This document shows, piece by piece, positions 1 through 64,000 of a stretch of 64,000 nucleotides of DNA. The stretch spans positions 217,244 through 281,243 of the forward strand of contig JAKVKH010000001.1 in NCBI GenBank assembly GCA_022486625.1, in the 5' to 3' direction. The stretch's first letter is position 1; each line of letters opens with the position of its first letter. The translations under genes and the position numbers were made by a program. This DNA comes from Butyrivibrio sp. (GTDB lineage Bacteria > Bacillota > Clostridia > Lachnospirales > Lachnospiraceae). The notes under the pieces were generated by a model. That model did not search any database. It had not been told where the DNA came from and saw only the letters and a list, made by a program, of their open reading frames with translations.

Positions 1-560
1 TGCAGAATTTCATCCACCAGGTCAAAATAGGGGGTAACTGAGAAGGGAGCAGCGTCTTTTGGAAGATAGCGTACAATGTAATCAAGATGTCCATATACAT
101 CGTAGTCATGGAAGGTAATGACATTTTCCAGCGTGCATTCAAAAAATTCGCGGATGGCGGACTCCGTGCTGCGTCCTTTATAATAATCCGGGTAATACGG
201 GTCTTTGCCGTTGCATACATGAGTGGACGCTATGACAAATTCAAACGGATAGGTTCTGATATAACGGCTGTTGCGGTCGGCGATCTGCGGCTGAAGTCCC
301 AGCTCAATCCCGAAGTGCAGGCCGATCCGGCCATCAAAAGCACTGCGGCATGTCTGGAAATCCTTCATATAACTGTCAGTATCCAGATGAAAGGTGCCGG
401 GGGCAAGATGAGAACCATAGGGATAATTCATATCCATATGCTCGGTAAAACACATCTGATCAAGGCCGAGGGAGATTGCCCGCGTAATCATATCGCGCAC
501 GGGGGCTTCTGAATCGCCGGAATGACAGGAGTGTAAATGATAATCTGCTGGTATTGACAT
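1..560 (-). CDS. PHP-domain histidinol-phosphatase family protein (partial, 3' end outside window)
   Basis: Reading the minus strand from the ATG at 560 gives an open frame that runs off the left edge, so only about 186 N-terminal residues are present. It begins MSIPADYHLHSCHSGD, with the HxH metal motif of PHP phosphoesterases, followed by FTEHMD, GIELG and ASTHV blocks at the expected spacing. Family members such as HisJ/HisK remove phosphate from histidinol phosphate in histidine synthesis, but several PHP proteins of this type have other substrates. A ribosome site (GAAAGG) precedes the ATG. No his genes are visible nearby, so the substrate is inferred from the family only. Confidence 0.82.
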   Translation of the reverse strand, partial: MSIPADYHLHSCHSGDSEAPVRDMITRAISLGLDQMCFTEHMDMNYPYGSHLAPGTFHLDTDSYMKDFQTCRSAFDGRIGLHFGIELGLQPQIADRNSRYIRTYPFEFVIASTHVCNGKDPYYPDYYKGRSTESAIREFFECTLENVITFHDYDVYGHLDYIVRYLPKDAAPFSVTPYFDLVDEIL

Positions 561-666
561 GGGTAGCCTTTCTGTTTCTTCATATTTTCTTCTGTATGTT
601 TTCAGTACTTAATGCACTTATCTTAACATACTTTTAAGAAAATCGAATTCAATTTGAAGAATGTTC

Positions 667-695
667 TTGAATTTTGCAGAGAAGTTCGCTAGAAT
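667..695 (+). promoter_or_regulatory. Predicted sigma-A promoter of gap
   Basis: TTGAAT (667-672) and TAGAAT (690-695) are separated by exactly 17 bases. This leaves a leader of about 80 nt before the gap start codon. Assigned by consensus only. Confidence 0.5.
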
Positions 696-780
696 AGGAA
701 TTGCTGATAATTTTTTGTCAATCATGATAAAGTAACAGCAACCTATTATATTCTTAAAATCATTTTAGGAGGAACTTAAA

Positions 781-1806
781 ATGGCAGTAAAAGTAGCAAT
801 CAATGGTTTTGGTCGTATCGGTCGTCTTGCCTTCAGACAGATGTTCGGACATGAAGGTTCTGAAATTGTTGCAATCAACGATTTAACAGATCCCAAGATG
901 CTCGCTCATCTTCTGAAGTATGATTCTTCACAGGGCAGATATGAATTCGCTGATACAGTAGTAGCAGGCGAGGATTCTATCACAGTTAATGGCAAGACAA
1001 TCAAGATTTACAAAGAAGCAGATGCACACAATCTTCCTTGGGGCAAGCTTGGTGTAGATGTAGTTCTTGAATGCACAGGTTTCTATACATCCAAGGCTAA
1101 AGCACAGGCTCATATCGATGCCGGTGCTAAGAAGGTTGTTATTTCCGCTCCTGCTGGAAATGATCTTCCTACAATCGTATACAACGTTAACCACGAGACA
1201 CTGACAGCAAATGATAACATCATTTCTGCAGCATCCTGCACAACAAACTGCCTTGCACCTATGGCTAAGGCTCTTAACGACTTCGCTCCGATCCAGTCCG
1301 GTATCATGGCTACAATCCATGCATACACAGGTGACCAGATGGTTCTTGATGGCCCTCACAGAAAAGGTGATCTCAGAAGGGCAAGAGCAGCAGCTGTTAA
1401 TATCACACCTAACTCAACAGGCGCAGCTAAGGCAATCGGTCTTGTTATTCCTGAACTGAACGGCAAACTCATCGGCGCAGCTCAGCGTGTACCGGTTCCG
1501 ACCGGCTCTACAACACTCCTGTTCGCAGTTGTTAAGTCTTCCAAGGAAGTTACAAAGGAGACAATCAATGCAGCAATGAAGGCAGCTTCTGATCCGGAGA
1601 CATTCGGATACAATACAGACGAGATCGTTTCTTCTGATATCGTTGGTATGAGATTCGGTTCTCTGTTCGATGCTACACAGACAATGGTTAACAAGATCCA
1701 GGACGATCTGTATGAAGTACAGGTTGTTTCATGGTATGATAACGAGAATTCTTACACATCTCAGATGGTAAGAACAATCAAGTACTTCGAGAAATTCGTA
1801 AAGTAA
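781..1806 (+). CDS. gap: Type I glyceraldehyde-3-phosphate dehydrogenase
   Basis: This 341-residue enzyme oxidises and phosphorylates glyceraldehyde 3-phosphate with NAD in cytoplasmic glycolysis. The N-terminal NAD-binding segment ([13 protein letters not shown], residues 8-20) and an Asp near residue 33 (AINDLTD) suggest NAD preference. The active-site block ASCTTNC puts the catalytic Cys near residue 153. Length is typical of bacterial GapA. A perfect AGGAGGA ribosome site lies just upstream of the ATG. The gene heads a gap-pgk-tpiA cluster and is separated from pgk by a hairpin terminator, so gap is likely made in excess over the downstream genes. Confidence 0.97.
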
Positions 1807-1845
1807 TTCTGACGGATCATCGGGTATTTATGCTCAGATCTCAGA

Positions 1846-1877
1846 GGGGTCCGGCCAATTGGGCCGAACCCCTTTTT
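1846..1877 (+). terminator. Rho-independent terminator or attenuator between gap and pgk
   Basis: A GGGGTCCGGCC / GGCCGAACCCC stem with one mismatch and an AATT-containing loop is followed by five T. It would end most gap transcripts, with some read-through into pgk. Confidence 0.85.
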
Positions 1878-1927
1878 AAGCGGGAAAAGCTTAATTTTGA
1901 AACTAATAATGTAATGGAGGCAAAAAA

Positions 1928-3139
1928 ATGGGTCTGAATAAGAAGTCAGTTGATGACATCAATGTAAAGGGAAAACGTGTTCTGTGCAGATGCGATTTCA
2001 ATGTACCGCTGAAGGAAGGCAAGATTACAGATGAAAACCGTCTGGTTGCAGCTCTTCCGACAATCAAGAAACTGGTTGCTGACGGCGGAAGAGTTATTCT
2101 CTGCTCTCATCTTGGCAAGCCGAAGGGAGTTCCGGTTCCGGAACTGTCACTTGCACCTGTTGCAAAGAGAATGACAGAACTGCTGGGTCAGGAAGTGAAA
2201 TTCGTTCCGGAAGATACAGTTGTCGGACCTAAGGTCAGAGAAGCTGTAGCTGCAATGAAAGACGGAGATATCATTCTTCTTGAGAATACCCGTTACAGAG
2301 CAGAAGAGACCAAGAACGGAGAAGCTTTCTCCAAGGATCTTGCTTCCATCTGTGATGTATTTGTAAATGATGCATTCGGAACAGCACACAGAGCACACTG
2401 CTCAAACGTAGGTGTTGCACAGCTTGCAGATACAGCTGTTGTAGGTTATCTGATGCAGAAGGAGATCAACTTCCTGGGCAATGCAGTTGAGAACCCGGTA
2501 AGACCTTTCGTAGCAATCCTCGGTGGCGCCAAGGTTGCTGATAAGCTGAATGTAATCTCCAACCTGCTTGAGAAGTGCGATACACTGATCATTGGCGGCG
2601 GAATGGCTTATACCTTCTTAAAGGCAAAGGGCTATGAAATCGGTACATCTCTTCTGGATGACACCAAGGTTGATTACTGCAAAGAAATGATGGAAAAAGC
2701 TGATAAACTTGGCAAGAAGCTGCTTCTTCCTGTAGATACGGTTGTTACAGAGAGCTTCCCTGATCCGATCGATGCAAAGATTGCTACAGAGATTGTAGAT
2801 GCGGATAAGATTCCGGCAGATCGTATGGGTATGGATATCGGACCTAAGACACGAGCTCTTTATGCAGATGCTGTAAAGTCTGCCAAGACAGTTGTATGGA
2901 ACGGACCGATGGGCGTATTCGAGAATCCGATTCTGGCAGAAGGAACCAAGGCTGTTGCCAAGGCACTTGCTGATACAGATGCTACAACAATCATCGGTGG
3001 TGGTGACAGCGCAGCAGCTGTAAACCAGCTTGGCTTCGGTGATAAGATGTCTCACATTTCCACAGGCGGCGGTGCTTCCCTTGAATTCCTTGAAGGCAAG
3101 GAACTTCCGGGTGTTGCAGCGGCAAATGACAAGAACTGA
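1928..3139 (+). CDS. pgk: Phosphoglycerate kinase
   Basis: This 403-residue cytoplasmic enzyme transfers phosphate from 1,3-bisphosphoglycerate to ADP. The N-terminal substrate segment RCDFNVPLK (near residue 21), the NTRYRAEE region, the hinge-side GGAKVADKL and the C-terminal nucleotide-binding [10 protein letters not shown] are all present. Length is within the usual 390-415. The start is supported by a GGAGG ribosome site 8 bases upstream. It lies between gap and tpiA, the standard Firmicute glycolytic order. Confidence 0.97.
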
Positions 3140-3162
3140 AAAATCCAAAAAATATTTTCAGT

Positions 3163-3189
3163 ACGGGGCTGCTGAAGAAGCAGCCTCGT
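3163..3189 (+). other. Intergenic RNA hairpin between pgk and tpiA
   Basis: ACGGGGCTGCT and AGCAGCCTCGT form a nearly perfect stem around a GAAG-type loop. No T-run follows, so this looks like an RNA processing or stability hairpin rather than a terminator. Confidence 0.5.
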
Positions 3190-3216
3190 AAACTGATTAA
3201 AAGTGAGGAAATAAAA

Positions 3217-3966
3217 ATGGCACGTAAGAAAATTATTGCCGGCAACTGGAAGATGAATATGACTCCTTCAGAAGCGGTTGAACTGATTAATACTTTGAAG
3301 CCTCTTGTAAAAACAGAGGAAGCTGATGTTGTATTCTGTGTTCCTGCGATTGACATCATTCCTGCCGTAGAGGCAGCTAAGGGCTCTAACATCCAGATCG
3401 GTGCCGAGAACCTTTATTTTGAGGAAAAGGGAGCTTTCACAGGAGAAATTTCTCCTGCAATGCTGACAGACGCAGGCGTTAAGTTTGTAGTCATCGGACA
3501 TTCTGAAAGAAGACAGTATTTTGCTGAGACAAATGAAACAGTAAACAAGAAGGTTCTGAAAGCATTTGAACACGGCATTACTCCTATCGTATGCTGTGGT
3601 GAATCTCTTGAACAGCGTGAACAGGGCATTACAATCGACTGGATCCGTCAGCAGATCAAGATCGCATTCCTGAACGTAACTGCAGACCAGGCGAAAACAG
3701 CAGTTATTGCTTATGAACCGATCTGGGCAATCGGAACAGGTAAGACAGCAACATCTGACCAGGCTGAGGAAGTCTGCGGAGCAATCCGTAAGTGCATCGG
3801 TGAGATCTATGATGAAGCAACAGCAGCTGCAATCCGTATTCAGTACGGCGGATCTGTAAATGCCAAGACAGCGCCGGAACTTTTCACAAAGCCTGATATC
3901 GATGGCGGCCTTGTAGGCGGTGCATCTCTGAAACCGGAATTCGGACAGATCGTTAACTGGCATTGA
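3217..3966 (+). CDS. tpiA: Triosephosphate isomerase
   Basis: This 249-residue TIM-barrel enzyme interconverts dihydroxyacetone phosphate and glyceraldehyde 3-phosphate. The N-terminal GNWKMN substrate Lys motif, the catalytic His in VIGHSERR and the catalytic Glu in [11 protein letters not shown] are all visible, as is the phosphate-binding GGSV near the C terminus. Length is typical. A GAGGAA ribosome site precedes the ATG. It is the third gene of the gap-pgk-tpiA cluster; the usual next gene, gpmI, is absent here. Confidence 0.97.
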
Positions 3967-4008
3967 AAGGTTTTTTGAATAAAATTAAGGGTACATGAGT
4001 TGATGAGA

Positions 4009-4094
4009 GGAATCTTTGAGTCTGAGGACCTGGAGATTCCTTTCTGTATGAATAAGCAGATTCTGAAGGCAGTGTATGTTTATTCATGCAGAAA
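4009..4094 (+). repeat. Two adjacent inverted repeats upstream of the yfcE-like gene
   Basis: A short hairpin (GGAATCT 4009-4015 with AGATTCC 4034-4040) is followed directly by 15-bp arms TTTCTGTATGAATAA (4041-4055) and TTATTCATGCAGAAA (4080-4094), which match at 14 of 15 positions. The word TGAATAAGCAGA here also occurs at the edge of the repeat cassette at 29593. This may be a small dispersed palindromic element or a structured leader. Confidence 0.55.
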
Positions 4095-4116
4095 AGAAAG
4101 AGCAGTGAGGCGGCAG

Positions 4117-4623
4117 ATGAAAGTATTGATTTGCAGTGATACACATGGAAAACAGGATCTGATGAAACAGGTCATTGAGCGGGAAGAACCGTTTGAAGTC
4201 CTGGTGCATGCAGGCGATATGGAAGATCAGGTGATCTGCGTGCTCGGTTATACCGATTATCAGGTTCGCATCGTGGCGGGAAACTGCGATTATGGACTGG
4301 GATATTCCCGTGAACAGCTGTTTGATCTGGGAAAGTTTCATACACTTCTGCTGCATGGCAATTTGTGCGGAGGAATGCCCTGTAATCCGACACATGATCT
4401 GAATCCGCTCTGTGAGTATGCAAAACGCAAAGGCGCAGACATTCTGATATATGGGCATACGCATGTGCCGAAGGTAGTAAGAAGAGATCATCTGCTGGTA
4501 ATCAATCCCGGCAGTCTTTCACTGCCAAGGCAGGAGAATCGTGAACCAAGCTATGCCGTGCTGAATATTGACGGTGACGATATCAGCTGCGAGATCAGAT
4601 ATCCGCTTATGAAACAGGAGTAA
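4117..4623 (+). CDS. YfcE/MJ0936-family metallophosphodiesterase
   Basis: This 168-residue calcineurin-like phosphoesterase carries the family metal motifs in order: SDTHG (residues 6-10), HAGDME, GNCD, LLHGN and YGHTHVP. Relatives hydrolyse phosphodiester bonds in vitro, and the cellular substrate is usually unknown. I chose the ATG at 4117, preceded by GAGGCGG, because the family begins with MK(V/I)L(I/V)xSDTHG. The track start at 4000 adds 39 residues translated from the inverted-repeat leader. It is 3 bases upstream of mutY and probably co-transcribed. Confidence 0.9.
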   Translation: MKVLICSDTHGKQDLMKQVIEREEPFEVLVHAGDMEDQVICVLGYTDYQVRIVAGNCDYGLGYSREQLFDLGKFHTLLLHGNLCGGMPCNPTHDLNPLCEYAKRKGADILIYGHTHVPKVVRRDHLLVINPGSLSLPRQENREPSYAVLNIDGDDISCEIRYPLMKQE

Positions 4624-4626
4624 AGG

Positions 4627-5694
4627 ATGATGCAGGAGAAGACGCAGGAGCTGCTGCAATGGTATGAGCAGAACCGGAGAATACTTCCGTGGAGATCGGA
4701 TCCATCGCCGTATCATGTCTGGCTGTCGGAAATCATGCTGCAGCAGACACGCGTGGAAGCTGTGAAGTCATATTATGAGCGGTTCCTGAAGGAAATTCCG
4801 GATGTGGAAACACTTGCTGCAGCGGAAGAAGAACATCTTCTGAAGCTATGGGAAGGTCTTGGCTACTATTCCAGAATCAGAAATATGCATAAAGCGGCAG
4901 AGCAAGTAATGAAGGAGTATGGCGGCAGGATACCGGATACATTTGAAGAACTCAGAAAACTGCCGGGAATCGGAAGTTATACGGCCGGGGCAATTGCTTC
5001 AATCGCCTATGGGAAAAGGGAACCGGCAGTTGATGGAAACGTGCTGCGGGTGTGGACAAGATCGGAAGCAGATCCGCGGGATATATCAGAAGAAGCAACG
5101 AAGAAGGCAGTCCATCAGGAAATGTACGGATATCTTCCGGAAGCGGCAGAGTGCGGGGCGTATAATCAGGCACTGATGGATCTGGGGGCGATGGTATGCA
5201 TCCCGCATGGAGAGCCGCAGTGCGGGGCGTGCCCATGGCAGGAGCGCTGCAGGGCACATCTTGACGGGACAGAAACCGAGTATCCGGTAAAAAAAGTCAG
5301 GAAAGCCCGCAGAATAGAACAGCGGACAATACTGGTTCTGCAGGATCAGAAATGTACTGTGATTCACAGAAGACCCATGCATGGACTTCTGGCGGGAATG
5401 TATGAATATCCGAATCTGGAGGGCAGCCTTTCGGAAGAAGATGTGCGAACATGGCTTAGAAAAGCCGGCGTACAGGCGATCCGGATTATGCCGATGCCGT
5501 CTGCCAAACATATATTCACGCACCTGGAATGGCATATGCGAGGGTATCTGATACAGGTAGATGAACTGTCAGAGTTTCATCCGGAAACGATGGATGCAAT
5601 TCTTGCAGGTTCGCAGCAGGTAGAGGAAAAATATCCGATGCCGGGAGCGTTTCATGTATACAGAGATTATGTCAGAAACATGTCGGGACAATAG
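4627..5694 (+). CDS. mutY: A/G-specific adenine glycosylase
   Basis: This 355-residue DNA repair enzyme removes adenine mispaired with 8-oxoguanine. The N-terminal HhH-GPD domain shows SEIMLQQTRV with the catalytic Glu, the helix-hairpin-helix LPGIGSYTAGAI and PAVDGNVLRV with the catalytic Asp. The iron-sulfur cysteines follow as C-x6-C-x2-C-x5-C (CIPHGEPQCGACPWQERC). Residues from about 230 form the NUDIX-like domain that reads 8-oxoG. Length matches the family. Two adjacent ATGs (4627 and 4630) make the exact start uncertain by one residue. Confidence 0.95.
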   Translation: MMQEKTQELLQWYEQNRRILPWRSDPSPYHVWLSEIMLQQTRVEAVKSYYERFLKEIPDVETLAAAEEEHLLKLWEGLGYYSRIRNMHKAAEQVMKEYGGRIPDTFEELRKLPGIGSYTAGAIASIAYGKREPAVDGNVLRVWTRSEADPRDISEEATKKAVHQEMYGYLPEAAECGAYNQALMDLGAMVCIPHGEPQCGACPWQERCRAHLDGTETEYPVKKVRKARRIEQRTILVLQDQKCTVIHRRPMHGLLAGMYEYPNLEGSLSEEDVRTWLRKAGVQAIRIMPMPSAKHIFTHLEWHMRGYLIQVDELSEFHPETMDAILAGSQQVEEKYPMPGAFHVYRDYVRNMSGQ

Positions 5695-5710
5695 CACAGA
5701 GGAGTTTATT

Positions 5711-6214
5711 ATGAAAACAGATAATATTATTCTGATCGGGATGCCTGCATCAGGGAAAAGTACGGTAGGTGTGATTCTGGCGAAGATTATCGGTTACCGC
5801 TTTCTGGATTCGGATCTTCTTATTCAGGAGCAGGAAGGGAAAAAACTTCACCAGATTATTTCAGAAAAAGGAATTGATGGATTTCTGGATGTGGAAGAAC
5901 GTGTCAACGCCGGAATTGCAGCGGAACATACAGTAATTTCCACAGGGGGAAGTGTAGTCTATGGCAGCCTGGCCATGGAGCATTTTAAACAAATCGGTAC
6001 AGTAGTATATCTGCAGGTCGGATACGAAGAACTGATGCACAGATTGCATGATATTCAGCAGAGAGGCGTTGTGGTCAGACAGGGGCAGACCATGCAGGAT
6101 CTGTACCGGGAGAGAACTGCACTGTATGAGAAATATGCGGATGTCACGATTCGTGAAGAAAATGCAACGCCGGAGCAGGTAATTGCAGAAATTATCGGTA
6201 CATTGAATATCTGA
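5711..6214 (+). CDS. aroK: Shikimate kinase-like P-loop kinase
   Basis: This 167-residue protein has Walker A GMPASGKST (residues 9-17), the shikimate-site FLDSD and an STGGSVVYG block where classical AroK has GGG. A lid Arg region (RGVVVRQGQTM) and a C-terminal YRERTALYEKYAD helix follow. By family it phosphorylates shikimate at O3. The Gly to Ser change in the substrate loop deserves note, and a related specificity cannot be excluded. The start at 5711 has GAGGAGT upstream; the track start at 5654 lies inside mutY. It is far from the aroF-tyrA-aroA operon at 39-43 kb. Confidence 0.8.
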   Translation: MKTDNIILIGMPASGKSTVGVILAKIIGYRFLDSDLLIQEQEGKKLHQIISEKGIDGFLDVEERVNAGIAAEHTVISTGGSVVYGSLAMEHFKQIGTVVYLQVGYEELMHRLHDIQQRGVVVRQGQTMQDLYRERTALYEKYADVTIREENATPEQVIAEIIGTLNI

Positions 6215-6299
6215 GTGTGATTGACAGGGGTATCCTGCACGTGTAAAATACATAACAGATGCTATTGATATGACGGGAATCAGAAAGGCTTGGGAGACA

Positions 6300-6860
6300 A
6301 TGTCCAGAAAAGCAACCATTACACAAAAGGAAATTGTAAACGCAGCATTTAAGATTACGAGAAAGGAAGGCTTTGAACAGATCACCTCGCGCAGGCTTGC
6401 GGCGGCGGCAGGGTGTTCCACACAGCCTATTTTTCGAATTTATGATAACATGGATGCACTGAAAAAAGATGTTTATATAAAGGCAGCGGGTTATTATGAA
6501 GACTATTATAAGGATTATGCAAAGACACATGAAATTCCCTTTGTGGATCTGGGGATGGCCTACATTAATTTCGCAAAGAGATATCCGCATCTGTTCAGAT
6601 TGCTGTTTCTGTCAGAACATGGGAAAGACACAAAAAGTATGTATGATCTGATCAATGGAAGTGAGGATAATGCAGTAGCAGAAGTAAAACGTGCTGCAGA
6701 GCAGGGAGCACTGAATCCGGATCAGCTGTTTATGAAGATGTGGATTTATATTCACGGAGCCGGCTGTATGGCGGTTACCGGAGATTATGACCTTGATGAC
6801 AACGACACTGTGGCAATGCTGGAATCTGCATATGCCTCGTTTGCACAGACGGCCGGATAA
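6300..6860 (+). CDS. TetR/AcrR-family transcriptional regulator
   Basis: This 186-residue protein has an N-terminal TetR helix-turn-helix (ITQKEIVNAAFKITRKEG, then ITSRRLAAAAGCSTQPIFRIY, residues 7-50). A helical ligand domain follows, with a TetR_C-type segment near FLSEHGKDTKSMYDLI. The start at 6300 is preceded by GGGAG; the ATG at 6270 has no good ribosome site. Target and ligand are unknown. It is followed by a second regulator 26 bases downstream, and a self-regulatory role is the usual expectation. Confidence 0.88.
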   Translation: MSRKATITQKEIVNAAFKITRKEGFEQITSRRLAAAAGCSTQPIFRIYDNMDALKKDVYIKAAGYYEDYYKDYAKTHEIPFVDLGMAYINFAKRYPHLFRLLFLSEHGKDTKSMYDLINGSEDNAVAEVKRAAEQGALNPDQLFMKMWIYIHGAGCMAVTGDYDLDDNDTVAMLESAYASFAQTAG

Positions 6861-6886
6861 AAAAGTTCTGACGGAGGCGCAGACAG

Positions 6887-7786
6887 GTGGATATCATTAC
6901 AAGGATCAGCGAAGCTTATCCGCATATGAGCAAGGGCAGAAAGAAGATTGCGGATTATGTGACAGATCATGCACAGCAGGCAGTGTTCATGACGGCGGCA
7001 AAGCTGGGAGCAACAACCGGCAACAGTGAATCAACGGTCGTTCGTTTTGCCATATTTCTGGGATATGAAGGATATCCGGAGTTTCAGCATGCACTGGAAC
7101 TTCTGGTACAGGATAAGATGGACAGCGTAGGCAGAACATTTGAACATTTTGACGGAAGCGATGAAGAAGGGCTGCTTCAGGAGGTGCTTACTTCAGATGC
7201 GGACAGAATCAGAAATACAATAACCCGTATGGATCCGGCGGCATTTGCATCTGCCGTGGATATTATCCTGCAGGCAAAGCATCTGTATATTGTCGGGATT
7301 CGCAGCTGTGAACCACTGGCGAGTTTCCTGCATTTTTATCTGAATATGGTAAGAGGAGATAACATTCTGGTCGGAACGACGAGTACCAGTGAGATGTTTG
7401 AACAGATGATCCGGATCGGCGCAGAGGATGCGGTTATCGGAATCAGCTTTCCGAGATATTCCATGAGAACACTCAAATGCATGGAATTTGCAAATGACAG
7501 AAATGCAAAGGTGATTGCCATTACCGATTCTGTACATTCGCCTATGAATCTTTATTCTTCCTGTAATCTCTTTGCACAAAGTGACAGCATATCCATTGTG
7601 GATTCTCTTGTGGCACCATTAAGTGTCATCAATGCACTTATTGTTGCCATCTGCCTCAGGTGTCCGGATGAAGTCAGAAAAGATTTGAAGACACTTGAAA
7701 ATACCTGGAATAATTATCAGGTTTACCTGAATGACGAAATTAATTTTATTGGAGAGGAGCCGGTACTGACGGCAAAGAAATCCTGA
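6887..7786 (+). CDS. MurR/RpiR-family regulator with SIS domain
   Basis: This 299-residue protein has an N-terminal HTH_6 domain (about residues 1-75, including GNSESTVVRFAIFLGYEGYPEFQ). A SIS sugar-phosphate-binding domain follows (about 125-260, VGIRSCEPLASFLHFYLN and VIGISFPRYSMRT). Such proteins usually control sugar or amino-sugar catabolism in response to phosphosugars. The start is GTG at 6887 with GGAGG nine bases upstream. No sugar genes are adjacent, so the regulon cannot be read from context. The next gene begins 3 bases after the stop. Confidence 0.9.
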   Translation: MDIITRISEAYPHMSKGRKKIADYVTDHAQQAVFMTAAKLGATTGNSESTVVRFAIFLGYEGYPEFQHALELLVQDKMDSVGRTFEHFDGSDEEGLLQEVLTSDADRIRNTITRMDPAAFASAVDIILQAKHLYIVGIRSCEPLASFLHFYLNMVRGDNILVGTTSTSEMFEQMIRIGAEDAVIGISFPRYSMRTLKCMEFANDRNAKVIAITDSVHSPMNLYSSCNLFAQSDSISIVDSLVAPLSVINALIVAICLRCPDEVRKDLKTLENTWNNYQVYLNDEINFIGEEPVLTAKKS

Positions 7787-7789
7787 TTT

Positions 7790-9046
7790 ATGAGAAAAAT
7801 AGCAGTAATCGGATGCGGAGCAGCCGGGATGATGGCAGCAATTTCCGCTGCAGAATGCGGCGCATCTGTAACGATATATGAAAAAAATGAAAAACCGGGG
7901 AAAAAGCTTTTTATCACAGGGAAGGGAAGATGTAATGTGACCAATACCTGTGAAACGGATGCTTTTTTCAGTAATGTGTGTCATAATGCAAAATTTCTGT
8001 ACAGTGCAGTTTACGGATACGATCATGATGCAGTACAGGATTTTTTTGAACAGAATGGCTGTCTGCTTAAGGAAGAACGCGGCGGACGGGTTTTCCCGGA
8101 CTCAGATCATTCTTCTGATATTATCCGTACACTTGTGAACGTACTTCAGAAAGATCATGTACAGATCTGCTATGGTGCGCAGGTAACGGAAATAGGCAGA
8201 AAAGACGGTGCGGTATGTTCCATTACGGTGAATCATAAGCAGCAGATTCCGGTGGACGCAGTTATTGTATGTACCGGTGGCCTGTCCTATGAAAGTACGG
8301 GTTCAACGGGAGACGGGTATCTTTTTGCAGAGGCTGCAGGACATACCGTGACAGAAAAGAGTCCGTCCCTTGTGCCGTTTACTGTAAGTGAACCATGGTG
8401 CAGCAGTCTGCAGGGATTGTCACTGAAAAATGTCAGCATCAGAATGGAACGGCAGGGAGAAAAAGGCGGAAAAAAGAAGAAACCGGTATATGAAGGATTT
8501 GGTGAGATGCTCTTTACGCATTTTGGCGTCAGCGGACCGCTGATTCTGACGGCCAGTACCTGTTACAGGGCGGGAGAGAAGATGCTGCTGCATCTGGATC
8601 TGAAGCCTGCATTGTCTGTGGAACAGCTGGATAAAAGAGTACTACGTGATTTTGAGGAAGGACTGAATAAGAACTTCGGGAATATTCTGGGCGGTCTGTA
8701 TCCGTCAAAACTGATCCCGGTCATGACGGAGCTATCAGGGATTGACCCTGAGAAAAAAGTAAATGACATTACAAAGCAGGAGCGTCAGAAACTTGTGGAA
8801 CTGACCAAGGATCTGACGATGACCGTTACGGGTACCAGAGGCTATAATGAGGCCATCATTACCAGAGGCGGTGTAAATGTCAGAGAAATTAATGCGTCGA
8901 CCATGGAATCCAGACTGTGCAGAGGACTTTTCTTTGCAGGGGAAGTCATGGATGTGGATGCGGTAACCGGTGGTTATAATCTTCAGATTGCATGGTCAAC
9001 AGGACATCTTGCGGGTGTGTGTGCCGCGCAGGAAGAAACAGTCTGA
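7790..9046 (+). CDS. BaiN/HI0933-like FAD-dependent oxidoreductase
   Basis: This 418-residue flavoprotein has the N-terminal FAD dinucleotide motif VIGCGAAGMMAAISAAECGA. The family signature GKKLFITGKGRCNVTN and a C-terminal FAD block FFAGEVMDVDAVTGGYNLQIAWSTG are also present. Members are widespread in Firmicutes as NAD(P)/FAD-dependent oxidoreductases. The name BaiN comes from a bile-acid reductase in Clostridium scindens, but most members lack an assigned substrate, so no bile-acid role should be assumed. The gene is packed between the RpiR regulator and cmk. Confidence 0.9.
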   Translation: MRKIAVIGCGAAGMMAAISAAECGASVTIYEKNEKPGKKLFITGKGRCNVTNTCETDAFFSNVCHNAKFLYSAVYGYDHDAVQDFFEQNGCLLKEERGGRVFPDSDHSSDIIRTLVNVLQKDHVQICYGAQVTEIGRKDGAVCSITVNHKQQIPVDAVIVCTGGLSYESTGSTGDGYLFAEAAGHTVTEKSPSLVPFTVSEPWCSSLQGLSLKNVSIRMERQGEKGGKKKKPVYEGFGEMLFTHFGVSGPLILTASTCYRAGEKMLLHLDLKPALSVEQLDKRVLRDFEEGLNKNFGNILGGLYPSKLIPVMTELSGIDPEKKVNDITKQERQKLVELTKDLTMTVTGTRGYNEAIITRGGVNVREINASTMESRLCRGLFFAGEVMDVDAVTGGYNLQIAWSTGHLAGVCAAQEETV

Positions 9047-9078
9047 AGAAAACAGGAATCAGAAGGGGAAAAGAACAG

Positions 9079-9744
9079 ATGAGTCATAATATAGCGATTG
9101 ACGGACCTGCCGGAGCAGGAAAGAGTACCATTGCAAAAATTGTAGCAAAAACACTTTCGTTTATTTATGTGGATACCGGTGCCATGTACAGGGCAATGGC
9201 ACTGTACATGCTCAGAAAGAAAGTTCGGCCGAATCATGAGGACGAGGTCAGTACGGCCTGCAGGGATGTGGACATTACGATCCGCCATGAAAACGGAGAA
9301 CAGGTAGTTCTTCTCAACGGAGAGAACGTAAACGGACTGATCCGTACGGAAGAAGTGGGTAACATGGCATCTGCCATCAGTGTAAACGCTGATGTCCGTA
9401 CCAAACTGGTGGAGCTGCAGCAGGCACTTGCAGCAACGGCAGATGTTGTGATGGACGGAAGAGACATCGGTACGGTTGTACTGCCGAAGGCACAGCTGAA
9501 AATCTATCTGACCGCCAGCACGCATGTCAGAGCACTCCGCAGATATCAGGAACTGACACAGCGCGGGGAAAACTGCGAGATAGAGGCAATTGAACGGGAT
9601 ATTGCAGAACGTGACGAGAGAGACATGCATCGTGAGATATCACCGCTCAGACAGGCAGAAGATGCACATCTGGTAGATTCTTCGGAGCTGACAATTGATG
9701 AAGTGGCACAGCAGATCATCCGGCTGTACCGGGAAAATGCATGA
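9079..9744 (+). CDS. cmk: Cytidylate kinase
   Basis: This 221-residue nucleoside monophosphate kinase phosphorylates CMP and dCMP. It shows IAIDGPAGAGKSTIAK (P-loop, residues 5-20), YVDTGAMYRAMAL, the MDGRDIGTVVLP substrate block and the RDERDMHREISPL lid. The start at 9079 has AGAAGGGG upstream and begins with the conserved core; the track start at 8992 overlaps the preceding flavoprotein. It is followed after 9 bases by ispH and then by the S1 protein, a linkage typical of Clostridia. Confidence 0.95.
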   Translation: MSHNIAIDGPAGAGKSTIAKIVAKTLSFIYVDTGAMYRAMALYMLRKKVRPNHEDEVSTACRDVDITIRHENGEQVVLLNGENVNGLIRTEEVGNMASAISVNADVRTKLVELQQALAATADVVMDGRDIGTVVLPKAQLKIYLTASTHVRALRRYQELTQRGENCEIEAIERDIAERDERDMHREISPLRQAEDAHLVDSSELTIDEVAQQIIRLYRENA

Positions 9745-9753
9745 GGCGGAAAA

Positions 9754-10617
9754 ATGGCCGAAATCAAAATTATACTGGCTGAAAATGCCGGGTTCTGCTT
9801 TGGCGTTACCAAGGCAGTGGAAAAAGTATATGAGCTGGCGAAAAACAGAAATAATATTTATACATACGGACCGATTATTCATAACGAAAGTGTGGTTGCC
9901 GATCTTGAACGTAAAAACGTCAAGGTTGTAAATACGCCGGACGAACTTTCCAAAATAGAAAACGGAACAGTTGTAATTCGTTCGCATGGAGTGTCCAGAA
10001 GTATTTATGAGCAGATCAATGCACAGGGACTTGAGTGTGTGGATGCTACATGTCCATTTGTAAAGAGAATTCACACAATTGTGGATGAGGAAAGTGCAAA
10101 AGGCAGAACCATTGTGGTGATCGGGAATCCGACACATCCGGAAGTCGAAGGAATTGTCGGCTGGACCAATGGCCCGGTATATGTGGTGGAAACACCCGAA
10201 GAAGCCGAAAAATTCAGCGTTCCGAAGGACACGCAGATCTGTCTTGTATCTCAGACCACGTATAATTATAATAAATTTAAAGATACAGTTGAAATATTTA
10301 AGCAAAAAGGGTACAATATTAATATTGTGAATACTATATGTAGCGCAACGGAAGAAAGACAGACGGAAGCTGACAGAATTTCCGGCCAGGTAGACGCGAT
10401 GATAGTAATCGGAGGGGCACACAGTTCCAACACGAGGAAACTGTATGAGATATGCAGTAAGAAATGTGCATATACATACTTTGTCCAGAAGGCGGATGAT
10501 TTGCCCGGTGATTTTCCGGATGGCGTAAAGACAGTCGGGATAACCGCAGGGGCATCAACCCCAAAGAATATAATCGAGGAGGTTCAGACGTATGTCAGAA
10601 CAAGATCAGACATTTGA
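9754..10617 (+). CDS. ispH: 4-hydroxy-3-methylbut-2-enyl diphosphate reductase
   Basis: This 287-residue iron-sulfur enzyme makes IPP and DMAPP in the last step of the MEP isoprenoid pathway. The three cluster cysteines lie in AGFCFGV (residue 13), DATCPFVKRIH and NTICSATEERQ. The substrate motifs HNESVV, RSHGVSRS, NPTHPEVEG (catalytic Glu), QTTYN and GGAHSSNT are all present. In many Clostridia IspH is fused to the following S1 protein. Here the two are separate frames overlapping by 26 bases, suggesting coupled translation. Confidence 0.96.
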   Translation: MAEIKIILAENAGFCFGVTKAVEKVYELAKNRNNIYTYGPIIHNESVVADLERKNVKVVNTPDELSKIENGTVVIRSHGVSRSIYEQINAQGLECVDATCPFVKRIHTIVDEESAKGRTIVVIGNPTHPEVEGIVGWTNGPVYVVETPEEAEKFSVPKDTQICLVSQTTYNYNKFKDTVEIFKQKGYNINIVNTICSATEERQTEADRISGQVDAMIVIGGAHSSNTRKLYEICSKKCAYTYFVQKADDLPGDFPDGVKTVGITAGASTPKNIIEEVQTYVRTRSDI

Positions 10618-11737
10618 ACAAATGCTTAACGAATCATTTAAGACAATCCACACAGGGGAGGTCGTTGAAGGTACTGTTATCGATGTTAAACCCGATGAGA
10701 TTATCTTAAATATCGGATATAAAGCCGATGGTATTCTTACCAAGAGCGAATACAGTAACGACAACAGTGTTGATCTCGCCGCAACAATCCATGTTGGTGA
10801 CAAGATGGATGTCAAGGTACTTAAAACCAATGATGCAGATGGACAGGTAATTCTTTCTTACAAGAGACTGGCACTTGACCGTGGCAACAAGAGAATTGAA
10901 GATGCATTCAACAACAAGGAAGTTCTTAAGGCCAAGGTTGTACAGGTACTTGAAGGCGGACTTGTAGTCGTTGTGGATGAAGTCAGAATTTTCATTCCGG
11001 CCAGCCTTGTATCAGATACTTATGAGAAGGATCTGACAAAGTATGACGGACAGGAAATTGAGTTTGTTGTAACAGAGTATAATCCGAAGAGAAGAAGATA
11101 TATCGGAAACAGAAGAATTCTGGTGTCTGCAGAAAAGGCAGAAAAGGCAAAGGAACTGTTTGAGACAATTCATGCAGGAGATGTTGTAGAAGGAACAGTC
11201 AAGAACGTAACAGATTTCGGTGCATTCATCGATCTGGGCGGCGCAGACGGACTTCTTCATATTTCAGAAATGTCCTGGGGTCGTGTAGAGAACCCGAAGA
11301 AGGTCTTCAAGGTAGGCGATCAGGTTAAGGTTCTGATTAAGAGCATTGATGGTAAGAAGATTGCTCTGAGCAGAAAATTTGAGAATGAGAATCCTTGGAA
11401 GGATGCAACAGAGAAGTATGCTGTTGGTAACGTCGTAACAGGAACTGTAGCAAGAATGACAGACTTTGGTGCATTTGTTGAGCTTGAACCTGGAATTGAT
11501 GCTCTTCTCCATGTATCACAGATCGCAAAAGAGCATGTAGATAAGCCCTCTGACGTATTAAAGGTTGGACAGGAAGTTACAGCAAAGATTGTTGATTTCA
11601 ATGAAGAAGATAAGAAGATCAGCCTTAGTATTAAAGCTATGCTGGCTCCTGAAAAGACTGATGATCAGGAAGATGGAGATGTTGTGTCCGTTGATATTGA
11701 TCAGGTAATTGCCGATCAGAAGAATGATCAGGAATGA
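10592..11737 (+). CDS. rpsA: S1 RNA-binding domain protein (ribosomal protein S1 homolog)
   Basis: This 381-residue protein has four S1/OB repeats, at about residues 16-85, 103-170, 192-260 and 278-350. Repeats 3 and 4 are the most canonical (VTDFGAFIDLGGADGLLHISEM and MTDFGAFVELEPGIDALLHVSQI). It is shorter than the six-repeat proteobacterial S1 but normal for Firmicutes. It probably binds mRNA at the ribosome. A GAGGAGG ribosome site lies inside the end of ispH, so translation is likely coupled. A strong terminator follows. Confidence 0.92.
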   Translation: MSEQDQTFEQMLNESFKTIHTGEVVEGTVIDVKPDEIILNIGYKADGILTKSEYSNDNSVDLAATIHVGDKMDVKVLKTNDADGQVILSYKRLALDRGNKRIEDAFNNKEVLKAKVVQVLEGGLVVVVDEVRIFIPASLVSDTYEKDLTKYDGQEIEFVVTEYNPKRRRYIGNRRILVSAEKAEKAKELFETIHAGDVVEGTVKNVTDFGAFIDLGGADGLLHISEMSWGRVENPKKVFKVGDQVKVLIKSIDGKKIALSRKFENENPWKDATEKYAVGNVVTGTVARMTDFGAFVELEPGIDALLHVSQIAKEHVDKPSDVLKVGQEVTAKIVDFNEEDKKISLSIKAMLAPEKTDDQEDGDVVSVDIDQVIADQKNDQE

Positions 11738-11751
11738 TCATCTGAAAAAAG

Positions 11752-11785
11752 AGGACTGTTGCACGTGGTGCGATAGTCCTTTTTC
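11752..11785 (+). terminator. Terminator after the S1 gene
   Basis: AGGACTgTTGCAC pairs with GTGCGAtAGTCCT around a GTG loop, followed by five T. It closes the cmk-ispH-rpsA transcript. Confidence 0.88.
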
Positions 11786-11848
11786 TTTAAAGGAAAGATG
11801 TCCTGGATGTGAAAAACTTGTAACATGATAAAGGAGGATACGAATCGA

Positions 11849-12631
11849 ATGGAATACGATTATGAATGGTTCAAAAAATCAGTTTTCAGTCTGACGAAGA
11901 TCGACCTTAATGCCTATAAGGAAAAACAGATGAAGCGGCGTATTGATACTCTGATCGGAAAGTACAGCATTACGGGGTATGATAAGTTTTTTGAGAAACT
12001 GAAGACGGATAAAGACGTACTGGATACATTTGTAACTTACCTGACGATTAATGTATCGGAATTTTTCAGAAATGTGGATCAGTGGAACCTGATGGAAAAA
12101 GATATGGTTCCGGAACTGATGCAGAAGTTCGGAAAGAACCTGAAAATCTGGAGTGCAGCCTGTTCAACAGGAGATGAGCCGTATACCATCGTAATGGTAC
12201 TTTCCAGACATCTTCCGCTGAATCAGATCAATGTTCTGGCGACGGATCTGGACACAGTCGCAATTGCAAAGGCGAAAGCCGGTGTATACGCGGCAAAGGA
12301 GATTCAGGGTGTACCAGATGACCTGAAGAGAAAATACTTCACACAGGAAGGAAGCATGTATAAGATTTCAGACGAGATCAAGAGCCGTGTCACCTTTAAA
12401 CAGGCTGATCTCCTCAGAGATCCTTATCCAAAGGATTATCATCTGATTGTCTGCAGAAATGTACTGATTTACTTTACAGAAGAAGCAAAGGATGAAACGT
12501 TCCGCAAGTTCTATGGTTCACTGGCACCACAGGGGATTTTGTTTATCGGAAGTACAGAGCAGATCATCAATTATAAAGATATCGGGTTCCAGAGAAAAAA
12601 TTCGTTCTACTATGAGAAACCTAAAGCATAA
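11849..12631 (+). CDS. cheR: CheR-type chemotaxis glutamate O-methyltransferase
   Basis: This 260-residue enzyme methylates chemoreceptor glutamates using S-adenosylmethionine. The N-terminal helical CheR domain (about 1-70) and the methylase domain are both visible. Motifs are VSEFFRNVDQW, the SAM loop WSAACSTGDEPYTIVM and LIVCRNVLIYF. The ATG at 11849 is preceded by AAGGAGG; the track start at 11825 lies upstream of that ribosome site. The gene stands alone, but a chemoreceptor at 33.5 kb and a PilZ gene at 37.8 kb fit a motile, chemotactic cell. Confidence 0.93.
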   Translation: MEYDYEWFKKSVFSLTKIDLNAYKEKQMKRRIDTLIGKYSITGYDKFFEKLKTDKDVLDTFVTYLTINVSEFFRNVDQWNLMEKDMVPELMQKFGKNLKIWSAACSTGDEPYTIVMVLSRHLPLNQINVLATDLDTVAIAKAKAGVYAAKEIQGVPDDLKRKYFTQEGSMYKISDEIKSRVTFKQADLLRDPYPKDYHLIVCRNVLIYFTEEAKDETFRKFYGSLAPQGILFIGSTEQIINYKDIGFQRKNSFYYEKPKA

Positions 12632-12650
12632 TGGTGTATGTTTTGCCATG

Positions 12651-12687
12651 AAAAAGCCGGTCATTCAGTAATGAATGACCGGCTTTT
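12651..12687. terminator. Bidirectional terminator between cheR and the YprB-like gene
   Basis: AAAAAGCCGGTCATTCA and TGAATGACCGGCTTTTT form a perfect 17-bp stem around a 3-base loop. T-runs on both strands let it serve both convergent genes. Confidence 0.92.
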
Positions 12688-12702
12688 TGCGGAATCTGCG
12701 AA

Positions 12703-12802
12703 GCAATCTCTTTTAAATGCAGGTGCCATTGCAGTTCATTTCAATTATGCAGAGATTGCTCCGCAATCTCTTTTAAATGCAGGTGCCATTGCACCTGCAT
12801 TT
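12703..12802. repeat. 31-bp tandem direct repeats built of palindromes
   Basis: The 31-bp unit GCAATCTCTTTTAAATGCAG... occurs identically at 12703-12733 and 12763-12793, with a 60-bp period. The second copy sits in two palindromes: GAGATTGC-TCC-GCAATCTC followed by TTTT, and AAATGCAGGTGC-CATT-GCACCTGCATTT (12775-12802), which is perfect. This resembles an intergenic palindromic repeat element rather than a gene or CRISPR. Confidence 0.8.
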
Positions 12803-12807
12803 AATAA

Positions 12808-13989
12808 TCAGAGCGATTCAAAAATGTGGGAGAGAACATGTACCGCATAAAGGCTCATAGCGATGCGGCTTTTTTTGATGGCATCTGTCAGTTCGAAGTA
12901 CAGTCCGGTATCTTTATATTCTTTTTTGAAAAAAGGAGTAAAGACAAGATCCCATTCACGCAGAAACTGACCGGGTTTCCTGGTATAGCAGTCAGAAGCA
13001 GTTGCCTGTCTGCGATAGGAACGGTCTACGAACTGGGCAACACTTTTATGAATTGCCTGGTCTTCATCCGGCAGATAGTAATAATCCTTGTAATTTGAAT
13101 AGAAATATTTCAGTTCATCTTCCAGAAGAGGGACGCGCAGCGTGCCTGTATCTTCATTCAGTTGCAGATAGCAGCCGTCAAGATTACTTCCGATCGGAAC
13201 AGGAAGCGGAGTTCTGAGAGAGAGTTTCATGAAAATTTCCTGTTTGCGTTCGCCCTGATAATCATCATAGTAATTGGCCTGTACTTTCAGTGCACGGACA
13301 GGGAGATCCTGATCTTCATCCTGCGACAGCGCATTGCAGTCAATCTGCATGGGCGGCATTTCCAGAATACTTCTGAAGAAATCGTGATAAGCCAGTACCG
13401 GGAGCAGGCAGAACATGCCACGGACATCATCTGCATTATGAAGTGTCAGCAGACGGAAAGTTTCTTCCCGGGGACAGGTGAGATAACTCTTGTAGATTTC
13501 AATCAGTTCACCGCCACTGTACAGATCCTCACGATCAATACCAAGAAAAAGTTCTACGGTCTTTTGTTTACAATCAGGAAGGCCGAGAATACTTTTATAG
13601 GGAGCAATACGTTTATAGATATCAATGGAATCAAAATGATCAAATGGATAATCAAATGTGTATTTATCACATTTGGCCTTGATATAGGGAAGATCAAAAC
13701 GATTGCCGTTAAAGTGAATCAGTGTATGGAAAGAAGCCGCGAAGGACAGAAAAGTGGAGAGCAGCAGCTCTTCTTCGGTATCTTTTTCAGCGAACCACTG
13801 ACGCAGCTGCCAGGTATTCTCACGGAAGAAAGCACATCCGATCAGGTACAGAGAGGACGTGCGGGCACTGAGGCCGGTTGTTTCGATATCGACAAAGAGA
13901 ATATCTTCGATATTTTCGGAAAGCATTTCCAGTGGATAGGGATGGTTGGAAGATTGAAGTGCATCTATGGTTTCATTGATTATTTTCAT
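12808..13989 (-). CDS. YprB-like RNase H-fold exonuclease domain protein
   Basis: This 393-residue protein has a DEDD-type RNase H-like nuclease core in its first 200 residues. Visible motifs are FVDIETTG (near 33-40), LIHFNGNRFDLP and LHNADDVRGM, with Asp/Glu residues placed to bind two metals. This is the RNase_H_2/YprB family of predicted nucleic-acid exonucleases. The C-terminal 180 residues are not recognised. The in vivo substrate is unknown. It converges with cheR and shares its terminator. The 292-residue plus-strand ORF over the same DNA is a shadow. Confidence 0.85.
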   Translation of the reverse strand: MKIINETIDALQSSNHPYPLEMLSENIEDILFVDIETTGLSARTSSLYLIGCAFFRENTWQLRQWFAEKDTEEELLLSTFLSFAASFHTLIHFNGNRFDLPYIKAKCDKYTFDYPFDHFDSIDIYKRIAPYKSILGLPDCKQKTVELFLGIDREDLYSGGELIEIYKSYLTCPREETFRLLTLHNADDVRGMFCLLPVLAYHDFFRSILEMPPMQIDCNALSQDEDQDLPVRALKVQANYYDDYQGERKQEIFMKLSLRTPLPVPIGSNLDGCYLQLNEDTGTLRVPLLEDELKYFYSNYKDYYYLPDEDQAIHKSVAQFVDRSYRRQATASDCYTRKPGQFLREWDLVFTPFFKKEYKDTGLYFELTDAIKKSRIAMSLYAVHVLSHIFESL

Positions 13990-14245
13990 CGCATTATCAC
14001 TCTTTTCTGTATACTGTTAATCTCTTACATATTAACATGATTTCTGCAGTGAGGGAAAGTGCGGAGTAAAAAAATCAGACAATAACAGTAAAATGTACAG
14101 AATAAACACAATTAAATCAAGAATTATATAGAACTTTAATGCTAAAAATAGTATTATTAATGATATTGATGCCGTGTTCAGCAGCGGATCAGGCTGAGGA
14201 CTGATGGACATGGGTTAACAAACCATTAGGAAAGAAGGGCAGGAA

Positions 14246-15565
14246 ATGGCGAGACTAACGTTTGTGGGGGGAATCCATCCTTACGAAGGTAAGGAACTGA
14301 CAAAGGACAAGCCCATCAAGACAGTGTTGCCCAAGGGGGATCTTGTATATCCGGTTTCACAGCATATCGGAGCTCCCGCAACACCGATTGTGGCAGTGGG
14401 TGATCATGTTCTGACAGGACAGAAGATTGCAGAAGCTTCCGGATTTGTATCTGCACCGGTATATGCAACCGTTTCGGGGACAGTGAAGGCAATTGAGCCC
14501 AGAAGACTTGCAACCGGCGGGATGAGTAACAGCATTATTGTCGAAAACGATGAAAAATATGAAGAAGTCGAGTGGCCGCAGGTAAAGTCGCTTGAAGAAA
14601 TGACAGCAGAGGAAAAAGTTGCAGCTATCCGTGAGGCCGGTGTAGTCGGCATGGGCGGTGCAGGTTTTCCGACAGCGGTTAAAATGGCCCCAAAGGAACC
14701 GGAGAAAATTGAGTATGTCATTGCAAACTGTTCTGAATGTGAACCTTATCTGACTTCGGATTACAGACGTATGATTGAGGAACCGGAACTTGTTCTGAGC
14801 GGACTTCGAGTGGCTGTCAGTATTTTCCCGAATGCAAGAGGGATTCTGGCTGTTGAGGATAACAAGCCGGATGCGATTGCAAAGTTTAAGGAGCTGACAA
14901 AGGATGATCAGAATATCAGCGTGAAAACGCTGCAGACCAAATATCCGCAAGGAGCAGAGCGTATGCTGATTTATGCATGCACGGGCAGAAAGATTAATTC
15001 TTCCATGCTTCCGGCAGATGCAGGCTGTATCGTAGATAATGTGGATACGCTTTGCGCAATCAGCAGAGCAGTGGTTGAAGGTAAGCCGCTGATGGAGAGA
15101 ATTGTAACCATTACCGGCGATGCGGTTGTGGATCCGTGTAACTATAAAGTCCGAATCGGTACCAATTACCGTGAATTGATTGATGATGCAGGTGGTTTTG
15201 TGTCAACTCCTGCCAAGATTATTTCCGGTGGTCCCATGATGGGATTTGCAGTATTTGATCTGGATGTTCCGACGACGAAGACAGCATCGGCACTTACCTG
15301 CCTTTCAGAGGACGCAGTATCAGAGATGGCACCAAGTGCATGTATCAACTGCGGCAAATGCATTGAAGTATGTCCGGGACAGATTGTGCCCAAAACACTC
15401 GCAGATGCAGTTGAGCATGGAGATGAAGCAACATTTTTGAAGGAATACGGGATGGAATGCTGTGAGTGCGGCTGCTGCAGTTATATCTGTCCGGCAAGAC
15501 GCCAGCTGACACAGCTCATCAAGGGGATGAGAAAGATTCAGCTTGCAAATAAGAAGAAAAAGTGA
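14246..15565 (+). CDS. rnfC: Rnf complex subunit C
   Basis: This 439-residue peripheral subunit is the NADH/FMN side of the Rnf ferredoxin:NAD oxidoreductase, which couples electron transfer to ion export. An N-terminal barrel-sandwich segment precedes the glycine-rich FMN/NADH loop VGMGGAGFPTAVKM (near residue 135) and an SLBB-like region. Two 4Fe-4S motifs follow: CINCGKCIEVCP and CCECGCCSYICP. It is the first gene of rnfCDGEAB, the order known from Clostridia. A 256-base gap upstream holds its promoter region. Confidence 0.96.
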   Translation: MARLTFVGGIHPYEGKELTKDKPIKTVLPKGDLVYPVSQHIGAPATPIVAVGDHVLTGQKIAEASGFVSAPVYATVSGTVKAIEPRRLATGGMSNSIIVENDEKYEEVEWPQVKSLEEMTAEEKVAAIREAGVVGMGGAGFPTAVKMAPKEPEKIEYVIANCSECEPYLTSDYRRMIEEPELVLSGLRVAVSIFPNARGILAVEDNKPDAIAKFKELTKDDQNISVKTLQTKYPQGAERMLIYACTGRKINSSMLPADAGCIVDNVDTLCAISRAVVEGKPLMERIVTITGDAVVDPCNYKVRIGTNYRELIDDAGGFVSTPAKIISGGPMMGFAVFDLDVPTTKTASALTCLSEDAVSEMAPSACINCGKCIEVCPGQIVPKTLADAVEHGDEATFLKEYGMECCECGCCSYICPARRQLTQLIKGMRKIQLANKKKK

Positions 15566-15581
15566 GGAGGTCATTCAGGCG

Positions 15582-16520
15582 ATGAGTGATATGATGAAAG
15601 TGTCATCAAATCCGCATGTCAGAAGCAAAGTCACCACATCCAATATCATGATGTGGGTTGTGATATCACTGCTTCCGGCGGCAGGATACGGTGTCTACAA
15701 TTTTGGGGTAGATGCACTGATCATTCTGCTGATATCTGTAGCGTCTACGGTACTGACAGAACTGATCTATGAAAAATGTATGCATAAGCCTGTTACCATC
15801 GGTGATTATTCTGCAGTGGTAACAGGACTTTTACTGGGAATGAATCTGCCGTCCACAGTGCCGTGGTGGCTTCCGGTGATCGGCGGTGTTTTCGCCATTC
15901 TGGTTGTAAAAATGGTATTTGGCGGACTGGGACAGAACTTTATGAATCCTGCACTTGGCGCAAGATGTTTTCTGCTCATTTCGTTTCCGGCACTGATGAC
16001 GAATTTTGTGACGGATACTTATACAGGAGCAACGCCACTGGCTGCGCTTAAAAACGGTGAGAGTGTAACCGTTATGGATATGATCATCGGACGTACCGGT
16101 GGTACAATCGGTGAGACATCCATGATTGCAATTGTGATTGGTGCATGTATTCTGATCATGCTTGGAATCATTGATCTGAAGATTCCGGGAAGCTATATTG
16201 TTTCGTTTGTTATTTTCCTGTGTCTGTTCGGCGGACACGGAATTGATCCGGTTTATATCTCAGCGCAGCTTGCAGGTGGCGGACTGATGCTGGGTGCATT
16301 CTTTATGGCAACAGATTATGTGACCAGCCCGATTACAAACAGAGGTAAATATATATATGGTATTTTTCTGGGAGTAATGACGGGTATTTTCAGATGTTTC
16401 GGATCCTCTGCAGAAGGTGTTTCCTATGCAATTATTCTTGGAAATCTGCTGGTTCCGCTGATTGAACGATACACGATGCCCAGAGCGTTCGGTATCCGGA
16501 AGGAGGCGAAGAAGGCATGA
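15582..16520 (+). CDS. rnfD: Rnf complex subunit D
   Basis: This 312-residue integral membrane subunit carries covalently bound FMN. Several hydrophobic helices are visible, and the flavinylation motif YTGATPLAAL (Thr acceptor) lies near residue 155. The start at 15582, with GAGGAGG upstream, follows the rnfC stop by 16 bases; the track start at 15543 would overlap rnfC. Its ATGA overlap with rnfG suggests coupled translation. ApbE at 19.4 kb is the expected flavin transferase. Confidence 0.95.
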   Translation: MSDMMKVSSNPHVRSKVTTSNIMMWVVISLLPAAGYGVYNFGVDALIILLISVASTVLTELIYEKCMHKPVTIGDYSAVVTGLLLGMNLPSTVPWWLPVIGGVFAILVVKMVFGGLGQNFMNPALGARCFLLISFPALMTNFVTDTYTGATPLAALKNGESVTVMDMIIGRTGGTIGETSMIAIVIGACILIMLGIIDLKIPGSYIVSFVIFLCLFGGHGIDPVYISAQLAGGGLMLGAFFMATDYVTSPITNRGKYIYGIFLGVMTGIFRCFGSSAEGVSYAIILGNLLVPLIERYTMPRAFGIRKEAKKA

Positions 16521-17134
16521 GTGAAACAAGGCAGATGGTCAAAAATGCAATGATCCTCTTTGTAATCACACTGGTAGCAGGAGTCCTCCTGGGAATTGTA
16601 TACCAGGTAACAAAAGCTCCGATTGCCTATCAGGAGCAGCTGGCAGAGACAAAGGCAAATCAGGAAGTATTTCCGGATGCAGCTTCTTTTGAAGATATGG
16701 AGTTGGATGCCGCACAGGCTTCCAAAATTCTCGCAGGCGATACGGCATATGCAAAGGTAGAGATCAACAGCGTAAAGGCAGCAAAAGATTCATCGGGCAA
16801 GACACTCGGATATGTACTGCAGGTAACATCCGGCGGTTATGGCGATGATATTGTGTTTACCATGGGACTTACAGATGACGGAACGCTGAATGGAATTTCA
16901 CTGATCTCCATCAATGAAACACCCGGACTTGGCATGAATGCACAGAAGGTTCTCGTTCCGCAGTTTAAGGGAGCGGCAACCGATAAGCTCTTTGAAGTGA
17001 CCAAGACAGATGCGACATCAGATAATCAGATCGAGGCCATTTCCGGTGCCACGATTACTTCGAAAGCAGTAACCAACGGTGTTAATGCCGGTGTGTTATA
17101 CTTCCAGAATGTTTTGAAAGGAGCACAGTCATGA
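16517..17134 (+). CDS. rnfG: Rnf complex subunit G
   Basis: This 205-residue subunit has one N-terminal membrane helix (about residues 10-32) and an extracytoplasmic FMN-binding domain. Its covalent FMN motif SGATITSKAV lies near residue 180. It relays electrons within Rnf. It overlaps rnfD and rnfE by ATGA at both ends, so translation of the membrane subunits is tightly coupled. Confidence 0.95.
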   Translation: MSETRQMVKNAMILFVITLVAGVLLGIVYQVTKAPIAYQEQLAETKANQEVFPDAASFEDMELDAAQASKILAGDTAYAKVEINSVKAAKDSSGKTLGYVLQVTSGGYGDDIVFTMGLTDDGTLNGISLISINETPGLGMNAQKVLVPQFKGAATDKLFEVTKTDATSDNQIEAISGATITSKAVTNGVNAGVLYFQNVLKGAQS

Positions 17135-17904
17135 GCGGAGAAAAGAAAAAAGGCGCTTTGGGGCTTAAGATGGATTCCCCGATGGAGCGTGTTTTCAACG
17201 GCCTGATTGTTGAAAATCCTACGCTTGTTCTTATGATCGGTATGTGTCCGACACTTGCAGTTACCACATCAGCCATCAACGGCATTACCATGGGACTTGC
17301 AACAACTTTTGTACTGGCACTGAGTAATGCGGTAATTGCACTTCTTCATAAGATTATTCCGGATACAGTACGTATTCCGGCGTTTATTGTTGTCATTGCA
17401 TCGTTTGTTACTGTGGTGCAGCTTCTTCTTGAAGCGTATATGCCTTCTCTGAACGATGCACTCGGCGTATATATTCCTCTGATTGTCGTAAACTGCATTA
17501 TCTTCGGAAGAGCTGAGGCGTATGCATCAAAGCATGCCGTTGTGCCGTCTTTCTTTGATGGAATCGGTATGGGGCTTGGCTTTACCTGTGCAATTACCTG
17601 CATCGGACTTCTTCGTGAAATCATCGGAAGCGGAACAGCTTTCAGTGTACAGATTCTCGGAGAAGGAACAGTTGTTCCCGGAGCAGTCGGAAAGTTTCTG
17701 TCCATGTATCAGCCGGTAAGAATCTTCGTTATGCAGGCCGGTGCGTTTTTTGTTCTGGCATGTCTGATCGCTACCATGAACCGGATCAAGAGAAATATGG
17801 CAGCAAAGGGCAAGGATACCTCCAAGTTTGGTGTCGGCGGATGCTGCACGGTAAATGATGCAGGGAAGCCGGTAAAAGTAAAGCATGAGAAGGAGGCAGA
17901 CTGA
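17131..17904 (+). CDS. rnfE: Rnf complex subunit E
   Basis: This 257-residue polytopic membrane subunit belongs to the RnfA/RnfE/NqrD-E family. Multiple hydrophobic segments are visible, including NPTLVLMIGMCPTLAVTTSA near the start. The C-terminal tail is soluble and Lys-rich (from about residue 215) and holds a CC pair (GGCCTV). RnfE and RnfA share an inverted membrane topology and bind an intramembrane 2Fe-2S cluster between them in known structures. The last base of its stop is the first base of the rnfA ATG. Confidence 0.95.
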   Translation: MSGEKKKGALGLKMDSPMERVFNGLIVENPTLVLMIGMCPTLAVTTSAINGITMGLATTFVLALSNAVIALLHKIIPDTVRIPAFIVVIASFVTVVQLLLEAYMPSLNDALGVYIPLIVVNCIIFGRAEAYASKHAVVPSFFDGIGMGLGFTCAITCIGLLREIIGSGTAFSVQILGEGTVVPGAVGKFLSMYQPVRIFVMQAGAFFVLACLIATMNRIKRNMAAKGKDTSKFGVGGCCTVNDAGKPVKVKHEKEAD

Positions 17905-18488
17905 TGAAGACGATTGCTGAGTTATTAACGATTCTGGTAACCTCCTCGTTGATTAACAACGTGGTGCTCAGCCAGTTCCTGGGACTGTGTCCGTTCCTGG
18001 GAGTTTCCAAGAAAACAGATACGGCGCTTGGCATGGGCCTTGCCCTGACATTCGTCATTACCCTTTCCTCTGCAGTATGCGGTCTGATCTATAAGTTCAT
18101 TCTGATTCCATTGGATCTTGCCTATCTGCAGACGATTGTATTCATTCTGATCATTGCCATGCTCGTACAGTTTGTGGAAATGGTACTCAAGAAATACATG
18201 GTATCTCTTTATAAGGCACTGGGCGTGTATCTGCCTCTGATTACCACCAACTGCGCGGTTCTGGGTGTTGCACTCCTGAATGTACAGAATGACTACAATA
18301 TCGTACAGGGCATTGTAAACGGTTTTGCAACGGCAATCGGCTTTACGATCTCCATTGTGATTCTGGCAGGAATCCGTGAAAAAATGTATTACAATGACGT
18401 TCCGGAGTCCTTCAAGGGAATGCCGATTGTGCTGATTACGGCAGGACTTATGGCCATTGCGTTCACCGGTTTTTCCGGCCTTCGCTGA
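17904..18488 (+). CDS. rnfA: Rnf complex subunit A
   Basis: This 194-residue polytopic membrane protein pairs with RnfE. It has about six hydrophobic helices and the family blocks NNVVLSQFLGLCPFLGVS (Cys near residue 27) and ITTNCAVLGVALL (second Cys). These cysteines are expected to ligate the shared iron-sulfur cluster. Length is typical. Start and stop sit in the tightly packed rnf operon, 30 bases before rnfB. Confidence 0.96.
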   Translation: MKTIAELLTILVTSSLINNVVLSQFLGLCPFLGVSKKTDTALGMGLALTFVITLSSAVCGLIYKFILIPLDLAYLQTIVFILIIAMLVQFVEMVLKKYMVSLYKALGVYLPLITTNCAVLGVALLNVQNDYNIVQGIVNGFATAIGFTISIVILAGIREKMYYNDVPESFKGMPIVLITAGLMAIAFTGFSGLR

Positions 18489-18518
18489 TTCCAGAAAAAT
18501 ATAAGGAGAAAATAGATT

Positions 18519-19316
18519 ATGATTAGTGGCGTTTTGATTGCAACGGCAATTGTTGCCGGCATCGGAATCCTGATCGGTCTGATCCTGGGGATTGCGGCGA
18601 TAAGGCTTCATGTAGATGTGGATGAAAAGGAGCAGGCGGTTCTGGAAGCACTTCCCGGAAACAATTGCGGCGGCTGCGGATATCCGGGATGTTCCGGGTG
18701 CGCGGCAGCAATTGCAAAGGGGCAGGCTCCGGTAAATCAGTGCCCTGTAGGCGGTGCACCGGTTGCTGAGGTCATTTCAGAAATTATGGGAGTTGCAGCA
18801 GGAACACAGGAAAAGATGGTGGCATATGTACACTGTGGCGGCGATTGTGATAAGGCAGCGGTTTCATATGATTATGCAGGTGCATCGGATTGCCGTCTGA
18901 TGAATCAGGCACCGGGTAACGGCCCCAAAACCTGTACCTATGGATGTCTTGGTGGTGGCAGCTGCGTGAGCGTTTGCCAGTTTGATGCGATTCATGTGGT
19001 AAACGGCATTGCAGTTGTGGATAAGGATGCCTGCAAAGCCTGCAAAAAGTGCATAAACATCTGTCCCCGTCACCTGATCGACCTGGTTCCTTACAGTGCG
19101 ACAGAAGTGGTTACCTGCAAGTCACAGGATAAGGGCGCAGACGTTAACAAATATTGCAAGGTCGGCTGTATTGCCTGCCATATCTGTGAGAAGAACTGCC
19201 CGTCAGGTGCAATTACAGTAGAGAACAATGTGGCACATATTGATCAGGAAAAGTGCACGCATTGCGGTACCTGCGCAGAGAAATGCCCGAAGAAGGCAAT
19301 TCGGGTTGTAGGATAA
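18519..19316 (+). CDS. rnfB: Rnf complex subunit B (polyferredoxin)
   Basis: This 265-residue subunit accepts electrons from reduced ferredoxin. An N-terminal membrane helix (about 2-27) is followed by the Fe-S motif NNCGGCGYPGCSGCA (near 43-57). Several ferredoxin-type clusters follow, including CKACKKCINICP, CIACHICEKNCP and CTHCGTCAEKCP. The cluster count is consistent with the family. An AAGGAG ribosome site precedes the ATG. A bidirectional terminator follows. Confidence 0.96.
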   Translation: MISGVLIATAIVAGIGILIGLILGIAAIRLHVDVDEKEQAVLEALPGNNCGGCGYPGCSGCAAAIAKGQAPVNQCPVGGAPVAEVISEIMGVAAGTQEKMVAYVHCGGDCDKAAVSYDYAGASDCRLMNQAPGNGPKTCTYGCLGGGSCVSVCQFDAIHVVNGIAVVDKDACKACKKCINICPRHLIDLVPYSATEVVTCKSQDKGADVNKYCKVGCIACHICEKNCPSGAITVENNVAHIDQEKCTHCGTCAEKCPKKAIRVVG

Positions 19317-19331
19317 GATAAATAAGATGAC

Positions 19332-19374
19332 AAAAAGAGATCCGATCAGCCGGAAGGCAGGTCGGATCTCTTTT
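19332..19374. terminator. Bidirectional terminator between rnfB and apbE
   Basis: AAAAGAGATCCGA (19333-19345) pairs with TCGGATCTCTTTT (19362-19374), with an inner GCC/GGC pair. T-runs occur on both strands, and the stem overlaps the apbE stop codon. Confidence 0.9.
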
Positions 19375-20362
19375 ACTGTGGAAATCCGCTTGAGTAATGC
19401 AGCTGATCATCGTCTGTAATGAATACGGCTTCGGTGTCCGGAAGGGACTCAATCAGCTTCATGCCCTCGTCCAGACCCAGTACGAAACAGGTAGTGGACA
19501 GGCCGTCTCCGTCAACGGAGAGTTTTGACAGTATGGTAACGCCCAGCAGGTGGTTTTCTACAGGGTATCCGGTAGAAGGGTCGAGGATGTGGTGATATTT
19601 TTTGCCATCCTGCTCAAAATAGCGTTCATAGGTGCCAGAGGAGACAATGGACAGGTCAGATGCGGAAACGGTTGTGATATAGGTACTGTTATCCGCGAAC
19701 GGTTTCTGAATGCCAATGGTAAATTCTTCGTGATCCGGCTTTGATCCGACGAGCAGCACATTGCCGCCCAGGTTGATGATGGCGCTTTTCACCCCCTGTT
19801 TCTGCAGGTAGGATTTTATCTGATCCGCAATATATCCCTTTGCGATGGCGCCGAGATCAATCTGCGTGTCCGGATCTTTCAGGGTAACGGTATTTCCGGA
19901 GAGCTCTATATTCTGATATCCGACATGGGTAAGAGCCGATGAGATGTCAGATGCCGCGGGAACCGGCCCCGGAGTCTGACCGTTAAAGTTCCACAGACTG
20001 CTGACGCCGCCAAGTGTGGGATCAAAGCGTCCGCCGGAAAGCCGGGCGTAGTACAGTGCTTTCTGCAGAAGATCCGCGGTATCGGAGTCCACGGTAACCG
20101 GCTTACCTTTCGCGTGGTTGACATTCCAGATGTCGCTCCCTTCCTTCTGCGCGGAGAGCAGCTGATCATAATGGGAGGCCATTTTCATACAGCCGTCGAG
20201 AATCGTTTCGTTCTCAGAATCATAAATGGCAATGGAGATGACGGTGTCAAAGTAAAAGCCTGTTCTGGAAATCGGGCCGGATTTTTTTACTGTACAGCCG
20301 GAAAAAAGTGCAGCAGTAAGGAAAAGAATAACAGGGATAAAAATGAAATGTTTTTTGTTCAT
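19373..20362 (-). CDS. apbE: ApbE-family FAD:protein FMN transferase, lipoprotein
   Basis: This 329-residue enzyme transfers FMN from FAD to Thr/Ser of target proteins such as RnfD and RnfG. It has a lipoprotein signal (ILFLTAALFSGC, Cys at about 23), so it acts at the outer membrane face. Family blocks include IDLGAIAKGYIADQI, AIINLGGNVLLVG, HHILDPSTGYP and the metal-site DGLSTTCFVLG. It faces the rnf operon across a shared terminator. Its ATG overlaps the stop of the upstream AP2-like gene (ATGA), so it is probably translated from the same mRNA. Confidence 0.95.
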   Translation of the reverse strand: MNKKHFIFIPVILFLTAALFSGCTVKKSGPISRTGFYFDTVISIAIYDSENETILDGCMKMASHYDQLLSAQKEGSDIWNVNHAKGKPVTVDSDTADLLQKALYYARLSGGRFDPTLGGVSSLWNFNGQTPGPVPAASDISSALTHVGYQNIELSGNTVTLKDPDTQIDLGAIAKGYIADQIKSYLQKQGVKSAIINLGGNVLLVGSKPDHEEFTIGIQKPFADNSTYITTVSASDLSIVSSGTYERYFEQDGKKYHHILDPSTGYPVENHLLGVTILSKLSVDGDGLSTTCFVLGLDEGMKLIESLPDTEAVFITDDDQLHYSSGFPQ

Positions 20363-21177
20363 GACGGGTCCTTTTCATGGAATTTCAGTGTGTAGATCTT
20401 TGGAGAGATGGAAACCTTCGTATAAATATCCGCATAGGCGGAGGCAGAAAGGCGTTCAAGGTAGTTCTGGGCATAGGCACGCGGAGAGCCGTTTCGCTTT
20501 AAAATATCTGCAGCCTTATTATAGGCAACGGCAGCTTCCTGCTCCGAGTCATAGGCGCCGATAACAAAGTCGCCTTTTACATGGATGACTGCCTTATAAC
20601 GCATAAAACCATGATCGGCAAACTGCCGCACGCCCCGGTAACGGTTTAATATGATAATGTTCTCATAACGAAGGTCGGTCGGATCTCCGTTGGCAAAGTG
20701 GTAATCTCTTCCTGCAACGGCATAGCTCTGTATACCGTAGCGATTCATGATGTTGATCTGACTGCCATAGTCTGCAACGAACAGATGGGAACCGCGTTGC
20801 ATGATTTTATGGGAAGTGTAGTAGAACAGGTCATCAATATCAAATTTCAGAACGGTTTTCGGAGACAGATAATATAGAAAATATCTTTTTTCCAGATAGA
20901 CCGGAGTCGGCAGGTAAATCCCCTTATCACGGAAATTGAAGAGAATGACGCATTTATCAAAGGCAAGTGCGTCGTTCTTTTTCCATCGGTGCAGATTCCA
21001 TTCAGGGTGCTGCAATACTCTGCCGGCATACAGATAGGCTCTGTGGGCAGCGGAAGCGGTGGGGAAGGACCCAAGTGCGATATGCTTCTGATGGAAGGTG
21101 ATGGAAGATCGATAAGAGGCAGTTCCATCTGATAAAGCGGTCTGGTACACGCCGGGATATTTTTTCTGGTCTTTCAT
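20359..21177 (-). CDS. Two-AP2-domain protein with degenerate HNH-like core
   Basis: This 272-residue protein has two AP2-like beta repeats. One is near the N terminus (about 6-58, YPGVYQ and IALGSFPTASAAHRAYLYAG). The other is near the C terminus (about 178-232, YRGVRQ and VIGAYDSEQEAAVAYNKAA). Between them lies a segment ending HFANGDPTDLRYENIIILN, which resembles the NG...D-R-x-N half of HNH homing endonucleases. The layout suggests a mobile endonuclease turned into a DNA-binding protein. The start has AGGAGC upstream. It overlaps apbE by ATGA, and its promoter region holds a perfect 14-bp inverted repeat. Function is inferred. Confidence 0.7.
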   Translation of the reverse strand: MKDQKKYPGVYQTALSDGTASYRSSITFHQKHIALGSFPTASAAHRAYLYAGRVLQHPEWNLHRWKKNDALAFDKCVILFNFRDKGIYLPTPVYLEKRYFLYYLSPKTVLKFDIDDLFYYTSHKIMQRGSHLFVADYGSQINIMNRYGIQSYAVAGRDYHFANGDPTDLRYENIIILNRYRGVRQFADHGFMRYKAVIHVKGDFVIGAYDSEQEAAVAYNKAADILKRNGSPRAYAQNYLERLSASAYADIYTKVSISPKIYTLKFHEKDPS

Positions 21178-21219
21178 ATAAGCTCCTGCTGTTTTGAGAT
21201 GCTGAATTAATGCATCATC

Positions 21220-21270
21220 ATAACATAAAATTAATTTTGTCCGGTTTCTTATGAAGTAATTTTATGTTAT
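21220..21270. promoter_or_regulatory. Perfect 14-bp inverted repeat over the divergent thrC / AP2-gene promoters
   Basis: ATAACATAAAATTA (21220-21233) and TAATTTTATGTTAT (21257-21270) are exact reverse complements 23 bases apart. The right arm covers the end of the spacer and start of a plausible thrC promoter (TTTCTT 21245-21250, 17 bases, TATACT 21268-21273). This geometry suits an operator. Confidence 0.6.
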
Positions 21271-21371
21271 ACTTCTAAACTATAGATTAATCTGATCATG
21301 TATCTGCTATTATTTTAACAGGGCAGGAACCAGTTGAAAAGAGCAGCCAGTATAAAGGAGAAGATTGAAGA

Positions 21372-22862
21372 ATGAAGGACGTTATGTATAGCAGCACCAG
21401 AGGAGCAGATTTAAAGGTTAAGGCATCAGAGGCAATTTTAAGAGGACTTGCACCGGACGGAGGTCTGTTCGTTCCGGATCATATTCCGCATCTGGACAGG
21501 GAATTACAGGAGATTGCCGGAATGAATTATCAGCAGACAGCATATGAGGTGATGAAGCTTCTTCTGACAGATTATACGGAAGATGAGCTGAAATACTGCA
21601 TCAGTCATGCGTATGATGACAAGTTTGATACAGAGGAAATTGCGCCGATGACACAGGCGGACGGTGCTTATTATCTGGAACTGTACCATGGACGTACCAT
21701 TGCATTTAAGGATATGGCGCTTTCCATTCTCCCTTATCTGATGACAACTGCGGCAAAGAAAAATCATGCTAAAAATGAGATCGTTATTCTGACTGCAACC
21801 AGTGGTGACACAGGAAAGGCAGCCCTTGCAGGATTTGCCGATGTCCCGGGTACGAAGATCATCGTATTTTATCCAAAGCATGGTGTTTCTCCGATTCAGG
21901 AAAAGCAGATGGTCACACAGAAAGGTGACAATACCTGTGTTGTCGGAATTGAAGGGAACTTTGATGATGCACAGACCGGAGTGAAAAAGCTCTTTACTGA
22001 CGGAAAACTTGCAGGTGAAATGGATCAGGCAGGCTTCCAGTTCTCCTCTGCCAATTCCATCAATATCGGGCGTCTTGTTCCCCAGATCGTTTATTATGTC
22101 TATGCTTATACAAGACTTCTGGGCGAAGGCAGAATCGCTGACGGTGATGCCATTAATGTCGTGGTTCCGACAGGCAACTTCGGAAATATTCTGGCTGCAT
22201 ACTATGCTAAGAACATGGGGCTGCCGATTCATAAGCTGATCTGTGCTTCCAATTCCAACCGTGTACTGTATGATTTCTTTAAGACCGGTGCGTATGACAG
22301 AAACCGTGAATTCATGCTGACAAGTTCTCCTTCCATGGATATTCTGATCTCTTCCAATCTGGAGAGACTGATCTATCATATTGCGGGAGATAATGCGCAG
22401 AAGGATGCAGATTATATGAAGAAGCTTTCTGCGGAAGGCAGATACGAAATCTCAGATGAAATGAGAAAGCAGCTGTCAGATTTTTACGGCAACTTTGCAT
22501 CGGAAGAAGAAACGGCAGCGGCAATCCGCAGCCTCTATCAGTCTACAGGTTATGTGATTGATACACACACGGCAGTTGCGGCTTCTGTTTATCAGAAATA
22601 TAAGAAGGATACAGATGATAATACGGTTACGGTAATTGCATCAACCGCCAGCCCGTTCAAATTTACGAGAGCAGTCATGAATGCGATCGGACATGCAGAT
22701 GAAGCAGCAGATGATTTCGCACTTGCAGACCAGCTTGCACAGATGGCAGGTCTTACAGTTCCGGATGCGGTACAGTCCATCCGCAGCGCGGAGATCCGTC
22801 ATAAGACAGTCTGCGATAAGAGCGAGATGGAACATGCAGTAAAGAACTTTCTCGGGATGTAA
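21372..22862 (+). CDS. thrC: Threonine synthase
   Basis: This 496-residue PLP enzyme converts O-phosphohomoserine to threonine. The PLP lysine lies in GRTIAFKDMALSI (near residue 113). The phosphate-binding block TATSGDTGKAAL and the PTGNFGN loop are present. The length and N-terminal SSTRGADLKVKASEAILRGLAPDGGLFVP match the long (E. coli-like) ThrC class. An AAGGAG ribosome site precedes the ATG. It is divergent from the AP2-apbE pair. Confidence 0.96.
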   Translation: MKDVMYSSTRGADLKVKASEAILRGLAPDGGLFVPDHIPHLDRELQEIAGMNYQQTAYEVMKLLLTDYTEDELKYCISHAYDDKFDTEEIAPMTQADGAYYLELYHGRTIAFKDMALSILPYLMTTAAKKNHAKNEIVILTATSGDTGKAALAGFADVPGTKIIVFYPKHGVSPIQEKQMVTQKGDNTCVVGIEGNFDDAQTGVKKLFTDGKLAGEMDQAGFQFSSANSINIGRLVPQIVYYVYAYTRLLGEGRIADGDAINVVVPTGNFGNILAAYYAKNMGLPIHKLICASNSNRVLYDFFKTGAYDRNREFMLTSSPSMDILISSNLERLIYHIAGDNAQKDADYMKKLSAEGRYEISDEMRKQLSDFYGNFASEEETAAAIRSLYQSTGYVIDTHTAVAASVYQKYKKDTDDNTVTVIASTASPFKFTRAVMNAIGHADEAADDFALADQLAQMAGLTVPDAVQSIRSAEIRHKTVCDKSEMEHAVKNFLGM

Positions 22863-22931
22863 CGTACTGAGAAAGAGGAGCGAATGATGTTACGGTAACT
22901 GAATATTGCAGGATGGGAAGGAGTGAACCAT

Positions 22932-24302
22932 ATGGCAGAAGAAAATATCTACTCAAAAGTAACCCCTGAAATCACCAGTCTGGCGCAGCTTGGTGAACGT
23001 GCAGACATGATTGATTCTGAGCTTTTTACCAAATTTGATGTAAAAAGAGGCTTGCGTGATTTAAACGGAAAAGGTGTACTGACCGGACTGACGCATATAT
23101 CAGATATCCGTGCGACGAAAGAGGTAAACGGCGAAACGGTTCCGGCAGACGGAGAGCTTTTTTACCGCGGCTATAATGTCAGAGATCTGATCAAAGGCTT
23201 TTCTGATGAAAAGAGATTCGGCTTTGAGGAAGTCACCTACCTGTTGCTGTTTGGTCAGCTTCCGTCCAGGGAGCAGCTGGAAGAGTTTAAGCAGCTGCTG
23301 TTCTTTTACCGGAGTCTTCCGACCAGTTTTGTGCGGGATATCATCATGAAGGCACCCAGCAAGGACATGATGAATACACTGGCAAGAAGTGTCCTGACGC
23401 TGTATTCCTATGATGACCGTGCAGATGACACATCGCTTCCCAATGTACTGCGGCAGTGCCTGCAGCTGATCAGCCTGTTTCCGCTTTTGTCCATCTATGG
23501 CTATCAGGCCTATAACCATTACCATGAGGGCAACAGCCTTGTGATTCATACACCCAGAACGGATCTGTCTACAGCGGAGCATATCCTGTATCTGCTGCGC
23601 CCGGATTCGCAGTATACGGAACTGGAGGCAAGGCTTCTTGATGTCTGCCTGGTGCTTCATATGGAGCATGGTGGCGGTAACAATTCTTCTTTTACCACAC
23701 ATGTAGTGACATCTTCTCTGACAGATACCTATTCCGTGATGGCAGCGGCGATCGGTTCCTTAAAGGGGCCTCGTCACGGAGGCGCCAATATCAAGGTTGT
23801 CCGTATGTTTGATGAAATGGAGCATGAGATTTCCGACTGGGAAGATGACGCTGAAGTCAGCGCATATCTTGACCGACTTCTGAATAAGGATGCCTTTGAT
23901 AAGGCCGGTCTGATTTACGGCGTCGGACATGCGATTTATTCAAAATCCGATCCGCGTGCCGTGGTACTCAAATCCTTTGTGAAACAGCTTGCAGAGGAGA
24001 AGGGACTGCAGAAGGAATTCGGTCTTTATGAGAGAGTGGAGCGCCTTGCACCGCAGGTGATCAGCGGAGAGCGTAAGATGTATAAAGGTGTCAGCGTAAA
24101 TGTGGATTTCTATTCCGGCTTTGTTTATAAGATGCTGGATCTGCCAATGGAGCTGTATACACCGATTTTTGCGATGGCCAGAATCGTCGGCTGGAGTGCA
24201 CATCGCATGGAAGAGCTTGCCAATAACGGCAAGATTATCCGTCCTGCCTATAAACCGGTGGGACCGCATATTGCCTATGTACCGATGGATGAAAGAAAGT
24301 GA
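22932..24302 (+). CDS. gltA: Si-type citrate synthase
   Basis: This 456-residue enzyme condenses oxaloacetate and acetyl-CoA. It shows the catalytic block HMEHGGGNNSSFTTHVVTSS, the CoA/oxaloacetate segment LKGPRHGGANIKV and GHAIYSKSDPRA with the catalytic His, plus a C-terminal active-site Asp region. The ATG at 22932 has GGAAGGAG eight bases upstream; the track GTG at 22923 sits inside that site. A second, unrelated citrate synthase candidate is at 48 kb. Confidence 0.92.
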   Translation: MAEENIYSKVTPEITSLAQLGERADMIDSELFTKFDVKRGLRDLNGKGVLTGLTHISDIRATKEVNGETVPADGELFYRGYNVRDLIKGFSDEKRFGFEEVTYLLLFGQLPSREQLEEFKQLLFFYRSLPTSFVRDIIMKAPSKDMMNTLARSVLTLYSYDDRADDTSLPNVLRQCLQLISLFPLLSIYGYQAYNHYHEGNSLVIHTPRTDLSTAEHILYLLRPDSQYTELEARLLDVCLVLHMEHGGGNNSSFTTHVVTSSLTDTYSVMAAAIGSLKGPRHGGANIKVVRMFDEMEHEISDWEDDAEVSAYLDRLLNKDAFDKAGLIYGVGHAIYSKSDPRAVVLKSFVKQLAEEKGLQKEFGLYERVERLAPQVISGERKMYKGVSVNVDFYSGFVYKMLDLPMELYTPIFAMARIVGWSAHRMEELANNGKIIRPAYKPVGPHIAYVPMDERK

Positions 24303-24312
24303 AAAAAGTAAA

Positions 24313-26130
24313 ATGGAAAACAGAAAGATTCAGGAAAGACTTGCCGCGCTTCGCAGTAAGATGAATGATTACGGAATTGATTATTATATGATGCCTACCT
24401 CTGATTTTCACAATTCAGAGTATGCAGCAGATTTTTTCAAAGTAAGAGAGTACTTCAGTAATTTTACAGGTTCCAACGGAACACTGGTAGTCAGCAGGGA
24501 CTGGGCCGGTATGTGGACAGACGGCAGATATTTCATTCAGGCTGAGCGTGAGATGGAAGGTACCGGCGTTACGCTGTATCGTATGATGGATGAGGGTGTA
24601 CCGACCATTAACGAATATCTGCAGCAGAACATGCAGGACGGGCAGTGCCTTGGCTTTGACGGTCGGGTGATATCTGCAGAAATCGGTGAGGAGCTGGAGG
24701 ATGATCTGGCAGATAAAAAGATTACCTTCCGTTTCGACCGTGATCTTGCGCAGGAAGTATGGACGGACCGTCCGGCACTTCCCTGCCATGAAATCTATGT
24801 GCTGACAGATGAACTGTGCGGAAAGAGCTTTGCACAGAAGCTTTCGGATGTACGTGTCAGAATGAAGGAGTACAGGACAAAGGCATATCTTTTATGCAAA
24901 CTTGATGATATCATGTGGCTGACGAATCTGCGTGGCAATGATGTGGAATGCAATCCGGTAGCGCTTTGCTATGCATTTATTACGATGGATGCATTTTATC
25001 TGTTCGTACAGCAGGCAGAGGTAACAGAAGCAGTCCGCAGCTACTGTGAAAAAAGCGGGATCGTGCTGAAGAACTATGAAGAGATCATTCCTTTCCTGCA
25101 AAATCATAAATATGACGGTAAAACATTGTATGATGTACGCAATGTAAATTATACAACGTATCGTGCACTGAAGGATACGGCAGAAGGTCAGGGCACTACG
25201 ATCCGCAATGAAAAGGATCCAACAGCCATGATGAAGGCGGTCAAGAATGAGACAGAACTGAAAAATATTCATGAGGTATATCTTCGCGACAGCGCAGCAC
25301 TGTGCAGATTCATCTACTGGTTAAAGACAAATGCAGGAAAAATTCCGATGACGGAATACTCTGCAGCCATGTATCTGGATGAACTCCGCAGCAAACTGCC
25401 GGGATATATTGAACTCTCTTTTCCGACGATCAGTGCATATGGCGCCAATGCAGCCATGATGCATTATGAGGCTACAAAGGATGTTTACAGCGAAGTAAAG
25501 CCGGAAGGCATGCTGCTCGTAGATTCCGGCGGAACCTACATGGGCGGTACGACGGATGTGACAAGGACTATTGTGCTTGGCAGGATCAGTGATGATATCC
25601 GGAGGCATTTCACTGCGGTTGCCGTTGGTATGCTGCGCCTTGCAGGCTGTAATTTCCTGTACGGCTGTTATGGCAGAAACCTGGATATTATGGCAAGAGG
25701 GCCGGTCTGGGAGATGAATATGGATTATAAATGCGGGACGGGACACGGCATCGGTTATATGCTCAATGTACATGAGGGACCGCAGAATATTCGCTGGGCC
25801 ATGAGACCGGGTCTGGAGGATGCGGTTCTGACGCCCGGAATGATCGTTTCGGATGAACCGGGTGTTTATGTTGAGGGCAGTCACGGAATCCGTACGGAGA
25901 ACATTCTTGAAGTGGCAGCAGGAGAAAAGAACGGTGACGGACAGTTCCTGCACTTCAATCAGCTGACCTATGCACCGATTGATCTTGAGGCCATTGATAA
26001 GAAGTATATGCAGCCGGGAGATGTGGAAGCTCTGAATGCATATCATGAACAGGTATATCAGAAGGTAGCGCCGCTGATCGAGGAGCAGGAGATCCGTGCA
26101 TGGCTCAGAGAGCAGACAAGGGCAATCTGA
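24313..26130 (+). CDS. M24-family Xaa-Pro aminopeptidase
   Basis: This 605-residue cytoplasmic metallopeptidase removes N-terminal residues before proline. Two creatinase-like N-terminal domains (to about 310) precede the pita-bread catalytic domain. Its metal ligands are in LLVDSGGTYMGGTTDVTRT (two Asp), GTGHGIGYMLNVHEGP (His), MIVSDEPGVY (Glu) and GIRTEN (Glu). The track frame begins within citrate synthase. I chose ATG 24313; an in-frame ATG at 24289 is possible, and neither has a strong ribosome site. Confidence 0.92.
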   Translation: MENRKIQERLAALRSKMNDYGIDYYMMPTSDFHNSEYAADFFKVREYFSNFTGSNGTLVVSRDWAGMWTDGRYFIQAEREMEGTGVTLYRMMDEGVPTINEYLQQNMQDGQCLGFDGRVISAEIGEELEDDLADKKITFRFDRDLAQEVWTDRPALPCHEIYVLTDELCGKSFAQKLSDVRVRMKEYRTKAYLLCKLDDIMWLTNLRGNDVECNPVALCYAFITMDAFYLFVQQAEVTEAVRSYCEKSGIVLKNYEEIIPFLQNHKYDGKTLYDVRNVNYTTYRALKDTAEGQGTTIRNEKDPTAMMKAVKNETELKNIHEVYLRDSAALCRFIYWLKTNAGKIPMTEYSAAMYLDELRSKLPGYIELSFPTISAYGANAAMMHYEATKDVYSEVKPEGMLLVDSGGTYMGGTTDVTRTIVLGRISDDIRRHFTAVAVGMLRLAGCNFLYGCYGRNLDIMARGPVWEMNMDYKCGTGHGIGYMLNVHEGPQNIRWAMRPGLEDAVLTPGMIVSDEPGVYVEGSHGIRTENILEVAAGEKNGDGQFLHFNQLTYAPIDLEAIDKKYMQPGDVEALNAYHEQVYQKVAPLIEEQEIRAWLREQTRAI

Positions 26131-26171
26131 ATGGTTTATGATCAGTTTATAATTTTCTAATATACTGGTAC

Positions 26172-26199
26172 TTGCCAAAAATGCGGTTCCGGATATAAT
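26172..26199 (+). promoter_or_regulatory. Strong promoter of the structured RNA at 26.2 kb
   Basis: TTGCCA (26172-26177) and a perfect TATAAT (26194-26199) are 16 bases apart, predicting initiation near 26206. No start codon with a ribosome site follows, which points to a non-coding transcript. Confidence 0.65.
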
Positions 26200-26205
26200 A
26201 AGAGT

Positions 26206-26464
26206 TAGGAGAGGTTCTTCGGAACGCTCCGCCTGGGATGCTCGATAATTCCTGTGTGTTTTGAACCTACATTTACTTTAAACGGGAATCCTAAATTTCT
26301 CTTTTTGATGTCACGCCTTCGGCCCTGCACATGTGCAGACAAGCTTTGGGAGAGGAAGACAGAGATCGGAGCTGCGGTAACCCACCTGGCATCAGCTAGG
26401 AGTCAAAAGGCAGGAACCGGCATCATCGGGTATAAAAGCAAAGTGTTTTGTTTCTTTGCTTTGC
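26206..26464 (+). ncRNA. ssrS: Structured non-coding RNA, best candidate 6S RNA
   Basis: The region follows a strong promoter and holds no credible gene. It contains a UUCG-capped hairpin (GGAG..GTTC-TTCG-GAAC.CTCC), a perfect CTGCAC-AT-GTGCAG palindrome and a hairpin CCTGGC-ATCA-GCTAGG. The last recalls the 3' central-bubble hairpin of E. coli 6S RNA. It ends with AAAGCAAAG / CTTTGCTTT (26435-26462). The roughly 230-nt size and solitary placement fit 6S RNA, which binds RNA polymerase. I could not build the full closing stem by eye, so another structured RNA remains possible. Confidence 0.5.
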
Positions 26465-26506
26465 AGTGACGCAAAAGCAGTCACTGTTCATATATATATA
26501 TTTATT

Positions 26507-26547
26507 CTGCAAAAGGAAGGTGGCGGATCGCAACCTTCCTTTTGCAG
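26507..26547. repeat. Perfect 15-bp inverted repeat upstream of the YihY gene
   Basis: CTGCAAAAGGAAGGT (26507-26521) and ACCTTCCTTTTGCAG (26533-26547) are exact reverse complements around an 11-base loop. No T-run follows on the plus strand. On the minus strand an AT-rich stretch follows. It may be a leader hairpin or a second end for the RNA upstream. Confidence 0.75.
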
Positions 26548-26583
26548 GTTGTAAAGCAGAAATCTTTTTACGGGGAGAAGAGG

Positions 26584-27474
26584 ATGAAGGCGAAGAAGGG
26601 ACTTACAAGGCTGGCACTGGATTTTGCAGATAAAATGTCCATGAAGAACATTGGCGCATTTGCATCCAGTACTGCCTTTTTCTTTTTCCTGTCGCTGATT
26701 CCGATTCTTGTGCTTCTTTCTTCGCTGATTCCATATACCAATGTCCGCGAAATTGATCTCGTGAATGCAATTGTACGTTTTGTGCCGGGAGTTGCCAAAG
26801 ATATGCTGACGAAGATCATTGATGAATCCTACAGAAAATCGAGCGGGCTTCTGTCTCTGTCCGCGGTAGTAACCATCTGGTCGGCAGCAAAGGGAATGCT
26901 GGCGCTGATCCGGGGAATGAATGCGGTATATGAAGTACAGGAGCGTCGAAATTATTTCTATTTGAGGTTCATTGCATCTTTATATACGATTGCGCTGATG
27001 CTTCTGGTCGTGCTGATGCTGGTACTGTTCGTATTCGGCGGAATTCTCAGAAGATTTCTTGAAACCAGTTTTCCAAGACTCCATTTTCTGACGGTATTAC
27101 TACTTCATGGACGGATTCTGATTGTCATGGTGCTTGCAGTATTCCTTTTTACATTGATTTATACCTATATTCCCAGTGTGAGGCAGAAGTTTATCTATCA
27201 GATCCCCGGCGCTCTTTTTTCCGCAATTGCCTGGGGGATTTTCTCACTCTTTTTCTCACTTTTCGTCAACCATGTCGGCTCCTACAGCGCCTATTACGGG
27301 AGCCTTGCAGCGCTTGTCATTACCATGTTCTGGCTATACTGCTGTATCTACATCCTGATGATCGGCGGGCATATCAACTGCTATTTTCACCCGGCAGTGA
27401 AGGTCCTCTATTCGGAATATCACCATAACCGCGTACGCAAAAAGCTGAATCGCAAGATCGGACGGGAGAGGTGA
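26584..27474 (+). CDS. YihY/BrkB-family membrane protein
   Basis: This 296-residue inner-membrane protein has about six hydrophobic helices. The N-terminal family pattern is present (AFASSTAFFFFLSLIPILVLLSSLIP, residues 26-51). The conserved polar helices WSAAKGMLALIRGMNAVYEV and YGSLAALVITMFWLYCCIYI also fit. Some members were once called RNase BN, but that name is a misassignment; function is unknown. The ATG at 26584 has GGGGAG six bases upstream; the track start at 26542 lies inside a hairpin. Confidence 0.9.
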   Translation: MKAKKGLTRLALDFADKMSMKNIGAFASSTAFFFFLSLIPILVLLSSLIPYTNVREIDLVNAIVRFVPGVAKDMLTKIIDESYRKSSGLLSLSAVVTIWSAAKGMLALIRGMNAVYEVQERRNYFYLRFIASLYTIALMLLVVLMLVLFVFGGILRRFLETSFPRLHFLTVLLLHGRILIVMVLAVFLFTLIYTYIPSVRQKFIYQIPGALFSAIAWGIFSLFFSLFVNHVGSYSAYYGSLAALVITMFWLYCCIYILMIGGHINCYFHPAVKVLYSEYHHNRVRKKLNRKIGRER

Positions 27475-27479
27475 AATAC

Positions 27480-27932
27480 ATGAAACTTACATATGTTGGA
27501 CAAAAGCTTACGGTAAGTGAATATCTGTACCTTCGGGAAAGTGTCGGCTGGAAGAATCCATGCAGAAAACAGCAGGAGAAGGCCCTGGAAATGAGTCTGT
27601 TCACACTGACTGCTTACGATGATGGTATGCCTGTCGGGATGGGGCGCATCATAGGCGATGGTATATATGACACCATAGCAGATGTAATTGTGCTTCCGGA
27701 TCTGGCGTATACAGAAGGTATCACTGATTCTGGTGATACTCGGGTTATATTTGTTCCGGTTCCTGATGAAACAGATAAGGATGAGATGGTATTGACATTT
27801 TGTTATTATCAGGAACGGAAAGTCAGCAAGATTACAGAAAGACCGGAACTCAGTGATTCCATTTACCTGAGAAAGAAAGTCATTGGTAATCTTGAAAAAA
27901 ATGGGTACCTGACTAAAGATAAAGTATCCTGA
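27480..27932 (+). pseudogene. Chimeric or truncated GNAT acetyltransferase remnant
   Basis: This 150-residue frame begins like a GNAT N-acetyltransferase: a helical start, then PVGMGRIIGDGIYDTIADVIVLPD up to about residue 78. In intact members the acetyl-CoA loop (Q/R-x-x-G-x-G/A) and two further strands follow. Here the sequence switches to an unrelated tail, TDSGDTRVIFVPVPDETDKDEM, ending NLEKNGYL. The CoA-binding half is therefore missing and activity is unlikely. The start has GGGAGAGG upstream and lies 5 bases after the YihY stop. It may instead be a fused new gene. Confidence 0.6.
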
Positions 27933-28232
27933 GTATCTTTTTATAAAACGAACAGGAACAAGGCAAGTTTAGAATGAATTTATTCCCAGAGGAGCGCTGA
28001 ACCGCAGATTGTAAATCAGGTGTAATAATGTTAAAATTCTAACAGCTGTTTTATCAGATCAATATGAGACAAAGCCATAAATTTGCCTCGTATTGATTTA
28101 TTTATGTCTTCACCTGATGAAAATGCCATTAACGGTACATTGTCAGATGCCATAAGCGGATGTGGAAATAGCATACGATGGAGAGGCAACAGTGATAAGA
28201 CAGTAAAAAATATCGATTTGAAAGGAAAAGAA
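27933..28232 (+). other. Gene-free stretch after the GNAT remnant
   Basis: About 300 bases of AT-rich sequence hold no credible start or conserved frame. The frame of the next gene stays open upstream from 28083 but has no ribosome site there. The region looks like decayed coding DNA, consistent with a deletion or recombination that also broke the GNAT gene. Confidence 0.4.
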
Positions 28233-28844
28233 ATGAGTACAGGAAAATCAAATTACAATTTTCAGATGAAAACGGATGCAGACAAAATCAGACAGATAAT
28301 TGAGGCATGGCTTACCGCAAATGGATTTCAGTTTCAGAATAAATTTGGTGAAGAGGCTTATTATACCTATGACAAATTATACGGAAACCGTGGCTTCCAA
28401 TATACGATAGAAAACGATATGGTACATATCAGTGCATGGATTAACGGAAGAAAAAATAAAATTTTTTCATTGGAAATTGAAAAGAAAAGTAATATGTGCG
28501 TGAACAGTTACAGAGATCTTCTGAGCCGGTTGTTTGATAAGCTGAATGAGGTAAATGGTGGCGGAGCCGCTATAACAGCTGATCAGACACAGACGGTGGA
28601 TACTTTTACAAAAGAAAACGAAGCACAAAAGGAAAAATATTGTAAAATAGGATTCTGGATTTCGTTGCTTGCTCTTGTGGCATCTTTTTGCGGTGTCTCT
28701 GCCAGTGTGTTTCTTTATGTTTTAGGGTTTTATATGGCATCACAGGGCTTAAAAACAAAGCTGAGAAAAAAAGCCGTTATTTCCATTATTATTTTATGTA
28801 TTTCAATTTTAATTCTGATTTTCAGTATTGCTGCAAAACACTAA
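28233..28844 (+). CDS. Membrane protein of unknown function with DUF4190-like tail
   Basis: This 203-residue protein has a soluble N-terminal domain (about 1-110; FQMKTDADKIRQIIEAWLTANGFQ, then YTIENDMVHISAWING) that I do not recognise. Two hydrophobic helices follow, near 133-160 and 175-200. The helix pair with the KTKLRKKA turn resembles DUF4190-type membrane segments. The ATG at 28233 has AAAGGAAA upstream. It stands alone between decayed sequence and a small membrane gene. No function is proposed. Confidence 0.6.
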   Translation: MSTGKSNYNFQMKTDADKIRQIIEAWLTANGFQFQNKFGEEAYYTYDKLYGNRGFQYTIENDMVHISAWINGRKNKIFSLEIEKKSNMCVNSYRDLLSRLFDKLNEVNGGGAAITADQTQTVDTFTKENEAQKEKYCKIGFWISLLALVASFCGVSASVFLYVLGFYMASQGLKTKLRKKAVISIIILCISILILIFSIAAKH

Positions 28845-29045
28845 TGAGCAGTAGTAAAAATGCAAAAGGCACTGTCTCTTATTTTTACCTGTAATCCGAG
28901 ACGTTAGAAATATTGATGTATTTCGCAGATAAAAATATAAAGCGGTGAAGTCAAATGACACTGTTACAGATAATTATTACGGTGTATAATCATAATAACT
29001 GATATATTTACACTAACTGGTAGGTTTATGCAGGAGGCGCAGTAT

Positions 29046-29258
29046 ATGGATAAAATGATGGAGTATTGGGATTCACTTGAAGAAAACGAAGTAGACGGTA
29101 AGAAGTTTGTTCTGATTGCTGCAATCTGTGTACTGGCCGGAATTATTCTCGGTATGCTGATCAGTCCCAGAAAGACAAAGATCGGACAATATTATGATGG
29201 CGGAGAATGTGACTGCGATTGTGATGATGATGATTGTGACTGCAGCTGCGGAAAATAA
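29046..29258 (+). CDS. Small membrane protein with Asp/Cys-rich tail
   Basis: This 70-residue protein has a short acidic N terminus and one hydrophobic helix (about residues 21-40, VLIAAICVLAGIILGMLI). Its C terminus alternates Asp and Cys (GECDCDCDDDDCDCSCGK), with six Cys in about 18 residues. The AGGAGG site eight bases upstream fixes the start at 29046. The tail looks suited to binding metal ions, but no characterised family was recognised. It ends just before the pheST T-box promoter. Confidence 0.65.
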   Translation: MDKMMEYWDSLEENEVDGKKFVLIAAICVLAGIILGMLISPRKTKIGQYYDGGECDCDCDDDDCDCSCGK

Positions 29259-29266
29259 AAACAGGC

Positions 29267-29295
29267 TTGACTTTTATAGCAGCCGAAACTAAAAT
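29267..29295 (+). promoter_or_regulatory. Promoter of the pheST T-box leader
   Basis: TTGACT (29267-29272) and TAAAAT (29290-29295) are 17 bases apart, placing transcription start near 29302, directly before the T-box structure. Confidence 0.7.
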
Positions 29296-29301
29296 GTAAA
29301 A

Positions 29302-29592
29302 CAATAAATGCAGTGATGGTGTCGTAAATACCGGATGATTCCGGCATACGGACAAGATTCATTTTCCTGATATATGGAAAGAGACGGAAGGTCATTGGCT
29401 GAAAGCCTTCTGAGGTAAAGATGAAATCTGAAAATTCGCACCGGAGCAGTCTGAGTGAAACGTTTGATCTGAAGTAGCCCGGAACGTGAACGCACGTTAT
29501 GCGTATTGAGTGTCTGTTACAATAACAGAAATCAGGGTGGTACCACGGAGTAAATTCGTCCCTTGCATCTATGCAGATGCAAGGGATTTTTT
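29302..29592 (+). promoter_or_regulatory. T-box riboswitch controlling pheST
   Basis: The leader carries the T-box signature AGGGTGGTACCACGG followed by TTCGTCCCTT, the antiterminator strands. A terminator stem CCCTTGCATC / GATGCAAGGG (29560-29585) plus six T follows. Uncharged tRNA, expected to be tRNA-Phe from the downstream genes, would favour antitermination. I did not resolve the specifier codon by eye. Confidence 0.93.
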
Positions 29593-29800
29593 GCGTGAAT
29601 AAGCAGAGCCAAGTGGCTTTGAACAGACATCGTGCTTGCACGAATGGCAGAGAAAAGACATTTGGCGAGCAACACGACCGAGAGGCCGAAGGCCTTGAGG
29701 TGGTGTCTGCTTATTCACGCAAGGCGAAGCAGAGCCAAGTGGCTTTGAACAGACATCGTGCTTGCACGAATGGCAGAGAAAAGACATTTGGCGAGCAACA
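29593..29800. repeat. Repeat cassette: 15-bp inverted repeats plus two 74-bp direct repeats
   Basis: GCGTGAATAAGCAGA (29593-29607) and TCTGCTTATTCACGC (29706-29720) are perfect inverted repeats. A 74-bp unit starting AAGCAGAGCCAAGTGGCTTT is repeated identically at 29601-29674 and 29727-29800. The cassette begins directly after the T-box terminator T-run and ends 42 bases before pheS. It looks like a small non-coding insertion; the short ORFs predicted in it are repeat translations. Confidence 0.88.
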
Positions 29801-29842
29801 GGCAGTTCAATGGATTAATTAATGATAAGGAGACATACAGAT

Positions 29843-30865
29843 ATGATGAAGGAAAAACTCGATCAGCTCAGAGAAGAAGCCCTGAAGCAGATCAAAGAGA
29901 CAGACAGTGCAGACAGACTCAACGAGATCAGAGTCGCTTTCCTTGGAAAAAAAGGTGAACTGACCGGTATCTTAAAGAGCATGAAAGATGTTGCGCCGGA
30001 AGACAGACCGAAGGTCGGTCAGATGGTGAACGATACCAGAGCAGAGATTGAAAAAGTTCTGGAAGAGTCAAAGACGAGAATGGAAAGCGCCATCCGTGAA
30101 GCCAAGATGAAAGCAGAAGTGATTGATGTAACACTTCCGGCAAAGAAAAACAAAGTTGGACACAGACATCCCAATACGATTGCACTGGAAGAAGTGGAGC
30201 GTATTTTCGTAGGCATGGGCTATGAAGTTGTGGAAGGCCCTGAAGTTGAAAAAGATTATTATAATTTTGAAGCACTGAATATTCCTGCAGATCACCCGGC
30301 AAAGGATGAACAGGATACCTTCTATATCAATGCAGATCTCCTGCTCAGAACACAGACCTCTTCCACACAGGTGCATGAAATGGAGAAGGGCAGAATCCCG
30401 ATTAAGATGATTGCTCCCGGAAGAGTATTCAGAGCAGATGAAGTAGATGCAACACATTCTCCTTCTTTCCATCAGGTAGAAGGTCTGGTTGTGGATAAAG
30501 ACATTACGTTTGCAGATCTGAAGGGAACTCTGGCCGAATTTTCAAAGCAGATTTTCGGACCGGATACGAAAGTAAAATTCAGACCGCATCACTTCCCGTT
30601 CACAGAACCCAGCGCAGAGATGGACGTCAGCTGCTTCAAATGCGGAGGCAAGGGCTGCAGATTCTGTAAGGGTGAAGGCTGGATCGAAATCCTCGGCTGC
30701 GGAATGGTACACCCGCATGTACTTGAAATGAGCGGCATTGATCCGAAGGAATACACAGGCTTTGCATTTGGTGTAGGCCTTGAAAGAATCGCTCTTCTGA
30801 AGTATGAAATCGATGACATGCGTTTACTGTACGAGAACGACATCCGTTTTCTCAAACAGTTCTGA
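29843..30865 (+). CDS. pheS: Phenylalanyl-tRNA synthetase alpha subunit
   Basis: This 340-residue catalytic subunit of the alpha2-beta2 synthetase charges tRNA-Phe. An N-terminal coiled coil (about 1-85) precedes the class II core. Core motifs are RTQTSSTQVHEME, FRADEVDATHSPSFHQVEG (motif 2) and GFAFGVGLERIALLKY (motif 3). A CFKCGGKGCRFCKGEGW Cys cluster typical of many bacterial PheS is present. The start at 29843 has AAGGAG ten bases upstream; the track ATG at 29822 precedes that site. Expression is controlled by the upstream T-box. Confidence 0.96.
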   Translation: MMKEKLDQLREEALKQIKETDSADRLNEIRVAFLGKKGELTGILKSMKDVAPEDRPKVGQMVNDTRAEIEKVLEESKTRMESAIREAKMKAEVIDVTLPAKKNKVGHRHPNTIALEEVERIFVGMGYEVVEGPEVEKDYYNFEALNIPADHPAKDEQDTFYINADLLLRTQTSSTQVHEMEKGRIPIKMIAPGRVFRADEVDATHSPSFHQVEGLVVDKDITFADLKGTLAEFSKQIFGPDTKVKFRPHHFPFTEPSAEMDVSCFKCGGKGCRFCKGEGWIEILGCGMVHPHVLEMSGIDPKEYTGFAFGVGLERIALLKYEIDDMRLLYENDIRFLKQF

Positions 30866-30932
30866 TTCTCACTTCGTGAGGATCTGCGGGCCAGTACAAT
30901 ACCAACAAACTTATTTTGGAGGATAAAAACCA

Positions 30933-33347
30933 ATGAATGCATCCTTATCATGGATAAAAGCATATGTACCTGATCTTGAAACAACCGATCAGGAATTCTT
31001 TGATGCAATGACTCTTTCAGGCACCAAAGGAGAAAGTTATACAAGACTTGACAAAAACCTTGAGAAAATCGTCGTAGGACAGCTTAAGAGCATTGAACCT
31101 CATCCGGATGCCGACAAGCTCGTCATCTGTCAGGTGGATATCGGCACAGAGATAATTCAGATTGTGACCGGCGCAAGTAACATGAAAGTCGGCGACAGGG
31201 TTCCGGTTGTACTTGACGGCGGACGTGTTGCAGGCGGCCATGACGGCAGTGCCAATCCGGAAGACGGAATAAAGATCACAGCAGGAAAACTCAGAGGCGT
31301 TCTCAGTAATGGCATGATGTGCTCGATTGAAGAACTGGGTTCCAGCAGAGAATTTTATCCGGAAGCACCTGAAAACGGACTGTATATTTTCCCTGAAGAT
31401 ACACAGCTCGGAGCGGATGCAGCAGAAGTACTGGGCCTTCGTGATACCGTATTTGAATACGAAATTACGTCTAACCGTGTAGACTGCTACAGCATTCTGG
31501 GAATTGCAAGAGAAGCGGCAGCAACCTATAATCTTCCGTTTCATATGCCGCAGGTCAGTGTAGAAGAGACTTCAGAGAAGACCTCTGATTATATCTCTGT
31601 GGAAGTAAGGGATACAGATCTCTGCACCAGATACTGCGCAAGAGTCGTTACAGACATTCATATTGCACCTTCACCGAAATGGATGCAGAGAAGACTTGCA
31701 TCCTGCGGAATCCGTCCGATCAATAATCTTGTGGATATTACCAACTATATCATGCTGGAGTACGGACAGCCGATGCATGCATACAATCTGGACACCGTTG
31801 CAGGACATCATATTGTCGTAAAGAGAGCAGCAGATGGTGAGACCTTTACCACACTGGACGGCCAGGAGAGAAAACTGGATTCAGAAGTATTGATGATCTG
31901 TGATGCTGACAAGGAGATCGGAATTGCAGGAATCATGGGCGGCGAGAATTCCATGATTACAGATGATGTGAAAACTGTTCTGTTTGAAGCGGCGACCTTC
32001 AATGGACCGAATATCAGAAAGAGTGCCAAGAGAATCGGACTTCGTACGGATGCTTCAGGCTTTTTTGAAAAAGGTCTTGACCCGGTGAATGCGGAAGATG
32101 CGATTAATCGTGCCTGCCAGCTCATTTCAGAGCTTGGCTGCGGCAAGGTGACTTCCGGCATTGTAGAAGCCGGCGCTCCCGTTGCACCGCAAAAAAAGAT
32201 TACACTGGAACCTGACCGTATCAATGCGCTTCTGGGAACAGATATCAGCAGAGACGAAATGGTTGCGATTCTGAAGAGAGAGCAGATTACAGTAGACGGA
32301 GATCAGATTATTGTTCCGAGCTTCCGTCAGGATTTAAATCAGATGTGCGATATTGCAGAAGAAGTTGCCAGATTCTTCGGATATGACAAGATTCCGACCA
32401 CACTGCCAAAGAGCAGTGCCACAACCGGTAAGCTGACCTTCAAGATGCGCGTGGAAGCGAAGGCAAGAGAAGTTGCACAGTTCTGTGGATTTTCACAGGC
32501 ATACACCTATTCTTTTGAGAGCCCGAAGGTATTTGATAAGCTGCTGCTGCCGGAGGATGCGAAGGAAAGAAAGTGTATTCGCATTTCCAATCCGCTCGGC
32601 GAAGATTTTTCTGTGATGCGTACCATTTCCTTAAACGGAATGCTGACATCACTGTCGACAAACTATAACAGAAGAAATAAGGATGTCCGTCTGTACGAGA
32701 TGGGAAATATATATGTTGCAAAGAAACTTCCGCTGACCGAGCTTCCGGATGAAAGAATGCAGCTGACGCTTGGATTTTACGGAGAAGGCGATTTTTACAG
32801 CATGAAGGGTGTGATTGAAGAGTTCCTTGACAGCATTGGCATGCTGGATAAGGTGGAATATGACCCGAAGGCAGGAAAGCCGTTCCTGCATCCCGGCAGA
32901 CAGGCAAAGGTCGTGTATGACGGAGAAGAAATCGGTTATCTTGGAGAAGTTCATCCGCAGGTATGCGATAATTATGACATGGATACCCATGTGTATATTG
33001 CGGTAATTGATCTGCCTGCGGTTCTGCCGCATGCTTCCTTTGATCGTATCTATACCGGAATTGCTAAGTTCCCGGCAGTGACCCGTGATATCAGTATGGT
33101 TGTTCCTTCTGATATTCTTGCCGGTGATATTGAACACATGATCCGCCAGAGAGGCGGAAAGATTCTGGAATCTCTTGAACTGTTCGATATTTATGAAGGC
33201 GCACAGATCAAGGCGGGATTTAAGTCCATGGCATATTCCTTAAGCTTCAGAGATAAGGAAAAGACACTTTCAGATGATGAAGTCAGTGCAGCAATGAAGA
33301 AGATTCTGAACGGCCTCGAAAGTATGAAGATCGAACTGCGAAGCTGA
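30933..33347 (+). CDS. pheT: Phenylalanyl-tRNA synthetase beta subunit
   Basis: This 804-residue subunit has an N-terminal tRNA-binding EMAP/OB domain (about 40-155, VVGQLKSIEPHPDADKLVICQVDIG). B3/B4 editing domains follow (about 210-380), then B5, the catalytically inactive class II-like core, and a C-terminal ferredoxin-fold anticodon domain (FPAVTRDISMVVP from about 707). Length is typical. A TTGGAGG ribosome site precedes the ATG. It follows pheS by 67 bases and ends in a strong terminator. Confidence 0.96.
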   Translation: MNASLSWIKAYVPDLETTDQEFFDAMTLSGTKGESYTRLDKNLEKIVVGQLKSIEPHPDADKLVICQVDIGTEIIQIVTGASNMKVGDRVPVVLDGGRVAGGHDGSANPEDGIKITAGKLRGVLSNGMMCSIEELGSSREFYPEAPENGLYIFPEDTQLGADAAEVLGLRDTVFEYEITSNRVDCYSILGIAREAAATYNLPFHMPQVSVEETSEKTSDYISVEVRDTDLCTRYCARVVTDIHIAPSPKWMQRRLASCGIRPINNLVDITNYIMLEYGQPMHAYNLDTVAGHHIVVKRAADGETFTTLDGQERKLDSEVLMICDADKEIGIAGIMGGENSMITDDVKTVLFEAATFNGPNIRKSAKRIGLRTDASGFFEKGLDPVNAEDAINRACQLISELGCGKVTSGIVEAGAPVAPQKKITLEPDRINALLGTDISRDEMVAILKREQITVDGDQIIVPSFRQDLNQMCDIAEEVARFFGYDKIPTTLPKSSATTGKLTFKMRVEAKAREVAQFCGFSQAYTYSFESPKVFDKLLLPEDAKERKCIRISNPLGEDFSVMRTISLNGMLTSLSTNYNRRNKDVRLYEMGNIYVAKKLPLTELPDERMQLTLGFYGEGDFYSMKGVIEEFLDSIGMLDKVEYDPKAGKPFLHPGRQAKVVYDGEEIGYLGEVHPQVCDNYDMDTHVYIAVIDLPAVLPHASFDRIYTGIAKFPAVTRDISMVVPSDILAGDIEHMIRQRGGKILESLELFDIYEGAQIKAGFKSMAYSLSFRDKEKTLSDDEVSAAMKKILNGLESMKIELRS

Positions 33348-33374
33348 TGCTCTGATCAGTTACAGAAATTTGAG

Positions 33375-33418
33375 AAAACGCGTATTTCAGACAGAAGAAG
33401 TACGCGTTTTCTTTTTTT
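33375..33418 (+). terminator. Terminator of pheST
   Basis: AAAACGCGTA (33375-33384) pairs with TACGCGTTTT (33401-33410), followed by a C and seven T. Confidence 0.88.
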
Positions 33419-33431
33419 GAAATAAAATCGA

Positions 33432-33460
33432 TTGTTTGCCTTTATATCGTATTGTATAAT
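33432..33460 (+). promoter_or_regulatory. Promoter of the CZB chemoreceptor gene
   Basis: TTGTTT (33432-33437) and TATAAT (33455-33460) are separated by 17 bases, leaving a leader of about 75 nt. Confidence 0.6.
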
Positions 33461-33541
33461 GAATATATTGAGAAAAATGCAGACTGAATATCATTGTCAG
33501 AAAGTTCAGCTCGAATATTATTCTGAAAGGTGGTACATGTG

Positions 33542-35005
33542 ATGTTTGGGAAAAAAGGATCTTATTGCAAGGAAATGAACTGTATTGCGCAGTATGCGGA
33601 GGATTACAGTCAGGGCAGGCCTGCAGAATGTCCAAAGACGGATTATCAGGTACATCAGAGAATGATTTCTCAGTTGAATCGTCTGTTTGAAAATGAGAAA
33701 AAGATGGCGGAATCTGCCAAGGAGATCCTCAATATTGCCAGTTCAATCAGTTCTTTTGATGTGGGAATGTCGCATATTTCCGGAAGTCTGATGGAGTTTT
33801 CCAGACAGCTTCAGGATCTGAGCGTATCCAATCTGGCAATTGTGGAAGAAACCAACGCAACCATGGCCAATATTGAAGGTGCAGTAGATCAGACGGCAAA
33901 CGCACTTGATGATGTTACAAAGGAATCTAACAGCATTTCTGAGAAAAACATTGAAAGTCATCAACTTCTTCAGGATGTGCAGGGACTCAGAGATAATCTG
34001 CTGCAGGATACCGGCAACATGAGTGATAAGATGGAACAGCTGATCGAGCTGATCGGAGAAATCGGCAAGATTATTGACAGCGTGGCCGGAATTGCAAGTC
34101 AGACCAATCTGCTGGCACTGAATGCTTCCATTGAAGCGGCCAGAGCAGGAGAACAGGGTAAAGGTTTTGCTGTCGTTGCCACAGAAGTAAGAGATCTTGC
34201 AGATGATACGAGAAAAAATCTGGATGGTATGCGCGGCTTTATGAATAATATCAACGCGGCTGCTGCGGAAGGCAAGGACAGCATTACACGTGCCAGAGAG
34301 TCGACAGACCAGATCGGATCTAAAATCGATGCGGTTACAACGACTGTGAATGATAATATTGATATGCTGCAGACGGTTCTGTCAAGAGTCGGGGATGTGA
34401 ACAGTTCTATGCAGCAGATCCGTGAAAATACAAAGGAAATCGGAAAAGCGATGGAGGCATCCGGAAAGGATGCGCAGACGCTCAGTGAAATGACGACAAG
34501 GCTTGCAGGCGGCGCAGAAGATACCGTAAACTTTGCAAAGAGTGTATCTCAGATTGATGATCACCTTTCTGAAGTTGTGACTTCTATGTTTGCCGGAATG
34601 AAGAACTCCAAGAATGCCGTAACCAATCAGGACATTATCGATGCTCTTAAGAAAGCAGATACGGCACATGTTGCCTGGGTCGGTAATCTGAAGAAGATGG
34701 TGGATGAGATGCAGGTGCAGGCGATTCAGACTGATTCTCACAAGTGTGCATTCGGACATTTCTATCATGCACTGCAGCTTGAAAATCCGGAGATTTCTGA
34801 AGACTGGAAGAAGATTGATACCTTTCATCATCAGGTACACGGCTATGGCACGAAGGTAATTGAAAAGATCAACGCACAGGATCATGACGGCGCAGAGCAG
34901 TTGTACCGGGAGGCAGAAGCTACGTCAGTACAGCTCAGAAATCTTCTGGCAGATGTGATCAGGAAGATTGAAGCAATGAGTGCACAGCATAAGAATGTAT
35001 TCTGA
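33542..35005 (+). CDS. Soluble methyl-accepting chemoreceptor with C-terminal CZB zinc domain
   Basis: This 487-residue protein has no membrane helix. The N terminus holds three cysteines (SYCKEMNC, then PAEC within about 32 residues). A long coiled-coil signalling domain follows, whose tip [37 protein letters not shown] binds CheA/CheW. The last 120 residues form a CZB domain (HVAWV, then [10 protein letters not shown], then HHQVHGYG) whose His/Cys set binds zinc in relatives. CZB receptors sense zinc or hypochlorous acid through the Cys. The ATG at 33542 has GAAAGGTGG upstream. Confidence 0.92.
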
Positions 35006-35032
35006 AGAGTAATTAACCGATGCCCGATATAA

Positions 35033-35061
35033 TTGCCTAATGGGGACAGGAATGGTATAAT
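35033..35061 (+). promoter_or_regulatory. Promoter of the M18 aminopeptidase gene
   Basis: TTGCCT (35033-35038) and TATAAT (35056-35061) are 17 bases apart. Predicted initiation near 35068 falls inside the left arm of the chemoreceptor terminator hairpin, so promoter and terminator overlap. Confidence 0.6.
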
Positions 35062-35063
35062 AG

Positions 35064-35102
35064 CTGATTGAGCCGCGGTCGCGGTTCAATCAGTTTATTT
35101 TT
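35064..35102 (+). terminator. Terminator after the chemoreceptor gene, overlapping the next promoter
   Basis: CTGATTGAGCCGCG (35064-35077) pairs with CGCGGTTCAATCAG (35080-35093), with one G-T pair, followed by TTTATTTTTT. Confidence 0.85.
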
Positions 35103-35123
35103 TGAAAAAATGAGAGGACGAAT

Positions 35124-36620
35124 ATGAACAGAAAAAATACATGGACAGGTTATTCACAGAAGCAGATGAAGGAAGCAGACAGATTTGCGGAAGATTACAA
35201 GGCATTTCTTGACAGTGCGAAGACAGAACGTGAAGCAATTGACAGTATCGTAAATGAAATTGAAAAAAGCGGTTATGTGGAGCTCAGCAGTCTTATAAAC
35301 GGAAAAAAGAAACTGCAGAAGGGCGATAAGGTATACAGCGTATGGATGAATAAATCCGTAGTCATGTTCCGGATCGGTTCTGAACCGATGGAAAACGGCA
35401 TGAATATTCTGGGTGCGCACATTGATTCTCCAAGGCTCGATGTGAAACAGAATCCGTTATATGAAGATGGCGGTTTTGCATATCTTGATACGCATTATTA
35501 CGGCGGAATCAAGAAGTATCAGTATGTGGCACTTCCGCTTGCACTGCATGGCGTAGTGGTCAGAAAAGACGGAACTACAGTACAGCTGAACGTCGGTGAG
35601 GATGAGGATGACCCGGTATTTTTCGTATCAGATCTTCTGATTCATCTGGCACAGGAGCAGATGGGAAAGAAAGCTTCTGAGGTAATCGAAGGAGAAGCAC
35701 TTGATCTGATCATCGGCAACAAACCGCTGATCATTGACAACAGTGAAAAGGAAAAGGCAGAAAAGAAAAATGAAAAACTGACTGCCGGACAGCAGTATGC
35801 CATGGATGCAGAGAAGGCAGAAAGCGATGAGAAGAAAAAGGTCAGCGGCGCAGTAAAACGCGGCATTATGGCAATTCTGAAGGATAACTACGGTTTTGAG
35901 GAAGATGACTTCATTTCTGCGGAACTTGAAATTGTACCGGCAGGAAAGGCACGAGATGCCGGCTTTGACCGTTCCATGGTATTTGCATACGGACAGGATG
36001 ACAGAGTCTGCGCATATCCTTCCATGAGAGCAATTCTTGCAGCAGAGAACCTGCGGCGTACAGCCTGCTGTATTCTTGTGGATAAGGAAGAAATCGGCAG
36101 TGTCGGTGCAACCGGCATGCAGTCACATTTCTTTGAAAATGCAGTAGCCGAGGTCATGAATCTCATGGGAGATTATAATGACATAAAGCTCAGAAGATGT
36201 CTTGCCAATTCCAGCATGCTTTCTTCCGACGTCAGCAGCGCCTACGATCCGAATTATGCATCAGCATTTGAGCGTAAGAACGTTGCTTTCCTTGGCGGCG
36301 GTATGGTATTTAACAAATTTACGGGGTCAAGAGGAAAATACAGCTCCAATGATGCCAACGCAGAATATATCGCACATATCCGCAATATATTTGATCAGGA
36401 AAAGATCAATTTCCAGACGGCAGAACTTGGAAAGGTAGATGTCGGAGGCGGCGGAACAATTGCCTATATTCTGGCGCTTTACGGAATGAATGTCATTGAC
36501 AGCGGAGTTCCGGTACTGAACATGCATGCACCGTGGGAAGCAACCTCCAAGGCAGATATTTATGAGGTACTTCGCGGATATATTGCATTCCTTGAGAATG
36601 CAGCTTTCAGAAATGAGTGA
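35124..36620 (+). CDS. M18-family aminopeptidase
   Basis: This 498-residue zinc peptidase of the aspartyl aminopeptidase family is expected to form a cytoplasmic dodecamer. Metal and catalytic motifs are [11 protein letters not shown] (first His/Asp, near 99), [17 protein letters not shown] (Glu pair), [12 protein letters not shown] and [16 protein letters not shown] (last His). A Lys/Glu-rich insertion lies near residues 205-240. A GAGAGGA ribosome site precedes the ATG. queA begins 70 bases downstream with no terminator between them. Confidence 0.93.
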
Positions 36621-36690
36621 AAAGAAAATGACAGAAGAAAACAGAAATATGAAATCTGAAAATGATTCAGTACAGAAGCAGGAGGATCCG

Positions 36691-37752
36691 ATGCTGGGGC
36701 TTCGGACTTCTGATTACTATTTTGATCTTCCGCAGGAGCTGATTGCACAGGATCCGCTGGAAGATCGTGCAGCATCGAGACTTCTGGTACTGGATAAGAA
36801 TACAGGGGCGCTCCAGCACCATATTTTCAGAGATATTATTGATTATCTTGATCCGGGTGACTGCCTGGTGCTGAATAATACCAAAGTAATTCCGGCGAGA
36901 CTTCTCGGCACCAAAAAGGATACCGGCGCAGCAGTGGAAATTCTGCTTCTCAAGAGAAGAGAAAACGACGTATGGGAGACACTGGTAAGACCGGGAAAGA
37001 AACTTCGTCCGGGAGCAGAAGTTACATTCGGGGACGGATCTCTTACGGCAAAAATTCTGGATGTGATTGAAGACGGAAACCGTCTGGTACAGTTCAGCTA
37101 TGAAGGCATTTTTGAAGAAGTGCTGGACAGACTCGGAGAAATGCCGCTTCCACCGTATATTACGCATAAGCTTCAGGATAAGAACATGTATCAGACCGTT
37201 TATGCCAAATATGAAGGCAGCGCAGCAGCTCCGACAGCGGGACTTCATTTTACACAGGAACTTCTGAAGAGAATAGAAGAAAAGGGAATTGATCTTGCCT
37301 ATGTGACGCTTCATGTCGGACTTGGAACATTTCGGCCGGTGAAAGTTGATAATGTGAAAGAACATCATATGCATACCGAATGGTATCAGGTCACGCAGGA
37401 AGCTGCAGATAAGATTAATAAGGCGAAAGAAACAGGCCACCGTGTCATCTGTGTCGGAACGACGAGCTGTCGTACCATCGAAAGTGCGGCAGATGAGAAT
37501 GGACGACTTCACGAATGTGCGGATAATACGTCCATCTTTATTTATCCGGGATACCGTTTTAAAGTGCTTGACTGCCTGATTACCAATTTCCATCTTCCGG
37601 AATCCACGCTGGTCATGCTCGTATCTGCACTGGCAGGCAGAGATCATATTCTGAGTGCCTATCAGGTAGCTATTCAGGAAAAATACAGGTTCTTCAGTTT
37701 TGGCGATGCCATGTTCATTACGGATCGGATGCCTTTACAAAAAAACGTCTAG
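36691..37752 (+). CDS. queA: S-adenosylmethionine:tRNA ribosyltransferase-isomerase
   Basis: This 353-residue enzyme makes epoxyqueuosine in tRNA by moving the ribose of S-adenosylmethionine. Family blocks are [60 protein letters not shown] and [24 protein letters not shown] perfect GGAGGA site 6 bases upstream selects ATG 36691; earlier in-frame ATGs at 36614, 36628 and 36649 lack one. The track frame overlaps the M18 gene. The tgt partner is not in this window. Confidence 0.94.
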
Positions 37753-37812
37753 GCGCTATAGTTAAATCAGTATTATACAGATTGTCAGCCATGTGTGGCA
37801 AAGGGGAAAACT

Positions 37813-38160
37813 ATGGAAGAGAGAAGAAGAAGCAAAAGACTTGGACTGTCTGGAGAGCTGGAAATCAAGGCATTGGATCAGGGTGCTGTTCCGGAAACTG
37901 TTTCCATCAGGATTGTGAACTGTTCAGGAACCGGACTTGGCTTTGTATGTAAGAGTCAGCTGACACTTGGAAATAACTATGAGGCACATCTGACGATCTG
38001 GACACATGAGGTTCTGCATGTATTTCTGCAGGTTGTCAGAGGCGAACAGCTTAAAGACGGATATAATTATGGCTGTATTTTTATCGGTATGCCGGATGCT
38101 GACAGACAGCGGATTGCTGTATATGAAACCGTAGAAGAACTCGTTCCGCACGTGGAATAA
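37813..38160 (+). CDS. PilZ-domain protein
   Basis: This 115-residue protein is a single PilZ domain. An N-terminal RxxxR-type motif ([10 protein letters not shown], residues 2-11) and NCSGTGLGF (near 37, in the place of D/N-x-S-x-x-G) form the expected cyclic di-GMP site. The ATG at 37813 has AAGGGGAAA upstream. It lies between queA and a sugar-nucleotide dehydrogenase. Together with cheR and the chemoreceptor it suggests c-di-GMP control of motility or surface polysaccharide, but the partner is unknown. Confidence 0.85.
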
Positions 38161-38201
38161 AAAATGCAGCGCGAAAGCCTGCAGGAAAGAAGAAAAGCAC
38201 A

Positions 38202-39386
38202 TTGAAGATTGCAGTCGTAGGTACCGGTTATGTGGGACTTTCTGTTTCCATACTTCTGGCACAGCATAATGATGTTTATGCAGTAGATATTATTCCTGAA
38301 AAGGTAGAAATGATCAATCAGGGAAAGTCCCCGATTGTAGATAGGGAAATCCAGGAATACCTGGCAAAGGGAACCCTTCATCTCAAGGCTACTACAAACG
38401 CATCAGAGGCTTATTCCGGAGCTGATTTTGTAATTGTATCCACACCGACCAATTATGATGAGAAAAAGAATTATTTTGACACTTCGTCTGTGGAATCAGT
38501 CATCAGACAGGCAAGAGAAGAAAATAAGGATGCATATATTATCATCAAATCCACAATTCCTGTTGGATTTACAAAGCAGATGATGGAAGAGTATGATACA
38601 GATCATATTCTGTTTGCACCGGAGTTTCTGCGTGAAGGGCATGCTTTATATGACAACCTGTATCCGTCCAGAATTATTGTCGGTTACTGTAAGGACAGCA
38701 CAGATGCAGAAGCACATGCGCATATGTTTACGGATATGATGCATGAGGGTGCAATCAAGACTGATATTCCGACGCTTTATATGGCTACAACAGAGGCAGA
38801 ATCGGTAAAGCTTTTTGCCAATACCTATCTGGCACTGCGGGTATCTTTCTTCAACGAACTGGACACCTATGCGGAAGTCAGAGGACTTGATTCCAAACAG
38901 ATCATTGACGGTGTATGTCTGGATCCGAGAATCGGTACACATTATAATAATCCGTCATTTGGATATGGAGGCTATTGTCTTCCGAAGGATACCAAGCAGC
39001 TTCTTGCAAATTATGAGGATGTTCCGAACAATCTGATCTCTGCGATTGTGGCTGCAAATCGTACACGAAAGGATTTCATTGCGGATAGAATTATTGAGAG
39101 GAAACCGGGACTTGTCGGGGTATATCGTCTTACCATGAAAGCCAATTCCGATAACTTCAGACATTCCTCAATTCAGGGTATTATGAAGCGAATCAAGGCA
39201 AAAGGCATTGAGGTTGTGGTATATGAGCCGGCACTTAAGGAAGATGATTTCTTCCATTCAAAGGTGGTTCGGGATCTGAACGAGTTTAAGAGCAGATGTG
39301 ATCTGATCATTGCCAATCGTATGACAGATGAGATTGCAGATGTAAAGGATAAAGTCTATACAAGAGATCTGTTCAGAGCAGATTGA
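38202..39386 (+). CDS. UDP-glucose 6-dehydrogenase family protein
   Basis: This 394-residue NAD enzyme oxidises a UDP-hexose to its uronic acid for polysaccharide synthesis. It shows the N-terminal Rossmann motif [19 protein letters not shown], the [11 protein letters not shown] block, [18 protein letters not shown] and the catalytic Cys in [13 protein letters not shown] (near 263). The start codon is TTG at 38202, because the family begins directly [13 protein letters not shown] purine-rich stretch lies upstream but spacing is poor. A bidirectional terminator follows. The exact sugar is inferred from the family. Confidence 0.9.
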
Positions 39387-39398
39387 TCAAACGATACG

Positions 39399-39451
39399 AA
39401 AAAGGTACTTTATTACTGAGAAAAAGATGATCAGTAATGAAGTACCTTTTT
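39399..39451. terminator. Bidirectional terminator between the dehydrogenase gene and aroA
   Basis: AAAAAGGTACTTtATTACTGA (39399-39419) pairs with TCAGTAATgAAGTACCTTTTT (39431-39451), a long stem with T-runs on both strands. Confidence 0.9.
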
Positions 39452-39472
39452 ATGTGGAACGTGTTTCAAAAC

Positions 39473-40807
39473 TCAGTTTAATTTTGTCAGATTCTGAAGA
39501 TCACGGAAAAAACCCGGATAGGAGATATCCACACATTTTTCGTCTTTAATTCTGGTAGATCCCTCAGCGACCATGGAAGCAACTGCAAAACTCATGGCAA
39601 TCCGGTGGTCAAGATGTGTATCAATTTCGGCGCCATGAAGCGGATTCCCGCCATGAATCACCATACCATCGTCTGTCGGTTCAATATCACAGCCCATTTT
39701 CCGGAGATTTTCGCAGATTGCGGTAATTCGATTGGATTCTTTTACCTTTAGCTCGGCGGCATCCCGGATGATGGTTTCACAGTCAGCAGTTGCAGCCAGA
39801 ACAGCGATTACCGGAAGTTCATCGATTAATGTCGGAATGGTCTTGCCGACAATTTCGAATTTGCCGTTTGCACCGCCATGCAGATGACTATATCTTACCA
39901 GAAGATCTGCGCGTGGTTCAAAGGAATTGTCCTCATTCAGTACAGTGATGTCTGCACCCATCTGTTTAAGTACACACAGGATGCCGGCTCTTGTTTTATT
40001 AATACCGACATTATGGATCAAAACTTCTGAATCGGGTACCATAAGTGCAGCAGCAATAAAGTATGCAGCAGAGGAAATATCTCCGGGAACATTGATGCGC
40101 AGTCCCTGCAGCGGTGTTCCGGGATGAAGAATGGCAGCAGCACCGCCGGAAACATCAATTGAATTATGAATATCTGCGCCATAGGCACGAAGCATGATTT
40201 CCGTATGGTTTCGGCTGAGTGCGGGTTCATAAACAACAGTATCGCCGGAGGCATACAGACCGGCCAGCAGGATACAGGATTTTACCTGTGCAGATGCAAC
40301 AGGATCATGGTATACGATACCATGCAGTTTCTGACCGTTAATATGAAGGGGACAGCAGTCGTTCTCCATGACGCTTGTGATATCACCACCCATCGCGGTC
40401 AGAGGCTTGATAATCCTTTTCATGGGACGGGTTTCAATTGAAGTGTCACCGGTCAGATCGCAGGAGAAAGGCTGAGCGGCAAGTACACCTGCAATCAGTC
40501 TGGTCGTAGTACCGCTGTTACCGGTATAGAGCGGAGCATTTGGAGCAGTCAGACCATGAAGACCCTTGCCATGGACGGTAATTGTAGGTACACCGTTCAC
40601 AGGGCGGTAGGAGTGATCAATCTGCACGCCCAGCTTCTGGAAACAGTCAATGGTTGCAAGGCAGTCAGCACCTTCAAGAAAGCCGGTAATTTCAGAACTG
40701 CCGTTTGCAAGAGCACTGAACATGATACTTCTGTGGGAAATGGATTTATCTCCGGGTACGGAAATCTCGCCGCGGAGAGGATGTGAAAGCCGGTTCAGAG
40801 TAAGCAT
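39473..40807 (-). CDS. aroA: 3-phosphoshikimate 1-carboxyvinyltransferase (EPSP synthase)
   Basis: This 444-residue enzyme joins shikimate 3-phosphate and PEP in aromatic amino acid synthesis. Motifs are SVPGDKSISHRSIMFSALANG (residues 17-37), YTGNSGTTTRLIAGVLA and ETRPMKRIIKPL, with the C-terminal VKESNRITAI and HLDHRIAMSFAVAS. The GNSGTTTR sequence keeps Gly and Thr at the glyphosate-sensing loop. It is the last gene of aroF-tyrA-aroA. An AAAGGA site precedes the ATG. Confidence 0.95.
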   Translation of the reverse strand: MLTLNRLSHPLRGEISVPGDKSISHRSIMFSALANGSSEITGFLEGADCLATIDCFQKLGVQIDHSYRPVNGVPTITVHGKGLHGLTAPNAPLYTGNSGTTTRLIAGVLAAQPFSCDLTGDTSIETRPMKRIIKPLTAMGGDITSVMENDCCPLHINGQKLHGIVYHDPVASAQVKSCILLAGLYASGDTVVYEPALSRNHTEIMLRAYGADIHNSIDVSGGAAAILHPGTPLQGLRINVPGDISSAAYFIAAALMVPDSEVLIHNVGINKTRAGILCVLKQMGADITVLNEDNSFEPRADLLVRYSHLHGGANGKFEIVGKTIPTLIDELPVIAVLAATADCETIIRDAAELKVKESNRITAICENLRKMGCDIEPTDDGMVIHGGNPLHGAEIDTHLDHRIAMSFAVASMVAEGSTRIKDEKCVDISYPGFFRDLQNLTKLN

Positions 40808-40863
40808 AAAATCTTCATTCCTTTCTGAAGTGATTAAAAAATGGATGCTTTTGCAACCTCGTT

Positions 40864-40891
40864 AAAAATGGATGCCTTTGCATCCATTTTT
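40864..40891 (-). terminator. Terminator or attenuator between tyrA and aroA
   Basis: AAAAATGGATGC and GCATCCATTTTT form a perfect 12-bp stem with a CTTT loop. It overlaps the tyrA stop, so aroA may need read-through or a separate promoter. A partial extra copy of the left arm (AAAAAATGGATGC) lies at 40836-40848. Confidence 0.8.
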
Positions 40892-41981
40892 ATGATACCA
40901 CATAACCATGCATTTGCAGCAGATGTGTTGCAACGGAGATATCTTTTTCTTCATGAAATTCGATTCGCATGGTGCCACGTTCATATTCTCTGTTGTGGAC
41001 AATGCCTATATTCCTGATATTAATGGAATGTACGGCCAGAAGTGTTGCAACAGCCGCCAGCATACCGGGTTGATCGGCAATATCCACATGGATGGCATAT
41101 ACTTTTTTGATCGGACCGCTGGAAACGTCGATAAAGGATTCTCTGTAGTTTCTGGCAGAGTCAAAAAAGTCATAAAGTGCCTGGGCATCGTGAGAATCGA
41201 TGACATCCTTCATATGTGAAAGCGAAGTAATGTAGTCTGACAGCAGTGCAGAAATATTATCGGCGTTGGTCAGGCAGATCTGCTGCCACATGACAGGAGA
41301 AGAGGAGGAAATCCTGGTAATGTCTTTGAATCCCCCGGCGGCAATCATTTTCATCAGACCATCAGGGGAGTCACTTGCCCTGATCAGATTGACAAGTGAT
41401 GCGGAGATGACATGTGGGAGATGGCTGATGGCAGCAGTAATATAATCGTGCTGCTCATATGTCACAACGAGCGGAATTGCACCCATCAGCTGTACCAGAT
41501 GGTAATAGGACTGAAGCCGGGGCTCATCCGTTTCCGGCGTGCGGGTCAGAATATAATAGGCATTTTCCAGAAGAACAGCCTTGGAATTCTGATAGCCGAT
41601 GCGTTCGGTTCCTGCCATAGGGTGACCACCGATAAACTGACAGTCAAGCCCCAGTTCATGTATATGATGATGAATGTCGTTTTTTACACTGCCGATGTCC
41701 GTTAATGTTGTTTCAGGACGCAGAAACGGACGAAGCAGAAGAAGATTTTCATCATTGATTTCTACAGGAGCACACAGAAAGATATAATCGCACGCAGAAA
41801 AAGAAGCATCGATATGCGGGACGATAGTATCTGCGATGCCTTCTTCTTTTGCCATACGAAGTGATGCTTCATTCGGATCGCAGGCGAGTACCCGGATGGA
41901 TGGATCTGCAGCCTTTAATGCACGGGCAATTGAGCCGCCGATCAGACCAAGACCGATAAAACCACAGACTGTTGAGGACAT
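40890..41981 (-). CDS. tyrA: Prephenate dehydrogenase
   Basis: This 363-residue NAD enzyme makes 4-hydroxyphenylpyruvate for tyrosine. An N-terminal Rossmann domain (GFIGLGLIGGSIARALKAAD) is followed by the substrate region GGHPMAGTERIGY with its His and SHLPHVISASLVN. A C-terminal ACT domain (about 295-363, HVDIADQPGMLAAVATLLAVHSINI) probably mediates feedback by tyrosine. The stop overlaps a terminator hairpin. It follows aroF by 14 bases. Confidence 0.94.
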   Translation of the reverse strand: MSSTVCGFIGLGLIGGSIARALKAADPSIRVLACDPNEASLRMAKEEGIADTIVPHIDASFSACDYIFLCAPVEINDENLLLLRPFLRPETTLTDIGSVKNDIHHHIHELGLDCQFIGGHPMAGTERIGYQNSKAVLLENAYYILTRTPETDEPRLQSYYHLVQLMGAIPLVVTYEQHDYITAAISHLPHVISASLVNLIRASDSPDGLMKMIAAGGFKDITRISSSSPVMWQQICLTNADNISALLSDYITSLSHMKDVIDSHDAQALYDFFDSARNYRESFIDVSSGPIKKVYAIHVDIADQPGMLAAVATLLAVHSINIRNIGIVHNREYERGTMRIEFHEEKDISVATHLLQMHGYVVS

Positions 41982-41995
41982 GTCGGATCTCCTTT

Positions 41996-43009
41996 TCAGA
42001 GAGTTCTTGAAGACAGTGCAGCGTAAGGCTTAAGGCTCTGCATCAGATCATCAAAGCGTTCAAAGGTAAGTGACTGTGCTCCGTCAGAAAGTGCATGAGC
42101 CGGATCATTATGTACCTCGATTTCAAGACCGTCGGCATCGCAGGCAGCAGCAGCCAGAGACATTGGCTTGATATAACGGTAGTTGCCTGTTGCATGAGAA
42201 GGATCCACGATTACCGGAAGATGTGTACGTTCTCTCAGAACCGGGACAGCAGACAGATCAAGTGTATTGCGTGTGGCAGTCTCGTAGGTGCGGATACCGC
42301 GTTCACACAGCACTACATTGGGATTACCTTCAGACATAATATATTCTGCGGCATTAAGCCATTCATCAATTGTTGCACACATGCCGCGCTTTAACAGAAC
42401 CGGCATTCTGGATCTTCCGGCTTCCTTGAGCAGGATAAAGTTCTGCATGTTTCTGGCACCGATCTGCAGCATATCCACATAATTGACGGCGGCTTCAATT
42501 GCTTCTGCACTGATGACCTCCGTTACGGTTGCAAGTCCGGTTTCCTCGCCTGCTTCTTTCAGATATTTCAGGCCTTCTTCTTCAAGACCCTGGAAAGAAT
42601 ATGGACTGGTACGCGGCTTATAGGCACCGCCACGGAGCATGGTTGCACCGGCTTTTCTGACAGCCTTTGCAATTGTGATCAGCTGCTCTTCAGATTCCAC
42701 GGCACAGGGACCGGCCATAACGGTCAGTACACCCGGACCGATGTTGACTTTACCGGCATGAACGGTAGTCGGCTCCGGATGAAATTTTCTGTTTGCAAGC
42801 TTGTAGGATTCAGTGACAGGGACGATTCTGTCAACCCCGCGGAAACTCAGAAGATTCTCAGTAGCCAGTTTGGATTTATCACCGACAACACCGATAATCG
42901 TGAGTTCTTCACCTTTGGAAAGATGAACCTGGAGACCTGCACCCTTAATATATTCTACAATCGTCTGAATGCTGGATTCTGCAGCATCAGGTTTCATGAC
43001 AATAATCAT
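41996..43009 (-). CDS. aroF: 3-deoxy-7-phosphoheptulonate synthase, type I beta
   Basis: This 337-residue enzyme starts aromatic biosynthesis from PEP and erythrose 4-phosphate. The N-terminal 70 residues form the ferredoxin-like regulatory domain seen in Thermotoga-type DAHP synthases. The TIM barrel shows MAGPCAVES, RGGAYKPRTSPYSFQGL and IVDPSHATG. The start at 43009 has AAAGGGAAAA upstream; the track start adds seven Lys-rich residues from that site. It is the first gene of the operon. Confidence 0.94.
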   Translation of the reverse strand: MIIVMKPDAAESSIQTIVEYIKGAGLQVHLSKGEELTIIGVVGDKSKLATENLLSFRGVDRIVPVTESYKLANRKFHPEPTTVHAGKVNIGPGVLTVMAGPCAVESEEQLITIAKAVRKAGATMLRGGAYKPRTSPYSFQGLEEEGLKYLKEAGEETGLATVTEVISAEAIEAAVNYVDMLQIGARNMQNFILLKEAGRSRMPVLLKRGMCATIDEWLNAAEYIMSEGNPNVVLCERGIRTYETATRNTLDLSAVPVLRERTHLPVIVDPSHATGNYRYIKPMSLAAAACDADGLEIEVHNDPAHALSDGAQSLTFERFDDLMQSLKPYAALSSRTL

Positions 43010-43061
43010 TTTTTTTCCCTTTCTTTTCACTTAATTATAGTAATTTTTTATGCTATTCGCC

Positions 43062-43090
43062 ACTATAACACGTCAACGTGCGAAAGTCAA
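43062..43090 (-). promoter_or_regulatory. Promoter of aroF-tyrA-aroA
   Basis: On the minus strand TTGACT (43090-43085) and TATAGT (43067-43062) are 17 bases apart, giving a start near 43055 and a leader of about 45 nt. Confidence 0.65.
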
Positions 43091-43158
43091 ACAAATAAAA
43101 AACAGAAGTTAAAAGTATTGAAAAAAGAAATTGTGCAATATCGTTCGATTATCTTGTA

Positions 43159-43187
43159 TTGCATGTGCAATTTTAGTAAAATATACA
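43159..43187 (+). promoter_or_regulatory. Promoter of the EF-G-like gene
   Basis: TTGCAT (43159-43164) and TATACA (43182-43187) are 17 bases apart in the intergenic region divergent from aroF. Confidence 0.5.
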
Positions 43188-43258
43188 CATAAGCTGCAAG
43201 GAGGATCGCAAATCATCTCACACATTTTACCTAAAAAAGTTTGACTGGAGGACAAGAT

Positions 43259-45349
43259 ATGAACGTTTACACAACTGATAAGATTCGTAACGTGGTATTG
43301 CTTGGACATGGTGGATGCGGTAAGACCAGCCTCGCGGAGGCAATGGCTTATTTGTCCGGAATTACTTCCAGAATGGGAAAAGTGGCGGATGGGAATACCA
43401 TCAGTGATTTTGATAAGGAGGAACAAAAACGAAAAATTTCGATTGGTACAACCATGATCCCCATGGAATGGGGAGACTGTAAGATAAATCTTCTGGATAC
43501 TCCGGGCTTTTTTGACTTTGCAGGTGAAGTGGAAGAGGCGATCAGTGTTGCGGATGCGGCGATCATCGTGGTATCCGGCAAGGCAGGAATCGAAGTCGGA
43601 ACACAGAAAGCATGGGATCTGTGTGAGGAATACAGGATTCCGAGAATGATTTTCGTGGCAGATATGGATATTGATGATGTTTCCTACCGTCAGGTCGTAC
43701 AGGATATGACGGATCTGTATGGAAAGAAGATGGCACCGTTTAATCTGCCAATCCGTGAGGACGAGAAGTTCGTCGGTTATGTCAATGTGATTCAGGAAAA
43801 GGGCTTTCGCTGGGAAGGTAAGGAAGTTACAGAATGTGAGGTCCCGGAGTATAATCAGGCCAATCTGAAAATCTGCAGGGATACACTGATGGAAGCTGTT
43901 GCGGAAACATCAGAATCTATGATGGACAGATATTTTAACGGGGAGACATTCTCAGAAGCAGAGATCAGAGCGGCACTTCGCAGCAACGTATGTGACGGTA
44001 CCATTGTTCCGATTGAAATGGGATCCAGTATTCTGGGGCAGGGTATTTATACGCTGATGGATGATATTGTGAAATATATGCCAAGTCCGGAGAACCGGAA
44101 GATGTCCGGTATTAATATGAAGACAAATGAGATCTTTGAAGCAGATTTTGATTTTTCAAAACCGAAGACGGCATTTGTGTTCAAAACCGTTATGGATCCG
44201 TTTATCGGTAAGTATTCACTGATCAAGGTCCGTTCCGGCGTATTAAAGACAGATGATATCATGTATGATACCAACAGAGATCAGGAACTGAAAATCGGTA
44301 AGCTCTTTATTCTGCAGGGAAATAAGACAACTGAAATTGCAGAGCTGCATGCAGGAGATCTAGGTGCATTACAGAAACTCGATATTGCAACAGGGGATAC
44401 GCTTTCGACAAAGGCAAATCCGATTCAGTATGCGAGGATGAATATTTCCGAGCCATATACGGCGATGCGGTATCATGCACAGAATAAGGCGGATATTGAT
44501 AAGATCGCACAGGCGCTTTCCAAGCTGGCAGCAGAGGATATGACCTTGAAGGTCGTAAATGATGCCGAGAATCATCAGTCGTTGATATATGGAATGGGAG
44601 ATCTGCATCTTGAAGTTATTGCCAGTAAGCTCCTGAATGAATATAAGGTGGGAATTGATCTGACAAGACCGAAAGTGGCGTTCCGTGAGACAATACGCAA
44701 GACTTCCGATGTGGAATATAAATATAAGAAGCAGACCGGCGGACACGGACAGTACGGACATGTAAAGATGCGCTTTGAACCTTCAGGAGATGTGCTTAAG
44801 CCTTATGTTTTTGCACAGGAAGTAGTTGGCGGTGCGGTTCCCAAGAATTTCTTCCCGGCAGTGGAAAAAGGAATTGCAGAATCCGTACAAAGAGGACCGC
44901 TTGCAGCATATCCGGTTGTCGGCGTGAAGGCAATTCTCTATGATGGCTCCTATCATCCGGTGGATTCTTCTGAAATGGCATTTAAAGTAGCAGCAAGTCA
45001 GGCATTTAAGAAAGGCTTTATGGAAGCGACACCGGTTCTGCTTGAACCGATTGCGAATCTGAAGGTAACCGTTCCGGATGCATATACCGGGGATGTCATG
45101 GGCGATCTGAATAAGAGACGTGCAAGGGTGACAGGCATGAATCCTGCAGCAGGCGGCAGGCAGACAGTGGAAGCGGATGTTCCGATGACAGAGCTGTTCG
45201 GTTATTGTACGCAGCTGCGTTCCATGACGGGCGGAAGCGGAGATTTCGAATATCATTTTGTCAGGTATGAGCAGGCTCCCGCAGAGGTACAGGAAAAAGA
45301 AATTGCTGCACGTGCAGATAAGGTTGCAGCTGAGAATACAGAAGAGTAA
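43259..45349 (+). CDS. EF-G-like translational GTPase
   Basis: This 696-residue protein has the five-domain EF-G layout. The P-loop is GHGGCGKTSLAEA rather than AHIDAGKTT. G3 is DTPGFFDFAGEV, but G4 reads VADMD instead of NKMD. Domain IV is clear (KYKKQTGGHGQYGHVKMRFEP, then NFFPAVEKGI), and domain V follows. This is the paralogous EF-G-like subfamily of Firmicutes, not the housekeeping FusA of the str operon; its role is uncertain. The start at 43259 has GGAGGA eight bases upstream. Confidence 0.88.
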   Translation: MNVYTTDKIRNVVLLGHGGCGKTSLAEAMAYLSGITSRMGKVADGNTISDFDKEEQKRKISIGTTMIPMEWGDCKINLLDTPGFFDFAGEVEEAISVADAAIIVVSGKAGIEVGTQKAWDLCEEYRIPRMIFVADMDIDDVSYRQVVQDMTDLYGKKMAPFNLPIREDEKFVGYVNVIQEKGFRWEGKEVTECEVPEYNQANLKICRDTLMEAVAETSESMMDRYFNGETFSEAEIRAALRSNVCDGTIVPIEMGSSILGQGIYTLMDDIVKYMPSPENRKMSGINMKTNEIFEADFDFSKPKTAFVFKTVMDPFIGKYSLIKVRSGVLKTDDIMYDTNRDQELKIGKLFILQGNKTTEIAELHAGDLGALQKLDIATGDTLSTKANPIQYARMNISEPYTAMRYHAQNKADIDKIAQALSKLAAEDMTLKVVNDAENHQSLIYGMGDLHLEVIASKLLNEYKVGIDLTRPKVAFRETIRKTSDVEYKYKKQTGGHGQYGHVKMRFEPSGDVLKPYVFAQEVVGGAVPKNFFPAVEKGIAESVQRGPLAAYPVVGVKAILYDGSYHPVDSSEMAFKVAASQAFKKGFMEATPVLLEPIANLKVTVPDAYTGDVMGDLNKRRARVTGMNPAAGGRQTVEADVPMTELFGYCTQLRSMTGGSGDFEYHFVRYEQAPAEVQEKEIAARADKVAAENTEE

Positions 45350-45381
45350 AAAATACAGAATGACAGAAGTTACCAGAGGGG

Positions 45382-45411
45382 GCGGGTGCCGGTGAGGCAC
45401 CCGCTTTTTTT
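45382..45411 (+). terminator. Terminator after the EF-G-like gene
   Basis: GCGGGTGCC and GGCACCCGC form a perfect 9-bp stem around GGTGA, followed by seven T. Confidence 0.93.
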
Positions 45412-45531
45412 GACGGAGGCAGACATTAATTTTGCCATGTGTCCGGTTTCCTGTCAGGGAAAGGTATGTTATAATTGCCATGTCTTTCGTGCATACGGAG
45501 AATGGAAAATGAACAGGAAAGAGGATAAAAA

Positions 45532-47208
45532 ATGAAATTTCAGGACATGCCCTACGAACGGGTGGATATGGAGCAGCTCAAAAAGAATTTTGCAGCACTG
45601 GAACAGGAGTTTACGCAGGCACAGTCAGGAGAAGCACAGTTTGCAGTGCATCAGAAGTACTATCAGCTGACAAATCACGTAATGACAGAGATGACGATTG
45701 CAGAAATCCGTCATGATATAGATATGACAGATGAGTTTTACAGTGCAGAGCAGGATTATTATGATGAAAACGGACCGGTTTTCCGTAATCTCGTTGTTTC
45801 TTATCAGAAGAAACTCTTTTCATCACAGTTCAGACCTTACCTTGAAGAGAAGATCGGACCGGTCGCATTTAAGAATATTGAACTTGCCATGAAGTCGGTT
45901 GATGAGAAGGTTCTGCCGCTGATGCAGGAAGAAAACCAGCTTCAGACAAAGTATAACAAGCTTTTGGCAACAGCACAGATCGAATGGAACGGTGAAACAC
46001 TGAATCTGTCACTGATGAACCCGTATCTGCATCATCAGGACAGAAAGATCCGGATACAGGCATGGGAGAAATATACGGCATTTTTTGAAAAGAATCAGGA
46101 AGAACTGGATGATATCTATGATCAGCTGGTGAAGAACAGAACAGCGCAGGCACAGGCGCTTGGATATGAGAATTATCTTACACTTGGTTATTACAGGATG
46201 AACAGAAACTGTTACGGCAGAAGTGATGTGCAGCAGTTTCGTGAACAGGTCAAGCGTGATTTCGTACCGTTTGCGGAGAAGCTTCATGAAAGACGCCGTC
46301 AGAGACTGGGGCTTGACAGACTGCATTTTGAAGATGAGGGTGTTTATTTCACAAACGGTAATCCGGCGCCGATCGGTACACCGCAGCAGATTCTGGATGC
46401 AGGGCGCAGGATGTACAATGAACTCTCACCGGAAACTGCAAAGTTTATGAATTTTATGTGTGACAATGATCTGTTTGATGTACTTGGCAGAAAGACCAAG
46501 AAAACAGGCGGTTATATGACCTATCTGCCGGATTACAGATCTCCGTTCATCTTTGCCAACTTCAATGGAACCAGCGGTGACGCCGATGTTATCACACATG
46601 AGTGCGGACATGCATTTCAGGGGTATATCATTGCGGATGATCCGATCAATGAGCATGCGGATATTACCATGGAAACGGCAGAAACACACTCCATGTCCAT
46701 GGAGTTCTTTACGGAACCATGGATGAATCTGTTCTTTGGAGACAGGGCAAAGGATTATGTGGACATGCATTTCGAAGATTCCTGCATCTTCATTCCCTAC
46801 GGAACCATGGTAGATGAGTTCCAGGATATTGCCTATGCCAATCCGGGACTTTCTCCAAAGCAGAGAAATGAGGCATGGAGAGATCTTGAGCGTCAGTATA
46901 AGCCGCATCTTGACTATTCCGGGAATGAATACCTGGAAAAGGGTGGGTTCTGGCAGAAACAGCATCATATTTATGACTGTCCGCTGTATTATATTGATTA
47001 TTGTATTGCACAGACAGATGCACTTCAGTACAAGGCGTGGATGGATCAGGATTATAAGGCTGCATGGAACAGCTATCTTAAACTCTGCAGACTTTCCGCA
47101 TCAGATTTCTTTACCGGACTTCTGCCGCAGGTCGGTCTGAACAATCCATTTGAGGATGGATGCCTTAAAGACGTTGTACGTCAGCTTGAGAAGACGATGA
47201 AGCTATAA
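45532..47208 (+). CDS. M3-family oligoendopeptidase F
   Basis: This 558-residue cytoplasmic zinc peptidase degrades oligopeptides. The zinc motif is HECGH within VITHECGHAFQGY (near residue 362), and the third ligand Glu lies in ETAETHSMSMEFF. The C-terminal substrate block YPLY-like (CPLYYIDYCIAQ) is present. Length is typical of the PepF/M3 group. An AGAGGA site precedes the ATG at 45532. It is monocistronic, flanked by terminators and a regulator gene. Confidence 0.93.
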   Translation: MKFQDMPYERVDMEQLKKNFAALEQEFTQAQSGEAQFAVHQKYYQLTNHVMTEMTIAEIRHDIDMTDEFYSAEQDYYDENGPVFRNLVVSYQKKLFSSQFRPYLEEKIGPVAFKNIELAMKSVDEKVLPLMQEENQLQTKYNKLLATAQIEWNGETLNLSLMNPYLHHQDRKIRIQAWEKYTAFFEKNQEELDDIYDQLVKNRTAQAQALGYENYLTLGYYRMNRNCYGRSDVQQFREQVKRDFVPFAEKLHERRRQRLGLDRLHFEDEGVYFTNGNPAPIGTPQQILDAGRRMYNELSPETAKFMNFMCDNDLFDVLGRKTKKTGGYMTYLPDYRSPFIFANFNGTSGDADVITHECGHAFQGYIIADDPINEHADITMETAETHSMSMEFFTEPWMNLFFGDRAKDYVDMHFEDSCIFIPYGTMVDEFQDIAYANPGLSPKQRNEAWRDLERQYKPHLDYSGNEYLEKGGFWQKQHHIYDCPLYYIDYCIAQTDALQYKAWMDQDYKAAWNSYLKLCRLSASDFFTGLLPQVGLNNPFEDGCLKDVVRQLEKTMKL

Positions 47209-47230
47209 AAGCATTGCCAAAATGATATTC

Positions 47231-47253
47231 GATATAGCAAATACTTGCGATAT
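47231..47253. promoter_or_regulatory. Imperfect palindrome upstream of the XRE regulator gene
   Basis: ATATAGCAA-ATAC-TTGCGATAT (47232-47253) matches its reverse complement at 18 of 22 positions. It sits just before a TACAAT -10-like box, so it may be the autoregulatory operator of the regulator that follows. Confidence 0.4.
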
Positions 47254-47351
47254 GATACAATGAATATCACTTTCAACATCGGAACACTAATTCATGCTAC
47301 GCTCTATATCGTAACCTGATGATGTGTAACTTATAATGTTGAGAGATAACG

Positions 47352-47861
47352 ATGGCTGAAAAAAACACGAGACTTGCAAAATATCTGAGAGCATTAAGGG
47401 AAAGTCATGAGAATACGCAGGATGAGCTTGCAGAGATGCTCGGGGTGACCAGGCAGACCTATTCTCATTATGAGAACTGCAGGCTGATGCCGTCTACGGA
47501 AGCTTTGTACCGGATTGCGGTTTTTTATCATGTACCGATTGAAAAAATGATTCTGATAGCCGTAAGTGATACGGCAGAGATTCAGAAAGCTGAGAGTTCA
47601 CAACTGATCGAAGAGGATTCTGATACCTATGCAAAGGGCGGAAGAAAAAGCGGAATTTCCATAAGATGGACAGAAGCAAGAGCAATTGCCTATGATGAGT
47701 TCATCAATTCCATTTCGTCGATCAAGCGTAAACTTCAGGATCTTTCACTGGAAGAAATTGATTTTTATTACAGTCATCTGGAGGCGGATGATCAGGAAAC
47801 GATCAGAGCGCTGATGCAGAAGCTGTATATTGTATCGAATAAGAGAGTGAAAAAGAAATAA
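47352..47861 (+). CDS. XRE-family transcriptional regulator
   Basis: This 169-residue protein has an N-terminal lambda-Cro/C1-type helix-turn-helix (about 7-62, LRESHENTQDELAEMLGVTRQTYSHYENCRLMPSTEALYRIA). The C-terminal 100 residues are not recognised; they are Ser/Lys-rich, then helical (IKRKLQDLSLEEIDFYYSHLE). There is no peptidase or membrane domain. A palindrome upstream may be its operator. A terminator follows directly. Target genes are unknown. Confidence 0.85.
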   Translation: MAEKNTRLAKYLRALRESHENTQDELAEMLGVTRQTYSHYENCRLMPSTEALYRIAVFYHVPIEKMILIAVSDTAEIQKAESSQLIEEDSDTYAKGGRKSGISIRWTEARAIAYDEFINSISSIKRKLQDLSLEEIDFYYSHLEADDQETIRALMQKLYIVSNKRVKKK

Positions 47862-47872
47862 CGGTCAGTAAG

Positions 47873-47907
47873 ATATCCCGGTGCAGATTGCATCGGGGTA
47901 TTTTTTT
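47873..47907 (+). terminator. Terminator of the XRE regulator gene
   Basis: ATATCCCGGTGCA pairs with TGCATCGGGGTAT around a GAT loop, followed by seven T. Confidence 0.85.
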
Positions 47908-47922
47908 GGCAAAACCAGATCC

Positions 47923-47951
47923 TTGACATTAATGGTATGAATGTATACAAT
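47923..47951 (+). promoter_or_regulatory. Promoter of the synthase-GntR-icd cluster with overlapping TGTATACA palindrome
   Basis: A perfect TTGACA (47923-47928) and TACAAT (47946-47951) are 17 bases apart. The 8-bp palindrome TGTATACA (47942-47949) covers the -10 box and resembles GntR/FCD operator cores. The downstream FCD regulator is a natural candidate to bind it. Confidence 0.65.
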
Positions 47952-48042
47952 TATACCCAAACATGATGAAAAAAGATGGGTGCCCGTCGTAAACCGTTTA
48001 TCAAAGGGGATTTTCGGCGGATCAGCAGGAGGTATATCTGGT

Positions 48043-49497
48043 ATGAAACAGGATAATAATGCATTTCAGAATCGACCGGTATCGATGAATGACAAGAATA
48101 ATCTGCTCCAGATTGAGGAGCATATGTATATCCTGGATGATGTTGAGAAACCGAACGTTTTCCGAAATATGTTTCCTTATGAAGAGATTCCGAAAATTCC
48201 GTTTAATGACAGAATCGTTCCGCATAACATGCCGCATGATATCTGGATTACGGATACTACATTCCGTGACGGGCAGCAGTCAAGAGCACCATATTCTACA
48301 GAGCAGATCGTCAGGATCTATGATATGCTTCATGAACTGGGCGGTCCAAACGGAATGATTCGCCAGAGTGAGTTCTTCTTATACAGCAAAAAGGATCGGG
48401 ATGCAGTTGTAAAGTGTATGGAGCGCGGGTATAAATTTCCGGAAGTGACCAGCTGGATTCGTGCCAGTCAGGAAGATTTCAAACTGGTAAAGGAAATCGG
48501 GATGAAGGAAACCGGAATTCTGGTCAGTTGTTCTGATTATCATATTTTCCTGAAACTCAAGATGACCAGAAAACAGGCAATGGAGCATTACTTAAGTGTA
48601 ATCCGTTCCTGCCTGGAAGAGGGAATCAGTCCCAGATGTCATCTGGAGGACATTACCCGTGCAGATATTTACGGCTTTGTTGTTCCGTTCTGTATTGAAC
48701 TGATGAAGCTTAAGGATGAATATAATATTCCCATAAAAGTCCGTGCCTGTGATACAATGGGATACGGTGTGAATTTTTCGGGAGCAGTTATTCCGAGAAG
48801 TGTGCAGGGAATTATCTATGCACTCAATACCAATGGCGGTGTTCCGAGCGATCTGATGGAATGGCACGGGCATAATGATTTTTACAAGGCGGTTACCAAT
48901 TCCACAACAGCATGGCTGTATGGCTGCAGTGCGGTCAATACGTCACTGTTCGGTATCGGTGAGAGAACAGGCAATACACCGCTTGAAGCCATGGTGTTTG
49001 AGTATGCCCAGCTCAAGGGTACATTAAATGGTATGAATACAACCGTAATCACAGATCTGGCAGAATATTATGAGAAGGAAATCGGATTTCATATTCCTGC
49101 ACAGACACCTTTTGTCGGGAAAAATTTCAATGTGACAAGAGCCGGGATTCATGCAGACGGACTATTGAAAAACGAAGAGATTTATAATATCTTTGATACG
49201 GATAAATTTCTGAGACGTCCGCCGGTAAGCGCGGTTTCCAATACGTCAGGACTTGCAGGAATTGCACATTGGATCAATACCTATTTCAAATTAAGAGGTG
49301 ATAAGGCGCTTGAGAAGACATCTCCCCTTGTGACAGAGATCAAGGAATGGGTAGATGATGAGTATGCAGGCGGGCGTGTAACAGTCATGACAGATGAAGA
49401 ACTGCTGACAGAGATTGCAGCAGTTGAGAAGAAGCTTGGAATTTCTCTGACAGATGATGATACACAGAAACAGAAGAAAGCAAAGAGTACAAAGTAA
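48043..49497 (+). CDS. DRE-TIM synthase, candidate Re-citrate synthase (2-isopropylmalate/homocitrate synthase-like)
   Basis: This 484-residue member of the DRE-TIM family has the metal and substrate motif TDTTFRDGQQSRAPYS near residue 70. It also has CHLEDITRAD, EWHGHNDFYKA (metal His pair) and GERTGNTPLEA. It lacks the C-terminal leucine-binding domain of LeuA. Its neighbours are a regulator and NADP-isocitrate dehydrogenase rather than leu genes, which favours citrate synthesis by the Re-type enzyme known from Clostridium kluyveri. The ATG at 48043 has AGGAGG upstream. The track start at 47941 lies before the predicted transcription start. Confidence 0.65.
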   Translation: MKQDNNAFQNRPVSMNDKNNLLQIEEHMYILDDVEKPNVFRNMFPYEEIPKIPFNDRIVPHNMPHDIWITDTTFRDGQQSRAPYSTEQIVRIYDMLHELGGPNGMIRQSEFFLYSKKDRDAVVKCMERGYKFPEVTSWIRASQEDFKLVKEIGMKETGILVSCSDYHIFLKLKMTRKQAMEHYLSVIRSCLEEGISPRCHLEDITRADIYGFVVPFCIELMKLKDEYNIPIKVRACDTMGYGVNFSGAVIPRSVQGIIYALNTNGGVPSDLMEWHGHNDFYKAVTNSTTAWLYGCSAVNTSLFGIGERTGNTPLEAMVFEYAQLKGTLNGMNTTVITDLAEYYEKEIGFHIPAQTPFVGKNFNVTRAGIHADGLLKNEEIYNIFDTDKFLRRPPVSAVSNTSGLAGIAHWINTYFKLRGDKALEKTSPLVTEIKEWVDDEYAGGRVTVMTDEELLTEIAAVEKKLGISLTDDDTQKQKKAKSTK

Positions 49498-49508
49498 AAG
49501 GAAATGCA

Positions 49509-50231
49509 ATGGCTGAGCAATCAGCAATTGGAGGGTCAATGGAGAGTAATGAATTAAAACAGGAAGAGATTGATAAATATTCTCTTCGTGGTCGTGTCTT
49601 CCACAAGATCAGGGAAGATATCCTGAGCGGAAAGTATAAGGATCATGAGGAACTGAAAGAGGTCGCAATCGGAAACGAGCTGGGGGTCAGCAGAACTCCG
49701 GTGCGCGAAGCATTCCGGCAGCTTGAGCTGGAAGGTCTGATCCAGATTATACCGAACAGAGGTGCCTACGTTACCGGCATCAAAGCCAAGGATGTAAAGG
49801 ATATTTACATGATCAGATCCAAACTGGAAGGTCTGTGTGCGAGATGGGCAACTGAGCATATCACACAGGAACAGATGGAAGAAATGGAAGAAAATATTTA
49901 TCTGGCGGAGTTTCATGCATCCAAGGGCCATATGGATCAGATTGCGGAACTGGATAATCGCTTTCATAATATTCTGTATGAGTCATGCGATTCCAAGATG
50001 CTGGAGCATCTGTTAAAGGATTTCCATCAGTATGTATGGCGTGTACGCCAGAAGACACTTGCAAGTGCGCGTGGCCCTGTATCCAATCATGAACACAGAG
50101 GGATCATGGAAGCCATCAAGGCACATGATGCGGATCAGGCGGAGAAACTTGCCAATCAGCATATGATCAATGCATATGATAATATGGTCAAGAACGGCCT
50201 GTATGATATATACAAGGATGAAGAAGAATAA
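49509..50231 (+). CDS. GntR-family regulator with FCD ligand domain
   Basis: This 240-residue repressor-type protein has an N-terminal winged helix (about 20-85, LGVSRTPVREAFRQLELEGLI). A C-terminal FCD helical domain follows, whose metal/ligand residues appear in ELDNRFHNIL, HQYVWR and NHEHRGIMEAIKAHD. FCD regulators usually bind small carboxylates, fitting control of a citrate-isocitrate module. It starts 11 bases after the synthase. An alternative ATG at 49539 has GGAGGG with short spacing. Confidence 0.9.
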   Translation: MAEQSAIGGSMESNELKQEEIDKYSLRGRVFHKIREDILSGKYKDHEELKEVAIGNELGVSRTPVREAFRQLELEGLIQIIPNRGAYVTGIKAKDVKDIYMIRSKLEGLCARWATEHITQEQMEEMEENIYLAEFHASKGHMDQIAELDNRFHNILYESCDSKMLEHLLKDFHQYVWRVRQKTLASARGPVSNHEHRGIMEAIKAHDADQAEKLANQHMINAYDNMVKNGLYDIYKDEEE

Positions 50232-50253
50232 AAAAGCATAAAGGAGCAAAGCC

Positions 50254-51456
50254 ATGGGAAAGATTGCAATGACAACACCGATCGTGGAGATGGACGGAGA
50301 CGAGATGACCAGAATTCTCTGGAAACTGATCAAGGAACATCTTCTGACACCTTACATTGATCTCAGAACAGAGTATTATGATCTGGGACTTAAGCACAGA
50401 GATGAGACAGATGATCAGGTTACCGTTGACAGTGCAAATGCGGCGCTCAAATATGGTGTTGCCGTGAAGTGTGCAACAATAACCCCCAATGCAGAGCGCG
50501 TAACGGAATATGGACTGAAGAAGATGTATAAGAGTCCTAACGGTACGATCCGTGCAATTCTTGACGGTACGGTTTTTCGTACACCCGTTATGGTAAAGGG
50601 AATTGAACCCTGTGTAAAAAACTGGGAAACACCGATTACGCTGGCTCGTCATGCGTATGGAGATGTGTATAAGAATACGGAAATCCGTGTTCCGGGAGCA
50701 GGAACGGCTGAGCTGGTATTTACGGCAGAGGATGGTACGCAGACACGCGAAGTGATTCAGAAATTTACAGGTCCCGGCATTATACAGGGAATTCATAATA
50801 CGGACAGATCCATTACCAGCTTTGCAAAGGCATGTTTCCAGTATGCACTGGATGAAAAAAAGGATCTCTGGTTCGGGACAAAGGATACCATCAGTAAGAC
50901 TTATGACAGAAGATTCAGAGAGATTTTTGAGGCAGCGTTCCAGGGAGAATATAAGGAAAAATTCGAACAGGCAGGTCTGACCTATTTTTATACACTGATT
51001 GATGATGCAGTTGCCCGTGTCATGAAGTCCAGAGGCGGATTTATCTGGGCATGCAAGAATTATGACGGAGATGTCATGAGCGATATGGTATCTTCTGCAT
51101 TTGGTTCTCTTGCAATGATGACATCGGTACTGGTGTCTCCGACAGGTGCATATGAGTATGAGGCAGCACACGGAACGGTGCAGAGACATTATTACAAATA
51201 CCTTAAGGGAGAGCCGACATCCACCAATCCTGTGGCAACGATTTTTGCATGGAGCGGAGCACTCAGGAAAAGAGGAGAGCTGGATGGAAGTCAGGAGCTG
51301 CAGGATTTTGCAGATCGTCTTGAAAAAGCAACACTCGGAACCATTGAGTCCGGAAAAATGACCAAGGATCTGGCGCTGATTACCACGCTTGATGATGTAA
51401 CGACACTGAATACAGAAGAATTTATTCTTGAGATACAGAAGAATCTTGAAGGTTGA
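50254..51456 (+). CDS. icd: NADP-dependent isocitrate dehydrogenase
   Basis: This 400-residue enzyme makes 2-oxoglutarate, CO2 and NADPH. It belongs to the dimeric, eukaryote-like subfamily. Motifs are [22 protein letters not shown] (substrate Ser and Arg), [23 protein letters not shown] and the metal Asp in [10 protein letters not shown]. The [20 protein letters not shown] block forms the NADP site. An AAGGAG site precedes the ATG. It completes a synthase-regulator-icd cluster that would feed glutamate synthesis. Confidence 0.95.
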
Positions 51457-51558
51457 AAATATAAAGCCTGATATAAAAAAAACGCCTTTTCGGTGGGTGG
51501 ACTTAGGGATTATGAAAAACAAGGTCTTTAAGGACAGCCTCTAAGCGGGAAAAAGAAT

Positions 51559-51598
51559 AACGGTCAGATGTGAGAAAGCCTCATGTCTGGCCGTTTTT
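51559..51598 (+). terminator. Terminator downstream of icd, near the left edge of the mobile element
   Basis: AACGGTCAGATGTGAG pairs with CTCATGTCTGGCCGTT, with G-T pairs, and ends in five T. Upstream, at 51476-51500, lies a weaker A-run/CGCC/T-run. Beyond this point GC content and codon use rise. Confidence 0.8.
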
Positions 51599-51726
51599 CT
51601 ATGCCCGGAGGGACACAGATATTTATCAATTTATCCTGCACATACCGCTTGCTATTCTTCCCGGACAGAGTGATGTATGTACGTACCAAAAGGCCACAGA
51701 GCCTGAAAAATCAAGGAGGCACGCAC

Positions 51727-52392
51727 ATGAAGATGAATTACGAAGGAAGACAGAGAAAAGAGCTGGTAGCCACCATCGCCGAGATTACCGGAGAAAAGGC
51801 TGTGTATATGAAGGCACCGACCTACGCTTACCAGATTGGGAGATTCACGATTGAGCGCAACGGAGACCTTTCCTGTGACGATGCGACGGCTCTGGAGGAA
51901 CTTCTCCCCAAGCTGGCAGAGAACGGATTTATCGCCGAACAAGAGCCGCAGGAGAACGCTACGAACGCTGACGGCTCCGGTCTGACGGTCACGGTTCCGG
52001 TCACAGCAGCATCGGTCGATAATCTCAAGAATCTGCTTGAGGCAAAGGGAGCACTCATCAAGAAGGCGCTCGGAATCGCCGACATCAGCATCAAGGTCGA
52101 GGATTATAAGGTTTCATTCCCCTGGTTTCCGGAGATGCCTGAACCGGACGAGGTCAAAGCCTACACCGAGTTCATCGCAGCCATCTGCCGGATGAGCAAG
52201 GAGCAGAAACGCATCAGCGCGACGGAGCGGCCTACGGATAATGAGAAGTTCACCTTCCGGGTATTTCTGATCCGGCTCGGCTTTATCGGTGATGAGTACA
52301 AGACCACTCGCCGGATTCTACTCCGGAACCTTTCCGGGAACAGCGCATGGCATAATGGTACACCAAGGAAGGAGGCCGAGGCTGATGATTAA
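51727..52392 (+). CDS. Conserved 'virulence-related' mobile-element protein
   Basis: This 221-residue protein starts MKMNYEGRQRKELVATIAEITG and has an IERNGDLSCDD segment. It resembles proteins widely annotated as virulence or virulence-related proteins in clostridial phages and conjugative elements; the name says little and no biochemical role is established. It has no membrane helix and no catalytic motif that I recognise. An AAGGAGG site nine bases upstream fixes the start; the track start at 51583 lies within the icd terminator. The next gene overlaps its stop. Confidence 0.7.
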   Translation: MKMNYEGRQRKELVATIAEITGEKAVYMKAPTYAYQIGRFTIERNGDLSCDDATALEELLPKLAENGFIAEQEPQENATNADGSGLTVTVPVTAASVDNLKNLLEAKGALIKKALGIADISIKVEDYKVSFPWFPEMPEPDEVKAYTEFIAAICRMSKEQKRISATERPTDNEKFTFRVFLIRLGFIGDEYKTTRRILLRNLSGNSAWHNGTPRKEAEADD

Positions 52393-52612
52393 GAAAGAAC
52401 AGCTGAAGGAACTCCGGCTTCAATACCCGGTCGAGACAAGGATAGAACTCATCCGAATGGACGATCCTGCCGCTCCTCCTATTGGTACGCAAGGCACCGT
52501 GACCGGAGTCGATGATATAGGAGACATTCTGGTTGACTGGGATAACGGTTCATCGCTGAATGTGGTACCGGAGATCGACCGCATCAGGAAGGTGGCAGAT
52601 TCTGATGAATGA
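52385..52612 (+). CDS. DUF4314 protein
   Basis: This 75-residue protein matches the DUF4314 pattern: KKEQLKELRLQYPVETRIELIRMDDP, then GTQGTVTGVDDIGDILVDWDNGSSLNVV. It forms a small beta-rich SH3-like fold common in phages and integrative elements. Function is unknown. The start is inside the end of the preceding gene, with AAGGAGG upstream, so the two are translationally coupled. Confidence 0.85.
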   Translation: MIKKEQLKELRLQYPVETRIELIRMDDPAAPPIGTQGTVTGVDDIGDILVDWDNGSSLNVVPEIDRIRKVADSDE

Positions 52613-52784
52613 TATTGTCCGAGAACAAATCCTCACCATCCGAGACAGCGGCCTGACGAATATGTTCGATGTAAACATGGTTCAGCGCCTTGCATACGAA
52701 CGAGATTATTATGAGCTTGTGCTGTGGTTGGAAGACCACAGGAAGGAATATGCCCGGTTTATCATGACCGGAGACACAGATTAA
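52605..52784 (+). CDS. DUF5049 protein
   Basis: This 59-residue protein (REQILTIRDSGLTNMFDVNMVQRLAYERDYYELVLWLED) fits DUF5049, a small helical protein that usually sits beside DUF4314 in phage and ICE modules. The ATG at 52605 overlaps the DUF4314 stop and has GGAAGGTGG upstream. The track start adds residues from another frame of DUF4314. A GC-rich hairpin (52790-52820) follows, then the oppositely oriented restriction cassette. Confidence 0.8.
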   Translation: MNDIVREQILTIRDSGLTNMFDVNMVQRLAYERDYYELVLWLEDHRKEYARFIMTGDTD

Positions 52785-52827
52785 AGGAAAGCCGCACCGG
52801 GGACTGCTCCCTGATGCGGCTATGCCA

Positions 52828-55788
52828 TTAATTGTTTATAACTTCTTCAATAATCTGTTTAACTTTCTTGTTGCTAAGCTGTTTATGGAAGGAAACGGTA
52901 TATCCGTCTAATGTCAATTGCTTGAAAAATACTTCTGCACACTTTATTTTTGCGTCCTCTTTGCCACGTAATGTGGACTGATTTTCCACAAGTTTTGTTT
53001 CAACAACAATGTTGAGCTCTTTCGAACCATCTACCTTTTTTACAACATACATGAAGTCCGGACTATAGTTTTCATCAACAATAGTAGGGATAGCTATGCT
53101 CGAACGGGGGATTTTTCCATAAACGACGACCTCAGAAATATCTGTCATGATGTTGTCTTTTTCGAGCGGAGAGTCAAATGCGATAGTGTCATATAAATAC
53201 TTTGCTGACGGCGTACCAGGAACGAGCATGGTGCCAACAACTCCCTGCTTAATGACTTCACGAGGAGAGCCATCTTTATACGTCAGAGCTGTTTCAGCAA
53301 CCTTCTGACTGGATTTTGAATACCGGAATCTTGCCTGCGTATTCGTTGTTTTCCAGTCTCGGAATTTTGATGTGATCTGAGCAACTGTATATTCGTTGAT
53401 TAAATCTGCTGTAATGGCTTTCTCTTTTGACAAATTCATGATGGCCTCATGAATCTTTACAATAGGAATGCTCGTCTGAATACTTATTCGTTTCAGGAAG
53501 TCATTGTAAGGCAACGGATGATTAACGGTGTACGTAACTCCAGTATCTCCACGAACTTCCATTCGACCAGTATCATTTACGGATACCTCATCTCTTCGAC
53601 TATAGGCAGATGTCATTGCAAAAGTATCGCCTTCGCGAAGAATTTTATCAAGAGCACCTGGTATTTCATTCTCAAGGTCTGCATCGTAGAACAAATAGTA
53701 TTTGCGGTTTATAGCTTCCCACAGTTCCTTCAGTTCTGAATATACCGCCTTGCGGATTTTGATGTTATTCTTTTCCTTTTTATTTCTGTCTGTTACCTTA
53801 CCTCCCTTAACGCCGGAAGTGAACTCTGGATAATCTGCGAAGAAAGCATTTCTGGTTTCGGTATTAATATTCATCTGGAAATCAATATATTTCTTCGCAA
53901 ACAGTTCGCCGAACAATGTATTTGAATCTGTTCCTCTTGCCTTGGCCACACGTTCAATCTCATTAGGATCAAGCTTCATTGTTTCAGGAAGTTCACCGTT
54001 AATCTCATCTACAAGCCTTTGTGCAAAATCCGCCTCAGTGAAATCAACGATATAATTCAGCTGAAATTCCTCATTTGAGATTCTATTGCCGTTTTCATCA
54101 ACCGGGAGTCTTAACCCACGGCCAACTTCCTGAAGTTTGCTGTTCTCGCTGCCACTGGAGCGAAGTTTCGCAATGGTAAAAACGTTCGGATTGTCCCAGC
54201 CTTCCTTCAGCGTCCATTTTGAGAAAAGGAAACGGCGAATATTATATGAACCGTCTTCATTCCTGATAGAAAGCAGCCCTTTTTTGTTATGAAGGATATC
54301 ATCTACCTCTTTTGCAATGTCTTCATCTGAATCACTGTTATCCTGCGAAAAATATCCAGCGTGACATCCAGGAATGTCTGCAAGGCTTGCTTCAAGGTAT
54401 TCTTTATATTCACTCTCTTCCGGAGGAAGAGTGGCGATAAGTTCTGTCAGCTTTTCTGTAAGCAGCCGTTCAAACATATCGCGAAGATATGGTACCTTGC
54501 CGTCTTCGGAATCACGGTATGACGTAATATCATCAATAAAGAACAGGGCAAGAGTTTTGATTTTGAACTGCCTGCCGGAAAAATTCTGCCGTTCAGTTTC
54601 AAAATGTCGTTGTATTGCCAACTTAAGCATTTGCTCCTGATATGAAGAAGAGTAAATATCCGTATTAAATTCTTCCCCTTGGAATTTTGTCTGTCCGTTA
54701 TTCAGTTCAATATAATTCTTCCCAATCGCGCTTATGTGTATGCCATCAAAATCCGGCGAGATAATAGAAAGCGAATCGCCTGCAGTCAGTGTGAAAGTTT
54801 TTGGATTTTCACTTGCTTTCTTCAGCTGGAAATTTGCTGATGTCTTTGAGTCAATCGATACGATTTTGACTTTTTCCTGTTTCTGAGAAAGAGGCTCAAA
54901 ATGTTCCTTTGCAACACCTTTTATAAGGTTTTGGTTGAAGGAATCACACGCATTCAATTCGTAGACAAGATTGTTAAAGTCCTTGCCCGTTATCTTATTT
55001 CTACCTCGCCCGGTAGTAACTTCCGGGAACGTCGCGCCAAAACGAATTATAAGCTGCGGTGACAGTTCTTCAACTATTTTCTTATATGCCTGCTGGTCAC
55101 GGGAGAAACGATGAGGTTCATCTATGATCACTATTGGTTTTGTGGCTTTTAATGCATCATACGGTCTGTCGAATCCCTCAACAAGATAATCATAGTCTGA
55201 GCGCGTCAGCATATTACCATTTGTAAGAAGCTGCATATTAACAAGCAATACATAAATCCTATTGCTGTTCTGAATAGATCCTGTAACAAAATCACGTACC
55301 GGTGCAGGCATTGCCAAAAAGCCCTTTTTCTTTTTCTTTGGGCTTTCTAAAACTCCGAGTTCTATATCACAGTTATAACCACACGCATCCGAGAAATGAT
55401 GTCTTACATACGGTTCTGAAAGAAACTGATTTGTCCCGGCTTTTATTGGCAGAGAAGGGACTGCAATTATAAATTTATTGAAACCACATTTTTTATGCAA
55501 TTCAAAAATGGTATGTGTGTATACATATGTTTTCCCGGTGCCAGTTTCCATCTTTATATCAAGATTCAGATATTCTCCAGCATCCGGGGCAATATTATGT
55601 TTATAATCTTCGCGTATGTTCTTCTGAATATCCGCAATGTTTCTTCGAATCCTGTCTTCTCTATAATCAAAAGACGGGTTTTGATAGGATATCGTCGGAG
55701 GAACGATTGCAACGCCCTCGAATACATCAGCTATCGCATCAACGGCTTTTTGCTGATGGTCGAGTCCTTTTTCAAGAATTAGTTCCAA
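52828..55788 (-). CDS. res: Type III restriction endonuclease, Res subunit
   Basis: This 986-residue protein is the ATP-dependent cleavage subunit. The N-terminal helicase has Walker A METGTGKTYVY (near 80-90) and Walker B IIDEPHRF. C-terminal helicase motifs include SKWTLKEGWDNPNVF and LQEVGRGLRLP (motif VI). The last 100 residues hold a PD-(D/E)xK nuclease (NYSPDFMYVV, then VVETK). It would cut between two inversely oriented sites when complexed with Mod. The frame is intact. It follows mod by 12 bases. Confidence 0.95.
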   Translation of the reverse strand: MELILEKGLDHQQKAVDAIADVFEGVAIVPPTISYQNPSFDYREDRIRRNIADIQKNIREDYKHNIAPDAGEYLNLDIKMETGTGKTYVYTHTIFELHKKCGFNKFIIAVPSLPIKAGTNQFLSEPYVRHHFSDACGYNCDIELGVLESPKKKKKGFLAMPAPVRDFVTGSIQNSNRIYVLLVNMQLLTNGNMLTRSDYDYLVEGFDRPYDALKATKPIVIIDEPHRFSRDQQAYKKIVEELSPQLIIRFGATFPEVTTGRGRNKITGKDFNNLVYELNACDSFNQNLIKGVAKEHFEPLSQKQEKVKIVSIDSKTSANFQLKKASENPKTFTLTAGDSLSIISPDFDGIHISAIGKNYIELNNGQTKFQGEEFNTDIYSSSYQEQMLKLAIQRHFETERQNFSGRQFKIKTLALFFIDDITSYRDSEDGKVPYLRDMFERLLTEKLTELIATLPPEESEYKEYLEASLADIPGCHAGYFSQDNSDSDEDIAKEVDDILHNKKGLLSIRNEDGSYNIRRFLFSKWTLKEGWDNPNVFTIAKLRSSGSENSKLQEVGRGLRLPVDENGNRISNEEFQLNYIVDFTEADFAQRLVDEINGELPETMKLDPNEIERVAKARGTDSNTLFGELFAKKYIDFQMNINTETRNAFFADYPEFTSGVKGGKVTDRNKKEKNNIKIRKAVYSELKELWEAINRKYYLFYDADLENEIPGALDKILREGDTFAMTSAYSRRDEVSVNDTGRMEVRGDTGVTYTVNHPLPYNDFLKRISIQTSIPIVKIHEAIMNLSKEKAITADLINEYTVAQITSKFRDWKTTNTQARFRYSKSSQKVAETALTYKDGSPREVIKQGVVGTMLVPGTPSAKYLYDTIAFDSPLEKDNIMTDISEVVVYGKIPRSSIAIPTIVDENYSPDFMYVVKKVDGSKELNIVVETKLVENQSTLRGKEDAKIKCAEVFFKQLTLDGYTVSFHKQLSNKKVKQIIEEVINN

Positions 55789-55800
55789 AATGCGCCCTCC

Positions 55801-57759
55801 TTAATAACGAATATCGAGATTGACCTTGAGGTTTTTCTCGGAATCCTTAAGTATTTTGATGTTTGTTTTCAAGTTTTCAGTATTTACATAATGAAAGCTA
55901 TATCCAAATACAACTATATTTGGGGGATTAAAAGCACCTTCAGTGTTATATTTATCAATCAATGCCTTGATGGCATTTTCATCCATACCTTCGTCAATAA
56001 GATACAAGTGATTCTTGCACCAGTACGCTCTATAGCCATTCAAATCTACGGTTTGTACAGGAGCATCGAACTTATAACCATCGCGTATAAGCCATGTATA
56101 CAGAACTGTAGGGACTCCAAAATCGCTTAGAATATTGTTTGTGATTACAAAGCCCTGGCCTGTCGGGGCAAACTTTTCAATCTTATCTATCGTCTTTTGA
56201 TTTGGTGCTTTCAACGTATAATGCTTAAACCCCAGGTCTGCTGACGTGTCTGGGTATTCTTGCTTTATAGCTGTTGCAGCGTTTTTAATTCGTTCTATTC
56301 CAAGTTGATCTATAGTAGAATACCCAGCTTGAGCAGCTATGCTTCCAGGTTTTACTGCTTCGGGCAGTTGGATCAATATATATTTGCGATTATGATGATT
56401 TTTAGCATTGTCACGCATTATAGCATGGGCAGTTGTTGAGCTTCCTGCAAAGAAATCAACAATAATATCTCCCGATGAACTTCCTATGGATATTATTTTT
56501 TCCATTAACCCAATCGGCTTCGCTGTTTCAAAAACTTTCTGGTTATTAAATAGGGAGCGAATGTCTCTGGTTGCTTTTTTATTACCCTCAGTGTCATCCC
56601 ACAATCCATCAACGTCTTCTTCAGAATCAAATACCTGTTTCCAAATGTTACCTGGTTTTTTTGTTCTGTCCTCTAAATAGTACTTTTGATAGGGATGCCA
56701 TCCATTTTCTCCATTACGTTCGGTTTTTTTCCATTCGATTAATCCGTCTTCTTCAAGCTGTAGAGCCGTGTTCTGCGCACAAATCCACCGACTTTCATAC
56801 CCAGTTGGACCGTATGGAAAGATTTCTGTCCCGTCTGGAGCAATCATCGGATAAAACATTGTGGGTCTATCTTCTCGTCTATCTTCTCCACCTGTTCTTC
56901 TTAATGATCTGGTGAGATAGCGGTTTCCATTCTCATCCACCTCATTATATATTTCTGCATCACTCTCAGACATTTCAAGTCCTCGAATTACAGCCGAGTA
57001 TATGTTTTTGGAATAAACGAGAATATAATCAAGCTCATTTACCAAGCCGTCAAAGCCACCACCTGTAGGTGTGCCTGTTGCGCGAGTAATACAGGTTAGA
57101 AAATTATTCTCACCGAAAACATCATCGCATACAATTTTGCAGTTCGCTTGTTCATTATCATCAATCGAAATGAAGATTATTCCATCATCATCCAGAAGAT
57201 CTCTTGCCAATTGGAGACGTGGATACATAAAGGTTAGCCATGCTGAATGGGAAGCGCTACCACGATTAGTTAAATTGAGAATACGTTGTGCCTCTTCCTC
57301 ATCGATGCTTAGTTTTTCTGTCAAATCCTCAACAGTGAATTTAAAACTATCAGAATATACAAACCCATCTGACCCGGTGTTATATGGCGGGTCGATATAA
57401 ATGCACTTTACTTCTCCCGAATAGGATTTGAGAAGATGCTTAAGAGCATCAAGATTATCACCACTAATATAAACATTTTCACTGTTAATATTTTCCGGCT
57501 TCGAATTGTGCTCATCATCCGGCACGATAACAGTTTCTGTATCAAGTGACACCAGCAGCTTGGCATAGCTTTTGCCAAGGAATTTTAATTCATATCCTTC
57601 GTGGGAAATATCAACTTTGTCTTTCAGATATTCTGAAAACCGTTCCATATCAAATGATCCATCAGATTTAAAACATGACGGAAAATTGGTTTTCAGAATG
57701 TCCATTTCTTTACCGTTGGGAACAACACTTTCATTAGCGTTGATAATATCTTTGATCAT
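55801..57759 (-). CDS. mod: Type III DNA methyltransferase, Mod subunit
   Basis: This 652-residue beta-class adenine methyltransferase has DPPYNTG (motif IV, near 123-129) before the SAM loop DFFAGSSTTAHA (motif I, near 440), the beta-class order. The intervening 200 residues contain the target-recognition region, which sets the specificity; the site cannot be read from sequence alone. No simple-sequence tract suggesting phase variation was seen. Its start overlaps the XRE gene by ATGA. Confidence 0.95.
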   Translation of the reverse strand: MIKDIINANESVVPNGKEMDILKTNFPSCFKSDGSFDMERFSEYLKDKVDISHEGYELKFLGKSYAKLLVSLDTETVIVPDDEHNSKPENINSENVYISGDNLDALKHLLKSYSGEVKCIYIDPPYNTGSDGFVYSDSFKFTVEDLTEKLSIDEEEAQRILNLTNRGSASHSAWLTFMYPRLQLARDLLDDDGIIFISIDDNEQANCKIVCDDVFGENNFLTCITRATGTPTGGGFDGLVNELDYILVYSKNIYSAVIRGLEMSESDAEIYNEVDENGNRYLTRSLRRTGGEDRREDRPTMFYPMIAPDGTEIFPYGPTGYESRWICAQNTALQLEEDGLIEWKKTERNGENGWHPYQKYYLEDRTKKPGNIWKQVFDSEEDVDGLWDDTEGNKKATRDIRSLFNNQKVFETAKPIGLMEKIISIGSSSGDIIVDFFAGSSTTAHAIMRDNAKNHHNRKYILIQLPEAVKPGSIAAQAGYSTIDQLGIERIKNAATAIKQEYPDTSADLGFKHYTLKAPNQKTIDKIEKFAPTGQGFVITNNILSDFGVPTVLYTWLIRDGYKFDAPVQTVDLNGYRAYWCKNHLYLIDEGMDENAIKALIDKYNTEGAFNPPNIVVFGYSFHYVNTENLKTNIKILKDSEKNLKVNLDIRY

Positions 57760-57992
57760 TTTTCCTTTTCCTCCGTCGTTTTATTATTATCATCGGGCAG
57801 GAACTCTACGATATCATCTACCTTACAATTCAGTACCCGGCATATCTTTTCTATCGAATCAAGAGACACATACTCGTCCCTTCTCATCCGTGTAGAAATA
57901 TTCGCGCTGTATCCGGCTTCTTTCTGAAGCTCTGCAGCGGTCATATTTCTGTCTATCAACATATGAAATAGTTTCTTATAGGTTACAGCCAT
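57756..57992 (-). CDS. XRE-family regulator of the restriction-modification cassette
   Basis: This 78-residue Cro/C1-type helix-turn-helix protein (NMTAAELQKEAGYSANISTRMRRDEYVSLDSIEKICRVLNCKVDDIVEF) resembles controller-type regulators. It is the first gene of a three-gene unit and overlaps mod by four bases. Two GTxTACTAA boxes upstream (58016-58024 and 58050-58058) could be its operator. It probably tunes R-M expression on entry to a new cell. Confidence 0.85.
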   Translation of the reverse strand: MAVTYKKLFHMLIDRNMTAAELQKEAGYSANISTRMRRDEYVSLDSIEKICRVLNCKVDDIVEFLPDDNNKTTEEKEK

Positions 57993-58015
57993 AGTACGCC
58001 TCCCTTTTGTCCACG

Positions 58016-58069
58016 GTGTACTAACGAATTTAAAAATTCACTTTATGTGGTATACTAATATAGTGTATC
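58016..58069. promoter_or_regulatory. Putative operator/promoter region between the XRE-mod-res unit and the plus-strand genes
   Basis: GTGTACTAA and GTATACTAA are near-identical direct repeats 34 bases apart. The second is followed by TAGTGTATC, making an imperfect inverted repeat. A plus-strand promoter is plausible (TTCACT, 16 bases, TATAGT). Confidence 0.4.
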
Positions 58070-58126
58070 ACGTAAATGTGAAATTTTCAAGATGAAATGA
58101 AATGTAAATAATAAGTGAACTGCTGT

Positions 58127-58157
58127 CCTCTGCCCACCGGCAGGGGATATTTTTTTG
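58127..58157 (+). terminator. Terminator with no recognisable gene upstream
   Basis: CCTCTGCC-CACC-GGCAGGGG is followed by ATAT and seven T. Upstream on this strand there is only the region between it and the divergent XRE gene. Confidence 0.75.
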
Positions 58158-58264
58158 TCCAAATATCCACTCAAATCGTCCGTTTATCTCCAGTGGGAAG
58201 TAAGAGGGGTTGATTTTCCCGGTAAGAAACAGAGGAAGGTAACTCCTCCAAACAAAATATCGAA

Positions 58265-58370
58265 AGCCTGATTACGTATAGGGCCGGGATACATATAGTC
58301 TGCTTCTGCATTTTACGCAGTAGGACTATCGGTACCTCTGGATAACTGTGCCCTTTTATGTAATCAGGCT
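58265..58370 (+). other. Nested hairpin region upstream of the sigma-like gene
   Basis: AGCCTGATTAC (58265-58275) pairs perfectly with GTAATCAGGCT (58360-58370). Nested inside are ATAGTC/GACTAT and CTGC/GCAG arms around an ATTTTAC loop. The 439-base gene-free stretch 57993-58431 thus holds operator-like repeats, a terminator and this structured segment, perhaps a leader RNA or small RNA. Confidence 0.5.
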
Positions 58371-58431
58371 CTCTTATTCAGCCGCCCTATGCTATTCCGG
58401 CTCTTTTCCGTTCAGGCGGAAAGGAACGGAT

Positions 58432-58821
58432 ATGTTTATCAATTACAGGCTGGAGGACGGTTCCACTGTGCTGGTGGAGGTCACGGAAGAAACTGCCGCC
58501 TACATTCTTGAAAACGATCGGGAAATGGCAAACGCCGACCGCAGGGAACGCTATCACTGCCCGTATCGCATCGAGGCCATGGAGTATGAGGGCGATTCCC
58601 TCGCGTACCGCCTGACGCCGGAAGAAATATTCGTCCGTAAGGAGGAACAGGAGCATATCAGCGATACGCTTTCCTGCCTGACAGACGTTCAGCTTCGGAG
58701 GCTCACCATGAAAGCGGACGGCATGACGCTCCGGGAAATTGCCGCTGCGGAAGGCACCACGGTCAATGCTGTTATGGAATCACTGGAGGCGGCAAAGAAA
58801 AAATTCAAAAAACATTTCTAA
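58432..58821 (+). CDS. Sigma-70 region 4-like helix-turn-helix protein
   Basis: This 129-residue protein has an N-terminal unknown part (FINYRLEDGSTVLVEVTEETAAYILENDREMANADRRERYH). Its C-terminal region 4-like HTH reads LSCLTDVQLRRLTMKADGMTLREIAAAEGTTVNAVMESLEAAKKKF. Such ArpU/sigma-like proteins are common early or late regulators in clostridial mobile elements. The ATG at 58432 has AAAGGAA upstream; the track start at 58348 lies inside the structured region. It probably controls the element genes downstream. Confidence 0.8.
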   Translation: MFINYRLEDGSTVLVEVTEETAAYILENDREMANADRRERYHCPYRIEAMEYEGDSLAYRLTPEEIFVRKEEQEHISDTLSCLTDVQLRRLTMKADGMTLREIAAAEGTTVNAVMESLEAAKKKFKKHF

Positions 58822-58927
58822 AAACACCTGTACAAAACGACCTGTTTTTCTCCGTATAGTGAAGGACTTGATGTCCTCGGAAAGATGCAAAACGCCATGA
58901 ACAAACTTATGAAAGGAGGACGCCCGA

Positions 58928-59443
58928 ATGAAACACATCACCATTTATACGGCAAACTGCAGGGATAATCCGCTTAATACATGCTATCCCGACAAGCACA
59001 TCATCAAATCGGCATACGAGTTGAAAGCTGCCGCCTGCTATGATCAGGTCTTTGCCGAGTATCGTAACAACCACAGGGCAATCGACGATTTTCTCTATTC
59101 TGATTGTCTTCCGTTTGACTGCGACAACGACCACTCAGAAGATTCGGAAGAATGGGTAACGCCCGCAGATGTAGAAAAAGCTTTCCCCGGAGTGCAGTTC
59201 TACGTCATCTACAGTAGGCACCACATGAAACAGAAAAACAAGTATAGTCCAAGACCGAGGTTCCATGTGATTTTTCCCATCGAGCCTGTTACGGACAGCA
59301 ACGCTTACCGTGGCCTGAAAGATTCTGTTATCGCATTCTTCCCGTATTTCGATACGAATGCCAAGGATTCGGCCAGATTCTTCTTCGGTGTAAAAAGTCC
59401 TGTAGTTGAATATCACGGAGGTGCCAAAGATGAATCTGAGTGA
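58928..59443 (+). CDS. Archaeo-eukaryotic primase (PrimPol-like) catalytic domain protein
   Basis: This 171-residue protein appears to be only the catalytic half of an AEP primase. It has a DxD motif in LPFDCDNDHS (near residue 63), an S-x-H motif in IYSRHHMKQK, and RPRFHVIFPI. It overlaps the following primase C-terminal/helicase gene by 14 bases. The primase-helicase found as one protein in many phages is therefore split here into two coupled genes. A GAAAGGAGG ribosome site precedes the ATG. It should prime replication of the element. Confidence 0.75.
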   Translation: MKHITIYTANCRDNPLNTCYPDKHIIKSAYELKAAACYDQVFAEYRNNHRAIDDFLYSDCLPFDCDNDHSEDSEEWVTPADVEKAFPGVQFYVIYSRHHMKQKNKYSPRPRFHVIFPIEPVTDSNAYRGLKDSVIAFFPYFDTNAKDSARFFFGVKSPVVEYHGGAKDESE

Positions 59444-61220
59444 ATTTATGAAAACGCAGGCAACTGAACAGGCGCTGATAACAGCACCAGCCGAGAAGCC
59501 GGATTTCGATGAGGTTATCCCCGAAGGTCAGCGCAACAGCACTATGTCACGTATTGCCGGGAGGATCATCAAACGGTACGGCGATACTAATGAAGCCAAA
59601 CGCAGATTTGCCGAGAAAGCCGCGGCCTGCAATCCTCCGCTTGATCCCAAGGAACTGCAGACCATCTGGAGCAGCGCCATAAAGTTCGGCGGCAAGGTTT
59701 CTCAGCAGGACGGATACATACCGCCGGAGGATTACAACAATCCCACTCCGAGAAAGCCTGCGGACTATTCAGATCTCGGTCAGGCGTATGCTTTCGCCAA
59801 GTTCTGCCGCGACTATGTCAGGTATTCCCCGGCAACGGATTACATCGTCTACAACGGCGTCTACTGGGAAGAGTCAAAGCCCAGAGCGCAGGCGGCGCTT
59901 GATGAGTTTACGGACGCACAGCTGAAAGAAGTGGAAAAGCATATCGCTGATACTGAAAAATATATGGAAACGACCGGAGCAGACGCTGTTGTCGCGGAAC
60001 ATGGCAAGAATGCTGCCCAGTACATGAACGAGGAACAGCTGAAAGCTTACTTAGCCAATACCGGAGCGATAGCCTACCGGACATTTGTCATTAAGCACCG
60101 GGATTCCAAGTATCTGGCGGCGGCGCTGAAAGAAGCCCGTCCTATGGTCGAGATAGATCATCATGAACTGAACAAGGACGGCTTTTTCCTGAATACGCCG
60201 GATTACACGGTCGATCTCAGAAAAGGCGCAGACGGTAAACTGCCTCACCGGGCGGAGGACTTCATCACGAAGTGTACTGCCGTTGCTCCGGGAACAAAAG
60301 GAGCAGATATCTGGGAGGACGCGCTTAATGTGTTCTTCTGTGGAGATACGGAACTGAAATCCTATGTTCAGCGGATTGCCGGACTTTGTGCCATCGGCCA
60401 TGTCTATATCGAAGCACTCATCATCGCTTATGGAGAAGGACGAAATGGCAAGTCTACGTTCTGGAATTCAATCGCAAGAGTCCTCGGTTCCTACAGCGGC
60501 CACATATCCGCAGACGCACTGACGGTCGGATGTCGCAGAAACGTTAAACCGGAACTGGCTGAGACGAATGGCGTCAGAGCCTTGTTCGCCGCTGAACTGG
60601 AAGAAGGGCTGAGGCTCAATACCTCGGTCGCAAAGCAGCTCAGTTCTACGGACGAGATTTATGCGGAGAAGAAATATAAAGATCCGTTCAGCTTCACGCC
60701 CTGTCACACGCTCATCCTTTACACGAACCATCTGCCGAAGGTCGGAGCCAATGATCCCGGCACTTGGCGCAGGCTCATTGTCGTACCATTTGGCGCAAGG
60801 ATTGAAGGAAACGGCGATCACAAGAACTATGCCGATTATCTGTTTGAAAACGCCGGAGAAGCAATTCTCTCATGGATCATCGAAGGCGCGAAGGCAGTCA
60901 TTGACGCAGGCTTTCATATTGAACAGCCGGAATGCGTAAGGTCGGCTACGAGCGCATATCGAGAAAACAGCGACTGGCTCGGCAACTTTATTTACGAGTG
61001 CTGTGATATCGGAGACGGATTCAGTGCTTCGTCAGGAGACCTTTATACCCAGTACAGATATTTCTGTCAGAGGGTGGGCGATTACACCAGAAGCACCACG
61101 GATTTCTATACCGCGATCGAGTTCGCAGGCTTTACCCGCAGGCGCACCAGAAACGGGCGTTTCGTTGACGGTCTGCGGCTCAAATCGGACTTTGAAAACG
61201 ATACACCACCACTCGTGTGA
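59430..61220 (+). CDS. D5-like primase C-terminal / superfamily 3 helicase
   Basis: This 596-residue protein begins with a PriCT-like region (EGQRNSTMSRIAGRIIKRYGD, about 35-90). A D5_N domain (about 180-310) is followed by an SF3 AAA+ helicase. The helicase has Walker A AYGEGRNGKSTFWNSIARVL (near 340), Walker B LFAAELEEGLRLN and sensor TLILYTNHLPKVGANDPGTWRR. This is the P4-type phage/plasmid replicative helicase. The ATG at 59430 with GGAGG upstream is preferred over the track TTG. Confidence 0.92.
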   Translation: MNLSEFMKTQATEQALITAPAEKPDFDEVIPEGQRNSTMSRIAGRIIKRYGDTNEAKRRFAEKAAACNPPLDPKELQTIWSSAIKFGGKVSQQDGYIPPEDYNNPTPRKPADYSDLGQAYAFAKFCRDYVRYSPATDYIVYNGVYWEESKPRAQAALDEFTDAQLKEVEKHIADTEKYMETTGADAVVAEHGKNAAQYMNEEQLKAYLANTGAIAYRTFVIKHRDSKYLAAALKEARPMVEIDHHELNKDGFFLNTPDYTVDLRKGADGKLPHRAEDFITKCTAVAPGTKGADIWEDALNVFFCGDTELKSYVQRIAGLCAIGHVYIEALIIAYGEGRNGKSTFWNSIARVLGSYSGHISADALTVGCRRNVKPELAETNGVRALFAAELEEGLRLNTSVAKQLSSTDEIYAEKKYKDPFSFTPCHTLILYTNHLPKVGANDPGTWRRLIVVPFGARIEGNGDHKNYADYLFENAGEAILSWIIEGAKAVIDAGFHIEQPECVRSATSAYRENSDWLGNFIYECCDIGDGFSASSGDLYTQYRYFCQRVGDYTRSTTDFYTAIEFAGFTRRRTRNGRFVDGLRLKSDFENDTPPLV

Positions 61221-61226
61221 CAGGCA

Positions 61227-61307
61227 TTGACGGTCATATATAAAAATTATTATAGGCGATTCTTAAGTCAAATCTCTATATATAGAAGTTTATATAATGA
61301 CCGTCAA
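61227..61307. repeat. Long inverted repeat downstream of the replicative helicase
   Basis: TTGACGGTCAT-ATATAAA (61227-61244) and TTTATATAATGACCGTCAA (61289-61307) pair with a single one-base bulge. The 44-base AT-rich loop contains TATATATAG. The position directly after primase/helicase genes suits a replication origin, though a regulatory or terminator role is possible. Confidence 0.65.
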
Positions 61308-61348
61308 GACTGACACACACCCACTGACGAAGGAAGGAGGACAACACC

Positions 61349-61621
61349 ATGAGATTAATTCCAGTAGGCATCACCGAGAAGGACGGAGCGTTTCCGCTGC
61401 TCGCCAAAGCGTCTGATTTCAGCACCGACCATTATGACGGCATTCAGGTGAGAAAGCGCCGCGACGGAAAGCCTGTGCTTGTTATGAAAAGCAGGAACGA
61501 CGCGCCTCTGCCTTGGATGGTAGAGTACGGTTTCTCTCAGATCTATTTCAAGAGTTTCGATGAAGCAATCAAGTTCTGCAGCAGTCGCGGGATGCAGCTT
61601 GTGAAAGAACAGATGGAATAA
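61349..61621 (+). CDS. Conserved mobile-element protein of unknown function
   Basis: This 90-residue protein (MRLIPVGITEKDGAFPLLAKASDF) has no membrane helix and no motif that I recognise. A GAAGGAGG site eight bases upstream and codon use like its neighbours support it as real. It lies between the helicase and a zinc-ribbon gene. Confidence 0.65.
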   Translation: MRLIPVGITEKDGAFPLLAKASDFSTDHYDGIQVRKRRDGKPVLVMKSRNDAPLPWMVEYGFSQIYFKSFDEAIKFCSSRGMQLVKEQME

Positions 61622-61624
61622 GAC

Positions 61625-61687
61625 TGGGAGGGGCGGGTCAAATCTCTGTGGCAAATGCCGCGGAAAACGGCGCCCCCTCTCGCACGC
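61625..61687 (+). other. GC-rich phage-like site, possible cos/packaging region
   Basis: GGGAGGGGCGGGTCAAATCT followed by GCCGCGGAAAACGGCGCC and CCTCTCGCACGC makes an imperfect GC-rich palindrome in a non-coding gap. From memory, very similar sequence precedes the small-terminase gene of many clostridial prophages. No terminase follows here. The packaging role is inferred. Confidence 0.4.
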
Positions 61688-61741
61688 AAAAAAGCGTATT
61701 CAAACGGGTAATTAACCCCAAAATCAAAGGAGGATTTCACC

Positions 61742-62029
61742 ATGAAAACTGTTTATCCATTAAGAAATGCCGTCAAGAACGGAACCAGAAAAAGCCCAAT
61801 GTATTCTGGAAATACAGAGGAATTCGTCAGCGAGATCTATGACTTCTGGCTGACGGACGAAGGCAGCAATCGCTACCGCCTGCATTCAAAGCATGAAATG
61901 CGCTGGAATGATTCCCTTGCCTATGATGTTGTCTGCCCGAAGTGCGGACAGACGCTCTCGGTATGCGGAACACCGCTGAACTACAATGACCTGTTCCTGT
62001 ACGAATGCAGGAACTGCGGAAAAAACTAA
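61742..62029 (+). CDS. Small zinc-ribbon protein
   Basis: This 95-residue protein has a C-terminal two-Cys-pair zinc ribbon (CPKCGQTLSVCG, then CRNCGKN; residues about 65-94). The N-terminal part (YPLRNAVKNGTRKSPMYSGN) is basic and not recognised. A perfect AAAGGAGG site precedes the ATG. It may bind nucleic acid, as many phage zinc ribbons do. The capsid gene follows after 14 bases. Confidence 0.75.
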   Translation: MKTVYPLRNAVKNGTRKSPMYSGNTEEFVSEIYDFWLTDEGSNRYRLHSKHEMRWNDSLAYDVVCPKCGQTLSVCGTPLNYNDLFLYECRNCGKN

Positions 62030-62043
62030 TGGAGGTTATGACT

Positions 62044-62982
62044 ATGAACGACTATACAAATATGACCGGAGACATCGGTTACGAGAAAGAATTCTGGAAT
62101 GCCATGCGCGGCAACAAGGGCGCTGAGGTAAAGCTTGACGCAGGACGCGACAGCACCACAGGCACCTATTCGCTGCCTGATGCCACACAGGCCGGATTTG
62201 CAAAGGAACTGGACAAGCAGAGCGTTTTCCGCTCCCTTGCCACGGTCATCAAAGCCTACCGGGGCGATTATCGAATTCTTGCGAAAGATTCCGATGATAT
62301 TGCCGCATGGGTTACAGAGGGCGGGGAAATTCCTGCTTTTGAAGGTATTGGCGATTTCACTCAGCACGAAGTAGGCAGCCATAAGCTGGCAAACATCGTG
62401 AGGCTTGATTCGGACTTTGTCTGTGACGCGTCTTTCAGTTTTGAGGACTATCTTGTTTCACGCCTTGCCCGGAACTTTGGCTTTGCCGAGGAGGACGCTT
62501 TTGTAAACGGCACCGGAGTAAATATGCCGACAGGCATTCTCGATACGGCTGCAGGAGCCAAGACAGGAGTGACCACCGCCGCAATCGCCACTGACAATAT
62601 CATCACGCTGTTCTTCTCTGTGGACAGCGAATACCGGAAGGATGCCGTCTGGATGATGAACGACCGCACAGCGCTTCATCTGAGGACGCTCAAGGACAGT
62701 GCGGGCAATTACCTCTGGCGCAGTACTGATGATACGATTCTCAGTCACAAAGTTGTTATTTCCAACTATATGCCAAACCCGGACAGCGGCAAAAGCCCGG
62801 TTATCTTCGGCGATATGAGCTATTACTGGATTATCGAACGCAAGCCGCTCACCATCCGCCCTCTGGTGGAAAAATACGCAGTTTACAATCAGATCGCTTA
62901 TCTGTCCTTTGAATTTCTGGACGCAAAGCTTATCCGCCGCGAGGCTGTAAAGGCTCTGACGCTCACCGCCGGAGGAAAATGA
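62044..62982 (+). CDS. HK97-fold phage major capsid protein (orphan)
   Basis: This 312-residue protein matches HK97-type capsid proteins from about residue 20: SVFRSLATVIKAYRGDYRI (N-arm/E-loop side), AWVTEGGEIPAFEGIGDFTQHEV, FEDYLVSRLARNFGFAEEDAFVNGTG and the C-terminal RREAVKALTL. It lacks the usual 100-residue delta/scaffold region, and no protease, portal or terminase gene is near. The ATG at 62044 has GGAGG seven bases upstream. It may form a small capsid, serve a satellite, or be a relic kept in frame. Confidence 0.85.
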   Translation: MNDYTNMTGDIGYEKEFWNAMRGNKGAEVKLDAGRDSTTGTYSLPDATQAGFAKELDKQSVFRSLATVIKAYRGDYRILAKDSDDIAAWVTEGGEIPAFEGIGDFTQHEVGSHKLANIVRLDSDFVCDASFSFEDYLVSRLARNFGFAEEDAFVNGTGVNMPTGILDTAAGAKTGVTTAAIATDNIITLFFSVDSEYRKDAVWMMNDRTALHLRTLKDSAGNYLWRSTDDTILSHKVVISNYMPNPDSGKSPVIFGDMSYYWIIERKPLTIRPLVEKYAVYNQIAYLSFEFLDAKLIRREAVKALTLTAGGK

Positions 62983-62984
62983 TT

Positions 62985-63146
62985 ATGGAAGATAAGAAAG
63001 TAACGTTCATGGAAAAGACCATCGGAGACACGACCTATATCGTGGAGGCTGCCGCAGGCGCGAATGCCCGTGAGACCGTGTATGAGAAGCTGAAAAAGCT
63101 GATTCTGCAGGATCCCGACAGACACAATTTGTTAAAGGCTTCATAA
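62985..63146 (+). CDS. TnpW-like transposon-encoded small protein
   Basis: This 53-residue frame, too short for the supplied track, starts 2 bases after the capsid stop with GGAGG upstream. It reads MEDKKVTFMEKTIGDTTYIV and ends with ETVYEKLKKLILQD. The pattern of a short I-G-x-T-T-Y strand and a C-terminal helix resembles TnpW-family proteins found beside Tn4451-type recombinases. Function is unknown. Its placement before the recombinase supports the assignment. Confidence 0.75.
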   Translation: MEDKKVTFMEKTIGDTTYIVEAAAGANARETVYEKLKKLILQDPDRHNLLKAS

Positions 63147-63157
63147 GACGATAATGC

Positions 63158-63186
63158 TTGACTTCTTCGCAGCAGGTATGGATATA
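63158..63186 (+). promoter_or_regulatory. Candidate promoter of the serine recombinase
   Basis: TTGACT (63158-63163) and GATATA (63181-63186) are 17 bases apart in the 79-base gap, so the recombinase may be expressed apart from the genes upstream. Confidence 0.4.
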
Positions 63187-63192
63187 TAGTAG

Positions 63193-64000
<808 letters not shown>

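Follow-up and report, generated by a model that had tools for sequence, protein, structure and literature searches.

Gene content of the element

The window analysed here, a 64,000-nucleotide stretch of a Butyrivibrio sp. contig, ends in a mobile element (51488–64000) that is delimited by a shared inverted end motif and by complementary flanks forming a terminator. Its left end carries three genes on the forward strand: one without a Pfam match (51730–52392), to which a protein in the viral record L065 is similar by eye; one for a DUF4314 protein (52376–52612; PF14192, E 5.2e-29); and one for a DUF5049 protein (52560–52784; PF16468, E 2.3e-31). The cargo lies on the reverse strand and consists of a type III restriction enzyme (Res, 52828–55788; PADLOC REase_III, E 1.8e-256) and a type III DNA methyltransferase (Mod, 55801–57759; PADLOC MTase_III, E 9.5e-175). 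Next to it, also on the reverse strand, is an HTH regulator (57756–57992; PF13443), which is kept at the same place in the related loci L017, L020, L021, L139–L142 and L144.

The remaining genes are all on the forward strand. A sigma-factor-like regulator (58426–58821; phrog_11138, phrog_1740) precedes a split primase-helicase gene, with an N-terminal part (58928–59443; phrog_1883) and a D5/P4-type primase-helicase (59406–61220; D5_N PF08706, E 8.5e-20; phrog_1883, E 6e-255). Two small genes of the module follow. The first, orf90 (61349–61621, 90 aa), is conserved in relatives. The second encodes a Zn-ribbon protein (61742–62029; PF12760, E 9.3e-6), in whose alignment C65, C68 and C89 are invariant and C92 is near-invariant; a separate Zn-ribbon scan returned nine viral contigs, each with an adjoining delta-less capsid gene. 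Then come the gene for a delta-less, HK97-fold major capsid protein homologue of 312 aa (62044–62982), TnpW (62985–63146; PF14202, E 2.5e-9) and the 5′ part of a large serine recombinase gene (63199–64000; PF00239, E 5e-23; PF07508). The capsid gene is located in the core that runs from the primase to the recombinase, outside the variable cargo arm.

Ends of the element and insertion site

The contig breaks off at window position 64000, within the recombinase gene, and the remaining part of this gene most likely sits on contig C32, where the element continues for ∼0.96 kb to give an estimated total of ∼13.5 kb. The 162-nt overlap with C32 is not identical (98% at the protein level). That C32 carries a second copy of the element is less likely, as the capsid and TnpW genes match once each in the genome and the two flanks make one terminator stem. 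Judged from the sequence, C32 most probably represents the right-hand side of this insertion.

A search for the empty site in 70 genomes of the genus returned solely the icd flank, so we placed the borders by comparison with the ends of related elements. Sixteen of them share AATCCCT on the right side, within ∼40–60 bases past the recombinase stop, and the readable left ends share TTAGGGATT, the inverted counterpart of the right-end motif. In the window, the left end is approximate (about 51488–51498), with the terminal motif CTTAGGGATT at 51502, directly past icd. The left flank ATAAAAAAAACGCCTTTT is complementary to the C32 right flank AAAAGGCGTTTTTTTTAT, and when joined the two fold as an intrinsic terminator. 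Terminator-like stems are also produced by the paired flanks of the Bacillus badius plasmid element and of L071. A TTTTT run lies 3′ of the right end in 13 of the 16 elements compared with 8.8% of random windows (p 8e-12, the true significance being lower because several of the 16 are closely related).

The placement of the terminator was followed at window positions 51440–51510, on C32 and at the right ends of L017, L020, L057, L067, L070–L072, L137–L139 and L141–L145. The 3′ stem and T-run come after the right end, and joining the flanks restores the terminator hairpin. Members with a TnpX-type recombinase appear to insert into intrinsic terminators.

The capsid protein

The capsid ORF is uninterrupted and starts with ATG, and a GGAGG ribosome-binding site lies ahead of it at 62031–62035 on the same strand. 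An earlier note on this DNA had already remarked on the intact frame and the good ribosome site. The protein covers positions 1–279 of the 280 in the Pfam Phage_capsid profile PF05065 (E 1.8e-65), the only family returned by the Pfam search, with no match to an encapsulin family. Its PHROG matches are ‘major head protein’ families. With an in-frame stop 18 codons 5′ of the ATG, the gene has no room for a delta region. Delta-type relatives have ∼90–130 additional codons.

To place the start of the protein relative to a mature capsid chain, we used profile searches with PDB chains, in which residue 54 of the mature HK97 (gp5) chain corresponds to profile position 79 and residue 144 of the phi12 CP to profile position 38. 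As the phi12 CP is cleaved at 128/129 (PMC8569155), the two alignments place the mature N-terminus at around profile position 23–26. By this estimate the protein has only about 20–25 residues ahead of the mature body. Both the missing delta region and the start almost at the mature capsid body had been proposed in the earlier note, and both hold.

The structure prediction and homologue search that the note suggested were also carried out. The AlphaFold2 model has a capsid-type fold (pLDDT 86) and, among solved structures, is closest to the RcGTA capsid, followed by phage capsids and that of the cf-PICI EcCI2. The homologue search revealed widespread delta-less relatives.

No other head genes were found in the element

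No portal, protease, scaffold or terminase gene was found among all genes inspected from 51.5 to 64 kb, which bears out the claim that no protease, portal or scaffold gene is nearby. The whole genome (99.9% complete) contains no PF04860 portal and no second Phage_capsid match. With respect to head genes the description of the capsid gene as an ‘orphan’ is apt, but it misses the membership of the gene in a conserved mobile module.

Delta-type loci served as controls. All 19 delta-type control records have portal and TerL, compared with 0 of 20 delta-less records if one TerL fragment below threshold at the edge of a contig is set aside. Short fragments are common among the delta-less records; the longer elements L017, L020, L137 and L139 lack portal and TerL too. 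Two further delta-less records, the viral records L065 (114 kb) and L068 (67 kb), have portal genes ∼14 and 22 kb from the element, in separate DNA. It is possible that these are helper pairs, or prophages that merely lie nearby.

A scan for the PF04586 protease was uninformative since the delta-type controls were negative as well, and ClpP-type proteases from the control loci were used as queries instead. These detected a ClpP-type prohead protease at 81 of 86 delta-type loci and at none of the 52 delta-less loci, although some of the latter are a single locus retrieved more than once in overlapping pieces. In genomes, delta-less capsids are found together with delta-type capsids more often than expected, but the association is weak (4/11 versus 40/380, p 0.026).

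The element family and its variation

Relatives in viral contigs were missed with a single query sequence and came from an alignment-based scan built on nine delta-less proteins. This gave 80 loci in two groups, sharply separated by how many codons precede the capsid body that was matched. The delta-less group (22 of 80) has 0–45 such codons, and element genes adjoin the capsid gene in all of its loci but the fragment L056. The delta-bearing group (58 of 80) has about 84–201, with the exception of L077 with 46, which has exactly the same capsid core as the delta-bearing L079 and L080. No element genes were found at the 58 delta-bearing loci besides one distant recombinase match.

The module is present in the 22 viral contigs, in several genomes and on one B. 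badius plasmid, pPM400, and the same gene order is seen in distant Bacillota. L016 and L017, relatives at 94–96% identity, have the same module, with L017 carrying a type I restriction system where the element in the window has type III. The B. badius plasmid element (L020) carries type III restriction-modification genes, HTH, primase, capsid, TnpW and recombinase. Across the family the restriction cargo is of type I, II, IIG-like or III, and is exchanged between elements while the capsid gene is retained. There are three recombinase types: a TnpX-like serine recombinase with TnpW, tandem serine recombinases, and a Tn916-type integrase, the last carried by L054. The capsid gene thus belongs to a widespread, recombinase-mobilised family that has a primase-helicase of its own and interchangeable restriction systems.

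Several individual loci are worth recording. In L021, L060, L062 and L074 the module of primase, orf90, Zn-ribbon and capsid genes lies upstream of tandem serine recombinases. Genome G503 has two element copies at two sites (L139 and L140), one with a type IIG-like restriction-methyltransferase and the other with type III. On the B. badius plasmid, an OLD/GajA-like AAA ATPase gene (L020:4707–6323) adjoins the type III restriction system. L146 is a decayed copy in which the capsid gene is cut to 124 aa, and in L017 TnpW (10942–11100) has an internal stop, the capsid and recombinase genes of this locus being intact. L019 (MT838964.1, 4.7 kb), a fragment of such an element, was deposited as a human faecal ‘Bacteriophage sp.’.

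Phylogeny and selection

In a maximum-likelihood tree of 127 capsid proteins, one branch parts 41 delta-less from 86 delta-bearing sequences (support 100/100, in 100% of bootstrap trees). The tree is unrooted and the delta-less set is accordingly one side of a branch, and not a proven clade. The dN/dS of the capsid gene against its two nearest relatives is 0.17 and 0.24, and values across the family range from 0.06 to 0.24. The value for TnpW was dropped because of the internal stop in L017. Of 137 positions conserved in delta-type capsids, 85 persist in half or more of the delta-less proteins; at other positions, residues are conserved in the delta-less group instead, for example F125, F145, E196 and P268.

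From these comparisons, we conclude that the delta-less capsids are a maintained, deeply diverged lineage and not debris. The low dN/dS and the deep group on one side of the branch uphold the earlier claim of selection for a function; homologues are not found solely with full head genes, nor is selection relaxed, the two observations that the earlier note had set against that claim. For the same reasons, together with the identical gene order in distant Bacillota, we reject the capsid gene as the leftover of a decayed prophage, a most improbable origin that an isolated head gene usually signals and to which the degraded copy L146 (124 aa) lends some support, since the head cluster is neither present nor recently lost.

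A proposed satellite that may use helper heads

The element is mobile, has its own replication and integration genes, and lacks the genes for a full virion, as is characteristic of a satellite. Of the three functions put forward in the earlier note, a satellite capsid and interference with a helper phage fit best, given the mobility, the primase and recombinase, the defence cargo, and no PF03432 relaxase seen in the viral records scanned; the third, an encapsulin-like shell, finds no support. We consider it an even call that the element is a phage satellite whose capsid protein co-assembles with the shell of a helper and redirects or poisons it. Neither a terminase small subunit nor a packaging site was identified for the element, and this counts against a satellite.

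On this proposal, infection by a phage that has a related cluster of HK97 head genes would cause the element to excise and replicate. Any such helper must arrive from outside, as the host genome has no PF04860 portal. The delta-less protein would then join the growing shell of the helper, most likely as particular capsomers, like the Ccm protein of SaPIbov5, because a protein without delta probably cannot nucleate a procapsid alone. Ccm is unable to build a shell alone and the delta-less protein is presumably no better, which makes co-assembly the most economical proposal. The helper yield would fall, and heads sized for the small element may result. The portal, protease, terminase and tail of the helper would serve the element in trans, and the restriction cargo would shield the host from other phages.

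Poisoning might also be the whole of the function. The delta-less capsid would then be a dominant-negative poison of incoming capsids, in a pure defence factor, and the element would spread unpackaged. Plasmid-expressed Ccm alone lowers the phi12 titre 10^3–10^4 fold (PMC5052747), and the cargo of the elements is mostly restriction-modification. The position of the capsid gene tells against this: it is part of the core that runs from primase to recombinase and stays in place when the cargo changes. Poisoning and piracy are in any case compatible with each other. We regard defence alone as unlikely, while taking it seriously.

The conservation of orf90 and the Zn-ribbon gene just upstream, found with this capsid type alone, raises a different idea, namely that the protein assembles by itself into a small capsid or an encapsulin-like shell, for which orf90 or the Zn-ribbon protein might provide scaffold or cargo. 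Certain HK97-fold shells form without a delta domain. We nevertheless judge self-assembly to be improbable. Portal, terminase and protease genes were not found, and among solved structures the closest relatives are capsids of phages, a GTA and a cf-PICI. The encapsulin version is rejected: the protein belongs to PF05065, with no encapsulin family match in Pfam, and a check for a cargo-loading partner found no dedicated cargo enzyme, the neighbours being the primase, the Zn-ribbon protein, TnpW and the recombinase, with orf90 and the Zn-ribbon protein confined to these elements. Ccm, in which the delta domain is still present, forms no shell alone (PMC8569155).

Bacterial immunity can be triggered by capsid proteins (PMC9712102), and a regulator-like Zn-ribbon protein adjoins the capsid gene, so the protein could be a sensor or decoy that binds an incoming capsid or scaffold, signals infection, and induces the element or its defence. 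Sensing alone would not need the full capsid fold and the phage-conserved positions that have been kept, and we hold this to be very improbable.

Novelty and implications

The open literature searched covers Ccm and the capsid homologues of PmCI172 and EcCICFT073, but describes neither the delta-less capsid family nor such an element, and it likewise contains no account of intrinsic terminators as the target of an element with a serine recombinase. The report of ‘IME_Rho_tet’ (PMC12904643) was rejected as a precedent for the latter: terminators are unmentioned and the canonical element is from Roseburia hominis. The novelty of the delta-less capsid element is provisional. A distinct satellite class is a real prospect, and we would put just short of even the chance that this is an undescribed, large class in Bacillota, combining exchangeable restriction, terminator targeting and the parasitism or sabotage of phage heads via a scaffold-less capsid protein.

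If satellite use of helper heads is correct, capsid piracy by satellites reaches commensal Clostridia and other Bacillota, and has a further route besides alternative scaffolds and delta-bearing capsid homologues. The role of a permanently scaffold-less capsid protein in a foreign shell would become testable. Lone ‘phage major capsid protein’ annotations would denote defence-carrying mobile elements, not prophage debris, and would provide a handle on finding more mobile restriction systems. These elements occur in at least 22 viral records of IMG/VR and so are probably taken for phages in current counts.

Comparison with known systems

The element shares a TnpX-like large serine recombinase and TnpW with Tn4451-like integrative mobilizable elements. 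It differs from these in having primase and capsid genes, and no PF03432 relaxase was found in it. A scan for this single relaxase family was negative in 13 viral records holding the element, and on the B. badius plasmid gave a weak match at 39 kb, outside the element (∼79–93 kb). As in P4-like satellites, there is a P4/D5-type primase, a small size and no head cluster; whereas P4 resizes P2 heads by the external scaffold Sid (PMC7552001), the element here has a capsid homologue.

The cf-PICI EcCI2 (PDB 9gyi) has an HK97-fold satellite capsid that is among the best structural matches, but cf-PICIs encode all of their own head and packaging proteins (PMC11921389), in contrast to the single head gene here. 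The PICIs PmCI172 and EcCICFT073 are likewise satellites with a capsid protein homologue; these are from Gram-negative hosts with no delta-less clade described, and EcCICFT073 adds a head decoration gene (PMC6092414).

What the element has in common with the cos-type SaPIs that carry Ccm is its small size, its integration, one HK97-fold capsid homologue, and the absence of a full head cluster and of a portal, terminase or protease of its own. The Ccm of SaPIbov5 forms the pentamers of a mixed shell, turns phi12 heads from prolate to isometric and cuts the phi12 titre by several orders of magnitude (PMC8569155, PMC5052747). There is no detectable sequence kinship between the capsid protein here and Ccm, the phi12 CP being found at E 0.05 at best, and the 87-residue delta domain of Ccm, which is cleaved, has no equivalent in the delta-less protein. 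Unlike SaPIbov5, the present element combines its capsid gene with a serine recombinase, TnpW, restriction cargo, orf90, a Zn-ribbon protein and a terminator target.
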